NCBI GenBank assembly: GCA_030682385.1 | Contig: JAUXOG010000026.1 | Location: 1 to 50,876 of the forward strand | DNA: 50,876 bases | Reading direction: 5' to 3' | Origin: Bacteroidota bacterium | GTDB lineage: Bacteria > Bacteroidota > Ignavibacteria > UBA10030 > BY39 | Shown here: positions 1 through 50,876 of the stretch, piece by piece | Numbering within the stretch: the first letter of the stretch is position 1 | Layout: every line of letters begins with the position of its first letter | Made by a program: the position numbers and the translations under genes | The notes under the pieces: model-generated | The model's input: the letters and a program-made list of their open reading frames with translations, nothing else | Told to the model about the DNA's origin: nothing | Databases searched by the model: none

Positions 1-15
1 CACCTTACCACTGAC

Positions 16-160
16 GGGCTTTAGCCCAACTTACATTCCTTCAGAGCGTGGGTAACACCACCGACTTAACACACGTGGGCTTCAGCCTAATGAACTTTCT
101 TTTTGTGGCTAAAGCCCGCTTTGTTTGTCCTTCTGTAACTCCGTCCTGAAGGACGGAGTT
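16..160. repeat. cluster of short intergenic palindromes
   Basis: No gene is visible in the first 263 bases. The stretch holds several small inverted repeats: GGGCT-TT-AGCCC near 16-27, related GGGCTTCAGCC and GGCTAAAGCCC units near 75-120, and a perfect 10-bp stem with a TGAA loop (AACTCCGTCC/GGACGGAGTT) at 137-160. Similar units recur at 6022-6085. They look like dispersed REP-type palindromes; no function can be assigned. Confidence 0.6.
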
Positions 161-167
161 AGGGCCA

Positions 168-263
168 CCCCGTGAGATAATCTCTATTTTGTTTTCTCAA
201 CTTTATATCCAATCTCTTATCCTTTATTTTCACATCTATTTTTAATACTCTTATCTCACGGGG
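168..263. repeat. 96-bp segment bounded by 13-bp inverted repeats
   Basis: CCCCGTGAGATAA at about 168-180 is the exact inverted repeat of TTATCTCACGGGG at about 251-263, with roughly 70 AT-rich bases between. The right arm abuts the stop codon of the FISUMP gene. It could be a long-range hairpin acting as that gene's 3' end or a small MITE-like element; no target duplication is visible. Confidence 0.5.
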
Positions 264-1727
264 TTAATCCTTCACGCAGCGTACACTAAAACCGTATCCC
301 CCGTAGGCGTAGCCGTAGACGCCGATAGTGCGATCAGAGTAGTATAGGTGCATGGCGAATGCGTAATCAGGATCGTACTCTGTGGAACTCCAAAAGGTAG
401 TGCCGTATCCTAAATGGTAGAAGGTACCACCGTTATCCCGGTAGCCCGAAAGCAAAGCAGAGAACCCGCTTGTGTTTGTTCCGGCTCCACCACCGATCCC
501 TTGTCCAATTTCTTTTAAGGCGTTGCCATCACCACCAACAGTTGCGCTCAGAGTTTGAAATTCAGCGTATGTAGGTATATGCCATCCACTTGGGCAAATA
601 CCGCGAGCACCTTCAGTAGTCGAGTATTGCATTGCTTCATTCCATTGGTATAGACCGCCGTATGTATTACAATTATTTGGGTCGTTATTATAACAGTACT
701 TTTCAATAGTGCTGTTATCGGTTTGGTTTTGGTTTCCATCTATTCTTGTACCAACATCAAGGTTCTCTCTCAGCCAACACTGGCTGCCTATTTGAACTGT
801 GTTGTATGTTTTACCTAAATAAGAAACGTTGGGTGTACCTACACATGATGAACCGCTGCCGCTTGATGTTGTGAATCTCCAAACCGGACTGACTGTCGAA
901 TTGCTATGATTGTCCTTTGCCAACACTTTCCAGAAATACTGCGTACCGTTTGTCAAACCATTGCGCACTAAACTTGTATCTGTTTGGTCTGAAGATACCA
1001 TGGTTGTGGGTGGATTGTCTGTTCCAAAATAAACATCATATGTCAATGAATCATTTTCTGGATCCGAGCAATGCCATGACAAGGTTAGAGATGTAGGTTG
1101 ATTATTTGAATTATCCGATGGAGAAGGATTCGATGGTTTACTCGGAGCAAGATTACCAAATGTACTCACGAAAAATGGCCATCTGTAATCAAAAAAATCT
1201 ACTGAAAAATCTGCAATCGTCTTTCTGAATATTTTGAATTTAAATTCAGCGCCAGCAGACACCCCAAACCCCAACTCGGCTCTTAACGGCGGAAACATTA
1301 TCTTGTTGTATTCAAAACCTTTTACAAAGAGGTTCGGTCCTATTAAGCCGTTTATCTTAAAATTAAGCTTTGGTTTGAGAAGAACAAACCTTGCCTCACC
1401 TGAGAAAGAAAATCCATCTCCCGAATCATCGGGGGACATACTAAAATCAGCATCACCTGTATGGGTTGAAGTTTTTGTTGTTGTCCATACCCCATTTTTA
1501 ATTTCTGCGCCAATAGTTGTATTAAATTCGCTTAAAAAATAACTACCAAGATTAATATTCCGCTCCACAGCAAAATCCGCTTCAATTAATGCTACAATGT
1601 CTAAAGATGGAATAAATACAATAGGCGGCAAAACCGGTATCATACCTAGAGGTATCGTTGGTATAAGTTTTATCTCATCACTTTCTAAATTAAGCTCGCC
1701 CGAAACTGTTGCGCTTACATTTATTAA
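264..1727 (-). pseudogene. 3' part of IS-interrupted secreted FISUMP-domain protein
   Basis: This is the C-terminal part of a large secreted protein whose reading frame enters from the IS boundary at 1727. An internal ATG at 1643 opens a 459-residue frame, but the coding frame is open from the target duplication onward. Visible parts are a beta-rich stretch, a fibronectin-III-like domain (about residues 170-260 from the internal Met, with the NGTQYFWKVLAKD pattern) and a C-terminal FISUMP domain (Fibrobacter succinogenes major paralogous domain, TIGR02145-like). The FISUMP signs are GKTYNTVQIGSQCWLRENLD, CPSGWHIPT and a GFSVRCVKD end. FISUMP domains are related to C-type-lectin or formylglycine-enzyme-like folds and usually sit on surface proteins. 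There is no T9SS sorting domain. It belongs with the fragment at 2889-4010; the fragment alone lacks a signal peptide and is probably not made. Confidence 0.8.
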
Positions 1728-2908
1728 CTGATGTTACGCAAAAACGTGAATATTGATAATAAAATAAAAATTATTTATACTACCAAACACAAGGTATAAA
1801 CAAATAGCGAAAGAATACCGTGAATAAACCGATGCTTGATTTTTATTCAAACTATATCATAAGTTCGTTTGACCGAGTCACTGCAACAAGTGGAGCACGC
1901 TTAACTGACGATACGATTAGCCACGATCGTATTACACGCTTTCTTAACGATGAGACTTCATCACGTAATCTCTGGCAGCATGTCAAACGCATAGTACGTG
2001 ATATACAATCGCCTGACGGTGTCATCATCGTTGATGATACGATCATCGCAAAACCCCATATGGATGAAAATGAGATTGTGTGTTGGCATTACGACCATCA
2101 AAATGGGAAGTATGTAAAGGGTATGAATCTTATTTCCTTCTTGTACGAAAGTAATGCCGTGCACCTACCCGTTTCTTATGCGATTATTGAAAAGACCGAG
2201 TTATATACAGATGATTCTACTGGTTGCCAGAAACGGCGAAGCAGTATTTCAAAGAACAAATATTTTCAAAGGCTATTGCGAACCTGCAGGAGAAATAATC
2301 TGCCTTTTCGCTATGTTTTAAGCGATGTTTGGTATGCATCGGCAGAGAATATGAACTTTGTACGCCGGACACTCAAACGGCATTTTGTTATGCCCTTAAA
2401 GAGCAATCGAAAAGTCGCACTGTCAAAAGCACACAAACGTGTCAAGAACTACGTGACAGTTGAGACACTTGATTACACGAACTCATCCCTCCGAACAATT
2501 TACCTGGAGGAAGTGGAATTCCCACTCCTTCTGGTCAAACAAGTCTTCACAAACGAGGACGGTTCGGAGGGGATATTGTATCTTGTCACAAGTGATACAA
2601 CCCTCACGTATGAGAAGATCATTGCCCTGTATCAGAAGCGGTGGTCGATTGAATGCTATCATAAAGCTCTCAAGCAACAGTGCGGCGTCGGTCGATCACC
2701 TGCACGCACGATGCGCACACAATCAACACACATTCATTGTTCAATGTGTGCATTTGTTAAGCTTGAGCTCCTGAGCAAAATCACCTCGGTTTCGCACGAA
2801 GGATTGAAATTGAATTTGCATATCCATGCAATAAAAACATCGTTTAAATATCTACAATCATTACAACCGTTTAATTGGGCTACGAAACCTATATTTGCGT
2901 AACATCAG
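1728..2908 (+). mobile_element. IS4-superfamily insertion sequence (IS701-like), 1181 bp
   Basis: A complete element with perfect 15-bp terminal inverted repeats (CTGATGTTACGCAAA at 1728-1742 and its complement at 2894-2908), a TTATTAA direct repeat on both sides and one intact transposase gene. The transposase stop codon lies inside the right inverted repeat. It has landed in a secreted-protein gene in the opposite orientation, splitting it into 264-1727 and 2909-4010. Intact ends, intact transposase and identical target repeats suggest a recent and possibly still active insertion. The family is inferred from the YREK signature of the transposase; IS701 affiliation is less certain. Confidence 0.88.
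1820..2902 (+). CDS. DDE transposase, IS4 superfamily
   Basis: A 360-residue transposase, full length for its family. The RNase-H-like DDE core is visible: first Asp in VDDTIIAKP (about residue 73), second Asp in LSDVWYAS (about 168), and the IS4 signature Y-(2)-R-(3)-E-(6)-K in YQKRWSIECYHKALK (about 272-286), whose Glu is the third catalytic residue. The frame opens with GTG at 1820; an ATG four codons later is an alternative start. No strong ribosome-binding site is visible. The TAA stop overlaps the right inverted repeat. Similar proteins are often annotated as IS701-family transposases. Confidence 0.9.
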   Translation: MNKPMLDFYSNYIISSFDRVTATSGARLTDDTISHDRITRFLNDETSSRNLWQHVKRIVRDIQSPDGVIIVDDTIIAKPHMDENEIVCWHYDHQNGKYVKGMNLISFLYESNAVHLPVSYAIIEKTELYTDDSTGCQKRRSSISKNKYFQRLLRTCRRNNLPFRYVLSDVWYASAENMNFVRRTLKRHFVMPLKSNRKVALSKAHKRVKNYVTVETLDYTNSSLRTIYLEEVEFPLLLVKQVFTNEDGSEGILYLVTSDTTLTYEKIIALYQKRWSIECYHKALKQQCGVGRSPARTMRTQSTHIHCSMCAFVKLELLSKITSVSHEGLKLNLHIHAIKTSFKYLQSLQPFNWATKPIFA

Positions 2909-4010
2909 TTATTAATTCTGTTTTTAATCCTTTTTGTACTAAAAGTTTGAAGTTGCCAGTACGGAAGTTTAAGTATATCTGAGGTCGGAATGATAAAGTC
3001 AATTTTATAGTATCAATACCTACCGAAAGATAAGGACCTGCTTCATTTATTGGAACTCCTATACGTAAGCTTAAATTAGGTATCTTAATTTGAAATGAAT
3101 TTATTTTTAGCAATCTACTGACACTTGGTTGATCAGAGCTAACTGTAATATGCTGCAATCCCTTTTTAGTCATTATTTTATCGCTGTATGAAATTTTTGA
3201 AAATTCCAAACCTTCTGGCGGTAATAAAAAGAAAGACGTATCTGCAATTCCTGTAACAAGGGCTTCATCGAAGCTTGCGTCTGTTGTTGTGAGTAACACA
3301 GAATTACCTTGGTATTCTACGGATACTACTTTTCTAAGATAGCCATCGCCCGTTGTTCCAACTATTATATCGCCCACATTGAACTGTGGTACAACATCCG
3401 GAGAAGAATATGTTAATGTTACCGAATTACTATCCGGCGAGATTGAAACTATATTTGAGTCAAGCTCTGGTAAAATTGTGCCATCAGTTAATGTAATTAT
3501 TTTAACTGAGTCAGAAGGTAAAATTATTGAACCATTCTGGTTTACTTTAACCCAGTAACCCAAACCCGGTTGAATGGTATCAACAATTTTATAGCCATTC
3601 TCAAATCCATAAAAATTACTACTCATAATTCCTGGCGGATCGGTTATTATTGCATTCGCAGCAATCGGCATAGATAAAGAACCGATTATGTTCCAACCCG
3701 ATTTAACAGCAATTGTGTCTTCAAACAGTATGTTGCCTGTAACAGGTATTGTTTCTTGTGAGTTGAACTTCATCCAAAATCCATACCCATGCTGCAAAGT
3801 ATCTTTTGCATAATAACCGTTGTCGTATATAAAAGCACTTGAAGCTGCATTTGGAAATAACGAGCTTTTTAAGCTATCAGCTACATTTGCAGGAAGCGAC
3901 AGTAAATTCCACCCCGGATTTACTGTTATAGAATGCGTACTTAATTTACTCTGTGAATAACTTGAGTAAGATAAAAATAGAACCCATAACAAGTAAACTA
4001 ATTTTTTCAT
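2889..4010 (-). pseudogene. 5' part of IS-interrupted secreted protein
   Basis: This 373-codon frame is the N-terminal part of the gene whose C-terminal part is at 264-1727. Residues 1-20 form a Sec signal peptide (Lys-Lys, hydrophobic core, SYSQS cleavage region). It carries two copies of a GWN(L/I)(L/I)-type module, GWNLLSLP near residue 34 and GWNIIGSL near residue 107. Each is followed by a GYG(F)W or GLGYW motif, a pattern I associate with Ignavibacteria-type surface proteins. The last residues (DVTQI) are read from the IS. Removing the IS and one target repeat joins TELI to NVSATVSGELNL in frame, giving a protein of roughly 850 residues. As it stands, a secreted truncated product may still be made. 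Confidence 0.85.
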
Positions 4011-4189
4011 GATAATCTCCTCAACTAATTTTTTATATTTACTGAAAACATTGAATTTTCAAGAGCGGGCAACATAGGAGAACATCACCAATCTCCATGT
4101 GCATTTAAAAGATATGTAAAATATTTCGTTTTGTCAAATTAATACAGGATTTTCGATAGTGCTTTAACTACACATTACTTCACTGGGAT

Positions 4190-4232
4190 TTTTAAAAAAA
4201 GGTAAGTCGGAATTAAATTCCGACCTACCTTT
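4190..4232 (-). terminator. intrinsic terminator downstream of aldehyde dehydrogenase
   Basis: On the minus strand a long stem (AAAGGTAGGTCGGAAT paired with ATTCCGACTTACCTTT, one mismatch) starts just after the aldehyde dehydrogenase stop codon and runs into a T-rich tract. The A-rich left flank on plus and T run on minus favour minus-strand termination. Confidence 0.8.
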
Positions 4233-4233
4233 C

Positions 4234-5718
4234 TCAGTTATCAATCTGTGCCCGTTGCAATCCGCCGCTGTAATCTATATAAACAGTTTTCCATTCTGTA
4301 AAGAAGTCGTAAACAGTCCAGCCGCCTTCGCGGTGGCCATTGCCGGTTTGCTTCACACCGCCGAACGGCATGTGCGCTTCAGCTCCAATCGTCGGGGCGT
4401 TTATGTAAGTTATACCCGCTTTTATATCGCGAATTGCCACAAAAGCATCGTTAACATTCTTCGTGTAAATGGAAGATGATAAACCGTAAATCGTTCCGTT
4501 CAAAACGGTGATTGCTTCTTCAAGTGAACGAATTTTAAGGACGGAAAGAATAGGACCAAAAATTTCTTCCTGTGCTAACCGCATATTTGGTGTTACATTA
4601 TCGAAAATTGTCGGTTTGTAGAACCATCCTTTATCGAGGTCGCCGCCTGTGGCAAACTCGCCGCCGCATAATAGTCGTGCCCCTTCTTTCAATCCGATTT
4701 CTGTATAGGTGTGTACTGAATTCCGCTGCCCTTCGTTCACACAAGGACCTACTTGCGAATTCGGCTTTAACCCATCGCCTAATTTTAATTTCTTTGTTCT
4801 ATCGACAAGCATACTCATAAATTTGTCGTAAACTTTTTCGTGAAGTATTACCCGACTGGTTGCAGTGCAGCGTTGACCTGTAGTTCCGAAAGCGCCCCAG
4901 AGAACTCCTTCTAATGCTAAATCTAAATCCGCGTCGTCCATAATGATGACTGCATTTTTACCTCCGAGTTCAAGTGAAACACGTTTCAGAGTTTTTGCAG
5001 CGGTCTCCGAAATTTTTATTCCGACATCAGTCCCGCCTGTGAAGCTTATCAGGTCAACATCGGGATGATTTACGATAGTCATTCCAACTTCGCCACCGCC
5101 GCCGTGAACAATATTGATAACTCCTTCGGGAACTCCTGCTTCTGCAAGAATCTCAACGAGAACCGTTGCCGTTGCGGGTGTATCGGATGCCGGCTTAAAG
5201 ACTACAGAGTTTCCGCACAACAAAGCAGGGAAAATTTTCCATGTCGGAATTGCCATAGGAAAATTCCAAGGGGTGATTACGCCGGCAACACCGATCGGAA
5301 CACGCATCGCCATATTGAATTTGTTGGGAAGTTCTGACGGTACTGTATGACCGAACAACCTCCGCCCTTCCGATGCGGCATAATATGCTGTGTCGATTCC
5401 TTCCTGAACATCTCCGCGTGTTTCCACTAAAACCTTACCCATTTCGCGCGTCATAAGTTGGCCGATTTCTTCTTTTCGTGCAACCATTATATCGCCGACT
5501 TTCTTCAATATGTCGCCGCGTTTAGGTGCGGGAACGAGCCGCCATTTCTCAAAAGCCGCACGTGCTGCCGCGACTGCTTCATTGACTTCTTCGATGCTGG
5601 ATTTAGGGAATGTTCCGACTACCTCATCCCAGTTCGCGGGATTGCGGTTTTCAAAAGTTTTTCCTGATTTGGCATCCGACCATTTGCCGTTAATAAAATT
5701 CTGATATTTCTTAGTCAT
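4234..5718 (-). CDS. NAD(P)-dependent aldehyde dehydrogenase
   Basis: A 494-residue member of the ALDH superfamily, oxidising an aldehyde to the acid with NAD(P)+ in the cytoplasm. Conserved residues are all present: the oxyanion Asn152 in PWNFPMAIP, Lys175 in the cofactor region (VFKPAS), general-base Glu250 in LELGGKNAV and nucleophile Cys284 in GTTGQRCTATSR. Length is normal. The sequence resembles the semialdehyde dehydrogenases (alpha-ketoglutarate semialdehyde / GucD-like) more than the acetaldehyde type, but the substrate cannot be read from the sequence. It is followed by a strong terminator. The HicB-like gene upstream is only 24 bases away, but nothing suggests a functional link. 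Confidence 0.93.
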   Translation of the reverse strand: MTKKYQNFINGKWSDAKSGKTFENRNPANWDEVVGTFPKSSIEEVNEAVAAARAAFEKWRLVPAPKRGDILKKVGDIMVARKEEIGQLMTREMGKVLVETRGDVQEGIDTAYYAASEGRRLFGHTVPSELPNKFNMAMRVPIGVAGVITPWNFPMAIPTWKIFPALLCGNSVVFKPASDTPATATVLVEILAEAGVPEGVINIVHGGGGEVGMTIVNHPDVDLISFTGGTDVGIKISETAAKTLKRVSLELGGKNAVIIMDDADLDLALEGVLWGAFGTTGQRCTATSRVILHEKVYDKFMSMLVDRTKKLKLGDGLKPNSQVGPCVNEGQRNSVHTYTEIGLKEGARLLCGGEFATGGDLDKGWFYKPTIFDNVTPNMRLAQEEIFGPILSVLKIRSLEEAITVLNGTIYGLSSSIYTKNVNDAFVAIRDIKAGITYINAPTIGAEAHMPFGGVKQTGNGHREGGWTVYDFFTEWKTVYIDYSGGLQRAQIDN

Positions 5719-5742
5719 AATTTCTCCATTTAGTTTTTTGCT

Positions 5743-5946
5743 TTATTTCGTACTGCGAGTTGATTTGATTGAACGTAAGGGAACAGATGTTTTTGACTCT
5801 TCAATCATTAAATCGTACACATCCTGGATATTTTCTTTTAATTCGGTAAGAGTTTCGCCTTGGCTAAACACTCCTGGAACTTCCCTCAACCGTCCAACAT
5901 ACCAATTTTTATCTTTCCAATAATCTAATGTAAAATTGTATTTCAT
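5743..5946 (-). CDS. orphan HicB-like antitoxin domain protein
   Basis: A 67-residue protein with the HicB partial RNase-H-like fold: a strand with Tyr/Phe, then the motif W-Y-V-G-x-(L)-x-E-V-P-G-V-x-S-Q-G-E-T, then a helix (ELKENIQDVYDLMIEE). HicB proteins normally neutralise the HicA mRNA interferase encoded next door. No HicA-like frame lies on either side: purB is upstream and aldehyde dehydrogenase downstream. It lacks the C-terminal DNA-binding domain of longer HicB proteins. It may be a solitary regulator or a leftover of a toxin-antitoxin pair. Confidence 0.75.
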   Translation of the reverse strand: MKYNFTLDYWKDKNWYVGRLREVPGVFSQGETLTELKENIQDVYDLMIEESKTSVPLRSIKSTRSTK

Positions 5947-6021
5947 AATAAATTTTCCATATTATTTTATATTTCATTTTTTTCAAGATATGATCTTTTA
6001 TATTTTGAAACAATTAATTTT

Positions 6022-6085
6022 ACGAAAGGGTTAAAACCCTTCGTGTAAAGGGGAACACTTTAAACCCCCGAACTTTAGTTCGGGG
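6022..6085. repeat. intergenic palindromic repeats
   Basis: Two adjacent hairpins lie between purB and the hicB-like gene. The first is an imperfect stem ACGAAAGGGTT/AACCCTTCGT at 6022-6043. The second is a perfect 8-bp stem CCCCGAAC-TTTA-GTTCGGGG at 6066-6085. The CTTTAG core recalls the repeats at 16-120. The second hairpin is not followed by a clean T run on minus, so a terminator role is possible but not obvious. Confidence 0.6.
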
Positions 6086-6138
6086 CTATTAATATTTTTT
6101 ATCTGTGATTTTATAATTTTTACTTTTTAATTTTGAAT

Positions 6139-7434
6139 TTATTTTATTCCAACTTGTTTAAATATATAATCTACTTTATTGATACTCTTCTTTAAATCGA
6201 ACAAATGCTCAATCTCAGATGGGCTCAATATTTTTGTTACCGCAGCATCACGCATCAACAATTCTTTGAAATCTTTTTTATTTTCCCACACATCCATAGC
6301 GTGTCTCTGGACCAGGGCGTACGCTTCTTCACGCTTCATACCTTTCTTCGTAAGCGCCAGCAATATAGATTGTGAAAAAATTAAACCGCCGGTCAATTCC
6401 AAATTCTTCATCATATTTTCTGGATAGACAATCAATTTATCAACAATGTCTGTGAAGGTTGCAAGCATATAGTCGAGTAAGATACAGCTATCGGGAATGA
6501 TAATCCGTTCGACTGATGAATGTGAAATATCGCGTTCGTGCCAGAGGGAAATATTTTCCATCGCAGCTTGAGCATTTCCGCGAAGGACTCTTGCAAGTCC
6601 GGCAACGCGTTCACAATTAACCGGATTACGCTTGTGCGGCATCGCCGATGAACCCTTCTGCCCTTTTGAGAAATATTCCTCAGCTTCAAGAACTTCCGTC
6701 CTTTGAAGATGGCGAATCTCGGTAGCAAATTTTTCTAACGAACTTCCTACTATCGCAAGTGTAGTTAAATACTCAGCATGTAAATCGCGCTGTAGGATTT
6801 GATTTGAAATCGGTGCGGGCTTTAAACCTAACTTGTCGCAAACATATCTTTCGACAAATGGGTCGAGATGTTCATAAGTTCCGACAGCTCCTGAAATTTG
6901 TCCGTAAGAGATTGTTTCGATTGCCTGTTTTATCCGACGAATGTTGCGCTGGGTTTCATCATACCAAAGTGCGAATTTCAATCCAAATGTAATTGGTTCT
7001 GCATGAACGCCGTGAGTTCTGCCAACCATTATCGTGTATTTAAATTCATTTGCCCGACGAGCTAAAACTTCTGCAAGCAACTCTAAATCTTTTAGCAGCA
7101 ACTCACCCGACTGTTTCATCTGAATTGCCAAACCTGTATCAAGCACATCCGAAGAGGTCATACCGACGTGTATAAACCGGGCTTCATCACCAACATACTC
7201 GCCGACATTAGTCAGGAAAGCAATTACGTCGTGCTTAACAGTTTGCTCAATCTCATCAATACGTTGAACATCGAACTTCGCTTTTTCCTTTATTTTCTTA
7301 ACAGCTTCTTTCGGAATAATTCCCAACTCAGTTTGTGCTTCGCAAGCAAGGATCTCGATGTCGAGAAATGTTCGGAATTTATTTTCGTCCGTCCAGATAT
7401 TTCCCATTTCAGGACGTGTATAGCGTGTGATCAA
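6139..7434 (-). CDS. purB: adenylosuccinate lyase
   Basis: A 431-residue enzyme of the fumarase/aspartase superfamily. In purine synthesis it removes fumarate from SAICAR and from adenylosuccinate. It has the N-terminal [17 protein letters not shown] segment typical of bacterial PurB, the general acid His141 in [10 protein letters not shown], a conserved SSDVLDT segment (94-100) and the flexible signature loop [11 protein letters not shown] (261-271) with the catalytic Ser. Length is typical. It is the last gene of a minus-strand block that also holds htrA and the transketolase subunits; the htrA stop is 13 bases upstream. A GAGGATC sequence before the ATG serves as a modest ribosome-binding site. 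Confidence 0.96.
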
Positions 7435-7447
7435 GAGGATCGACCTT

Positions 7448-8659
7448 TCAGTTAGTCAACTGACTAGCAAGTTTTAACTTTAAGTTAATATATTTTTTTT
7501 CTCTTAATACTTTCAATCTCAACTCATCGCCAACCTTTGAGTCTGTGATTATTGAAGTAATATTATTTTCGTTTATAATTTTCTCATTGTTAATTTCAAC
7601 AATAATATCTCCGACTTTGAATCCCGATTTTTCGGCCGGACTGTCGCGCCGAACATCACTAACTATTACCCCTTCTGCTTTTTCAAGTCCGAAGTATCTT
7701 GCAATGCGTCCGTCAACAGATTGGATCTCAAGTCCTGTGTAAAAATTGCGTTCGATTTTACCTTTTGCTTTCAATTCATCGACTATATTTTTTACCCGGT
7801 TAATCGGAATTGCGAAACCGACACCAACGCTGCCTTGGTTTGGCGTGAAGATGACCGCGTTTATTCCGATCGCCTCACCCAAAGCATTCAAAAGAGGACC
7901 ACCACTGTTGCCTGAATTAATTGCCGCATCGGTTTGTATCATACCGCGATAAAACCGCCCGCCTTCTGGACGGAGATTTAAACCTGCTGCACTTACAACA
8001 CCCACAGTCACAGTCGGTTTATCGGCAATCTCGAAAAGTCCGAAAGGATTTCCAAGCGCAATCACCCACTCGCCAATAATAATTTCATCAGAATTTCCAA
8101 GCTTGATGTATGGCAAATTTTTTCCGTCTATCTTTAACAATGCTACATCCGACACCATATCAGTTCCGATGAGCTCAGCTTTGTACTTTTCGCCGTTGGT
8201 CATAGTTACGGTAATTTCTTTCGCATTACCAGCTACGTGGTCGTTTGTTAATATATATCCGTCAGCAGAAATGATAAATCCAGAACCTAATCCTTTTACT
8301 TCCTGCTTGAATGATCTATCTCCAAAAAAATTTCGGAAGAACGGGTCGTTACCGAACATCTGTCCCCATGGATCTCGATACTCACGAACCTCGGTTACGT
8401 TTATGCCAACCACGGCAGGACTCGCTTTTGCGACAGCATCTGTAATGGCGTTATGTCGTTGATTATATATTTGATTTGTTATCGACTCTTGCAGCGACGC
8501 TTGTTGAAGGTTTGTATGATCGGTCTGTGAAGCATCTTCGTAAATATGTGAAGTTTGATTGTCAGAAGTGGACGAAGATAATCCCAGATTATATCCGACA
8601 ACCGATCCGACAACAAACGGTACGATTATCATCACTAATATAAGCCACTTATATTTCAT
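7448..8659 (-). CDS. HtrA/DegS-type serine protease with one PDZ domain
   Basis: A 403-residue envelope protease for quality control or stress signalling. Residues 5-25 form a membrane anchor or uncleaved signal, followed by a linker and the trypsin-like domain. The catalytic triad is His141 ([10 protein letters not shown]), Asp171 ([10 protein letters not shown]) and Ser252 ([12 protein letters not shown]). A single C-terminal PDZ domain covers about residues 305-395 ([19 protein letters not shown]). One PDZ and an N-terminal anchor fit the DegS/HtrA type rather than two-PDZ DegP. It lies 22 bases downstream of the transketolase C-subunit gene and just ahead of purB, so it is probably co-transcribed. 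Confidence 0.94.
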
Positions 8660-8681
8660 ATCTATTCTCCAATTAAATAAA

Positions 8682-9635
8682 TTATTTCCTTTTTAAAACT
8701 TTTTTAACGGCGGCAATAATTCCGTCTTTCGCAACGCCATATTTCTTCATGAGTTCCGAAGCCGTTCCTGATTCTCCGAATGTATCACGCACAGCGACAA
8801 ATTCTTGTGGAACAGGAAAATTCTGAACTAAAACTTCAGCAACAGCACTACCAAGTCCGCCGTGCAACTGATGGTCTTCCGCTGTTACAATTGCACCGGT
8901 CTCTTTTGCTGCGGCGACAATTGCTTCTCTATCTATCGGTTTTATTGTGTGCATATTTAACACTCGAACACTTATACCCTCTTTGGAAAGCTCTTCTTCT
9001 GCCAAGATTGCTTCCCAAACTTGAAGTCCGCATGCAATTATGGTAACGTCGGTGCCGTCTATGAGTTTCACCGCTTTTCCTATTTCAAATTTTGCCGATT
9101 CATCATTAAACACAGGTGTATTGTCTCTAAAGAATCTAACATAAGCGGGACCTTTATAGTTTATTACGGCTCGTATCATTTTCTTTGTCTCAACATAGTC
9201 CGACGGGCTGAGCACAATCATGTGAGGAAGTCCGCGCATCAAAGCGATGTCTTCCAACGACTGGTGAGTGGCTCCATCCTGCCCGACTGTAAGACCGCAA
9301 TGCGATGCGCAGATTTTCACATTCAGATTACTGTAGGCTACAGATTGGCGGATTTGGTCGTAGGGTCTGCCGGTTGCGAAGACGCCGAATGTGGAAGCAA
9401 TAGGAATTTTTCCGGCAATTGCTAAACCGGCTGCGGTTCCAATCATATCTTGTTCGGCTATGCCAACCGAGAAAAAACGGTTCGGAAAATTTTTCATAAA
9501 CAAATCGGTTTTTACCGAACCCGTTACGTCAGCGCCAATCACTACTACGTCGGGATTCTCACGTCCGATGTCCAACAGGGCTTCACCGAATGCTGACCGT
9601 GTGGCTTTTAATTCTTTACTTACTAATTTTGGCAA
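8682..9635 (-). CDS. transketolase, C-terminal subunit
   Basis: A 317-residue protein with the pyrimidine-binding and C-terminal domains of transketolase. It completes the split enzyme with the N-terminal subunit at 11855-12727. Transketolase moves two-carbon ketol units between sugar phosphates using thiamine diphosphate. Glu61 in GIAEQDM is the cofactor-activating Glu of this family. GQDGATHQSLED and PSDYVETKK are characteristic. The start is a TTG at 9635, preceded by AAAGGA eight bases away; no better ATG is near. In other genomes the two subunit genes are normally adjacent; here about 2.1 kb of unrelated nuclease genes separate them. Confidence 0.93.
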   Translation of the reverse strand: MPKLVSKELKATRSAFGEALLDIGRENPDVVVIGADVTGSVKTDLFMKNFPNRFFSVGIAEQDMIGTAAGLAIAGKIPIASTFGVFATGRPYDQIRQSVAYSNLNVKICASHCGLTVGQDGATHQSLEDIALMRGLPHMIVLSPSDYVETKKMIRAVINYKGPAYVRFFRDNTPVFNDESAKFEIGKAVKLIDGTDVTIIACGLQVWEAILAEEELSKEGISVRVLNMHTIKPIDREAIVAAAKETGAIVTAEDHQLHGGLGSAVAEVLVQNFPVPQEFVAVRDTFGESGTASELMKKYGVAKDGIIAAVKKVLKRK

Positions 9636-9729
9636 GTTATTTTCCTTTCGTTTTACAAATTATAATTCTACAAACATTTGTACAGTTCGTATTGAACATC
9701 TTGAGCAAACAAATCGCTTTTTATGTTCT

Positions 9730-10041
9730 TCAATTTCTTGATTGTTGATTTAATGGCTTCTCCTGATTGGTCGATACCAATCCAGTTTCTATTTCAAAAA
9801 TAGAAGAAATATTCGTTGTTAGATACAGTTCAGATGCTTTTTCAATTACTGCTTCTATAGTATCGTCAAATGTTTTATAATAGTTCTTATCATCAATAAA
9901 ACGATTAAGGACTTCAATTAAACAAACTAAAAAGTATGCGTTACAATAAGGCAACTTCTCCTTTATTTTTTGAAGAAATATAAAATCAAGATTGCTGATA
10001 AGTTTCTCCTCTAATACTTCTAAATGATTTTGTTTGTTCAT
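9730..10041 (-). CDS. unknown small protein, last gene of nuclease cassette
   Basis: A 103-residue protein I do not recognise. It is predicted mostly helical and acidic, with no signal peptide, membrane segment or obvious metal site. Its ATG overlaps the stop of the HrgA-like nuclease gene by four bases (ATGA at 10038-10041), so the two are translationally coupled. That makes a partner, inhibitor or regulatory subunit of the nuclease plausible, but this is inference from position only. About 95 bases separate it from the transketolase C-subunit gene. Confidence 0.7.
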   Translation of the reverse strand: MNKQNHLEVLEEKLISNLDFIFLQKIKEKLPYCNAYFLVCLIEVLNRFIDDKNYYKTFDDTIEAVIEKASELYLTTNISSIFEIETGLVSTNQEKPLNQQSRN

Positions 10042-10907
10042 ATTACTTTATCAAAGTATTTTGTATTAATAGATTTTATTGAAATGATGATACCAGTAGA
10101 CTTAATAAAAGCATAAAAGTCATTATTCATCTCTGAAAGAAAATTCATAAAATTAATATCGACAACTTCTTTCGCTCTTGCAGAAACAATAATTTCGCTC
10201 TTTATTGGATTATCCAAATTTAATTTTATCACCCCTATTCCATATCCATTGTTTAGTCGCATAAGATTTGAAAGAAAGATTGCATCAGTATCTAAATCGC
10301 CAACAACTAAGTATCCAAAATTTGCCCAACTCGAATTTGAGACAGTTTGAAAATATGCTTCAGTAATATTGCTTTTATCAATTTTAAGTTTTAATTCAAA
10401 GCTATAGAACTCTATTACCTTAGTGGAAAGCATACCAAGTTTCTCAACTTCTTTCTGAAATAAAGGATTCAAATTTAAGATAACCGGATTCACACCTACA
10501 ATATCAGGGTTTGTCCATTTACCAATTTTATCTTTCTTTTTAGCCACTTTAAGAGCATTTATTGTCTTACAATAAACATTAAATCTTACTTTAGCGAACT
10601 TAACTAGGTAAGGATGAAGACTGGATTCCGGAATAATTTTTACTTCAGGAATATTTTTAGTTTTAAGGAAAAATCTTTTTTGGCTTTGCTTGTGTTTTCC
10701 TTCAAAGAATATTCCAAAAACAGGGCTACTTCCTCCTGAGTATTTTGTCAAACATCTTGCAACAGCAGATAAAGGGACTTGAACAGTATGTAACTCTTCA
10801 CAATATTTGTATTGTTTATGTTTTTCAGCTAAAGCTAAAATCTCTCCTTGTTTCAAAGGAGATTCTGAATGTTCTAGAATATCAATAATGAGTTCTATTA
10901 ACTTCAT
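10038..10907 (-). CDS. HrgA-like protein: HARE-HTH plus PD-(D/E)XK nuclease
   Basis: A 289-residue protein. The N-terminal 80 residues look like a HARE-HTH winged helix (helix LIELIIDILEHSESPLKQGEILALAEKH, then a turn and a second helix at PLSAVARCL), a domain found in HrgA and other restriction-linked proteins. The central part shows a PD-(D/E)XK pattern: Pro134-Asp135 (TNPDIVGV), Glu171-x-Lys173 (FYSFELKLKI) and a following Gln187 (AYFQTVSNSSWANF). HrgA was described in Helicobacter as a gene replacing a type II restriction gene. The gene starts three bases after the restriction-endonuclease gene and overlaps the next gene by four. Assignment rests on motif reading; the target is unknown. 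Confidence 0.75.
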   Translation of the reverse strand: MKLIELIIDILEHSESPLKQGEILALAEKHKQYKYCEELHTVQVPLSAVARCLTKYSGGSSPVFGIFFEGKHKQSQKRFFLKTKNIPEVKIIPESSLHPYLVKFAKVRFNVYCKTINALKVAKKKDKIGKWTNPDIVGVNPVILNLNPLFQKEVEKLGMLSTKVIEFYSFELKLKIDKSNITEAYFQTVSNSSWANFGYLVVGDLDTDAIFLSNLMRLNNGYGIGVIKLNLDNPIKSEIIVSARAKEVVDINFMNFLSEMNNDFYAFIKSTGIIISIKSINTKYFDKVI

Positions 10908-10910
10908 AAT

Positions 10911-11645
10911 TTAATTTAGATAAATTTTGGTTATATCCCTATACATTTTATTGTTACCTGTAATATATAAAACTCCATCCAAGACTGCGATCGTTGTTGC
11001 TTTCACATTTTTGGTTTGTAAAGTACTAATAGCATCATTAAACTGTGCATTTTGATGTCCACCGAAGTCGGTTAAAAATTTTGCTTCACCAATTACATAT
11101 TTACTATTGAAACGAGCAACAAAGTCCAAACCTTTGTCTCGTTTGTAATTCAATTGTTCTCTCGCATAATCCATCAGTTCACGATCACTGCCATTGAGAA
11201 TGGCGTCTTTTTTTGAATCCACAAATTCATCAAGACCTATTGGTTGTATACCAAGAGATTTCTTATTTAACCATCGTTTGAAAAATGGCCCAATTTGTCT
11301 ATTTGTTTCTTTTGGCTCGGAACACCTCTCAAAGATTTTTCCAAGTCCCATTTCGTAGAGCCGTCCACAAACGCGATTCACTGTCTTAGGATTTCGTTCA
11401 ATTGAAGATGAGTCTCGTTTCAAGTAGGCAATGTAAGAGTCCTTGATTGGAAAAAGATTTAGATTGAGAAGTCCCTGCATCAGTGTTTGATTATCTTTTT
11501 TCTTGAATGCCTTTTCTATTTTTCCCCAAATTTCTTCGTCGATTTCTCTTATTCCTTCAGGAATTGTTGGATAGACTTGAAAAAGGTCATCCAGATAAGA
11601 TTTCTGGTTGGCGTATTCGATGCTTAATTTTGTCCAATAGTTCAT
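10911..11645 (-). CDS. type II restriction endonuclease-like PD-(D/E)XK nuclease
   Basis: A 244-residue protein with the active-site pattern Asp174 (GLDFVARFN), then Glu187-Ala-Lys189 (IGEAKFLTDFGGHQNAQFNDA), the PD-(D/E)XK core of type II restriction enzymes. The length and the G-(L)-D-F...GEAKF-x-T-D-x-G-G arrangement suit a Tsp45I-like family, but the family is not certain. The N-terminal half is probably the recognition part. No cognate DNA methyltransferase is encoded in the window. It is 9 bases downstream of the 65-residue gene and 3 bases upstream of the HrgA-like gene. It either depends on a methylase elsewhere or acts in a methylation-independent system. Confidence 0.78.
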   Translation of the reverse strand: MNYWTKLSIEYANQKSYLDDLFQVYPTIPEGIREIDEEIWGKIEKAFKKKDNQTLMQGLLNLNLFPIKDSYIAYLKRDSSSIERNPKTVNRVCGRLYEMGLGKIFERCSEPKETNRQIGPFFKRWLNKKSLGIQPIGLDEFVDSKKDAILNGSDRELMDYAREQLNYKRDKGLDFVARFNSKYVIGEAKFLTDFGGHQNAQFNDAISTLQTKNVKATTIAVLDGVLYITGNNKMYRDITKIYLN

Positions 11646-11654
11646 AAGAAGTTT

Positions 11655-11852
11655 TTATTTAAATATAAATCTTTTTTGCCATTCTTGGAAAACTTTCATA
11701 TATCCTTCCCATACTATGAGATCATCCCATAGCTGGAAGTTTTCTTGCTTATCCTTTTTTAGTCTCTTAGAAATTTTTTCGAAATTGCCACCCCACTTTT
11801 GCTCGAATAAAAGTATCTTTTTCTGAAATTCCTGCATTTCTCTAAATTCCAT
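11655..11852 (-). CDS. unknown 65-residue protein, first gene of nuclease cassette
   Basis: A short, helical, charged protein rich in Lys, Glu, Phe and Trp, with no recognised domain. A longer frame using TTG at 11870 overlaps the transketolase gene. The ATG at 11852 is preferred because AAAAGGAG lies just before it and the upstream transketolase stop is only two bases away, so ribosomes could reinitiate. It is the first of four tightly packed genes ending at 9730. A role as antitoxin-like partner or specificity factor for the downstream nucleases is conceivable but unsupported. Confidence 0.7.
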   Translation of the reverse strand: MEFREMQEFQKKILLFEQKWGGNFEKISKRLKKDKQENFQLWDDLIVWEGYMKVFQEWQKRFIFK

Positions 11853-11854
11853 AT

Positions 11855-12727
11855 TCACTCCTTTTCCCAATCAAATTTTATAAAATCACCGAATGATGTG
11901 GGTGCAATTTCATTCAATGCTATTTTGCCCTGCTCATCGTTCGGCGGAACACCGTGCCACTTGTAGTCGTTGTGCATAATGCTTACGTTGTTACCCATAA
12001 AAGTTTTAGCAATGATTACAGATGGTTTATCGGTGCAGTCCTTTGTCTTTTCAATCGCTTTCAAAAATTCTTCAATCGAATGTCCGTTAATTTCTAAAAC
12101 ATTCCAGCCGAATGCCCGCCATTTATCTGCGAGCGGTTCTAAACCCATAACGACATTTGTAAAGTTATCTATTTGACAATTATTTCTATCCACAATAGCA
12201 GTCAAATTCGAAACTTTATGATGCGATGCAGTCATTGCCGCTTCCCAAATTTGTCCTTCGTTCAATTCGCCGTCGCCGTGGAAAACAAAAACCCGGCTAC
12301 TTTTATTATCTAATCGTAAAGCCAATGCTGCACCGACTGCCACCGACAACCCCTGACCCAAAGCGCCTGAAGCAATTTCAACACCGGGAACACCGTGCGT
12401 GTGAACGGGAGCCGGATGACCTTGAAGTTTCGTATCCAACTTTCTCAATGTAGCCAACTCGCTCAACGGAAAATAACCGGCGCGTGCAAGTGATGAGTAC
12501 CAAATCGGAGCGTAATGTCCTGCTGATAGAAAGAAATAATCGCGATCTTCCCACTTCGGATTTTTAGGGTCTATGTTCAATACATTAAAATAAAGCGAGG
12601 CAAACATTTCAGCCGCTCCAAGCGGTCCGCCTGTGTGTCCCGATTTTGAAATCATCAACATCTTAATTACATCACGGCGAAGCTGGCGGCTCATCTCATA
12701 CAATTTTTCGATACTAAATTTATTCAT
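11855..12727 (-). CDS. transketolase, N-terminal subunit
   Basis: A 290-residue protein carrying the thiamine-diphosphate PP domain. The cofactor/Mg motif begins GDG at 151-153 (FHGDGELNEGQIWEA) and ends with Asn182/Asn183 in VDRNNCQ. Conserved His31 (SGHTGGPLG), His71 and His104 (QGHPAP) fit transketolase. It pairs with the C subunit at 8682-9635. The ATG overlaps the plsY stop by one base (TAATG), so the genes are coupled. The nuclease cassette begins two bases after this gene's stop and uses the same strand, so it is likely expressed from the transketolase promoter. Confidence 0.94.
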   Translation of the reverse strand: MNKFSIEKLYEMSRQLRRDVIKMLMISKSGHTGGPLGAAEMFASLYFNVLNIDPKNPKWEDRDYFFLSAGHYAPIWYSSLARAGYFPLSELATLRKLDTKLQGHPAPVHTHGVPGVEIASGALGQGLSVAVGAALALRLDNKSSRVFVFHGDGELNEGQIWEAAMTASHHKVSNLTAIVDRNNCQIDNFTNVVMGLEPLADKWRAFGWNVLEINGHSIEEFLKAIEKTKDCTDKPSVIIAKTFMGNNVSIMHNDYKWHGVPPNDEQGKIALNEIAPTSFGDFIKFDWEKE

Positions 12728-13341
12728 TACTTATCTTTCTGAAACAATAATTTTATTTGATCAATATGCGAAATCAATAACAACGAACAAACACACATAG
12801 CAAGATATAAAAAATTACTTTTATCTATGTATGCGGGTAATATATACTTTAAAATATTTTCGGGAGTTAAAATTAAAACGATTGGACTTAAAACAGTGGC
12901 AATTATATTTGATAGATGTAGCTTCTTATAAGCTAAATATGAAATACCAAACATTACTATCCACGCTACGATATAAATCCAACCTAACACCAACATAACA
13001 CCGGCAGTAATAGCTAAACCGCGACCGCCTTTAAACTTGAGCCATACCGGATAATTGTGGCCGATAATTGCACTGCACGCTGCCATCGCTGATGTGGAAA
13101 AATGATTCCCGAATAAAAAATTTACAGTGAGTATGGTGGCTACACCTTTCAGCAAATCTAAAACCAACACAGAAATTCCTACTACTTTCGATTGAGTAAC
13201 TTCGAAAGTATTAAAAGTTCCAGTAACGCCGGTTCCTTCTTTCCGAATATCCTTTTTAGCTGTTAATTTAACCAATAAAAAAGCGCTTGGGAAAGAACCG
13301 ATAAAATAACCGATAAGAATGCTGATGAAATAGTCAGCCAA
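12727..13341 (-). CDS. plsY: PlsY-like glycerol-3-phosphate acyltransferase
   Basis: A 204-residue integral membrane protein with about five hydrophobic segments. PlsY transfers the acyl group from acyl-phosphate to glycerol-3-phosphate, the first step of phospholipid synthesis. Motifs: GSFPSAFLL near the N-terminus, the glycerol-phosphate-site region KEGTGVTGTFNTFEV, and FKGGRGLAI. The usual second motif reads GSGNIGATN-like; here it is GTGVTGTFN, which is divergent, so a paralogue with altered specificity is possible. It appears to lead the minus-strand operon with transketolase. The intergenic region to the plus-strand gene at 13488 must hold divergent promoters. Confidence 0.85.
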   Translation of the reverse strand: MADYFISILIGYFIGSFPSAFLLVKLTAKKDIRKEGTGVTGTFNTFEVTQSKVVGISVLVLDLLKGVATILTVNFLFGNHFSTSAMAACSAIIGHNYPVWLKFKGGRGLAITAGVMLVLGWIYIVAWIVMFGISYLAYKKLHLSNIIATVLSPIVLILTPENILKYILPAYIDKSNFLYLAMCVCSLLLISHIDQIKLLFQKDK

Positions 13342-13487
13342 TTTACGATAACTCCTTGATATATTATAAAATACGGCTTAAAAATAAGAAAAATTGACGG
13401 GATTAGCAAGGGAACTGAAAGCCCAGTTTTTATATTTGACATCCGCAACTTTATATGTTATATTTATACTGATAATCTGGAGGTTAT

Positions 13488-16055
13488 ATGAAAAAAATAT
13501 TCTTCTTTTTAGTACTTACAATGATAAGTCAGGTGGGAATTACTTATCGCATTCAAGCCCAATCCGATAACTTTGACATCACAGCTTACAAACAATTCTT
13601 ATCTAACCATCAAAACTTAAGCGCAGATCAAGTGCTGCAAATGTATCCTGCCGACTCGTTTGCAGCGAAAGTATACCAAGCTCAACCCGCTCTATATCTC
13701 GATAGTATTATTCTTAAATACAACCTTACTAATCACGAACAGTCTCTCATAAATCAGCACGGATTTATGGTGAGCGAGCGGCTTTCACGAAATACATTCG
13801 GTGAGGCATTACTCGACATTTGGCATAAGGATTTACCTGTCTTTATCTCTACTGATGCTATACTACATACACTACACATGTCGTTCGATAACATTCTAAT
13901 AGATGTTGAGCGACAGATTCTAATACCAAAGTTGGTTGATTTACTTACAAAGCTTCACAACCAAGTTCCGGTTCTCGCAACCACGTACGCAGCCGATACG
14001 GCAATTACACAATCGCTGAAGGATGTTGATGTATATTTAACAATTCCGCGCAAGCTGTTAGGTCAAGTCGCATCTCCTTATTACTCAGACAACAATGCAG
14101 TCATCACTCAACTGTTGAATCTCATTCAAGCTGAACAACCGGCGAACTATCCACTCTTCGCGAGTGTGAACCGTACGTTAGATTTCAGTCAATTCAAAGT
14201 CCGGGGTCATTACACAAACGAAAACTATCCTGAGCTTGGAAAATATTTTAAAGCAATGATGTGGTTAGGTAGGACTGAAATATATTTACTTGCACCAAAA
14301 TCTTTAGATCAACAACCTACTAAAGAAGATATACAGCGACAAACAATTGATGCGGTTTTAATACTTGAAGCTGCACAGCTATCTAACTCATTCCCGATAC
14401 TCGAAGAGATAGATAGCATTATAAAATTCTTCGTAGGTGAATCGGATAATGTAACTTTACCAAATATTCAACAACTTGTAACCGCAGCAAATATCAATTA
14501 TGCAAATCAGCTTTTAGATAACGCCACACTCCAAAAGTTTCAGGATACTTTAAAAACAAAATCCTATGCGTTTCAGAGAATCTTATCGCAAATACTTTAC
14601 AACGACCCGATGAACCCTGACAGCATAGTCCCCGCTTCTGCTTTTTTGCTGTTAGGACAAAGATTTATAATTGATTCATACGTTACAGGACAGGTTGTTT
14701 TTGACAGGATTAATTATAACGGGTTCAGAATTCCTCGGATGCTTCCATCAACACTCGATGTTCTCTTCGCGCTAGGAAACAATGCAACGGCACAACTGCT
14801 GCAATCCGAGTTGGATCAATATCACTACGGAACAAACCTCGCCGCACTCAGATACCTTGTTGACTCCTATGGTTCAGATTTTTGGAGCGTAAGTTTGTTT
14901 AATCTTTGGTTAAATTCATTGCGTTCGTTAAATCCACCGACAAACCGCGATAACCTTCCTCCGTTTATGCAAACTGCTGCGTGGTGGCAGGAGAAGATGA
15001 ACACTCAACTCGCTTCGTGGGCGCAACTGAGGCACGATGTGCTGCTTTATGCAAAACAATCATACACGGGCGGCATTATTTGCTCGTATCCCTACAGCTA
15101 TGTAGAGCCATTCCCGGCTTTTTATAATGCTTTAAAAACATTTGCCCAAATTGCCAAAGATAAATTTTCATTAATTAATTTTACGGATGGTTATACAAAA
15201 ACCAGAATACTCAATTACTTCACACACATGGAGGGCATTGTTGATACACTAGGGACAATTGCTCAAAAGGAATTGGATAATACTCCTTTATCAAATTCAG
15301 AAAAACAATTTTTAAAACAGATGTTATTCACGGAAAGTATATGTGGAGTCCAGTATAATGGTTGGTATTACAAATTATATTACACCGGTGATGAGGGATT
15401 TGTAAAGAAAGATCTAATAGTAGCCGATATACATACAGCCCCTACTGATGCAAGTGGATATCCTATCGGTTGGGTTTTACATGCCGGTACAGGTTATATA
15501 AATTTAGGTGTATTTGTTGCCGAACTTTCAGGTGTTGGGCAGGTTGCGTTCGTGGGACCGGTGATTAGTTACCACGAATATCTATCGACAAACTTTTTAA
15601 GACTGTCTGACGAAGAGTGGAAGGCTTCTTACTTGTTCCAATCAACCCGACCTTCGTTTGTAAACCTGTATCTTGCCGACAGCACCGGTAACTCACGAGG
15701 TTCCGGGCTGAATTTATTTACTTCTGTAAGCGACAAACCAAACAATATTCCAAAATCGTTTGTGCTTCACCAGAACTTCCCGAATCCGTTTAACTCAACA
15801 ACAGTTATTTCCTTTAATATTCCTGAGGATTTAGCATACTCGAATGTAGAATTAAATATTTACAACATACACGGACAGCTTGTTAAAAAATTACTGAAAG
15901 AGTCGCTTCCCGCCAGAACATACTTTACTCGGTGGGATGGAACGGACGATAGCAACAAACCCGTATCGAGCGGCGTGTATTTTTACAGGATCGTGGTGAG
16001 TTCATCGAAAGTCGGAAGCAATATTTTGACAGGTAAAATGATACTGACAAAGTAA
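13488..16055 (+). CDS. secreted DUF3160 protein with T9SS sorting domain
   Basis: An 855-residue protein with a signal peptide (residues 1-25, cleavage near IQAQS) and a long helical DUF3160 region (about 90-700). The family hallmark is the segment around FISTDAILHTLHMSFDNIL, with many Tyr/Trp/His-rich motifs. It ends in a T9SS type-A sorting domain: NFPNPFNSTTVISF, the NIYNIHGQLVKK strand and SGVYFYRIVV. The function of DUF3160 is unknown. GGAGGTTATATG provides a good ribosome-binding site. The protein should cross the outer membrane by the type IX system and stay surface-bound or be released. It opens a run of four T9SS cargo genes on the same strand. Confidence 0.9.
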   Translation: MKKIFFFLVLTMISQVGITYRIQAQSDNFDITAYKQFLSNHQNLSADQVLQMYPADSFAAKVYQAQPALYLDSIILKYNLTNHEQSLINQHGFMVSERLSRNTFGEALLDIWHKDLPVFISTDAILHTLHMSFDNILIDVERQILIPKLVDLLTKLHNQVPVLATTYAADTAITQSLKDVDVYLTIPRKLLGQVASPYYSDNNAVITQLLNLIQAEQPANYPLFASVNRTLDFSQFKVRGHYTNENYPELGKYFKAMMWLGRTEIYLLAPKSLDQQPTKEDIQRQTIDAVLILEAAQLSNSFPILEEIDSIIKFFVGESDNVTLPNIQQLVTAANINYANQLLDNATLQKFQDTLKTKSYAFQRILSQILYNDPMNPDSIVPASAFLLLGQRFIIDSYVTGQVVFDRINYNGFRIPRMLPSTLDVLFALGNNATAQLLQSELDQYHYGTNLAALRYLVDSYGSDFWSVSLFNLWLNSLRSLNPPTNRDNLPPFMQTAAWWQEKMNTQLASWAQLRHDVLLYAKQSYTGGIICSYPYSYVEPFPAFYNALKTFAQIAKDKFSLINFTDGYTKTRILNYFTHMEGIVDTLGTIAQKELDNTPLSNSEKQFLKQMLFTESICGVQYNGWYYKLYYTGDEGFVKKDLIVADIHTAPTDASGYPIGWVLHAGTGYINLGVFVAELSGVGQVAFVGPVISYHEYLSTNFLRLSDEEWKASYLFQSTRPSFVNLYLADSTGNSRGSGLNLFTSVSDKPNNIPKSFVLHQNFPNPFNSTTVISFNIPEDLAYSNVELNIYNIHGQLVKKLLKESLPARTYFTRWDGTDDSNKPVSSGVYFYRIVVSSSKVGSNILTGKMILTK

Positions 16056-16072
16056 TCTTTTAGGAGATAACC

Positions 16073-16789
16073 ATGAAAACATTAAGTGTTATATTTTTGC
16101 TTTTTGCCGGCTCAGTTTTTGCAGGTCAAGATTCGCTTTTTGTTGAGATGAAAGGCGACACAGTAAAAATTTGGAATACCGATGTAACTACAAATTGCTG
16201 CACCGACTTCCAGTTCGATGTCACAATTATCAAGGATTCTATTACTATAGTCGAACTGGATACTGCAAAAGACTGGTGTACTTGCACTTGTACATTCGAC
16301 CTTTGCACTTCAATTACCGGATTATCCCCAGGAACATATTATGTATCGGTATTCCGATATCTTCCCTATGCCGATTCCCAATTTGTAGGAATACTTTCCT
16401 TCACTATCAATAATTCAAATAGTCTACCGAATTCTATATCAGGTTATCAAAGTAAATGTAAGTACCCATCTGCCATTTTTGTTGATGAGCTTTACGTCCC
16501 TCAGAATTTTAATCTTTGGCAAAACTACCCCAACCCCTTCAATCCATCAACAGTTATCAGTTATCAGTTGCCAGTTGGCAGTTGGGTAACGCTGAAAGTG
16601 TATAACATCCTTGGAGAAGAAGTGGCAACGCTTGTGAATGAGAAACGGGAAGCGGGAAGATATGAAGTTGAGTTTAATGGTTCTAAGCTGGCAAGTGGCG
16701 TATATTTTTATAGACTTGTGGTGAGTTCATCGAACCCACTGAAAATCAGCAATCAGATTTTAACTGGAAAGATGAGTTTGATTAGATAA
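16073..16789 (+). CDS. small Cys-rich secreted protein with T9SS sorting domain
   Basis: A 238-residue protein: signal peptide (1-18, VFAGQ), a beta-rich domain of about 110 residues with a Cys cluster (NCC near residue 42 and CTCTC...C near 68-78), then a T9SS sorting domain (NYPNPFNPSTVISYQLP to the C-terminus). I do not recognise the N-terminal domain; the Cys pairs suggest disulphides or metal binding outside the cell. TAGGAGAT precedes the ATG. It lies 17 bases after the DUF3160 gene, so the two are probably co-transcribed. The start of the sorting domain is encoded by five tandem 7-bp repeats. Confidence 0.85.
   Translation: MKTLSVIFLLFAGSVFAGQDSLFVEMKGDTVKIWNTDVTTNCCTDFQFDVTIIKDSITIVELDTAKDWCTCTCTFDLCTSITGLSPGTYYVSVFRYLPYADSQFVGILSFTINNSNSLPNSISGYQSKCKYPSAIFVDELYVPQNFNLWQNYPNPFNPSTVISYQLPVGSWVTLKVYNILGEEVATLVNEKREAGRYEVEFNGSKLASGVYFYRLVVSSSNPLKISNQILTGKMSLIR
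16551..16585 (+). repeat. five tandem heptamers inside coding sequence
   Basis: Five contiguous 7-bp units CAGTTAT, CAGTTAT, CAGTTGC, CAGTTGG, CAGTTGG. They encode the strand ISYQLPVGSW of the sorting domain without changing its length relative to the neighbouring paralogues. The same heptamer family appears between genes, on the other strand, at 28638-28665. Confidence 0.85.
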
Positions 16790-16814
16790 CCTTTAAAAAA
16801 AAAGGAAAATAAAA

Positions 16815-19283
16815 ATGAAAATTTTAAGATTCTTTACCTTACTAATACTTTGTATCGGTAACGTTACAGCTCAACCATTATTAGGAGTAACAGGTTCTGA
16901 TTTTCTCATCAGCGAAGAGAATGTTCCATCCACATTTGTTCAGAAAAACGTGAGAGTTTTTCCTAATTCAACTAAAGGCTTCGTTGCTGCATGGGAAGAT
17001 AACAGAGATGGATATCCTGGTTTCTATGCTCAAAAATTCGATCAGTATCATAATCCAATTGGAAAAAATTTTTCCGTGTCTTCCAATTCGATGTTCAGAT
17101 TCATAAATAATTCCTCCTTTCTTTCGATCGGTCATCAAATATCGGCTGGTTATTGGGACGACCAGATGATGTTTGTTAACGGAACGTTTCACGATTCTAC
17201 CGGTAAGCACTTAATATCAAAAACACTTGACTGGGCGATTCTTCCTTGGTGTGGCACTGGTTATCTCGGGGTGGATTACCATTCTGCAAGCACACTCAAT
17301 CAATTTTTATTTCTTATGCGTAATGACGGGCGTATATCAATTTCTAAATATGACGGCATCGGTAACAGACTATACTTTCAGGAGGATTTACTGGAATATC
17401 CAAAAAAGGCAGCGGCTGCTTCGATTGCATCAAGCACTTCCGGGAGATATCTGATGACATGGTTCGAGATCGATGAGAACTATACTGAGACTGGTTATTT
17501 TGGAACTTTCTACGATTCGAACGATTCAATAATTGTTGCAGAAGTTCCCCTTGGTTTTCCTATAAGGTCTTCTGACGAACCTTCTTTTTTTTATCGACCT
17601 ATATTAATGAAGACTGTATGCTTATTAGATAGTGCGTATTTAATCTTCGTCGCAAACACAGATTCAGGGTATGTATATTATCGGAAGTTTAATCTGCAAG
17701 GAAATTCATTATCAGAAGTTCAACGACTGGCGATACCAATCGTTGGAACAACGGACAACTATCTATATAATTTTTCCATCTCGAACATCCAGAACAACAA
17801 ATTTAACATCCTACTCACAAATTCGGGATACCGACTAAGCCAAAGAATTTTAACCAACCACTTATATACATTCAACACAATTGGTAACCCGGCAGGACAT
17901 GTTCCAACCGACAGTACACAGAATTTCAATTTAGGAGAAAGCTTTATTAAAATATCAGACAGTACTTTTTTTGTAGGTACCGATGCAAATAATGATGCAT
18001 ATCTCACCAAATCACTATACTTTTCACCAATTGAAAGCCTCAAATTGAACGATGATGAAGTGGGAAGCAATGAAACCGCACCTCTCGTAACAATGGTCGA
18101 TGACAACCACTTTTTCGCAAGCTGGCAGGACGATGTTAAATACGCGGGGCAACTGCTCGATAAATTTGGAAATAGAGTTAGAAATCCTATAACACTGGAG
18201 GGAAAGTCATGCGACTTCTTTACTGATTGGTCATTCATAAATTCTTGGCAAAGGAATTCAACCTCCGGTTTCACAATTTATGATAGTGATTGGAACGTAG
18301 CCAAACGAGAAACAATAGCAGTCTGTCAAGTTTTGGGGAATTTAAAAATTATATCAGATAGTACTTTTGTGATTCTATATTCAAAAAACGGACAGGACGT
18401 TTGGCTTACATTATACAATAAAAATAGAGTTGATATTTTGACCAGAGAGGTTACTTCATCCGACCAAATTTACGGATTAACGACCTTTATCAACGACAAA
18501 AACTCTTTCTGGATACGATTTGGACGGAAGGTACAATTATTTTCAAATTCACTTGAACCGTTAACAATTGCCACAATCGCCAATGCATCTTTACACCTTG
18601 AAGGCGAAAAATTCCTCCGTATCCACCAAGAATACACATACTATAGACCGCAATACTATGGAACAATCATTCTGTCAACGGGTGATACAATAAAAAATAA
18701 ATTTTTACTGACAAATTACGCCTCTGAGTTATCGTACGGTAAGCTTACTCAAAAAAGTTTTATTGTATTATATAAGACAGGTAATATGATTTATGCAAAA
18801 GCATTTTCGAATGACGGTTTACAAGAGCGCGACTCTGTATTAATACACCGTCCCAATGAAAAAAGTAAGCAACACGGAAATTATGCTGTCCACAATAATA
18901 ATGTTTTTTTCGTCTGGTCAGAGGCACGCACACCATCGCAAGGGTACAGTATATACGGAAATGTTTTTGGTGTTTCTACATTTGTGAGTGTTCAAGAACC
19001 GCCTGCGGGTAAAATTCCACTTCACTTTAATCTTGAGCAGAACTATCCTAACCCATTCAACCCATCAACAATTATCAGATACGATATTCCGGAAAATGGA
19101 CACGTGAAATTGAGTGTGTATGATATCTTGGGAAGAGAAGTGGCAATTTTAGTAAATGAAAATAAGAAAGTTGGAAAATACGAAGTCGAATGGAACGCAA
19201 GCAAATATCCAAGCGGAGTTTACTTTTATCGTCTGATTGCAGAGAGTTTCAGCAATACGAAGCGGATAGTTTTGTTGAAATAA
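16815..19283 (+). CDS. secreted beta-propeller-like protein with T9SS sorting domain
   Basis: An 822-residue protein with a signal peptide (1-19, NVTAQ) and a C-terminal sorting domain (NYPNPFNPSTIIRYDIP to SNTKRIVLLK, about residues 740-822). The middle holds loosely repeated strands of the form W-x-D-(N/D)-x-x-x-G-x-Y-A-Q-x-x-D-x-x-G (for example AAWEDNRDGYPGFYAQKFDQ, ASWQDDVKYAGQLLDKFG and VWSEAR...YSIYG). This suggests a propeller-type fold. No catalytic motif is evident. AAAGGAAA before the ATG is the ribosome-binding site. It follows the Cys-rich T9SS gene by 25 bases. Confidence 0.82.
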   Translation: MKILRFFTLLILCIGNVTAQPLLGVTGSDFLISEENVPSTFVQKNVRVFPNSTKGFVAAWEDNRDGYPGFYAQKFDQYHNPIGKNFSVSSNSMFRFINNSSFLSIGHQISAGYWDDQMMFVNGTFHDSTGKHLISKTLDWAILPWCGTGYLGVDYHSASTLNQFLFLMRNDGRISISKYDGIGNRLYFQEDLLEYPKKAAAASIASSTSGRYLMTWFEIDENYTETGYFGTFYDSNDSIIVAEVPLGFPIRSSDEPSFFYRPILMKTVCLLDSAYLIFVANTDSGYVYYRKFNLQGNSLSEVQRLAIPIVGTTDNYLYNFSISNIQNNKFNILLTNSGYRLSQRILTNHLYTFNTIGNPAGHVPTDSTQNFNLGESFIKISDSTFFVGTDANNDAYLTKSLYFSPIESLKLNDDEVGSNETAPLVTMVDDNHFFASWQDDVKYAGQLLDKFGNRVRNPITLEGKSCDFFTDWSFINSWQRNSTSGFTIYDSDWNVAKRETIAVCQVLGNLKIISDSTFVILYSKNGQDVWLTLYNKNRVDILTREVTSSDQIYGLTTFINDKNSFWIRFGRKVQLFSNSLEPLTIATIANASLHLEGEKFLRIHQEYTYYRPQYYGTIILSTGDTIKNKFLLTNYASELSYGKLTQKSFIVLYKTGNMIYAKAFSNDGLQERDSVLIHRPNEKSKQHGNYAVHNNNVFFVWSEARTPSQGYSIYGNVFGVSTFVSVQEPPAGKIPLHFNLEQNYPNPFNPSTIIRYDIPENGHVKLSVYDILGREVAILVNENKKVGKYEVEWNASKYPSGVYFYRLIAESFSNTKRIVLLK

Positions 19284-19356
19284 TGACTTAGTTATAGGAT
19301 ACAAACTTAAATAACGAATTTGTTTAATTGAAAAATTAAAAAACTTTTAAACTTTT

Positions 19357-20790
19357 ATGGGTAATATAGTGTCTAACCATAAACAAACAAAAAAGACAAC
19401 GAAAATGTATATTACTATAGTTGTATCCTTTTTATTACTATTTAGTACAATCAGTTTTTCAAATGCACAAGCATTTGATTCAACATTGGCTGTTAAATTA
19501 CAGCGTACCCTTGATAGCGTAAGAACAACACAAAATTACAAAGGTATTTCAGCATCAGTAATTATTCCCGGACAAGGGACATGGCTTGGTGTTAGTGGTG
19601 TTTCTCATTCCAATGTTAATATTACTACCGGTATGTATTTAGGAATTGGCAGCAACACTAAGACCATTACGTCTGTACTGGTTTTAAAACTGGCTGAATT
19701 AAATATTTTGAATATTGATGATTCACTGCATAGATGGATTCCCCGGTTTCAGTATGTTGATTCATCGATATCAATCCGTCAATTGCTGAATCATACAAGC
19801 GGGTTATTCGATTATCCATCAAAACCCGGCTATATGGATTCAATTCTTGCCAACCACAACAGGGTTTGGACACCTGAGGAATTACTAATTAAATTTTTAA
19901 GCCCTCCCTACTTTCCAAAAGGACAAGGTTTTTATTATTCAAATACAAACTATCTTATTTTGGGAATGATTGTTAAGGCTGCAACAAACTCTCAGGTTTC
20001 AGTAATGCTAAGGCAACTGATATTTAACCCGTTTAATCTTAATAATACCTATTTTGCTGTCGAGGAAGCAGTACCGGATACTATAGTCCATCCGTGGGTG
20101 AGTGGTATTGATATCAGCGGTAGACCATATACATCACAATTGAGTGGTGCATGGACTGCAGGAGCAATATATTCTACATCAGAGAACATGAGCAGGTGGT
20201 ATCAGCTTCTTTTTGGGGGGCAGGTATTTTCACAGTCTTCATTATCACAAATGCTCACTTTTACACCGCAATCCAGCTATGCTTATGGACTGGGAATTAT
20301 TAAATATTTAATTAGCGGTAGAATCTTATGGGGACACAGCGGTAGTATCAGGGGATATGCTTCACATATGTTATATGATACTGCAATGAAAATGAGCATT
20401 ACGGTACTTGTAAACCAGCTGCCGGGCAATCCTGTAGTTGTTTCTACTGCTTTGTTAAATACTGTAATAAACAATCCTGTTGGAATTAAGGGGAGCTATG
20501 AAAATATTCCTAAATATTTCTATTTATACCAGAACTACCCCAATCCGTTTAACCCAGGTACAACAATAAAATTTGGTTTAAATAACTCAGGATTTACAAC
20601 GCTAAAACTATATGATGTACTTGGAAAAGAAGTGGTAACGCTCGTCAACGAACAACTAAAACCCGGAACATACGAAGTCGAATGGAACGCAAGCAAATAT
20701 CCAAGCGGTGTGTATTTTTACAGACTTGTGGTGAGTTCATCGAAAGTCGGAAGCAATATTTTGACAGGTAGAATGGCTTTGATAAAATAA
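19357..20790 (+). CDS. secreted serine hydrolase (beta-lactamase/DD-peptidase fold) with T9SS sorting domain
   Basis: A 477-residue protein. After an N-terminal signal region (hydrophobic residues about 18-37, SNAQA) comes a class-C beta-lactamase-type domain: nucleophile motif SxxK at Ser99-Asn-Thr-Lys102, YxN at Tyr194-Ser-Asn196, and HxG at His327-Ser-Gly329 in place of KTG. Such proteins include DD-peptidases, esterases and aminopeptidases, so the substrate is open. The sorting domain covers about 393-477 (NYPNPFNPGTTIKF). The first ATG lacks a clear ribosome-binding site; Met17 is an alternative start that would give a more typical signal peptide. At DNA level the sorting domain is a mosaic of segments shared with two upstream genes. 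Confidence 0.88.
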   Translation: MGNIVSNHKQTKKTTKMYITIVVSFLLLFSTISFSNAQAFDSTLAVKLQRTLDSVRTTQNYKGISASVIIPGQGTWLGVSGVSHSNVNITTGMYLGIGSNTKTITSVLVLKLAELNILNIDDSLHRWIPRFQYVDSSISIRQLLNHTSGLFDYPSKPGYMDSILANHNRVWTPEELLIKFLSPPYFPKGQGFYYSNTNYLILGMIVKAATNSQVSVMLRQLIFNPFNLNNTYFAVEEAVPDTIVHPWVSGIDISGRPYTSQLSGAWTAGAIYSTSENMSRWYQLLFGGQVFSQSSLSQMLTFTPQSSYAYGLGIIKYLISGRILWGHSGSIRGYASHMLYDTAMKMSITVLVNQLPGNPVVVSTALLNTVINNPVGIKGSYENIPKYFYLYQNYPNPFNPGTTIKFGLNNSGFTTLKLYDVLGKEVVTLVNEQLKPGTYEVEWNASKYPSGVYFYRLVVSSSKVGSNILTGRMALIK

Positions 20791-20974
20791 GGTAGGCTAT
20801 GAAAACAATAAAATTATTTATATTCAATTTTATTATCCGTTAAACATAGTTAATTTTTGGGATTATGATTTCAAGGGTGTTCATTGTTAATAGCAGGAGC
20901 GCCTTTTTTATTTGTTTCAAAACCTCATTTTTTATAAATTGCATTTTAAATAATGAACCATAGAACAACGTACG

Positions 20975-21316
20975 ATGAAAACTATTCCTCATAGCTACAA
21001 AACGATTTGGCAAACCGTCAAACAGATCCCAAAAGGCAAAGTTGCCACATACGGTCAGGTTGCAGAATTAGCTGACTTAAAAGGTCAAGCACGTCTTGTC
21101 GGATACGCCCTTCATAATCTTCCAGAAAAGTCTAAAATACCTTGGTACCGAGTAATAAACTCTAAGGGTAAAATTTCTTTCACCAACAGCTCTAAAACGT
21201 TTAAATTGCAGCGACGGTTTTTAGTAAAAGAATGCATTGTTTTTTTGAGTAATAAAATTGATCTAGAAAAATATGGTTGGCTAAACAATATTCAGAAACA
21301 ATGGAAGGCTATATGA
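20975..21316 (+). CDS. alkyltransferase-like protein (ATL), MGMT family without active Cys
   Basis: A 113-residue protein with the Ada/MGMT DNA-binding domain: winged helix with KGKVATYGQVAELADLKGQARLVGYALHNLP. The active-site motif reads IPWYRV, with Trp57 where the methyl-accepting Cys of PCHRV would be. ATL proteins of this kind bind O6-alkylguanine, flip it out and channel it to nucleotide excision repair rather than repairing it themselves. The window also encodes UvrB. The usual ATL motif is PWHRV; here His is replaced by Tyr. The last bases overlap a short open frame starting at 21313. Confidence 0.85.
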   Translation: MKTIPHSYKTIWQTVKQIPKGKVATYGQVAELADLKGQARLVGYALHNLPEKSKIPWYRVINSKGKISFTNSSKTFKLQRRFLVKECIVFLSNKIDLEKYGWLNNIQKQWKAI

Positions 21317-21549
21317 TTAAGCAAGATATTACAACAACGACTTCTCCTGTTCTCGATGTTGGAACGCCCGAGTTAAGGTATAAGATTTTGTTTAGTGTGA
21401 ATTAGTGTAACCTGCCCGACGGCAGGCGGGTTCGTGGCAATTGTTTCAGCCACTAATCCGCCAGGCTCGGACAAGTCCCAATAATCTACACAAAAGATCA
21501 TTTTCGCATTCTCTCCGCTCATTGCTCTTCGCTCTATGCTCTTCGCTGT
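21317..21549. other. non-coding or decayed stretch with a small hairpin repeat
   Basis: A 30-codon frame (21313-21405, starting ATG ATT AAG CAA) overlaps the end of the ATL gene but matches nothing I know; it may be the start of a lost gene. It is followed by CCTGCC-CGAC-GGCAGG (21411-21426), a perfect 6-bp hairpin. ATTAGTG and CACTAAT flank it about 40 bases apart, a larger inverted arrangement typical of a dispersed repeat. The rest is T- and C-rich low-complexity sequence. Confidence 0.4.
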
Positions 21550-21671
21550 TTATTCATATATTAATTTAATATTAACAATTTCAGGTCTATTCCCCGTCCG
21601 CACAGGCGGTCCCCAAGTACCAACACCTGACGAAACATAAAAATGCGTACTCCCCTTTTTCAAATATCCCC
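21550..21671 (-). pseudogene. 3' fragment of a second metallophosphoesterase gene
   Basis: Read on minus, this encodes about 40 residues from WGYLKKGSTHFYV to RPEIVNIKLIYE and a stop. It matches the C-terminus of the intact metallophosphoesterase at 22226-23398, with a different tail. At DNA level 21562-21671 equals 22253-22362 except for two mismatches in 110 bases. The match stops abruptly at 21671, where ybaK sequence begins. It is either the remains of a tandem paralogue or a copied fragment. Confidence 0.8.
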
Positions 21672-22025
21672 GAGCATAACACAATCAAAACGATCATAAT
21701 GGAAACGGATACAAAGCAGCCGCTCATTTTTCTGATGCACGGTGATTGTGAAGTTTCGACTAAAAATCTTGCACGCTTATTAGAGGTGAAACACGTAGAA
21801 CCGTGCGATGAGCGGACAGCAGAGAAACATACGGGATATATTTTCGGTGGTATAAGTCCGTTTGGAACACGCAAGCAACTCCCCGTTTATGTCGAAAAAA
21901 CAATTTTTGATTTAGATAAAATATATGTGAACGCAGGCAAAAGAGGATTTTTAGTAGAGATCACGCCGGGAGATTTGGAAAACGCTATTCCAATAACTAA
22001 GGTTGAAGTGGGAATAAAAATGTGA
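21672..22025 (+). pseudogene. ybaK: 5'-truncated ybaK/EbsC-type aminoacyl-tRNA deacylase
   Basis: The frame from EHNTIKTIIMETD to the stop matches the C-terminal two thirds of the YbaK/ProX family, which hydrolyses Cys-tRNA(Pro) and similar mischarged tRNAs. Recognisable blocks are KQPLIFLMHGDCEVSTKNLA, HTGYIFGGISPFGTRK and IYVNAGKRGFLVEI. Complete members have roughly 50 more N-terminal residues; here that part is replaced by the metallophosphoesterase fragment at a sharp junction (21671/21672). An ATG at 21699 could start a shortened product, but the missing part includes core fold strands, so it is probably inactive. Confidence 0.85.
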
Positions 22026-22225
22026 ATTGGGAATCGTGGTTCGTTTTTCGTGAACAATCATTTTTCAATGTTATTTATCATTGATAGTTTGCTTTTCGCT
22101 TCATTCTCCATTCATTATTCGGTGTTCGATATTCATTATTATTTTCAAATATTAATTTGAATTCTTCAACACTTCATCACAATATTTCTCCCCATCTCTG
22201 CTTCACCTTTTCACCCCTTCACCGT

Positions 22226-23398
22226 TCACTCATCACTGGCCTTAGTAAAAAATAATTTAATATTAACAATTTCAGGTCTATTACCTGTCCGCACAGGCGG
22301 TCCCCAAGTACCAACACCTGACGAAACATAAAAATGCGTACTCCCCTTTTTCAAATATCCCCAACTTACTTCATAAATTTTTTCCGCGATGTAATTGAAG
22401 GGCCAAATTTGCCCGTGATGAGTGTGCCCTGATAACTGTAAATCTATTTTATTTTCAACTGCCTCATCTAACCCAATCGGTTGATGATCCATCAAAATTA
22501 TCGGAAGTTTAGAATCCACGTTAGCAATAATTTCTGCAAGTGGTTTTCGAACCTTACCCGTGAACCGTGTGATCGTTCGGTCTTCACGCCCTACAAGCAA
22601 AACTTTATCGTCGATGTTCACTACAGAATCTCTGAGCCAATTAACATTGTGTTTCGAAAAATAACCTGTGGCAGCTTTAACACCACCGATATATTCATGA
22701 TTTCCTGTTATAGCATAGATACCATAAGTCGATTTTAACCGCTCGACACATTTCCCAATATTGTCGTTGATTACTGGGCCGATTGATTCATCAACAAGAT
22801 CACCTGCAAATAATATAAGGTCGGGATTCAGCTTATTAATTTCATCAACTATTTTGCTGAATCGTTCACGCCCGATTATTGTTCCTAAATGAATATCTGA
22901 AACTACAGCTAAGGTAAGTCCACTTGCCCCGTCAACCTTTTTATTGATTTTTATATTTACTGTTTCTATTTTCGGGTGAATAGCATTTAAGTGCCCGACA
23001 ACAATTGTTACTGTAACAATCAACATTACAGAAATCGTGAGATATTTTTTAAATACTTCAAAATTATTTTTGATGAACGATGGAAAGAACGGAACAAAAT
23101 GATTAATCAGACGGAGCAGATCGAACAGGAGTATGAATAGTAAAAAATAGATCATAGCCGCTAGCCAGTATGAACCGATGCTAACTAAAATATCGCTAAC
23201 AAAACTTGGGATGTATCTTTCTAAAATTCTCCCGCCCAAATACGCAAGCGAAAGAAATAAAAATAACACTATGTAATAAATGCGGATGGGCGACTCTTTT
23301 GGAATACCTTGTAATCCACGTTTGAAAATGTAAAAATTGATAAGCCCGTAGATTACAAGTATAATTCCAAAAAAGAAAAAGAAACTACTGTTTCTCAT
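22226..23398 (-). CDS. membrane-anchored metallophosphoesterase (YaeI/YkuE-like)
   Basis: A 390-residue protein with four to five N-terminal membrane segments (residues about 5-25, 40-58, 68-95 and 118-137). A calcineurin-like phosphoesterase domain follows, with the metal motifs Asp168-x-His170 (VSDIHLG), GD200LVD, GN233HE and GHTHHGQ near 320. Relatives hydrolyse UDP-diacylglucosamine or other envelope phosphodiesters; the substrate here is unknown. The ATG directly follows the yceI stop codon, and marR lies upstream, so the three form one operon. Its 3' end has a near-identical copy at 21562-21671. Confidence 0.9.
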   Translation of the reverse strand: MRNSSFFFFFGIILVIYGLINFYIFKRGLQGIPKESPIRIYYIVLFLFLSLAYLGGRILERYIPSFVSDILVSIGSYWLAAMIYFLLFILLFDLLRLINHFVPFFPSFIKNNFEVFKKYLTISVMLIVTVTIVVGHLNAIHPKIETVNIKINKKVDGASGLTLAVVSDIHLGTIIGRERFSKIVDEINKLNPDLILFAGDLVDESIGPVINDNIGKCVERLKSTYGIYAITGNHEYIGGVKAATGYFSKHNVNWLRDSVVNIDDKVLLVGREDRTITRFTGKVRKPLAEIIANVDSKLPIILMDHQPIGLDEAVENKIDLQLSGHTHHGQIWPFNYIAEKIYEVSWGYLKKGSTHFYVSSGVGTWGPPVRTGNRPEIVNIKLFFTKASDE

Positions 23399-23986
23399 TT
23401 ATTTTTCTTTTATAAGTTGGATGTTCAATGTAATATCTACTGTTTTTCCCACAACTAATCCTCCAGTTTCAAGAGGTGCGTTCCATTTAACATCGTAGTC
23501 GAATCGGTTGATGCTTGTTGATGCTTTGAATCCCACTCTTGTATTTCCGTATGAGTCTTTAGCTTCCCCTTTGAATGTTGATTCTAATGTAACAGATTTT
23601 GTAATTCCGTTAATCGTTAAATCACCGACGATGTTGTATTTATCTTTCCCACTCGACTTAAAAGATGTGCTTTTAAAAGTAATAGTCGGAAATTTTTCCG
23701 AATTAAAAAATTCGGGAGTGAGTAAATGTTTATCGCGTCTCTCATTATCGGTACTAACGCTTTTAACATTTATTGTAGCATCTATGCTGCTGCCGGTAAA
23801 GTCGCCCTTCGTTTGCGTCAGCATCACCTCGAATTCTGTAAACCGTCCGGTTACTTCGCTGATAATGAGATGTGTAACTGTAAACTCGACATTGCTGTGA
23901 GCAGGATCGATCTTCCAACCTGTTTGCGATGCTGCTGAAGTTATACTGAATATGATTGCTAAAAAAATATATGTTAGTTTTTTCAT
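23399..23986 (-). CDS. YceI-family periplasmic lipid-binding protein
   Basis: A 195-residue protein with a signal peptide (1-20, SAASQ) and the YceI lipocalin-like barrel: WKIDPAHSNVEFTVTHLIISEVTGRF, STDNERRDKHLLTPEFFNSEKFPTITFKS and a C-terminal VDITLNIQL. YceI barrels bind long isoprenoid or fatty molecules in the periplasm. It sits between a MarR regulator, 17 bases upstream, and the metallophosphoesterase, with which it is contiguous. MarR-YceI pairing is common, suggesting MarR controls the operon. Confidence 0.93.
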   Translation of the reverse strand: MKKLTYIFLAIIFSITSAASQTGWKIDPAHSNVEFTVTHLIISEVTGRFTEFEVMLTQTKGDFTGSSIDATINVKSVSTDNERRDKHLLTPEFFNSEKFPTITFKSTSFKSSGKDKYNIVGDLTINGITKSVTLESTFKGEAKDSYGNTRVGFKASTSINRFDYDVKWNAPLETGGLVVGKTVDITLNIQLIKEK

Positions 23987-24003
23987 TTTATTTTTTTTCC
24001 TTT

Positions 24004-24474
24004 TTATTTTGTGTTATGATTTAATTGTTGAACTATCAGACCTAATTTTTTTAGTAGCTTTGCAAGGTCTGATTGTTCTTTTTCTGTTAAAACTGATATG
24101 AGGTGAGTAATATATTTTGCATGGTTTAAAAAGATTTCATCGAATTTTTTAGAGCCCTTTGCTGTAAGCTGAACTTTTACAACACGCCTGTTTCCCGGTT
24201 CACGTGAACGCTCAACCAGTCCTTCCTTTTCCAAATTATTTACCACCACGGTCATATTTCCGGCACTGACGAGTTGTTTCCTCGTCAATTCACCGATACT
24301 TAACTGACCGAGGTGTCCTAAACATTCTAAAACACAGAATTGTGGCTCAGTTAAGCCATATTTTGCAATATCCTCTGTCGCCTTCTTATTAATTACGGCG
24401 AAAGCCCGGCTCAACTTAACCCATAAATTGAGTGCTAAATCGGTCTTTTTTCCATATTTTTTTGTGGTTTTCAT
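24004..24474 (-). CDS. MarR-family transcriptional regulator
   Basis: A 156-residue winged-helix regulator. The helices LSRAFAVINKKATEDIAKYGLTEPQFCVLECLGHLGQLSIGELTRK and the wing EKEGLVERSREPGNRRVVKVQLTAKG (DxR-type wing with Pro-Gly-Asn) are typical of MarR. It should bind DNA as a dimer and respond to small aromatic or oxidant ligands; the ligand is unknown. It heads the marR-yceI-phosphoesterase operon and is divergent from the secreted protease at 24652. The 177-bp gap is the likely operator region, though I could not single out a palindrome. Confidence 0.92.
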   Translation of the reverse strand: MKTTKKYGKKTDLALNLWVKLSRAFAVINKKATEDIAKYGLTEPQFCVLECLGHLGQLSIGELTRKQLVSAGNMTVVVNNLEKEGLVERSREPGNRRVVKVQLTAKGSKKFDEIFLNHAKYITHLISVLTEKEQSDLAKLLKKLGLIVQQLNHNTK

Positions 24475-24651
24475 AATAATAATTGAAGTTTATACTATTC
24501 AAACTTAAAATAAGTTTAAATAGTTCCCGCTTAATTAAATTTCGAGCCGGAATGGCTAATACCTGTAGTATTGATATAATCTGAACATATTGCTATATTG
24601 AATCCCAGTTAATTAACATTTTTACAATATCAATTTGTTAGGTTCAAATAA

Positions 24652-27600
24652 ATGCGATTAGTACACCGCTCCTTAATTTTTGTTCTTTTTCTATCTCTTC
24701 ATCTCACTTCCTATTCAGATAATAGAACATCCAAAAAACAATACTTCCCCGGTCAGTTATTAGTAAAATTTAAAGCTGAGGCGGGTGAAATAAATAAAAA
24801 TTCATCTCTTTCAAATTTCTCTTCAAAATATCGAATTGAAAAAATCGAGCAAGCATTCCCTCAAAAAAAATTCAACCCACTAAAACGAACTGCGGAAACT
24901 GAATTATCTCTGATGGCTGTGCTTACTGTTTCATCAGCGACAGACATCGAATTTTTAGCCCGTCGAGTTAGTTCGGACCTGCTCGTTGAATACGCAGAGC
25001 CAAATTATTTTGTTGAAAAAGATATCATCCCTAACGACCCATTGTACGGACAGTTACAACACTTGCCGCAGGTGAAAGCCCCTCAAGCATGGGAAATTTC
25101 ACAAGGCGACACGAACGTAGTTATTGCTGTTTTGGATACCGGCGTAGATTGGGATCACCCTGATTTAGCTGCGGCGATTTGGAGAAACTATAATGAAATT
25201 CCAAATAATGGAATTGATGACGATGGGAACGGTTTCATTGATGACATACGCGGATGGGATTTTGTAACGGGTGTTGCTTCCGATGCTTATCCGGGTGAAG
25301 ATGGAGATATTACTGATAATGACCCGATGGATTTTGATGGACACGGAACACACGTAGCCGGAATTTCCGCTGCTGTTACAAACAATGAATATGGAATTTC
25401 ATCTTTAGCTTGGACTGCTAAAATAATGCCGATGAGAATAGGTTATCATACAAGTAGTGGCGGCGGTTTAGGAACATTGCTCTGGATGGCGCAAGCATTT
25501 GTTTATGCCGGTGATAACGGAGCGCATGTAGCAAATTTAAGTTTTGGTACCGGTAACGGACAATATGTCATCGACGCTGCAAGATACGCATTCCAAAAAG
25601 GGACGGTGATTTGCCATTCCGCAGGAAACGGTAACAACGAAAATGTTGGTGCTTTGGGTGCAACTCCTTTCGCGTTAAGCATCGCAGCTTTAAATGAAGA
25701 GGATAACAAAGCTACTTATTCTACATACGGAAAAGCAGTTGATATCTCCGCACCAGGCGGTGATATTTCGATCGAAATTCTAAGTACCATTGTTCATCCT
25801 TCACCATTCTTTAGTGGAAAGTTGTACGAACGTTTTATGGGTACATCAATGGCAAGTCCGTTAGTCGCATCACTTGCTGGTTTGATTAAAGCAAAAAATT
25901 TTTCGTGGTCTTCTGCCCAAGTTATGTTTCAGATATTGGGAACTGCCGATAACATCGACAGCCTCAATCCGGATTACCTTGGTAAACTTGGAGCGGGACG
26001 GATAAATGCTTTCCGGGCTCTTACAGACACGATTGAAACACCTTTACCGAAAATTGACCTGATTAATTATTCATACTACGATTCAGCGGGCGACAGAAAT
26101 GGAATTCCTGAGCCTGGTGATCTGATTGCCCTCTCAATAAATATTTCAAACAACTGGGGCGACGCTTCAAATATAACTGCTACAATTACAACGAATAATT
26201 CTAATGCTATTGTTACAAAAGGAAATATTTACATCGGTAATTTACCGGGATTATCTAATTTAGCGGCTAATACTTTTATAAATAACAATGATAAATTTTT
26301 GATTGAGATTATTCCCGATGCTGTTCCAACAAACATTCCTCTTATTCTAACCCTCACGGGTGAGAATGGCTTCTCACAAGAATATGACCTGACTATAGGT
26401 ATTAATCCTACAATTTTATTCGTAGATGATGATGATGGAGTGAATAATATTGAAAAATATTATACCGACGAATTGAGCCGATTCAATACACAATATTTAA
26501 TTCACGATAGAATCAAGAACGGACCATTAACCGGCGATTACCTTAAAAAATTTAATATGGTAATTTGGGCTTGCGAATGGACTTTCCCATCATTAGACAG
26601 TTCCGATAGAAGTGCGATATCTCAGTATCTTGATAATGGTGGAAAATTATTTTTATCCGGACAAGATATTGGTTGGGATTTAGCCGACCCGATAGGAAAT
26701 GAATTCGTTATTTCCGGTGGGACTTCAAAAGTGTTTTTCGAAAATTATTTAAAATCAAAATATATTTCGGATAACGCAGGTGTGAATAAAGTTATCGGCG
26801 ACCCAAATGATTTAATCGGTAAGGGTTTGTCGTTTAATATCTATCAACCGGGTAGAAGCTATGACGAACAGTATCCGGAAGTTATAACCGCAATTAACGG
26901 AAGTAAGCCATCCTTTAGGTACGCTAATAACTCAGTTGGTGCAGTCCGTTACGACAGCACTTATAAGTTGGCTTACTTCGGATTTTCAGGATTCGAGGGA
27001 ATTACCCAGCCAGCCGCTCGAACAGAAATCATTAAACGAATTTTTAACTGGTTTTTTGGAAGTATAACCGTAACAAAACTTTCCGACACAGAAGACAGTA
27101 CATTAGTAAGAAATTTAACCGCCACAATTTCAACCACTGATTCCATTGAGAAAGTTACTCTTTATTGGGATTATGATGGTGCATATCCGTATAAGACAAA
27201 TGAAATGGTAAAGGAATCATCCGAAATCTACAGCGGAACAGTTCCTAACGTCCCTTTTTATAGTACAGTTAATTATTTTGTGCTTGTAAAAACTAATAGA
27301 GGTTACTTGCCTTATGAAATAAACAGTTATTATGTCGGTCCCGATTTCACTCCGCCTGAAATATCAATTTCAAAACTGATTCCTAGTTCTTTAAAATTAG
27401 TTGGACCCTATAAAGTTAATATTAATGTAACTGATAACATTGCAGTTGATAAAGATAGTGTATTCATATATTACAAAAAATCGGGTGATGAAAATGAATC
27501 ACGGGCAAACCTCAGATATTGGAAAGAAAGTACTTTTACCGATACATTCTCTTTAAAATCATCCGCATTAGGTGGTCAGCACATCGAATATTACTTCACA

Positions 27601-28470
27601 GCCAGGGATTCGACGAACAACATAAATTTACAGCGGTTTCCCGAATCAGGGTATCTATCTTTTTTACTTGGAAAAGAAATGATCGACGATTTTGAAGATG
27701 GTATAGCAAAATGGAATTTAGGGAAACGATGGACATTAACAGATTCTTCAAAAAAATCGGGCAAATATTCAATCACCGATGGCTTTGGTAGATATCCGAA
27801 AAATTTCAGAGATACCTTAACGCTCCTCGAATCTATCAACTTAACAAATTACAACGGTGGTAAAGTTAAATGGTGGCGGCAACAAATACTCCACAAAGGT
27901 GATACCTGTTACGTTGAAATTTCGAATAATAAAACTGAGTGGAATATATTACAAACATATATTACAATTAACCGCCCGCCCGGTGGTGCGCTTAGCGGGA
28001 TGGATTCAGTTGAGATAAACCCAATATATTTTGGACCGGGCAATGATTCGATCTATCTAAGGTTCCGTTTAACAACCGACGATACTCTCGAAGGTGATGG
28101 TATTTATTTCGACGATATTGAAGTCATCACTACATCAATCACAAATGTTGCCGATGAACTCGATAATATTCCGGAAACTTTTGCATTGTTCCAAAACTAC
28201 CCCAACCCCTTCAACCCGACAACTACGATTAGATATCAATTACCGGAAGCAAGTAAAGTGGTATTAAAGATTTATAATATTTTAGGACAAGAAATAAAAA
28301 CCCTTGCAGATGAGATTCAAGATGCGGGCACGAAAGCATTGATTTGGGATTCTAAAAATAATTCTGGAAATTTGGTTTCAAGCGGTGTGTATTTTTATCA
28401 ACTCCAGGCGGTCAATGCACGAAATAATAATTCATTCATGCAAGTTAAGAAGATGTTACTTGTAAGATAA
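24652..28470 (+). CDS. secreted subtilisin-like (S8) protease with T9SS sorting domain
   Basis: A 1272-residue protein: signal peptide (1-22), an inhibitor-type propeptide (about 30-120, starting FPGQLLVKFK), then an S8 catalytic domain with Asp162 (VLDTGVDWDHPDL), His231 (DGHGTHVAGI), oxyanion Asn326 (HSAGNGN) and Ser399 (GTSMASP). Further on are a region resembling an uncharacterised glutamine-amidotransferase-like or beta-sandwich domain (about 580-800, ILFVDDDDG ... FLSGQDIGWDL), additional Ig-like domains and a sorting domain (NYPNPFNPTTTIRYQLP, about 1185-1272). It is exported by the type IX system and probably degrades extracellular protein. It has its own terminator at 28583. Confidence 0.93.
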   Translation: MRLVHRSLIFVLFLSLHLTSYSDNRTSKKQYFPGQLLVKFKAEAGEINKNSSLSNFSSKYRIEKIEQAFPQKKFNPLKRTAETELSLMAVLTVSSATDIEFLARRVSSDLLVEYAEPNYFVEKDIIPNDPLYGQLQHLPQVKAPQAWEISQGDTNVVIAVLDTGVDWDHPDLAAAIWRNYNEIPNNGIDDDGNGFIDDIRGWDFVTGVASDAYPGEDGDITDNDPMDFDGHGTHVAGISAAVTNNEYGISSLAWTAKIMPMRIGYHTSSGGGLGTLLWMAQAFVYAGDNGAHVANLSFGTGNGQYVIDAARYAFQKGTVICHSAGNGNNENVGALGATPFALSIAALNEEDNKATYSTYGKAVDISAPGGDISIEILSTIVHPSPFFSGKLYERFMGTSMASPLVASLAGLIKAKNFSWSSAQVMFQILGTADNIDSLNPDYLGKLGAGRINAFRALTDTIETPLPKIDLINYSYYDSAGDRNGIPEPGDLIALSINISNNWGDASNITATITTNNSNAIVTKGNIYIGNLPGLSNLAANTFINNNDKFLIEIIPDAVPTNIPLILTLTGENGFSQEYDLTIGINPTILFVDDDDGVNNIEKYYTDELSRFNTQYLIHDRIKNGPLTGDYLKKFNMVIWACEWTFPSLDSSDRSAISQYLDNGGKLFLSGQDIGWDLADPIGNEFVISGGTSKVFFENYLKSKYISDNAGVNKVIGDPNDLIGKGLSFNIYQPGRSYDEQYPEVITAINGSKPSFRYANNSVGAVRYDSTYKLAYFGFSGFEGITQPAARTEIIKRIFNWFFGSITVTKLSDTEDSTLVRNLTATISTTDSIEKVTLYWDYDGAYPYKTNEMVKESSEIYSGTVPNVPFYSTVNYFVLVKTNRGYLPYEINSYYVGPDFTPPEISISKLIPSSLKLVGPYKVNINVTDNIAVDKDSVFIYYKKSGDENESRANLRYWKESTFTDTFSLKSSALGGQHIEYYFTARDSTNNINLQRFPESGYLSFLLGKEMIDDFEDGIAKWNLGKRWTLTDSSKKSGKYSITDGFGRYPKNFRDTLTLLESINLTNYNGGKVKWWRQQILHKGDTCYVEISNNKTEWNILQTYITINRPPGGALSGMDSVEINPIYFGPGNDSIYLRFRLTTDDTLEGDGIYFDDIEVITTSITNVADELDNIPETFALFQNYPNPFNPTTTIRYQLPEASKVVLKIYNILGQEIKTLADEIQDAGTKALIWDSKNNSGNLVSSGVYFYQLQAVNARNNNSFMQVKKMLLVR

Positions 28471-28485
28471 GTTAATAATTGACTC

Positions 28486-28520
28486 ATTGGATCATTGACT
28501 CAATGAATCGATGATCCAAT
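28486..28520. repeat. 10-bp inverted repeat after the protease gene
   Basis: ATTGGATCAT at 28486-28495 and ATGATCCAAT at 28511-28520 form a perfect stem, embedded in a run of ATTGACTCATTGGATCA-type words. A similar hairpin of different sequence lies at 32236-32262. No T run follows it. Confidence 0.6.
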
Positions 28521-28582
28521 AGATGAATGGATAAATGGAGCAATGGATATAAATAATCAAATCGAGCCGATTTCAGTTTATG

Positions 28583-28617
28583 AAGCCGTGTTGCAAAAGC
28601 AGCCCGGCTTTTTTTTT
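28583..28617 (+). terminator. intrinsic terminator of the S8 protease gene
   Basis: Stem AAGCCG...CGGCTT with inner pairs GTTGC/GCAGC around an AAAA loop, followed by nine T. It lies about 115 bases after the protease stop codon. Confidence 0.85.
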
Positions 28618-28637
28618 CTCAGCTCTTAAAGCGGTTG

Positions 28638-28665
28638 CCAACTGCTTACTGAAAACTGCCAACTT
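28638..28665 (-). repeat. four tandem heptamers between genes
   Basis: CCAACTG, CTTACTG, AAAACTG, CCAACTT on plus; on minus these are AAGTTGG, CAGTTTT, CAGTAAG, CAGTTGG. They belong to the same 7-bp repeat family as the coding repeat at 16551-16585. Confidence 0.75.
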
Positions 28666-28736
28666 CTCCATATCGCCTTTTCACACAGTCCCGCTTCACA
28701 GTTTCTTTATCCAAATTGAATAACTCATCTGAAAAA

Positions 28737-29450
28737 TCACACTCCGTCTCCCTTCGCTAAACCGGCTGAAGTTGTAAATACATTCTTGGCACCGGCTGAT
28801 TTCAGAACTCTTCCAACAGCTTCTATCGTAGCGCCTGTTGTAATTACATCATCTACCAATAATACTACTTTATCCCTTATTAAATCTTTATACTTGTCGT
28901 TGAGAACAAACGCATCAGACACGTTTTCTTTTCTCTGCTGAAAAGTCAACGCAGTTTGCGATTGGGTATATTTCAAACGAGTTATCAAATCAAATATTGC
29001 TATGTATTCAGTAGATTGTGAAATTCCTTTGCAGATATAATCGGTTTGGTTGTAACCTCGCTCCCGCAATTTCAATTTATGAAGTGGGACGGGGGCAACT
29101 ATATCAATTGTTCCGAAGCTATTTTGATTAATCTTCTCCCCCAACACCAATCCTAATTTTAATCCGACTGATTTTATTCCTTTATATTTTAAGAGATGTA
29201 TTGCCTCCTGAAACTTTCCCTCTTTCTCAAATAAAAAAGATGAAGTAAAATCTTTAATCACTCCACCCGATATGAAACGATTCTTTAAAACCATATAATC
29301 AGGATGAGTTTCATCAACTATAGTAAAACTATTCCAGCATTCAGTGCAAATCTTTGCATCACCATCATCAATAATTTTTTGGCACAAAAGACAAACAGGC
29401 GGGAATATAAAATCAAGAATCGGTTTCAGTAAATTTTGCTTCAACCACAT
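28737..29450 (-). CDS. comF: ComF-family phosphoribosyltransferase-like protein
   Basis: A 237-residue protein. The N-terminal zinc-ribbon has Cys20/Cys23 and Cys35/Cys38 (VCLLC...CTECW), followed by a phosphoribosyltransferase fold with the PRPP loop VLLVDDVITTGATIE (about 198-212). ComF proteins act in natural DNA uptake, passing single strands to the recombination machinery. LRERGYNQTD and the TQSQTALTFQQRKENVSDAF block are family marks. It starts 20 bases after uvrB and is probably co-transcribed with it, linking uptake or recombination and repair. GGGGAGG precedes the ATG. Confidence 0.92.
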   Translation of the reverse strand: MWLKQNLLKPILDFIFPPVCLLCQKIIDDGDAKICTECWNSFTIVDETHPDYMVLKNRFISGGVIKDFTSSFLFEKEGKFQEAIHLLKYKGIKSVGLKLGLVLGEKINQNSFGTIDIVAPVPLHKLKLRERGYNQTDYICKGISQSTEYIAIFDLITRLKYTQSQTALTFQQRKENVSDAFVLNDKYKDLIRDKVVLLVDDVITTGATIEAVGRVLKSAGAKNVFTTSAGLAKGDGV

Positions 29451-29470
29451 CGTTAGCCTCCCCGTTTATT

Positions 29471-31504
29471 TCATTTCAATTTTTCAAGTCGATTAATTTC
29501 ATCACGCAACTGAGCTGCTCGTTCAAATTCTAAATCTTTTGCCGCTGTACGCATTGTTGTATATAATTCTTCAATCATATCTTTACGCTGGTCTTTAGTA
29601 AGATAGCGGATTATTGATTCAGCAATGATTGGAATTTTAGCCCGCTCCCTCCTATCATCCCGCGCCGCTTTAACATCGGCAACTGCCGTACTGGCAATTA
29701 TCTCGTCCACTGTTTTGTAAATCGTTTTCGGTTGGATGCTGTGTTTCGTATTATACTCAATTTGTTTATTGCGGCGGCGTGTGGTTTCGTTTATCATTCG
29801 CTGCATCGAACCGGTTATTTTATCGGCATACAGAATTACTTTACCATTTACGTTACGTGCTGTTCTACCGGCTGTTTGAATAAGGGATGTTTCCGAACGA
29901 AGGAAACCTTCCTTATCAGCATCGAGTATTGCGACCAACGAAACTTCCGGGAAATCCAAACCCTCGCGCAGTAAATTTACACCAACTAAAACATCGAATT
30001 CGCCTAACCGTAAATTGCGCAAAGTTTCAACGCGTGCAAGAGCATCAACCTCCGAGTGAATGTATTGTACTTTCACATTCAGGTTTGCTAAATATTCAGT
30101 TAAATCCTCAGCCATCCGCTTTGTTAGAGTTGTAACCAACACGCGTTCTTTTAGCATCACTCTTTTTCGAATTTCAGCAAGTAAATCATCTATCTGATTT
30201 TTTATCGGTTTTATTTGAACCTCCGGGTCGATCAGTCCGGTTGGACGGATAACCTGCTCAACAAAAACACCCCCCGATTTTTTTAACTCGTACTCACTGG
30301 GAGTTGCACTCACAAAAATAACTTGATCAACCATTCCTTCCCATTCAGTAAAAGTTAAAGGACGATTATCAAGTGCAGAGGGTAAACGAAATCCGTATTC
30401 GACTAAAGTACTTTTGCGGGATCTGTCGCCGTGCGACATACCACCAATTTGCGGGACTGTTACGTGCGATTCATCCACAATTGTTATAAAATCTTTTCCA
30501 CTTCCATCGGGCTTATCAGGGAAATAATCAAGCAGGCAAAATGGTTGTGAACCCGCGGGTCTGCCGCTGATGTGTCGGGAGTAGTTCTCAATACCCGAAC
30601 AGTAACCGACCTCGCGCATCATTTCCATATCGAAGCGGGTTCGTTGCTCAACACGCTGAGCTTCCAACAGTTTTCCGTGTGAACGCAAACCAGTCAATCG
30701 CTCGTTCAATTCTTCTTCAATTTTCGGCAGCGCCTTTTCAATTGTTTCTCGGGAAGTTACGAATTGTTTTGCAGGATAAATTACCTCGTAATCGGTTTCA
30801 CCTGTCGCTTCACCTGTTAATGAATTCACGTATGCAATTTTTTCAATCTCATCATCGAACATTTGTATTCGCAGTGCCTCGCCCTGTTCGTAACCCGGAA
30901 TAATTTCTATCACATCTCCTCGAACTCGAAACGTACCACGTGTAAATTCAATATCGTTCCGAAGATAATGTATATCTAAAAGCTTCCGCAGCAAGTCCTG
31001 CCGTTTCACTCTCGTACCTTTTCTAATCGGAACAATCTGGCTCATCCATTCTTCAGGTGAACCCAAACCGTAAATACAACTTACCGAAGCAACGATGATT
31101 ACATTCCGGTCGCCGCTCATCAAAGCGCTTGTAGCACGCAACCGCAAACGATCGATTTCGTCATTGATAGATGAATCTTTCTCGATATAAGTATCGGTTT
31201 GGGGAACATAAGCTTCGGGCTGGTAGTAATCGTAATAACTTATGAAAAACTCGACACGGTTGTTCGGAAAAAATTGTTTCAACTCGGCATACAATTGAGC
31301 GGCTAAAGTTTTATTGTGCGACATTACCAGAACAGGTTTATTGAATTGAGCAATTACATTTGAGACAGTAAAAGTTTTACCGCTGCCCGTTACACCTAAC
31401 AGAGTTTGATATTTGTCGCCTCGGTTGATTCCCTCAACCAACTGCTTGATGGCTTCGGGCTGGTCGCCGTTAGGTTTAAATTCGGATTTTAGAGTATATA
31501 GCAT
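29471..31504 (-). CDS. uvrB: excinuclease ABC subunit B
   Basis: A 677-residue helicase-like subunit that, with UvrA, verifies DNA damage and loads UvrC. It has Walker A GVTGSGKT (38-44), the beta-hairpin region [13 protein letters not shown] (about 92-104), [15 protein letters not shown] (motif II), helicase motifs through [13 protein letters not shown], and the C-terminal UVR motif (about 637-672) that contacts UvrC. Length is typical. The ATG at 31504 lies 11 bases from the end of the broken moaA frame with only a weak purine-rich ribosome site, as if a deletion had brought moaA up against uvrB. Confidence 0.97.
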
Positions 31505-31515
31505 AGAAAACTATG

Positions 31516-32113
31516 TTATTCTTCTTCACCTAAAAGGCATGTACTCGATGAAACGAACATTGATTGGTTTATCTTTAACAAACTCAACGAAGTCGAGTAG
31601 TTCATCATCGTTGACACCCCCCTAACTACTACATTCATTTTCAATGGTTGAAAACCTGCATCAAGTGAAGCATATATTCCATCTGTAACATCTTTTAAAT
31701 ATTGGCGACCGGATATTAATTCAAACCGCGAAGGTCGCAAAGAATCTAAGCTGACATTTATATTAGTCAGCACGACTCGTTTCAATTCAGGAGCGAAAGA
31801 TTTTAACAGAACTCCGTTTGTTGTCATACCGAGTGTTTGAATCCCGGAAATGCTTGCCAGTCTTTTTATAAGCTTTGGCAGATCTTTTCTCACAAGCGGC
31901 TCACCGCCGGTAAGACGGATTTTATTCACACCCATTGCGGCAAATAATTTTGCAGCGCGCTCAATTTCATCGAAGGTTAGAATTTCGCTGCGCTCCCCTC
32001 AGTTCGATACCAGCAGGAGGCATACAGTAGCTGCATCGAAGATTGCACCTATCCGTGACAGAAATACGGAGATAAGTGTGCTTTCGATTAAAGTTATCTA
32101 TAAGTGGATGCAT
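31516..32113 (-). pseudogene. moaA: degraded moaA (GTP 3',8-cyclase)
   Basis: MoaA is the radical-SAM enzyme that starts molybdenum-cofactor synthesis. The start ([22 protein letters not shown]) and the first cluster motif CNLRCSYC are intact. The frame is lost after GIEL at a GGGG tract (31995-31998) and resumes as [21 protein letters not shown], then MGVNKIRLTGGEPLVRKDLP onward. It is lost again at a six-G tract (31617-31622), after which [20 protein letters not shown] is readable, and stops at 31526 shortly after RFIEYMPF. The C-terminal half with the second cluster is absent. Two shifts in homopolymers could be sequencing errors, but the missing 3' half argues for a true pseudogene. Confidence 0.85.
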
Positions 32114-32139
32114 AGAATATTTTTTAACATTATTTTTCT

Positions 32140-32164
32140 CGCAAAGGTCGCTAAGAGCGCAAAG
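32140..32164. repeat. short dispersed repeat in moaA leader
   Basis: GCAAAGGTCGCTAAGAGCGC and neighbouring bases form a GC-richer word of the kind that recurs between genes in many bacterial genomes. A partial match (GCGAAGGTCGCAAAGA) lies inside the moaA coding frame near 31728-31745. Confidence 0.4.
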
Positions 32165-32185
32165 TTTCAAATAGAATTTATCTAA

Positions 32186-32222
32186 AATAAAAACCCCATC
32201 ACTTATTGGAAAGGACGGGGAT
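32186..32222 (-). terminator. leader terminator (attenuator) upstream of moaA
   Basis: On minus, CCCCGTC (32220-32214) pairs with GATGGGG (32200-32194) to give a 7-bp stem with one G-T pair, followed directly by TTTTTATTTT. It lies between the putative aptamer and moaA. Its 5' side overlaps TCCTTTCCAA, the exact complement of TTGGAAAGGA at the 3' edge of the aptamer, giving a mutually exclusive antiterminator. Confidence 0.7.
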
Positions 32223-32269
32223 AAAAAATTGATACATTTTATCATTGATTCAATGATAAAATCATTTTC

Positions 32270-32350
32270 TCTCTCCTTTCCAAACAAGGGAGGCACTTAC
32301 CTTTCGGTCAGCACCCGTCGCAACTCTAATTGAGTCGTGAAGTCATTATC
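32270..32350 (-). promoter_or_regulatory. probable molybdenum-cofactor (Moco/Tuco) riboswitch
   Basis: The minus-strand leader of moaA contains GCGACGGGTGCTGACCGAAA and then GGTAAGTGCCTCCC. This is a GNRA-capped hairpin (GACC-GAAA-GGT) flanked by ACGGG and GCCTCC blocks, which recalls the Moco RNA motif known upstream of Mo-cofactor genes. Position, orientation and a downstream terminator/antiterminator support it. I could not fold or align it, so the class is an inference; a different riboswitch class remains possible. Confidence 0.55.
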
Positions 32351-32378
32351 GACTTACTGGTCCGTTACCGTATCAATC

Positions 32379-32421
32379 GACTTAGGTAAACAGACTCGGA
32401 GTAAAATTTAAAGAATTCATT
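32379..32421 (-). promoter_or_regulatory. two-block element shared with 46448-46490 (copy 1)
   Basis: Plus strand GACTTAGGTAAACAGACTC (32379-32397), ten variable bases, then TTAAAGAATTCATT (32408-32421). The same two blocks with the same spacing occur at 46448-46490. In both places the element lies upstream of a minus-strand gene in the same orientation. It is likely a promoter or regulator site; its factor is unknown. Confidence 0.6.
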
Positions 32422-32445
32422 TAAATATAATACTTTCTCTTTTAC

Positions 32446-33036
32446 TTAACAACCTTCCTTTTTTTTCTTACCGCTCTTAGCAGGCATTGAAGGCGGAAGT
32501 TTTATTCCATCCGATGGAGCTGGAGCAACAGCGGTTTCGTCTGCTGTTTTGCTACCGAACAATGACCCTGATGCTGCGGTTTGCCCTTCGGCAATTCCTA
32601 ATACTTCTCTCTGCCAGCCAGTCCAACCACCTTTGAGCATATAAACACTTTTGTAATTTTTTGATTTCAGAAGCATCCACGCTTGAGCAGTTTCGATTTC
32701 TGAGTTTGAGTAAAGAAGAATTTTTTCATTTCTCCTTAAGTCGCTCTTGTTGATTTGTGCAACTGGAAAGTTTTCAGAACCTTCTATATTGCCTGCTGTA
32801 AAGTCGCTCTCATTGCGTAGGTCAACCATCCGGAAAGTATTACTCCCATCGATCATGCTTTTTGCAAGATCAGTCGGTTTGATGATATTTGATTGATTGG
32901 CAATTTCAAGAGCTAACTGATTTGTGTCTATCTTTCCTGCTGAACTTTCATTAGGTGAACCGGCGAGTATGCCGATTAAACCTAGTAGGATTGCAAGAGC
33001 AGCAAGTTTTTTATTTAAAGATATTTTTCCAATCAT
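32446..33036 (-). CDS. exported rhodanese-fold protein without catalytic Cys
   Basis: A 196-residue protein with an N-terminal membrane segment or signal (about 10-27), a rhodanese domain (about 50-147: FRMVDLRNESDFTAGNIEGSENFPVA, then the active-site loop, then MLKGGWTGW), and a low-complexity Pro/Ala/Lys tail ending KKKKEGC. The loop reads LLYSNSEI, with Ser110 where active rhodaneses have the sulfur-carrying Cys. The only Cys is the last residue. It is the last gene of the sulfur operon, two bases after the second YeeE/YedE gene. It may bind or hand on sulfur species without classical persulfide chemistry, or use the terminal Cys. Confidence 0.82.
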   Translation of the reverse strand: MIGKISLNKKLAALAILLGLIGILAGSPNESSAGKIDTNQLALEIANQSNIIKPTDLAKSMIDGSNTFRMVDLRNESDFTAGNIEGSENFPVAQINKSDLRRNEKILLYSNSEIETAQAWMLLKSKNYKSVYMLKGGWTGWQREVLGIAEGQTAASGSLFGSKTADETAVAPAPSDGIKLPPSMPAKSGKKKKEGC

Positions 33037-33038
33037 AA

Positions 33039-33638
33039 TTATTTTCCCTTCTTTAATACTAATTTCTTTTCTACATATTCAGCGAGTATAAATGCACCGA
33101 TTGCCATTACCACAACTAAGAATACAACCAAGCCATAACTCAAATGTAACACATCGGGGAGTAGAACTCTACCCATCGCAGAGAGATCCATAATCGGTTC
33201 AAAGATGTATGAGTAAAGTTCTCCGAAAACAAATATCCCAAAGAGAACACCAAGCACAAATACCATCGCATCTTTTTTACCTGTAGCACAAGCTACGACA
33301 GAAGTTCCGGGACAATAACCACCGATTACAAAACCGACGCCTAATATTAACCCGCCGACTATCTGAGAAACAAGATAAGTTTGGTTGACCGATACTAAAG
33401 TTAAATCGAGAATTCCGAGCCAACCGAAGTAAAGTAATCCAACCATAGCAGTAACAATAGCTGTGAACATAACTTTTAAAACAGTCATATCATAAAAATA
33501 AAATTGGGCGGCGAGTTTAGTTGAGCTGCCAAAGCCGGCACGCTCCAAAAAGAATCCAAAACCGATTCCTATCAAAACAGCTATGATTAAACTAAATTCA
33601 TCGCCAAAGTATCCGAATTTAAATAAAGGCGCTATCAT
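33039..33638 (-). CDS. YeeE/YedE (TsuA-like) sulfur transporter, second half
   Basis: A protein of about 199 residues with five to six membrane segments and the conserved Cys motif GGYCPGTSVVACATGK, placing it in the YeeE/YedE (DUF395) family. TsuA of this family carries thiosulfate through a chain of conserved cysteines. The start chosen is ATG at 33638, which overlaps the stop of the preceding gene in ATGA and has AAGGAG nine bases upstream; an ATG two codons earlier is possible. With the preceding gene it makes a two-part version of the normally longer transporter. Confidence 0.87.
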   Translation of the reverse strand: MIAPLFKFGYFGDEFSLIIAVLIGIGFGFFLERAGFGSSTKLAAQFYFYDMTVLKVMFTAIVTAMVGLLYFGWLGILDLTLVSVNQTYLVSQIVGGLILGVGFVIGGYCPGTSVVACATGKKDAMVFVLGVLFGIFVFGELYSYIFEPIMDLSAMGRVLLPDVLHLSYGLVVFLVVVMAIGAFILAEYVEKKLVLKKGK

Positions 33639-34171
33639 CTCCATTGTCTCCTTATAAAATATGCAAACATATATCCACCGGCAAAAACCATCATCATGAA
33701 AACCCAACTGCCAAATGCGAGTGAAGCGCCGCCTGTTAAAGCTTGACCGCTTGTGCATCCGCGCGCAATTTTTGCACCGACACCCATTAATCCGCCTCCG
33801 ATGAAGGCAAACAGATAACGTTTACCGTTACTTATATTTGGTCCTTTATCAGTTTTCAATTTTATTCTACCCGCGAATAATCCAGAAACGAATCCACCAA
33901 TGACCACACCAATGACTTCAAACAATAACCAATCTTTGAGAGTCTCACTAAGATTTAGACCTAAATATTCTGAAAAATATGCGTTCGATTTTGCGTGTTC
34001 TGGTGATACAATATTTGTTCCGGCAGCAATTAATGTCGAGAATGCACCCGAAGCACCAAGTCCGCGTCCCATAACTACGAATGATGCGAGTAAAACCAAA
34101 CCGAGCCCGATTCCTGCTAAATAAGGATTCATATACTTGGTCGGTTTATCGTTTATTAAACTTTGATCCAT
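33635..34171 (-). CDS. YeeE/YedE (TsuA-like) sulfur transporter, first half
   Basis: A 178-residue membrane protein with four to five hydrophobic segments and the motif ARGCTSGQALTGGA, matching the N-terminal half of YeeE/YedE transporters. The ATG at 34171 is preferred because GGAG lies eleven bases ahead and the longer upstream frame overlaps the NrfD-like gene without a better site. Its stop overlaps the start of the second half gene. Placed between the membrane anchor of a molybdoenzyme and a rhodanese-like protein, it probably moves thiosulfate or a related sulfur species across the inner membrane. Confidence 0.87.
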   Translation of the reverse strand: MDQSLINDKPTKYMNPYLAGIGLGLVLLASFVVMGRGLGASGAFSTLIAAGTNIVSPEHAKSNAYFSEYLGLNLSETLKDWLLFEVIGVVIGGFVSGLFAGRIKLKTDKGPNISNGKRYLFAFIGGGLMGVGAKIARGCTSGQALTGGASLAFGSWVFMMMVFAGGYMFAYFIRRQWR

Positions 34172-34196
34172 TATAATTTTTCTCCTTAACAAATTT

Positions 34197-35129
34197 TCAA
34201 TACCATGAACTATATTGTCCTGCACTAACAATAACAAATCTTAAAATCAACCCACCGATTATTACAAATATTGGAGCAAGGGGTGTGTGCTTAATTTTAT
34301 GACTGATCGCGAGTGATTGAATAATGAGTGGTATAATAATGCCCATCAATACGACAAATATCCAAAATACGGCTGTGTATTGTCCTCCGAGGAATAATGC
34401 TATTGCATCCTGATGAATTTTAGTTGAAGTTACCATACCGATAATAAATAAAAATATTACAAATAATTCCGTTACTAAAAATGCATTATCAGCTTTTGCT
34501 AACAACTCGCGTTCATAGACTGATTTTGCAATCATATGAACGAAGGCTGCTGAAACAGACAATCCGGATACTAAAAACAGTAATGCTAAAATTGGTGAAT
34601 TCCAAAGAGGACGGGCTTGGAATGTGCTCAATAAAACACCTGTATAGATTCCCAGACTTGCGCCAAGGACCATATTCAATATGCCCACACTTTTTACCAA
34701 CTTACGATTTGATTTTAATTTATTTGAGTATTGTTCGAGTTTGGGAATTAGTTTAGAAACAAATTTCGGAAGCCGTAATAATAAGCTAACCGCAAGCACC
34801 GGGTAAACTAAAATCAAAATCCACGAACCCCACGACATCGGAGAGGTGATAATAAATGTTGTGTAGAATCTAAAGACATGAAGTTTGTATTCGAGATCTA
34901 AGAATAAAGCAAACATTCCAAGTGAGAGAATAATAATACTTAACAATGGGAGGTTAGTACATACACAATCTACCTCTTTTTCTCGACCTTTAAAGAAGAA
35001 GAAACCTAAAATTAGCATCATACCGGCAACCATACCTCCCGCGAAAAGATAAACGGGAATTTCCCATCCCCAAATATGTAGAGATGGATCGATAAGATGA
35101 TTCATTCGTGTATTTGTAATTTCAAGCAT
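34197..35129 (-). CDS. NrfD/PsrC-type quinone-interacting membrane subunit
   Basis: A 310-residue protein with eight or so membrane helices. The N-terminal DPSLHIWGWEIPVYLFAGGMVAGMML segment is typical of NrfD/PsrC anchors, which exchange electrons with the quinone pool in complexes such as polysulfide, thiosulfate or tetrathionate reductase. The gene overlaps the ferredoxin-subunit gene by eight bases. With the two subunits upstream it makes a complete catalytic, electron-transfer and anchor complex (CISM type). Confidence 0.92.
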   Translation of the reverse strand: MLEITNTRMNHLIDPSLHIWGWEIPVYLFAGGMVAGMMLILGFFFFKGREKEVDCVCTNLPLLSIIILSLGMFALFLDLEYKLHVFRFYTTFIITSPMSWGSWILILVYPVLAVSLLLRLPKFVSKLIPKLEQYSNKLKSNRKLVKSVGILNMVLGASLGIYTGVLLSTFQARPLWNSPILALLFLVSGLSVSAAFVHMIAKSVYERELLAKADNAFLVTELFVIFLFIIGMVTSTKIHQDAIALFLGGQYTAVFWIFVVLMGIIIPLIIQSLAISHKIKHTPLAPIFVIIGGLILRFVIVSAGQYSSWY

Positions 35130-35673
35130 TGTTGCCTCCTATCAAATAATAGATGTTAGGACTTGTACCGGCTTCAGGAAGAACTGTATGATTGTTTCTG
35201 CTTTTTACTAATTTACTAATTTCACTGTTGGGGTCATCTAAATCACCGAAAGTCATACAATAAGTTGGGCATACTGAAATACAAGCCGGGTCTTTCCCCT
35301 CTTCAACTCTATGCACACAGAAAGTGCATTTATCAGCATATCCTTCCGGATTAATGAAGCGGGCATCGTACGGGCAGGATGCAATACAAGCTTTACAACC
35401 GGTACATAGATCGTGATGAACCAATACAATCCCGCCGCCGTCGTAATGACTTGCCCCCGTTGGGCAGCAATTTACACAAGGAGCGTTTGTGCAGTGGTTA
35501 CATCTTTCGCTGCGAATTTCCATAGTCAAATTCGGGAACTCGCCATTGACTATCGTTTGTATCCAATCTCGATTCAAACCTTCAGGAACATTGTTTTCAG
35601 TTTTACAAGCAACTACACAGTCCATACATCCGACACATTTCGTAGTATCTATTGCCATACCGTAGCGTGCCAT
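35122..35673 (-). CDS. four-cluster ferredoxin-like subunit (PsrB/NrfC type)
   Basis: A 183-residue protein with four [4Fe-4S] binding sets: CVGCMDCVVAC, CNHCTNAPCVNCCP, CTGCKACIASCP and CTFC...CISVCP. It carries electrons between the molybdenum subunit and the NrfD-type anchor. It lacks a signal peptide and would ride with the Tat-exported catalytic subunit. It starts one base after that gene and overlaps the anchor gene, so the three are translationally linked. Confidence 0.95.
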   Translation of the reverse strand: MARYGMAIDTTKCVGCMDCVVACKTENNVPEGLNRDWIQTIVNGEFPNLTMEIRSERCNHCTNAPCVNCCPTGASHYDGGGIVLVHHDLCTGCKACIASCPYDARFINPEGYADKCTFCVHRVEEGKDPACISVCPTYCMTFGDLDDPNSEISKLVKSRNNHTVLPEAGTSPNIYYLIGGNNA

Positions 35674-35674
35674 A

Positions 35675-37876
35675 TTATGCAGCCCTTTCTATCGTTACAA
35701 AATTAAGATGCTGAGCAGTTCCACCCATTATCGGATCGATTTTGTATTTGGTAACTAACTGATTATCGCTTGCACCGAGTCCGCGTGAACGCACAAAACC
35801 TTTTGATGTATGTCCGAAACCGTGCACGATATAAACACAATCCTGTCGAATCCTTTCGGTGGCTTTCACCTTTACTTTATTACTGCGCACTCCATCTTGA
35901 TTAACGAGTATAACATAGTCTCCCGATTTCAATTCTAATTTATCAGCGATGAACTTATTAATCCAAACTTCATTCTCTTTCATCATATCAAAGAGAATTG
36001 GATTTGATTGAGTTCTTCCGAATGAATGAACGGGACTTCTTCCAAAAAGCAATCTATAATATCCCGGGGGAGGTTCTTCATGCTTTCGGTATCGAGGTAC
36101 GGGATCAAGACCGTAAGCAGCAAGTTGTTCAGAGTATAATTCAATTTTCCCCGAAGGAGTTGGAAACTCGGGTGTTACACCTTCTTCAAAATATATCGGC
36201 TGTTTGTCGCCTTTAATTAAGCCGGCTTTTTTTAATTGTTCTAAACTGTAACCACTGTTTTTCAATCGGGTGTCGAGATATTCTTCTATATTGTTCCAAG
36301 GGAAATATTTTTCTAGTCCTAATTTTTCACTTAACTTTTTTGCCATCCACCAACCTGGTTTAGTTTCGAATGCCGGTTCTAAAACAGGTTGACGAATTGA
36401 AATAAAAGGTTCTTTAAAAAACTCAACATTTATATCGTCGTATCTTTCGAGATAAGTTGCTTCAGGTAAAACAACGTCAGCCCAGCCGGTAATTTCGCTG
36501 GGTTGTGTTTCCACCACCACCATTAAGTCCAAATTCTGTATTGCTTTTATTGTCTCGTCTTCATTAGGTAAAGTGAATATCAAATTTGTTGCATAAACAA
36601 ACCAACCTTTGACCGGATATGGTTTACCGGAAATAGTTGCTTCGCGTATTCCCGTCGTAATAGTTTCGTGAGCGAATGGATATTTTTTATCAGGATTATC
36701 CACTTTACCTTTCTCAGAATGAGGAAATTCCGGATATGGATAAGAAGCAATATCCATGCTTACAGGAGAGAAGAAGCCACCTTTACGTCCCCAGCTACCC
36801 ATTAGAGCATTAAGTATTGCGATTGCACGGCTGCGTTGTGAATCGTCGCCATACCAGGTTACGTGGCGTCCCGGATGTATGAGGGTTGCGGGTTTGTAGC
36901 GAGCCATCTCGCGCGCAGTCTCGCGAATTAATTCTGCTTTAATACCAGTTATTGGATAAGCCCATTCCGGTGTATTATTTGAAACGGTTTTTTTGAGTTT
37001 ATCCAGACCGATAGCATATTTGTCTATGTAAACTTTGTCGTACAATTCTTCATTCACAATCACGTTTATCCAGGCAAGGATGAGTGCGATGTCGGTGCCA
37101 GGTTTAATCGGGAACCACCAATCAGCTTTACTTGCGGCTACCGAGTGGCGCGGGTCGACTACCAAAAGTTTTGTGCCTCGTTCTATAGCAGTGGCAAATT
37201 CCTGAACTTGAGTGTTGTGCATATTCTCGCCAAGGTGCGAGCCGATAAGAACAAGGAATTTTGAATTCTCAATATCGGTCCTTTCGGGCGAGCCAACATC
37301 TTCACCGAATGTTAATCTAAAACCAGCATCGCGTGGTCCGCGACATTGAGCGAAAGATGGTGCAGCTAAGTTAGGAGTTCCGTAAGCCTTCATCAGATGT
37401 TTAAAAAAGTTTCCGCCGATACCGTGAGAAAATAAAGCTACAGCTTCGGGTCCGTACTCAGATTTTATCTTATTCATTTTATCAGCGATAAATGTGAATG
37501 CTTCGTCCCATGTTACTTCGACCCATTCTTCTTGTCCTCGATTATTTTTCCGCATCAAAGGTTTGCGCAGCCTGTCGGGGTCGTAGTAAGAGCCAATGCC
37601 TCCTGTCCCGCGCGGACAAAGCCGCCCTTTACTCATCGGGTCGATCGGGTTGCCTTCAATCTTCCAAAGCTTGCCATCTTTCACAGTTGCAATTGCGTTA
37701 CATTTCCAGAAACACAAATCGCAATAAGTTGGAATTGTATAGACTCCCTTTTCGGGTACACTACTCGATATTTTAACCGCTTGTTGAGTAAATTTACTCA
37801 AAGCACCGGCAGTTGCAGCTACTCCTGCGGTTGCGGCACCAATTTTTAAAAAACGTCTCCTCGAAATTGAATTCAT
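35675..37876 (-). CDS. Tat-exported molybdopterin oxidoreductase, catalytic subunit (PsrA/PhsA-like)
   Basis: A 733-residue DMSO-reductase-family enzyme. The Tat signal is SISRRRFLKIGAA (3-15). A [4Fe-4S] site has Cys52, Cys55, Cys59 and Cys87 (CDLCFWKC...GRLCPRG). Cys178 in SFAQCRGPRDAGF is in the position of the molybdenum ligand. Downstream are the bis-MGD-binding regions (GSHLGEN, VVDPRHS, PGTDIALILAW) and a C-terminal molydopterin dinucleotide-binding domain (SPVHSFGRTQSNP). A Cys ligand, NrfD-type anchor and sulfur-transport neighbours favour polysulfide, thiosulfate or sulfur reduction (or the reverse) over nitrate. The substrate is inference. It needs Mo cofactor, yet the only moaA in the window is broken. 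Confidence 0.93.
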   Translation of the reverse strand: MNSISRRRFLKIGAATAGVAATAGALSKFTQQAVKISSSVPEKGVYTIPTYCDLCFWKCNAIATVKDGKLWKIEGNPIDPMSKGRLCPRGTGGIGSYYDPDRLRKPLMRKNNRGQEEWVEVTWDEAFTFIADKMNKIKSEYGPEAVALFSHGIGGNFFKHLMKAYGTPNLAAPSFAQCRGPRDAGFRLTFGEDVGSPERTDIENSKFLVLIGSHLGENMHNTQVQEFATAIERGTKLLVVDPRHSVAASKADWWFPIKPGTDIALILAWINVIVNEELYDKVYIDKYAIGLDKLKKTVSNNTPEWAYPITGIKAELIRETAREMARYKPATLIHPGRHVTWYGDDSQRSRAIAILNALMGSWGRKGGFFSPVSMDIASYPYPEFPHSEKGKVDNPDKKYPFAHETITTGIREATISGKPYPVKGWFVYATNLIFTLPNEDETIKAIQNLDLMVVVETQPSEITGWADVVLPEATYLERYDDINVEFFKEPFISIRQPVLEPAFETKPGWWMAKKLSEKLGLEKYFPWNNIEEYLDTRLKNSGYSLEQLKKAGLIKGDKQPIYFEEGVTPEFPTPSGKIELYSEQLAAYGLDPVPRYRKHEEPPPGYYRLLFGRSPVHSFGRTQSNPILFDMMKENEVWINKFIADKLELKSGDYVILVNQDGVRSNKVKVKATERIRQDCVYIVHGFGHTSKGFVRSRGLGASDNQLVTKYKIDPIMGGTAQHLNFVTIERAA

Positions 37877-37888
37877 CTATCTTCCTTT

Positions 37889-38347
37889 TTATAATTCAAT
37901 ATGTTCAACTTGATTCAAAATTTGTTTAAGACTCGCACAGTTTGAAATATTTTGATACACCGGACACAACCTGCATGTAGCATTCTCACATCCGTTAGAA
38001 GTTTTTTTTTTAAACCAGCATGGCTGTATATGATCAGTGAATGCTTTGCAGTTCTCTCTATTTCCTTTCGAACAATTTTTAATTGCCCAGCAAGGTATTA
38101 ACGCCAACAACCGCTTAATACCGACGATACTTATCTTTTCCTCGTTAATCATTTTTCGGATGCAACGGATTCTTTCGATGTCAGCTTCAGAATAAAGTCG
38201 ATGCGATGAAGCTTTCTTAAAAGGAAGCACAAGTCCTTCCGCCTCGTAAAGTCGCAGCATCTGAACTGACAAGCCAACTAAATCGGCAGCAGCCCCAATC
38301 GAAAAAATCGGCTCGTTTGATATTTGAATATAAGTTTTTTTTGACAT
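37889..38347 (-). CDS. MerR-family regulator with Cys-rich C-terminus
   Basis: A 152-residue regulator: a MerR winged helix (FSIGAAADLVGLSVQMLRLYEAEGL, residues 15-39, then SSHRLYSEADIERIRCIRKMI), followed by a tail with eight Cys at 86, 92, 100, 110, 120, 125, 128 and 137. The pattern CW...C...C...CW and C...CxxC could hold an Fe-S cluster or metal, or sense sulfane sulfur or redox state. It is encoded 12 bases upstream of the molybdoenzyme gene in the same direction, so it most likely controls this operon and itself. The tail is unlike the ordinary dimerisation helix of MerR proteins. Confidence 0.9.
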   Translation of the reverse strand: MSKKTYIQISNEPIFSIGAAADLVGLSVQMLRLYEAEGLVLPFKKASSHRLYSEADIERIRCIRKMINEEKISIVGIKRLLALIPCWAIKNCSKGNRENCKAFTDHIQPCWFKKKTSNGCENATCRLCPVYQNISNCASLKQILNQVEHIEL

Positions 38348-38499
38348 AAATAAAATCTACAATTATAATTATCAGATATTGTGCCAGAAGAATTATTGAT
38401 TTTTCTATGATTTCAAAAGAAAAAAAGGAATATTTATTATCTTTTTTAAGATTGATGAAAACTATTTTCTTAAAAATTAGAAAACTCTTATTCAAATAA

Positions 38500-38511
38500 G
38501 GACATATGTCC
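38500..38511. promoter_or_regulatory. 12-bp perfect palindrome upstream of the sulfur operon
   Basis: GGACATATGTCC lies about 150 bases upstream of the merR-type gene in an otherwise AT-rich gap. It could be an operator or chance; no second copy was noticed. Confidence 0.3.
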
Positions 38512-38611
38512 ACGAAAGCAGTTGCAGGTGGGGATTATAATAATGGTTCATCGTGGAAGTGAGTGGGTAAAAAGATGTATAGCACCAGCATAACCTCCGA
38601 TACAAAATAGA

Positions 38612-39421
38612 TTAGTGCTCATGTGTCTTCTTTTCGAGTTCAATCTTACGTGAAAACACAAATAAATAAACCGCAGGTTTATCTGAAAGATTTTTTATTT
38701 CGTGCTTGGTCTCAGGTGGAATGTATGTCATTTCTCCTGATACAAGTGTTATGGGTAAAACACCATCCTTGATTACGGTAATCGTTCCATCCAGACAATA
38801 AATAATTTCCCTATAATTTCCTGAGCTGTGTTTTTCGGTGCTATCTCCAGGGGAAAGCCATTTTTTGTCCGAACCAAAACCTTCGGCTTCGAATTCCATA
38901 ACATCGAGATTAATCCGGTCTACAGATGCAGGAACAATTTCAGCTACCTCGGATACAATTGCCTTTTCTTCACCGATGCTTACTGCTTTTGCATGGATGC
39001 GATTAATCAATGAAAACTCAGGGACTTTCATACCCTTTCTGAATGAATGTCCTTGCCAGTGAAGAACTCGCGACTCGGGATAAATTTTCTGGTAAAACAT
39101 ACCTTCAACTACTACTTCGTAGCCCGCACAATCGGTAGAAAATTTGTAAATCAGTTCAGGGAAGTTCACAACAATACCCTCGCCTTTTCCATCCTTTGAT
39201 ACTACTTCTATGAAGCACCCCTCGTTTGTACATACGGACGCAATAATGCCTTCGATCTTCACATCGCGGTTGAAATATTTTTCTGGATGCTCCGTTAGCT
39301 CGGTGATGGGGATTGTTTCTTTTAGTTTCAAGTCTTTGCCGATATGTTTCCATTGTGCGTCCACTTGAGTAAAAGTCATCTCGATTAACAAGATGATGAT
39401 TGCAATTTGTCGTATTCGCAT
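38612..39421 (-). CDS. exported OB-fold plus cupin fusion protein
   Basis: A 269-residue protein from the ATG at 39421, chosen because AAAGGA precedes it and a signal peptide follows (MRIRQIAIIILL to VDAQ); an upstream Met gives a longer frame without these signs. About residues 30-120 form an OB-fold resembling DUF4920-type domains (KIEGIIASVCTNEGCFIEV, with a CxxxxxC pair, then YEVVVEGMFYQ). About 170-260 form a cupin (HSSGNYREIIYCLDGTITV, SGEMTYIPPETKHEIKNLSDKPA) whose His residues could bind a metal. I know no characterised protein with this pairing. The function is unknown; location is periplasm or outer membrane. Confidence 0.75.
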   Translation of the reverse strand: MRIRQIAIIILLIEMTFTQVDAQWKHIGKDLKLKETIPITELTEHPEKYFNRDVKIEGIIASVCTNEGCFIEVVSKDGKGEGIVVNFPELIYKFSTDCAGYEVVVEGMFYQKIYPESRVLHWQGHSFRKGMKVPEFSLINRIHAKAVSIGEEKAIVSEVAEIVPASVDRINLDVMEFEAEGFGSDKKWLSPGDSTEKHSSGNYREIIYCLDGTITVIKDGVLPITLVSGEMTYIPPETKHEIKNLSDKPAVYLFVFSRKIELEKKTHEH

Positions 39422-39456
39422 GATTTTTCCTTTAATTTGTTTTACAAGGTAAAATT

Positions 39457-39975
39457 TCATTCCATTGTATTTTGGATTGTAAATTCCCACGCACAATATG
39501 TTCCTATAATTGGGTCGGGGGGACAAGTAATGCACCGGGTTTGAATACGTGGATCAATAGTTTTGGCAAACTGACTAAACTCAACCATACCTACTGATTT
39601 ACATGGAAAAGGTGCAAGTTTTTTTTCTGTACGAGTTTTTTGTACCCGACATTCCACCATTTTAAAAATCATCGTTTTATTATCTACCCACTCGATCTCC
39701 TGACGGTTGATGGCAGCATATAACCGGTATTGCATTGCTTTTTCTAAAGAATTCAAACCGCCATTTTCAGGAATGTTAAATTCCTTCATAATCCAACGCG
39801 CTTCTGCAACGGCGAACCTGTTCCACGATTTCGTATCGAGGTCGATGGCTGCTTCTATTCCATATTTTTCTTCTACCGCTAAAAACCAACAACCATCGTG
39901 AGCTAACCAATTTTTTGCATATACTTTAAGCAGCTTAATTAATTCATCCTTACTCAACTTTTCGATGTGTTCCAT
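39457..39975 (-). CDS. DUF6125-like protein with conserved Cys residues
   Basis: A 172-residue soluble protein. The blocks NWLAHDGCWFLAVEEKYGIEAAIDLD, ECRVQKTR, APFPCKSVG and CITCPPD...YCAWEF recall a family found in anaerobes and annotated DUF6125. The Cys residues in the second half could bind a metal or cluster. The function is unknown. It lies between the OB-cupin gene and a methyltransferase gene 13 bases upstream, both on the same strand. Confidence 0.7.
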   Translation of the reverse strand: MEHIEKLSKDELIKLLKVYAKNWLAHDGCWFLAVEEKYGIEAAIDLDTKSWNRFAVAEARWIMKEFNIPENGGLNSLEKAMQYRLYAAINRQEIEWVDNKTMIFKMVECRVQKTRTEKKLAPFPCKSVGMVEFSQFAKTIDPRIQTRCITCPPDPIIGTYCAWEFTIQNTME

Positions 39976-39988
39976 CTAATTCTCCGGT

Positions 39989-40609
39989 TTACTTTTTCTT
40001 TTTTGCAGATGCAATTAATGTAACATTTAATGGTGTGTGAATTTCTTTAACTTCGTGATATTCTGTATCCAGAAGCGGTTTTAATTTATCCATACTTAAA
40101 TTACCACGCGTATGATCTTTTGCATAAAGTATACGGTGAATTTTTTGAAGCTCGGCAAAACCCGTTTTATTGAAGTCGCCAATTATCAGGGAATTCTTCC
40201 CAGAGTGTACTCGAATTAACTCTCTTATACAAACCTCCGGATGCTCAAGATGATGAAAAGTATTCATCGATATTACTGATGAAAAACTATCATCGTCAAA
40301 CGGCAACGATTCCATGTCGATTGTAAGCAGCTTTACCTTATGAAGATGCTCTTCTGTAATACGCAACTCTGCATTTTTTCTGTTTTCGGTTGAAACATCG
40401 CCTGTGATTACATCGTAACCGAGCCGGGTTAGCACAGCCGACATTCTTCCTGTTCCTGTAGCCAGTTCGAGTATCGGCTGGTGGGTATCTAATGTAGCAT
40501 GACTGAGGATTTCATAATACTCAACTGCCAAATTATATCCCCAACTCTCGAGTAATTTATCGCTCTCAGTTTTATAAATTGAATCCAGTAATATTTTAAT
40601 ATCCTGCAT
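39989..40609 (-). CDS. class I SAM-dependent methyltransferase
   Basis: A 206-residue Rossmann-fold methyltransferase. Motif I is PILELATGTGRMSAVL (about 45-60), the Asp/Glu of motif II is in DVITGDVS, and motif IV-like SSVISMNTFHHLEHPE is followed by a helix typical of UbiE/Coq5-type enzymes. The substrate is unknown. The neighbouring DUF6125-like gene, downstream by 13 bases, suggests a shared role. Confidence 0.88.
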   Translation of the reverse strand: MQDIKILLDSIYKTESDKLLESWGYNLAVEYYEILSHATLDTHQPILELATGTGRMSAVLTRLGYDVITGDVSTENRKNAELRITEEHLHKVKLLTIDMESLPFDDDSFSSVISMNTFHHLEHPEVCIRELIRVHSGKNSLIIGDFNKTGFAELQKIHRILYAKDHTRGNLSMDKLKPLLDTEYHEVKEIHTPLNVTLIASAKKKK

Positions 40610-40699
40610 GTTAATTGTTATTTTTTAAATAATGTTTATCAACGAGTTCTACTGTTTGGCATAAAACAAATTTGTTTGTTCCCAGATGGTTATATCCTT

Positions 40700-41320
40700 T
40701 TATTTTGTCAACATTACTAAATGACTCGTTGAGGGTTGATTTTTTATTTCAGTAATAATTTTAAGTCCGGCTTTATTTGCCAAATCATAAATGCCATTTT
40801 TAGCCACATAGCTTTTATAATTTCTGTAATGTTGCGAACCGGCGGCAAATTCAATCACTTCGTTCAATATACTCCAAAAGCAGTTTGGCTTAGGAACAAG
40901 ATAATCACCGATTATAATTTTATCAGCTATTCTTGTTATCTCGTTTAGAAGTTTTACTCTTTCTTCTTGATTAACTTCGTGAATAACATAAGTCAGCACT
41001 GCATAATTAAAATGTTCTTGACCGTCGGATATTATTTCACCCACATTTTTATGCTGAAAAGAAATTCTATTATTTGGAATTTTTGAAAGTGTCAGATTAG
41101 CTCTGTCAATATTTCTACTTGATAAATCTATTCCTAAAACATACCTACATTTATCAGCAATAGAAAAAGAGAACCGACCGGTTCCGCATCCAACATCTAT
41201 TATATTAGAGTTTGGTTCAATAAGATTTTTTATCTGTCCAAATAATCTATCCTGGCTTGGAGCTATGAACTTATCATAAAACCAGCCGTCGTACCAGTGA
41301 TCTTTGTTTCTCATGATCAT
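40700..41320 (-). CDS. class I SAM-dependent methyltransferase, coupled to PLP enzyme
   Basis: A 206-residue methyltransferase with motif I NIIDVGCGTGRFSFSIA, the acidic residue in VLGIDLSSRNI, and NYAVLTYVIHEV as the post-motif. The substrate is unknown. Its ATG overlaps the stop of the methionine gamma-lyase-type gene by four bases, indicating translational coupling. A role in handling the sulfur or methyl product of that enzyme, for example methylating a thiol, is possible but not shown. Confidence 0.87.
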   Translation of the reverse strand: MIMRNKDHWYDGWFYDKFIAPSQDRLFGQIKNLIEPNSNIIDVGCGTGRFSFSIADKCRYVLGIDLSSRNIDRANLTLSKIPNNRISFQHKNVGEIISDGQEHFNYAVLTYVIHEVNQEERVKLLNEITRIADKIIIGDYLVPKPNCFWSILNEVIEFAAGSQHYRNYKSYVAKNGIYDLANKAGLKIITEIKNQPSTSHLVMLTK

Positions 41321-42510
41321 ATTAACGTTTTCATCATTTTTAATCCATTATCCAAATCTGCAACGATATCTTCAACGTCTTCGATGCCGACCGATAATCT
41401 TATTAAATCATCAGTAATACCGGCTTTAAGTTTGTCTTCTTTCGATACTTTTGAATGTGTCATAGATGCCGGATGCTGGATTAACGTTTCCACACCACCA
41501 AGCGAAACAGCGAGTAAAGCTAAATGCACATTATTCATTAAAATTTTAGCTGCATCAAAACCGCCTTTTAATCCGAAGCTGATGATAGAACCACTGCCGC
41601 GCATTTGTTTTTTTCCAAGATGAAATTGCGGGTGAGATTCCAACCCCGGATACTTTATCCATGCTACTTTGGGATGTTGTTCAAGAAATAGTGCAACCTG
41701 ATGAGCGCTTTGTTGCGCCCTCTCGATACGGATACCTAATGTTTTCAATCCACGTAAAACCAGATATGCTTGATGTGGGTCCATATTGCAGCCGAGATTA
41801 ATCATCATACTTCGCAGTTGAGTATAGATGTTTTTTTCTTTTGCAATTATAATTCCGGCTACAACATCTGCATGGCCGTTAATAGATTTAGTCATGGAAT
41901 GAAAAACGATATCGGCTCCGAGGTCTAACGGGTTCTGCAAATACGGACTGCAGAATGTATTATCTACAACTAGTAAAATACCATGTTCATGTGCAATTTT
42001 GGCACAGGCGGCAATATCGGTTATGTCCATTGTAGGATTTGCCGGGGTTTCGATGTACAATATTTTTGTGTTCGGACGAATCGCTTTTTTAATGTTCTCA
42101 ATATTGGTTGTGTTGATATATGTAGATTGAAAACCGAACCTCGTGAATTGTTTTTCCATTACGCCGCGTGCGGGTCCGTAAATTGCATCAGTGCTAACGA
42201 TATGATCTCCACTGCTCATCAATGCTAAATATATAGTAGTTACTGCGGCCATCCCCGAACTAACAGCAATGCCTCCGTATCCGTTTTCAAGCGTTGCAAT
42301 TTGCCGTTCAAGGGCGTTAATTGTCGGATTAGCAATACGTGTGTAGATGTAGCCATCGCTTTCGCCCGCAAAACATTTGGCACCTTCTTCAGCGCTTGAA
42401 AAGCCGAAAGTTGAAGTCTGATATATTGGTGTTGTTGCGCTGTGAAATTGATCGTGTATCTCGCCCGCGTGAATTAACTTGGTATTAAATCCTGCTTTAT
42501 CCGTATTCAT
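41317..42510 (-). CDS. methionine/cystathionine gamma-lyase family PLP enzyme
   Basis: A 397-residue member of the Cys/Met metabolism PLP family. PLP-binding Lys208 lies in HSMTKSINGHADVVAG, with Tyr111 (IYGP) and Asp183 (VVDNTFCSPY) conserved. The N-terminal pattern (FGFSSAEEGAKCFAGESDG and YTRIANPTIN) is close to methionine gamma-lyase, but the Cys of the methionine-lyase YGCT motif is Pro here (YGPA). Cystathionine gamma-lyase, cystathionine gamma-synthase or a homocysteine-forming enzyme are therefore equally possible. Products would be thiols or H2S, fitting the sulfur theme of the region. Confidence 0.9.
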   Translation of the reverse strand: MNTDKAGFNTKLIHAGEIHDQFHSATTPIYQTSTFGFSSAEEGAKCFAGESDGYIYTRIANPTINALERQIATLENGYGGIAVSSGMAAVTTIYLALMSSGDHIVSTDAIYGPARGVMEKQFTRFGFQSTYINTTNIENIKKAIRPNTKILYIETPANPTMDITDIAACAKIAHEHGILLVVDNTFCSPYLQNPLDLGADIVFHSMTKSINGHADVVAGIIIAKEKNIYTQLRSMMINLGCNMDPHQAYLVLRGLKTLGIRIERAQQSAHQVALFLEQHPKVAWIKYPGLESHPQFHLGKKQMRGSGSIISFGLKGGFDAAKILMNNVHLALLAVSLGGVETLIQHPASMTHSKVSKEDKLKAGITDDLIRLSVGIEDVEDIVADLDNGLKMMKTLI

Positions 42511-42538
42511 TTAATTTTTCCTCTTTAGTTGTTTATTA

Positions 42539-42952
42539 TCAGTGTAATTTTTCTACATGATTGACGATCGTACTTTTTATAATTTCCTGAACAGCATCAT
42601 CGATGTTAGGAATTGTAGTTATAATGGGTTCAATGTTTGCACTTACCATGTGCTGGTATGCGCCGTTACCCATACCTCGTGCAACCAATATCTGGCAATC
42701 CACGATGGTCGCTGTCATCATGCGGTGTTTTCCTTGAGAATGCTCGTCAAAACCGTGACCGGGACCATGATGTTCTCCGTGTTCCTCCTGTCCATGAAAA
42801 GTATGGTGTCCCGCTTTCTCGCGCCGTTCACGATGCGTCGTCGTACCGTTCTCAATCGTTACGACTTCATAATACTGTGCATGACCAAAATGTTGGCTGA
42901 TTGTGTTGCCATCGTCTGTAACGAAAGCAACCTTTAAATTATTTGTTTCCAT
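42539..42952 (-). CDS. His-rich NifX/NifB-C-type protein
   Basis: A 137-residue protein of the dinitrogenase iron-molybdenum-cofactor biosynthesis superfamily: KVAFVTDDGNTISQHFGHAQYYEV at the start and DCQILVARGMGNGAYQHMVSANIEPIIT in the second half. Relatives carry Fe-S or Fe-Mo clusters or bind metals in anaerobes without nitrogenase. An insertion at about residues 47-76 is packed with His (HHTFHGQEEHGEHHGPGHGF) and looks like an added metal-binding loop. It lies next to the metal ABC transporter genes, about 100 bases downstream of znuB. A metal or cluster carrier is likely. Confidence 0.85.
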   Translation of the reverse strand: METNNLKVAFVTDDGNTISQHFGHAQYYEVVTIENGTTTHRERREKAGHHTFHGQEEHGEHHGPGHGFDEHSQGKHRMMTATIVDCQILVARGMGNGAYQHMVSANIEPIITTIPNIDDAVQEIIKSTIVNHVEKLH

Positions 42953-43051
42953 TCTTATTCCTTTCTGTGATATTATAATTTATAAATGAACAATTGTATT
43001 ACTCTTTCTATTTTTTTTCACAATCAAAATGTTGTTATATCAACTCTACTT

Positions 43052-43807
43052 TTAAGACACTTCGATGGTTTTCATTTTCTTAGAGGTCAACGCAACGGCA
43101 ACTGCGGTAAATGCGTTGCAAAATACTATTGCATAACCTGTTGGAAAATCAAGATTATACGATAGAATTATAGCTATGAGATTTATTAATGTTCCGATTA
43201 ACCACGCTTTTGCAAGCAGCATTTTCTTTCCAATATATAACGATATGAGAGCTGGTGAAACCAGAATTGCAAAGACAACTAAAACTCCTGCAAGTTTTAC
43301 TGAGCTTGTAACAGTAATCGAAAATGTTACAAAAAAAAGAAGGTCTTTAATAAAACCTTTTGTCTTGTGGTGAAAATAGAAAATAAATACACCAAGAAAG
43401 GAATAGATTACAGCAACCTTTCCAATCTCTTCAAGAGGAGTGAATAATATGTCTGCCGCCATGAGTTTTTGGAATTCTTCCATTCCATGTTGAGTCTTTG
43501 ACAATATAATATAAACAGCCGAAACACCCAAGGCATACATCAGTCCGATAAATGCTTCAACATTATTTGCCTTTTTCGTCGCGTAAGCGATTAAGTATCC
43601 GCCAATAAGAGCAAAGGCAAGAGAAATGGGGTAAAGATAATTGCCATCAAAGAATAAAAGAGAAACAGCGGCGCCAACCGCCGACATCTGTCCGATAGCA
43701 AGGTCGGTAAAAATTATACCACGTCGGATAATCTCTAATCCAAAATATGAATGTATCCCGACGAGAACAACGGAGAGAACAAATGCAGAAAATAGAATAT
43801 CAGTCAC
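43052..43807 (-). CDS. znuB: metal ABC transporter permease (ZnuB/MntB type)
   Basis: A 251-residue membrane protein of the ABC-3 family with about seven to eight hydrophobic segments. Markers are GIHSYFGLEIIRRGIIFTDLAIGQMSAVGAAVS near the N-terminus and VKLAGVLVVFAILVSPALISL later. It forms the inner-membrane channel for Zn2+ or Mn2+ uptake. It overlaps the binding-protein gene by eight bases. No ATP-binding subunit gene follows, so the ATPase must be encoded elsewhere or shared. Confidence 0.92.
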   Translation of the reverse strand: MTDILFSAFVLSVVLVGIHSYFGLEIIRRGIIFTDLAIGQMSAVGAAVSLLFFDGNYLYPISLAFALIGGYLIAYATKKANNVEAFIGLMYALGVSAVYIILSKTQHGMEEFQKLMAADILFTPLEEIGKVAVIYSFLGVFIFYFHHKTKGFIKDLLFFVTFSITVTSSVKLAGVLVVFAILVSPALISLYIGKKMLLAKAWLIGTLINLIAIILSYNLDFPTGYAIVFCNAFTAVAVALTSKKMKTIEVS

Positions 43808-44693
43808 CGATTAATCTCCTTACTATTTCATCATAAAATTCAAAGATATTATTTGTATTACTCACAGATCCAATGTCATGGGGAATAATTTTCATATTAA
43901 TCTTGTATTTCGATGAAAGATATTTTGAAGCATCATCAGGATGATAAACATCCTGCAAAATATATTTTATATCGTTTGAAGAAATTATTTTCTCCAGCGA
44001 TTCAATATGACGCGAGGTTGGAGAAATTCCCGGCACGGGTTCGATTGTTCCCACAAGTTGGAAACCGACTCTTCGAAGTAAGTAATCATAAATCTTATGG
44101 TATTCAATGACCTTCGTACCCTTGAGTTTTTCCAGTGCCGCAGTCCATTCTTTTTCTTTCTGATAAAATTTTTCGAGAAATGCGTTGTTATTTTGTTCAT
44201 ACGTTACTTTATTAACAGGATCGATTTCCGATAATTTATGTGCAATAGCTGTAGAGATTTTGGGAATGTTTTTAAAATCCAGATGGAAATGTGGATTTCC
44301 ATCTGGATGAACATCGCCTTGCGCGCGGGAGATAGATGCAGGAACATCTATTAACTCGACATGTTTCGACAAATCGAGTATTCCCGGTGTGCCTACTTGA
44401 ATTTTAGAATTATTCGCCTGTCGCATCAATGGCGGCAACCAACCGATTTCAAGTTGTGCGCCATTTATTATCAGGATATCCGCCTTACGAAGCTTGGCAA
44501 TGAATGATGGCTTGGGTATTATAGTATGCGGATCCCATTCACATTTCGCTAAAGCAAAAACATTTACCTTATCTTTACCGACTTGCTCTACAATGCTTGC
44601 GATATACGGATATGTTGTTACAACATTTAGTTCATCTGCAAATATTGAACCAGTAAGAATTAAACTTATTAATACGATCATTATGTTTTTCAT
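43800..44693 (-). CDS. znuA: metal ABC transporter substrate-binding protein (ZnuA type)
   Basis: A 297-residue cluster A-I binding protein. The ATG at 44693 is chosen over a TTG five codons upstream because AAGGAG lies six bases ahead. A signal peptide (SLILTGSIFADE) precedes the domain. Metal-site residues are visible: His in CEWDPHTIIPKPS, His in the VHPDGNPHFHLD block, His in VIEYHKIYDYL and Asp/His near VYHPDD. Zinc is likeliest given the neighbours; Mn is possible. It follows the outer-membrane barrel gene by 16 bases and overlaps znuB. Confidence 0.9.
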   Translation of the reverse strand: MKNIMIVLISLILTGSIFADELNVVTTYPYIASIVEQVGKDKVNVFALAKCEWDPHTIIPKPSFIAKLRKADILIINGAQLEIGWLPPLMRQANNSKIQVGTPGILDLSKHVELIDVPASISRAQGDVHPDGNPHFHLDFKNIPKISTAIAHKLSEIDPVNKVTYEQNNNAFLEKFYQKEKEWTAALEKLKGTKVIEYHKIYDYLLRRVGFQLVGTIEPVPGISPTSRHIESLEKIISSNDIKYILQDVYHPDDASKYLSSKYKINMKIIPHDIGSVSNTNNIFEFYDEIVRRLIGD

Positions 44694-44709
44694 TTTTTTC
44701 TCCTTCAAA

Positions 44710-45990
44710 TTAAAACGAATGTGCGCCGTGGGCGCCGATTGCCAAATTGACTTGCAGCAAAATTTCGTTATTTATTTTATGACTATCTTCAAAATATTTA
44801 GTCCGATCATGATTATACTGTAATCTGATGCGGGAAAACTCGGTGGGGTTGTATTCTATCATACTCGATAATTGAGGCATGAAATCCGGAAGGTCGAGCG
44901 TGCTGCTGTTTCTAACAATTTCATTTTTCATTAAAAGATCGTAGCGAAAACCGATTCTCCAGTTTTGTGATAATTTATAAACCAACTGTGAATACAAGCC
45001 CGATTGATCCTTATTAATATCTCCTTTCATAGTGGTTCCTATAGAATCTTTATAGTATAAATCTCCTTTTGTTGTTTTATTAAGAAACTCAGTCTGAAGA
45101 GTAATATCTCTGTCTGATTCAATAATATATTTCAAAGTAAGATTAGCATTCAGGATTTTTGTATCTGCATAAACTGCATGACCATCGGGTGCATCCGTAT
45201 CGATGCCGTGATTCAAGCGGCTTTTTCCAAAAGCACCTGATATGCCGGCAAGCACTATAAGGTTGTCGACATCAATCGATGTCCTCACGAAACCTGTATA
45301 AAGATTTGGTGCATTGCTGCTGCTTACTTTGATAGAACCTGAAATATCCTGAAAACCATCTGCGCCAAAGCTTATCTCGTTATTGCCTTGAAGCAGTTCA
45401 CAACCGAACATTAAATAAAAATCAGTTGGCGCAACCCAATTTATTTGCATACCTATTTCACTAAGTCCGTGAGAACCAAAGAAAGATTTATAAACGAGAG
45501 GCATATTTGCAAACGCCCAATAATGCGCATGCTGTTCGTTGATTCGTCCGAAGCTGCTTAAAAACTTTCCGCCTTTAATCTGAAATCCGAGAGGTAAGCT
45601 GCGGGTTAAAAAATAACCCTCTTCTATTCCAAACCCCTCAGCAGATAAATGAAATATTCCGAATAAATCAAAATACGGATCCACGGTTGAGGCAACAACC
45701 AATTCACCATAATTAAGATTAAATCCGGATCTTGAATTCATTTCTGCGTGCTCATGACCATGAGCAGATTCTTCTAGAGTCGAGTGAATCAAACCCGGCA
45801 CCTCAAATAGATTGTAGTCATCATTCTTTATATCACGATACAAATATGATACATCGAGAATGAATGATATATCCGGAACGAATTTAGATTGTGAAAACGG
45901 GTTGTCGCCCGATTGTTGTTCTGTTTGAGCCGAAAGATTTACATTTATTAAAATACTAAGATTAATAAGAAACCAAGTCAATTTTTTCAT
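44710..45990 (-). CDS. His-rich outer-membrane beta-barrel of metal-uptake operon
   Basis: A 426-residue protein: signal peptide (1-21, NLSAQ), then alternating amphipathic strands and a terminal Phe (GAHGAHSF), as expected of an outer-membrane barrel. His-rich patches ESAHGHEHAEM (about 74-84) and NEQHAHYWAF, and the His-containing end, suggest metal binding. It is immediately upstream of znuA and znuB and follows the small His/Cys protein. It lacks a TonB-box/plug layout and at 426 residues is too short for a TonB-dependent receptor. A zinc-specific porin or metallophore-independent channel is the best inference. Confidence 0.78.
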   Translation of the reverse strand: MKKLTWFLINLSILINVNLSAQTEQQSGDNPFSQSKFVPDISFILDVSYLYRDIKNDDYNLFEVPGLIHSTLEESAHGHEHAEMNSRSGFNLNYGELVVASTVDPYFDLFGIFHLSAEGFGIEEGYFLTRSLPLGFQIKGGKFLSSFGRINEQHAHYWAFANMPLVYKSFFGSHGLSEIGMQINWVAPTDFYLMFGCELLQGNNEISFGADGFQDISGSIKVSSSNAPNLYTGFVRTSIDVDNLIVLAGISGAFGKSRLNHGIDTDAPDGHAVYADTKILNANLTLKYIIESDRDITLQTEFLNKTTKGDLYYKDSIGTTMKGDINKDQSGLYSQLVYKLSQNWRIGFRYDLLMKNEIVRNSSTLDLPDFMPQLSSMIEYNPTEFSRIRLQYNHDRTKYFEDSHKINNEILLQVNLAIGAHGAHSF

Positions 45991-46094
45991 GTTTGTTTTC
46001 CCTTTATAAAAAATTTATTTAAGTAACGAATGATGTCGGATCGCGAGAATATTATTCCTCATCAAGATCCAACAAATATTTTTAATTATCTAAA

Positions 46095-46376
46095 TTAAAT
46101 GTAAAGGATTGGGAATGGGGGCGCTCTTCCACGTGAAGCGTGTATGAATGGGGGGGTAGAATATATAAGAATGGTGCAAGATACACCGAACAGAATTTGT
46201 AGAATAAAAATAATTGTCTGCTGAAGAACCAAAGCATTATGAATTGTTCGTACTAAAAGGCAGGCGGGACAGTTATCTTCATGTCCTTTTAAATTATCTG
46301 CATGAACATGAATAGATAACCCAGCTAATAAAACTATAAGATATAAAACAAGTAAGCCTGTAAGTAACTTTTTCAT
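46095..46376 (-). CDS. small His/Cys membrane protein heading metal-uptake operon
   Basis: A 93-residue protein from the ATG at 46376, where a Lys-Lys start and hydrophobic segment begin; a longer frame upstream is not supported. It has two hydrophobic segments (about 5-22 and 45-65), a short His/Cys stretch between them (HVHADNLKGHEDNCPACLL) and a Pro/Arg-rich end (ASRGRAPPF). Small proteins with CPxC and a terminal R-x-P-P motif are often found next to Cu/Zn transport genes. A metal sensor or chaperone at the membrane is possible. It is the first gene of the barrel-znuA-znuB block. Confidence 0.65.
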   Translation of the reverse strand: MKKLLTGLLVLYLIVLLAGLSIHVHADNLKGHEDNCPACLLVRTIHNALVLQQTIIFILQILFGVSCTILIYSTPPFIHASRGRAPPFPILYI

Positions 46377-46447
46377 TGTACAAATATATCTAACACTTAT
46401 CTCATTTGCAACAATTTTACAATCTATCGGTTTGTACACAATTAGAA

Positions 46448-46490
46448 GACTTAGGTAAACAGACTCAGTGCTGATGTTAAAGAATTCATT
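46448..46490 (-). promoter_or_regulatory. two-block element shared with 32379-32421 (copy 2)
   Basis: Plus strand GACTTAGGTAAACAGACTC (46448-46466), ten different bases, then TTAAAGAATTCATT (46477-46490), identical in blocks and spacing to the copy in the moaA leader. It lies 70-115 bases upstream of the small His/Cys gene on minus and also within the mntH upstream region on plus. Confidence 0.6.
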
Positions 46491-46627
46491 GCTTACAATA
46501 TATTTTTCTAACCTGAGACGCAGAACAACGATTTGACTCATTGATTTCCTTGAGATTTTTGAGTTAAGCAAAATGAGATAATTAGATTATTTTCAAAATA
46601 TTTCCTATCTTTTGATGATTGAAAAAG

Positions 46628-46743
46628 CCCCATCGTTAACCGAGACCATAACGATATGGGGGGTAAACACAATTATCACAAGTTCCGAGATAGAGGAACT
46701 AATCCCTCAGCGATTATTAACCGCAGGAGGACAAAATGAATAT
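46628..46743 (+). promoter_or_regulatory. structured leader and 3-codon upstream frame of mntH
   Basis: The stretch holds a stem CCCCATCGTTA/TAACGATATGGGG with a 2-base bulge (46628-46661) and a perfect 6-bp stem AGTTCC/GGAACT (46681-46700). CCTC (46705-46708) is able to pair with the AGGAGG at 46725-46730. AGGAGG is ideally spaced (5 bases) for ATG at 46736, which reads Met-Asn-Ile-stop, and its TGA overlaps the mntH ATG at 46744. This suggests translational control of mntH. It matches no riboswitch class I can name. Confidence 0.45.
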
Positions 46744-48036
46744 ATGATTAAAAAGATAAAATATTTTTTAAACGATATAAGAAATAAAAAACAGCATAAA
46801 CCTCGGTTTGCAGCAGGCGATTTGTTGAAATACATCGGACCAGGTTTGTTGGTTACAGTTGGTTTTATTGACCCTGGAAACTGGGCTTCAAACCTTGCAG
46901 CAGGTTCCGATTATGGGTATTCTTTGTTGTGGGTAATTACACTCTCAACTATTATGCTTATTATTTTGCAACACAACGTCGCACATTTAGGTATTGCGAC
47001 CGGCTTATGTTTATCCGAAGCAACGACCAAACATCTCAAGCCCTGGACGGGCAGAGGAATTTTAACGACCGCAATGTTGGCTTCGGCTGCAACTTCGATG
47101 GCTGAAATTTTAGGAGCTGCAATAGCTTTAAATATGCTTTTTAATATTCCGCTCAAGATAGGCGCCGTGATGGCGCTTATTTTTGTTGTCATAATGTTGT
47201 TTACAAATTCTTACAAAGTCATCGAAAAATGGATAATAGGATTTGTTTCCATCATTGGATTGGCGTTCATTTACGAATTGTATTTGGTGGATATAAATTG
47301 GAGTGTCGCCGCTGCAAGCTGGTTGACACCTTCGATACCAAAAGGTTCGATGATTATTGTTATGAGCGTGCTCGGAGCCGTTGTAATGCCGCATAATTTG
47401 TTTTTACATTCAGAAATAATCCAAAGCCGACAGTGGAATATCAAGGACGATAAAATTATTAAACGACAATTGGATTATGAGTTTTTAGATACTTTGTTCT
47501 CAATGATTATCGGTTGGGCAATAAACAGTGCAATGATATTATTGGCTGCTGCAACTTTTTTTCAAAGCAATATCCCTGTTTCCGAATTACAGCAAGCCGA
47601 AAATTTGTTGACGCCTCTACTGGGCAAAGCTGCATCTTTCGTTTTTGCAATCGCACTCTTATTTGCAGGAATTGCTTCTTCTATTACCTCTGGTATGGCT
47701 GGAGGTTCAATCTTCGCCGGATTTTTTACCGAACCTTACGATATAAAAGATAACCACTCGAAGTTAGGCGTGGCTGTATCACTTGTATCTGCTTTACTGA
47801 TTATTTTTTTCATTACCGATCCGTTCAAAGGCTTGATCTACTCACAAATGTTTTTAAGCATTCAACTTCCTATCACTATCTTTTTACAAATTCACCTTAC
47901 TTCCTCGAAACGTGTGATGGGAAAATATGCTAACAAACCTTTAACAAAATTCACTCTCTTAATCATCGGAAGCATTGTTGCGGGTCTAAACATTTTACTT
48001 CTGTTAAGCATGTTCTTCCCAATCGGAATTAATTAG
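46744..48036 (+). CDS. mntH: Nramp-family Mn2+/Fe2+ transporter
   Basis: A 430-residue membrane protein with about eleven helices. The family metal-binding motifs are DPGNWASN in helix 1 and MPHNLFLHS in helix 6, both intact, so divalent metal uptake driven by protons is expected. A frame from ATG at 46612 would add 44 residues of unusual composition that overlap hairpins; the ATG at 46744 fits family length better. It is divergent from the zinc-type uptake cluster. Confidence 0.92.
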   Translation: MIKKIKYFLNDIRNKKQHKPRFAAGDLLKYIGPGLLVTVGFIDPGNWASNLAAGSDYGYSLLWVITLSTIMLIILQHNVAHLGIATGLCLSEATTKHLKPWTGRGILTTAMLASAATSMAEILGAAIALNMLFNIPLKIGAVMALIFVVIMLFTNSYKVIEKWIIGFVSIIGLAFIYELYLVDINWSVAAASWLTPSIPKGSMIIVMSVLGAVVMPHNLFLHSEIIQSRQWNIKDDKIIKRQLDYEFLDTLFSMIIGWAINSAMILLAAATFFQSNIPVSELQQAENLLTPLLGKAASFVFAIALLFAGIASSITSGMAGGSIFAGFFTEPYDIKDNHSKLGVAVSLVSALLIIFFITDPFKGLIYSQMFLSIQLPITIFLQIHLTSSKRVMGKYANKPLTKFTLLIIGSIVAGLNILLLLSMFFPIGIN

Positions 48037-48170
48037 CATAACAAAACCATTCCAGCCTGAAAATAATTTGTATTTAGCTGATTTATTACTTAATTTTCTC
48101 CATCAAAATATTTATTGTTCTATATTTATAATTAAATAAATTTTACAATAACAAATTTTAGGAGGAGTAT

Positions 48171-49523
48171 ATGAAAACATTAATTTTGATGCTGGTACTA
48201 ATCATTTTAATTCCGTTCATTCTATTAGCTCAGGAGAAAAAAGTTGGCGACGAAGCGTTGGGAACTCGGAAGTATGCTGATTTTGAAAAGCCCGAAGTTT
48301 GCGGCAGCTCATGCCATATCGACTTTTACCAACAATGGAAACAGGCGATGATGTCTCAAGCTTACACTCATCACTGGGATGAGATTGAGTATTTTAAACT
48401 TGCAGTTCCTCACGCCGAGAAAGACCCAAAAGTTGCCGGTGTTAAAGCGGGCTGCAACGGATGCCATTCGCCGATTGCCTTCCTTGCCGGCGATGTTCCA
48501 CCGCCAAAGCCGGAAGAAAACAGCCGCGCCAATGAATCTGTGTCGTGCGATTTTTGCCACACAGTTACCGGCTTCAAAGGAGATGTTCCGCACAATTACA
48601 ATTATATATCAGAACCGGGAAAAGTTAAGTATGGAAATCGTGAAGGTGTAGTATCGCCTGCACACAAAACTATGTATTCTACTTTTCACAGAAGTTCCGA
48701 CTTATGTGGCACTTGCCATAACGAAAAGAATCCTTATGATATTTGGGTAAAATCTACTCACCTCGAATGGAAAGAAGGTCCGTATGCAAAGGAAGGTGTT
48801 AGATGTCAGGATTGCCATATGACTTACGCAAAAGGGCATAATGCAGCGATGGCTTCTGAGCTTCCCGATGTTGCACAGCATCTCTTTCACGGTGCGCACG
48901 ACCCTGGAAAAGTTCGTGGTGTAATTGAGATTCGTATCCATCCCGATATACGAGCGGTTGAGCCGGGTGAGAAAGTGAAATTTACCGCTGCTTTATTTAA
49001 TCAAAAAACCGGACATAAGTTTCCGACTGGTTCGGCAGAAGAAAGACTTCTATGGCTGCACACTGAGGCGAAGGATGCAAAAGGAAATGTACATCATCTG
49101 AAAGTTGATAAGAAAGGTTTTGCCAGTGAAGAATATACAATTGCTGCAAATACACTTGCATATCAGGATATGGGAATACCACTAAACATCCCTGACTTCA
49201 AAGGAATCCAGCGAGATGGAATTCCAGAAGGAGATCGCATTTACCGTTTACCGTATCTTGACCCACAGGGACGAATGACAATAATGCAGTGGAACACAGC
49301 TTCGTTTGCAACAGATTACCGGATTGGACCGCGCGAAACAAAATTAGAAACATTTACGTGGACAATTCCCAACGACGCTGCACCGGGACCGATGACAGTG
49401 AGAGCTGCATTATATTATCAAAAGCTTCCAACATATGTCGCTGAATACTTAGGCGTGCCTAAAGAAGAAGCTGATCCGCTTGAAGTAAATTTCCACGAGA
49501 CCACAATAAATATTATTAAATAA
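48171..49523 (+). CDS. exported multihaem c-type cytochrome
   Basis: A 450-residue protein with a signal peptide (1-21). Four canonical haem motifs are present: CNGCH (95-99), CDFCH (126-130), CGTCH (179-183) and CQDCH (212-216). A fifth unusual one is Cys44-Gly-Ser-Ser-Cys48-His49 (CX3CH), in the position where related cytochrome c554-type proteins have their first haem (followed by DFYQQWKQAM). The second half (about 250-450) is a beta-rich domain without haem motifs. GGAGGAG precedes the ATG. It is followed 18 bases later by a porin-cytochrome gene, suggesting a periplasm-to-outer-membrane electron chain. Confidence 0.9.
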   Translation: MKTLILMLVLIILIPFILLAQEKKVGDEALGTRKYADFEKPEVCGSSCHIDFYQQWKQAMMSQAYTHHWDEIEYFKLAVPHAEKDPKVAGVKAGCNGCHSPIAFLAGDVPPPKPEENSRANESVSCDFCHTVTGFKGDVPHNYNYISEPGKVKYGNREGVVSPAHKTMYSTFHRSSDLCGTCHNEKNPYDIWVKSTHLEWKEGPYAKEGVRCQDCHMTYAKGHNAAMASELPDVAQHLFHGAHDPGKVRGVIEIRIHPDIRAVEPGEKVKFTAALFNQKTGHKFPTGSAEERLLWLHTEAKDAKGNVHHLKVDKKGFASEEYTIAANTLAYQDMGIPLNIPDFKGIQRDGIPEGDRIYRLPYLDPQGRMTIMQWNTASFATDYRIGPRETKLETFTWTIPNDAAPGPMTVRAALYYQKLPTYVAEYLGVPKEEADPLEVNFHETTINIIK

Positions 49524-49541
49524 AAAGAGGAGACGGACAAC

Positions 49542-50711
49542 ATGAAAAAATTAATCATTCCAACATTTGCATTGTTTGTTTGTGTGCTTTTTATTATCGA
49601 ACAATCATCAGCGATTCCTGCTTATGCGCGGAAGTACGATATGTCGTGCAATGTATGCCATTCACCTGCGCCTAAGTTAAAACCTTACGGACTTGAATTT
49701 GCTGCGAACGGATACCAGTTAAAAGATAAGGAAGCACCCCGTTTTACACGCGAGACTGGCGACCAAGACTTATTACTTATGCGGGAGCTTCCGCTTGCAT
49801 TACGTATCGACGGATTTTCGCGCTTTCAACCGCAGAACGAGCCGAAAGCCGATATCCAGTGGCCCTTCATAGTCAAAATTCTTTCCAGCGGACAGATTGC
49901 AAAAGATGTTTCCTACTTTTTCTATTTTCTTTTTGATGAACGAGGTAAGGTTGCCGGAGTAGAAGATGCTTTCCTCTACTTTAACAATATCGGCGGAGCT
50001 GAATTCGATATTATGGGCGGTCAATATCAAGTCGCAGATCCGATTTTTAAAAGAGAACTCCGCTCAACCTTCGAAGATTACGAGATATACAAAGTTAAAC
50101 CCGAAATGTCAAAAGCCGATTTAACATACGACCGCGGATTAATGTTGAATTACACTTTACCAACCGAAACAGATTTGTTTGTATCTGTTTTGAATGGAAA
50201 TGGCATCGGTCCGATGAGCGAGAGTGGTTTCGACGACGACCCGTACAAAAATTTCTTCTTCCGGATTGCTCAACCGATTACTGAGAATGTTCAAATCGGA
50301 GGTTTAGGATATTTGGGAAAAGAAAGTATTACTAAACCACTCGGAACGTTCAATAATAACATTACAATGTTCGGTGCAGACGCAACGATTGAAACGGAAA
50401 ATTTCGAGCTGTCCGGTCAATTTGTTTATAGAAAAGATAAGAATCCATTGTTCCAAAGTATCGATACATCAAAAGCAAGTAGTGGTGGATTTGCCCAGTT
50501 TATGTATGCCCCCGAAGGCGATAAGAGCAAGTGGTATTTGTTCCTAATTTATAATAAAATCAAATCCGACATTGATTATTTGAATTATCACACTGTGGCG
50601 GGGAATTTCAGTTATCTTCTCGCTCGAAATTTGAAACTAATGTGTGAATACGGTTACGACATCGAGCGGAAGAAAAACAGCTTTACGTTTGGGTTTGTAA
50701 CTGCATTCTAA
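49542..50711 (+). CDS. monohaem cytochrome fused to outer-membrane beta-barrel
   Basis: A 389-residue protein: signal peptide (1-24, SSAIP), then IPAYARKYDMSCNVCHSPAP with a single CxxCH haem site (Cys36-Cys39-His40) and a conserved LKPYGLEFAANGYQL block. About 300 residues of alternating amphipathic strands follow, ending in Phe (FGFVTAF). This fits an outer-membrane barrel carrying one haem near its periplasmic mouth. Similar proteins occur next to multihaem cytochromes in metal- or oxygen-respiring bacteria; a porin-cytochrome conduit for extracellular electron transfer is the best inference. AGAGGAGACGG precedes the ATG; a strong terminator follows. Confidence 0.82.
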   Translation: MKKLIIPTFALFVCVLFIIEQSSAIPAYARKYDMSCNVCHSPAPKLKPYGLEFAANGYQLKDKEAPRFTRETGDQDLLLMRELPLALRIDGFSRFQPQNEPKADIQWPFIVKILSSGQIAKDVSYFFYFLFDERGKVAGVEDAFLYFNNIGGAEFDIMGGQYQVADPIFKRELRSTFEDYEIYKVKPEMSKADLTYDRGLMLNYTLPTETDLFVSVLNGNGIGPMSESGFDDDPYKNFFFRIAQPITENVQIGGLGYLGKESITKPLGTFNNNITMFGADATIETENFELSGQFVYRKDKNPLFQSIDTSKASSGGFAQFMYAPEGDKSKWYLFLIYNKIKSDIDYLNYHTVAGNFSYLLARNLKLMCEYGYDIERKKNSFTFGFVTAF

Positions 50712-50721
50712 ATAAAAATGA

Positions 50722-50760
50722 AAACCCTGCTTCTCATTATTCTGAGAGCAGGGTTTTTTA
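50722..50760 (+). terminator. intrinsic terminator of the cytochrome operon
   Basis: AACCCTGCT/AGCAGGGTT, extended by CTC/GAG, forms a strong hairpin with a short loop followed by a run of T. Confidence 0.92.
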
Positions 50761-50811
50761 TTTTAGGAGTTATCGGAAATTTACATCATCTAACTGAAGT
50801 TACGCAGAACA

Positions 50812-50838
50812 GTCATTCTGAACGAAGTGAAGAATCTT
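50812..50838. repeat. dispersed intergenic repeat (CATTCTGAACGAAGTGAAGA type)
   Basis: GTCATTCTGAACGAAGTGAA and the bases after it are a variant of a word (CATTCTGAGCGAAGCGAAGA) that I recall recurring between genes in many Bacteroidota and related genomes. Function unknown. No gene is visible from 50761 to the window end. Confidence 0.5.
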
Positions 50839-50876
50839 AAACCTCAATTTTGAGCTGTTTTTAGATGTTTCGCTTC

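Follow-up and report, generated by a model that had tools for sequence, protein, structure and literature searches.

Tsp45I, the prototype of a family of type II restriction-modification (R-M) systems, recognises the sequence GTSAC. In H. pylori, an HrgA-type gene takes up part of a type II R-M locus; hrgA has been described in strains that are without the nuclease gene hpyIIIR (PMC4615327, PMC4687069). Restriction endonuclease genes also occur in solitary form, with no complete cognate methylase nearby, and such genes rarely arise by degradation of complete systems (PMC4176335). Fusions of a restriction endonuclease (REase) with a HARE-HTH domain have been described beside DNA-modification genes, and HARE-HTH domains have been proposed to discriminate modified DNA (PMC10853773). 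A cell that loses its methylase while the neighbouring restriction enzyme is active should die, so that it is an open question how R-M systems fall apart, and a literature search on the decay of R-M complexes returned nothing further.

The locus described here lies in a window of 50,876 nucleotides (the whole stretch of DNA that was analysed), which belongs to a draft genome in 140 contigs. Judged from its sequence, we file it as a variant, rather than a full member, of the Tsp45I-type type II R-M systems, because an intact methylase and a complete nuclease are both absent. It shares with that family the type of nuclease (PF06300), the nuclease-then-methylase order seen in relatives and the avoidance of GTSAC, but its nuclease has no C-terminal tail and its methylase is reduced to a stump of 41 codons. 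Whereas hrgA in H. pylori stands where hpyIIIR is absent, the HrgA-like gene of this locus stands in the place of the nuclease gene's end and of the first part of the methylase gene. It resembles the solitary nuclease genes (PMC4176335) in the lack of a complete cognate methylase, but here decay in place can be traced through an empty site, an intermediate and the stump. The HrgA-like protein appears to have the domain architecture of the REase-HARE-HTH fusions (PMC10853773), but no phosphorothioate modification genes were seen beside its gene. Our best explanation, to which we assign a probability of roughly two in three, is that the cassette is a decayed and patched Tsp45I-type (GTSAC) R-M system and embodies no new defence design.

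An earlier note on this DNA had placed four minus-strand open reading frames (ORFs) between the genes for the N- and C-terminal halves of transketolase (tktN and tktC), and its coordinates were correct; the ORFs encode 65, 244, 289 and 103 aa (Table 1). The first ATG of the cassette lies two bases past the tktN stop codon, and an ATGA overlap joins the 289-aa and 103-aa ORFs, both as the note had described. Its statement that the cassette interrupts genes that are normally adjacent was borne out by comparison of tkt loci: tktN and tktC are side by side in G296 and G297, two genomes of the same family, and the cassette is thus an insertion in this lineage. In G298, another member of the family, the relevant contig (L223, corresponding to G298:C172) begins just inside tktC, which makes the insertion site unreadable; this genome may have, or may once have had, the cassette.

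Table 1. Features of the cassette and its flanks, in reading direction (window coordinates).
Feature	Position	Strand	Basis and remarks
tktN, transketolase N-terminal subunit	11855..12727	-	Flank on the left in reading direction; conserved as ORF and in gene order in L136, L148 and L149
65-aa ORF, no assigned function	11655..11852	-	N-terminally shortened relative of the 85-aa ORF of G299
Tsp45I-family restriction endonuclease (putative), 244 aa, without the C-terminal 16 residues	10911..11645	-	Pfam PF06300, PADLOC REase_II
HrgA-like protein, 289 aa: HARE-HTH-type N-terminal domain and PD-(D/E)XK nuclease domain (predicted)	10038..10907	-	Homologues, motif, model
103-aa ORF: ≈82 residues in common with G299, then out-of-frame methylase DNA	9730..10041	-	G299 alignment, frame translation
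Cognate DNA methylase, reduced to a stump of its last 41 codons plus stop	9668..9793	-	Identity to L059, PADLOC MTase_II, G299 alignment
tktC, transketolase C-terminal subunit	8682..9635	-	Right flank in reading direction; ORF and order conserved

The 244-aa protein matched the Pfam family Tsp45I with 387 bits (cut-off 25; E = 5.9e-116) and the PADLOC profile REase_II with E = 1.7e-125. These matches identify the first of the two PD-(D/E)XK-type nucleases noted earlier as Tsp45I-like, a type II restriction enzyme of that family. It retains the presumed catalytic residues D174, E187 and K189, and the body of the protein departs at a single position (residue 160) from the columns that are at least 95% conserved in the family. 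What it lacks is a C-terminal tail of 16 residues, which is present in all 77 full-length relatives (77/77) and missing from the nuclease of both members of the genus, the window genome (G000) and G299. When a full-length relative was modelled, the tail came out well ordered (pLDDT >90), as one strand and one helix, and its loss presumably lowers the activity of the nuclease.

The HrgA-like protein itself had no match in Pfam, NCBIfam or PADLOC. Homologues, motif and model nevertheless agree with the earlier description of a second PD-(D/E)XK-type protein with an N-terminal HARE-HTH-type domain: HARE-HTH was matched by 15 of 21 aligned homologues (best E = 2.9e-15), the residues P134-D135, E171, K173 and Q187 of a PD...ExK...Q motif are invariant in 21 sequences, and the predicted structure has a nuclease-type domain preceded by a winged helix that carries an extra helix. 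Neither this protein nor the Tsp45I-like nuclease had a credible relative in a sequence search against solved structures or a match in phage records, and structure searches with the two models returned weak matches only, with nothing at E ≤ 0.001; those of the HrgA-like model include restriction enzymes and winged-helix proteins.

The expectation that the four genes would recur together in other genomes did not hold. The set was found in G000 and G299 only, with no co-occurrence outside this genus, and an HrgA-like gene was present in none of 80 Tsp45I loci (0/80) within the flanks examined. Beyond the genus, the closest HrgA-like homologue (72% identical) is solitary, and at six further HrgA-like loci a look for motifs revealed no R-M neighbours. 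A conserved four-gene module was rejected because of this restriction to one genus.

The 80 loci were obtained by searching a single genome of each species for nuclease relatives. An intact methylase gene lies directly downstream on the same strand in 79 of them, and the eightieth is cut off by a contig end right behind the nuclease gene; the methylase is also directly downstream in four relatives from the same order outside the genus. In the window, there is no intact methylase at this place. The 41 codons found instead (9793-9668) encode a sequence 59% identical to the methylase of L059 and cover positions 365-393 of the 425 in PADLOC MTase_II. Part of the stump overlaps the 103-aa ORF in a different frame, and the final ≈21 residues of the 103-aa ORF are therefore a misreading of methylase DNA. 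The earlier note was right that no intact methylase adjoins the nucleases, but it had overlooked the stump in stating that there was no methyltransferase. Its view of the missing methylase as part of the mechanism is not supported, since the cognate gene adjoins the nuclease in 79/80 relatives and survives here as the stump. This finding and the failure of the four genes to co-occur elsewhere are the two outcomes that the note itself had named as refuting its proposal. A system that is methylase-free by design was rejected on the strength of the stump, these relatives and the intermediate in G299.

In G299, the order at the same site is tktN, an 85-aa ORF, the nuclease gene, the HrgA-like gene, a 92-aa ORF, a methylase frame of 257 codons and tktC. 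The nuclease, which is tail-less in G299 as well, is 91% identical between the two species, and the HrgA-like protein is 95% identical. The methylase frame of G299 has lost its N-terminus and starts past the DPPF motif, and 644 bp that are present inside it are missing from the window. From this comparison, we take G299 to represent an intermediate in the decay of the methylase at the same locus. The two species share both the point at which the nuclease ends and the HrgA-like start that comes next, and the HrgA-like gene and the small gene after it occupy the place where the 16-residue tail of the nuclease and the start of the methylase would be expected.

The small ORFs at the two ends had been put forward as regulators or immunity proteins, and we found no marks of either role. 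The 65-aa ORF aligns with the 85-aa ORF of G299 over 60 codons with 80% identity, is missing 25 codons at its start relative to that counterpart and differs from it at the end. It had no family match in profile searches, and 198 genomes of the phylum yielded a single convincing homologue from beyond the genus, while the 103-aa ORF has weak homologues only. An immunity or regulator role was rejected for both, given the few homologues, the shortened start of the one and the methylase DNA at the end of the other.

An enzyme that has been resident and active in a genome for a long time should leave its recognition site rare. Words were counted in samples of 69-431 kb per genome, with expectations from a maximal-order Markov model, and avoidance was ranked among the 512 strand-symmetric 5-mers. 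In 431 kb of the window genome, there were 84 GTSAC sites against 212 expected, and the resulting observed/expected ratio (o/e) of 0.40 was the lowest of the 512; in G299, GTSAC likewise ranked first of 512 (o/e 0.41). The site was not avoided in G296 (o/e 1.05) or G297 (1.00), both of which are without the nuclease gene, and the ratios were 0.26, 0.55 and 0.69 in three genomes of the order that have nuclease and methylase. This pattern is indirect evidence, and fits GTSAC as the probable site of this enzyme; the scarcity of the site throughout the genome is consistent with an enzyme that was once active and had resided there for long. The window genome still has about two sites per 10 kb, so that an unprotected and fully active enzyme would still cut it many times. 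In the same samples (L154-L193), AGSCT is also strongly under-represented in the window genome (o/e 0.47) and in G299 (0.54), and so, too, are GGCC and CTAG. The shortage of AGSCT may point to a further restriction system in this lineage.

The nuclease family, the missing tail, the stump, the intermediate, the empty sites and the avoidance of GTSAC are brought together most simply by three events in order: insertion of the R-M pair, replacement by the HrgA block and deletion in the window species. In this genus, a complete Tsp45I-type (GTSAC) pair would have entered the site between tktN and tktC. The HrgA-like gene and a small gene, as one block, would then have replaced the 16-residue end of the nuclease and the start of the methylase, including its catalytic motif DPPF, probably in a single step. 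Because nuclease and methylase would have been damaged together, the cell could have survived the loss of the methylase. The further deletion of 644 bp in the window species would have removed nearly all that remained of it. Today, the nuclease has most likely ceased to cut host DNA effectively, and the HrgA-like protein would most likely work alone, as a nuclease sensing how DNA is modified. The locus would then offer a traceable route of R-M breakdown, from empty site through an intermediate with a truncated methylase to a stump, with joint damage to the two genes as a plausible step, and would be an example of the breakage and patching of R-M systems, not of a novel type of defence.

Several observations count against this explanation. 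GTSAC is avoided to some degree in G298 (o/e 0.58, on a sample of only 69 kb), where no nuclease was found. The damaged genes also look constrained. The tail-less nuclease has no stops and family-typical conservation in both species, with a dN/dS of 0.068 between them, and the truncated methylase frame of G299 contains no stop codon. We simulated neutral drift that began at the common ancestor of the HrgA block, at about 0.1 per lineage. Under these conditions, the nuclease stayed free of stops in both lineages with P ≈ 0.003 and its identity fell to ≈63%, compared to the observed 91%, and the methylase frame of G299 stayed stop-free with P ≈ 0.02. Such outcomes are unlikely under neutral drift. 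The nuclease gene, by its synonymous divergence, is a mosaic between the species: dS is 0.16 in codons 1-61 and saturated in codons 184-244 (window 10911-11645 against L136:7717-8451). It is 0.25 in the HrgA-like gene and about 0.47-0.51 in the flanking genes, and the drop at the boundary between the nuclease and HrgA-like genes suggests recombination there. Because of the mosaic, with dS running from 0.16 to saturation, dating the loss of the methylase and the damage to the R-M genes by synonymous divergence is impossible, and the HrgA block may be no guide to the age of that damage. This leaves two readings, damage more recent than it seems or a shortened nuclease that retains a selected role.

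A selected role would agree with the proposal of a methylase-independent defence unit in the earlier note. The tail-less nuclease would have been co-opted into such a unit jointly with the HrgA-like protein and kept there by selection, and the HrgA-like protein, as a sensor, or the small protein might restrain or license the nuclease. The low dN/dS of both proteins (0.083 for the HrgA-like gene), the conservation of the shortened nuclease in both species and the tight packing of the genes would all be accommodated by such a unit. We nevertheless consider it unlikely: the pairing is confined to this genus, active cutting at GTSAC would strike the host at the sites that it still carries, the small ORFs are degraded or near-orphans, and the constraint on the nuclease cannot be placed in time relative to the loss of the methylase.

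No more probable, in our estimate, is a nuclease that is still active while a GTSAC methylase elsewhere in the genome protects the host, the local methylase having become redundant and been lost. The conservation and apparent constraint of the nuclease agree with this, as do 24 matches to the N6/N4 DNA methylase family in the window genome. Several of these matches are partial or contain stop codons, which indicates that R-M genes are numerous and turning over in this genome, but none of the other methylases exceeds about 28-31% overall identity to the Tsp45I-type methylase, and the nuclease is without a tail common to every full-length relative. An assembly error as the source of the missing methylase, conceivable in a draft genome, is very improbable, because the independently assembled G299 has the same order at the same site and an N-terminally truncated methylase.

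Beside hrgA of H. pylori, the locus adds a case of an HrgA-type gene inside a type II R-M locus. Plasmid proteins annotated as HrgA are 31-40% identical to the HrgA-like protein over residues ≈85-267 (E down to 5e-28). On the plasmids pVPS43 of Vibrio parahaemolyticus (L216:5683-6618) and pZF2-cfr of Proteus terrae (L217:5650-6579), an HrgA-annotated gene lies between type I S and R genes, with an integrase adjacent, and some type I systems may include an HrgA-type protein as an accessory component.
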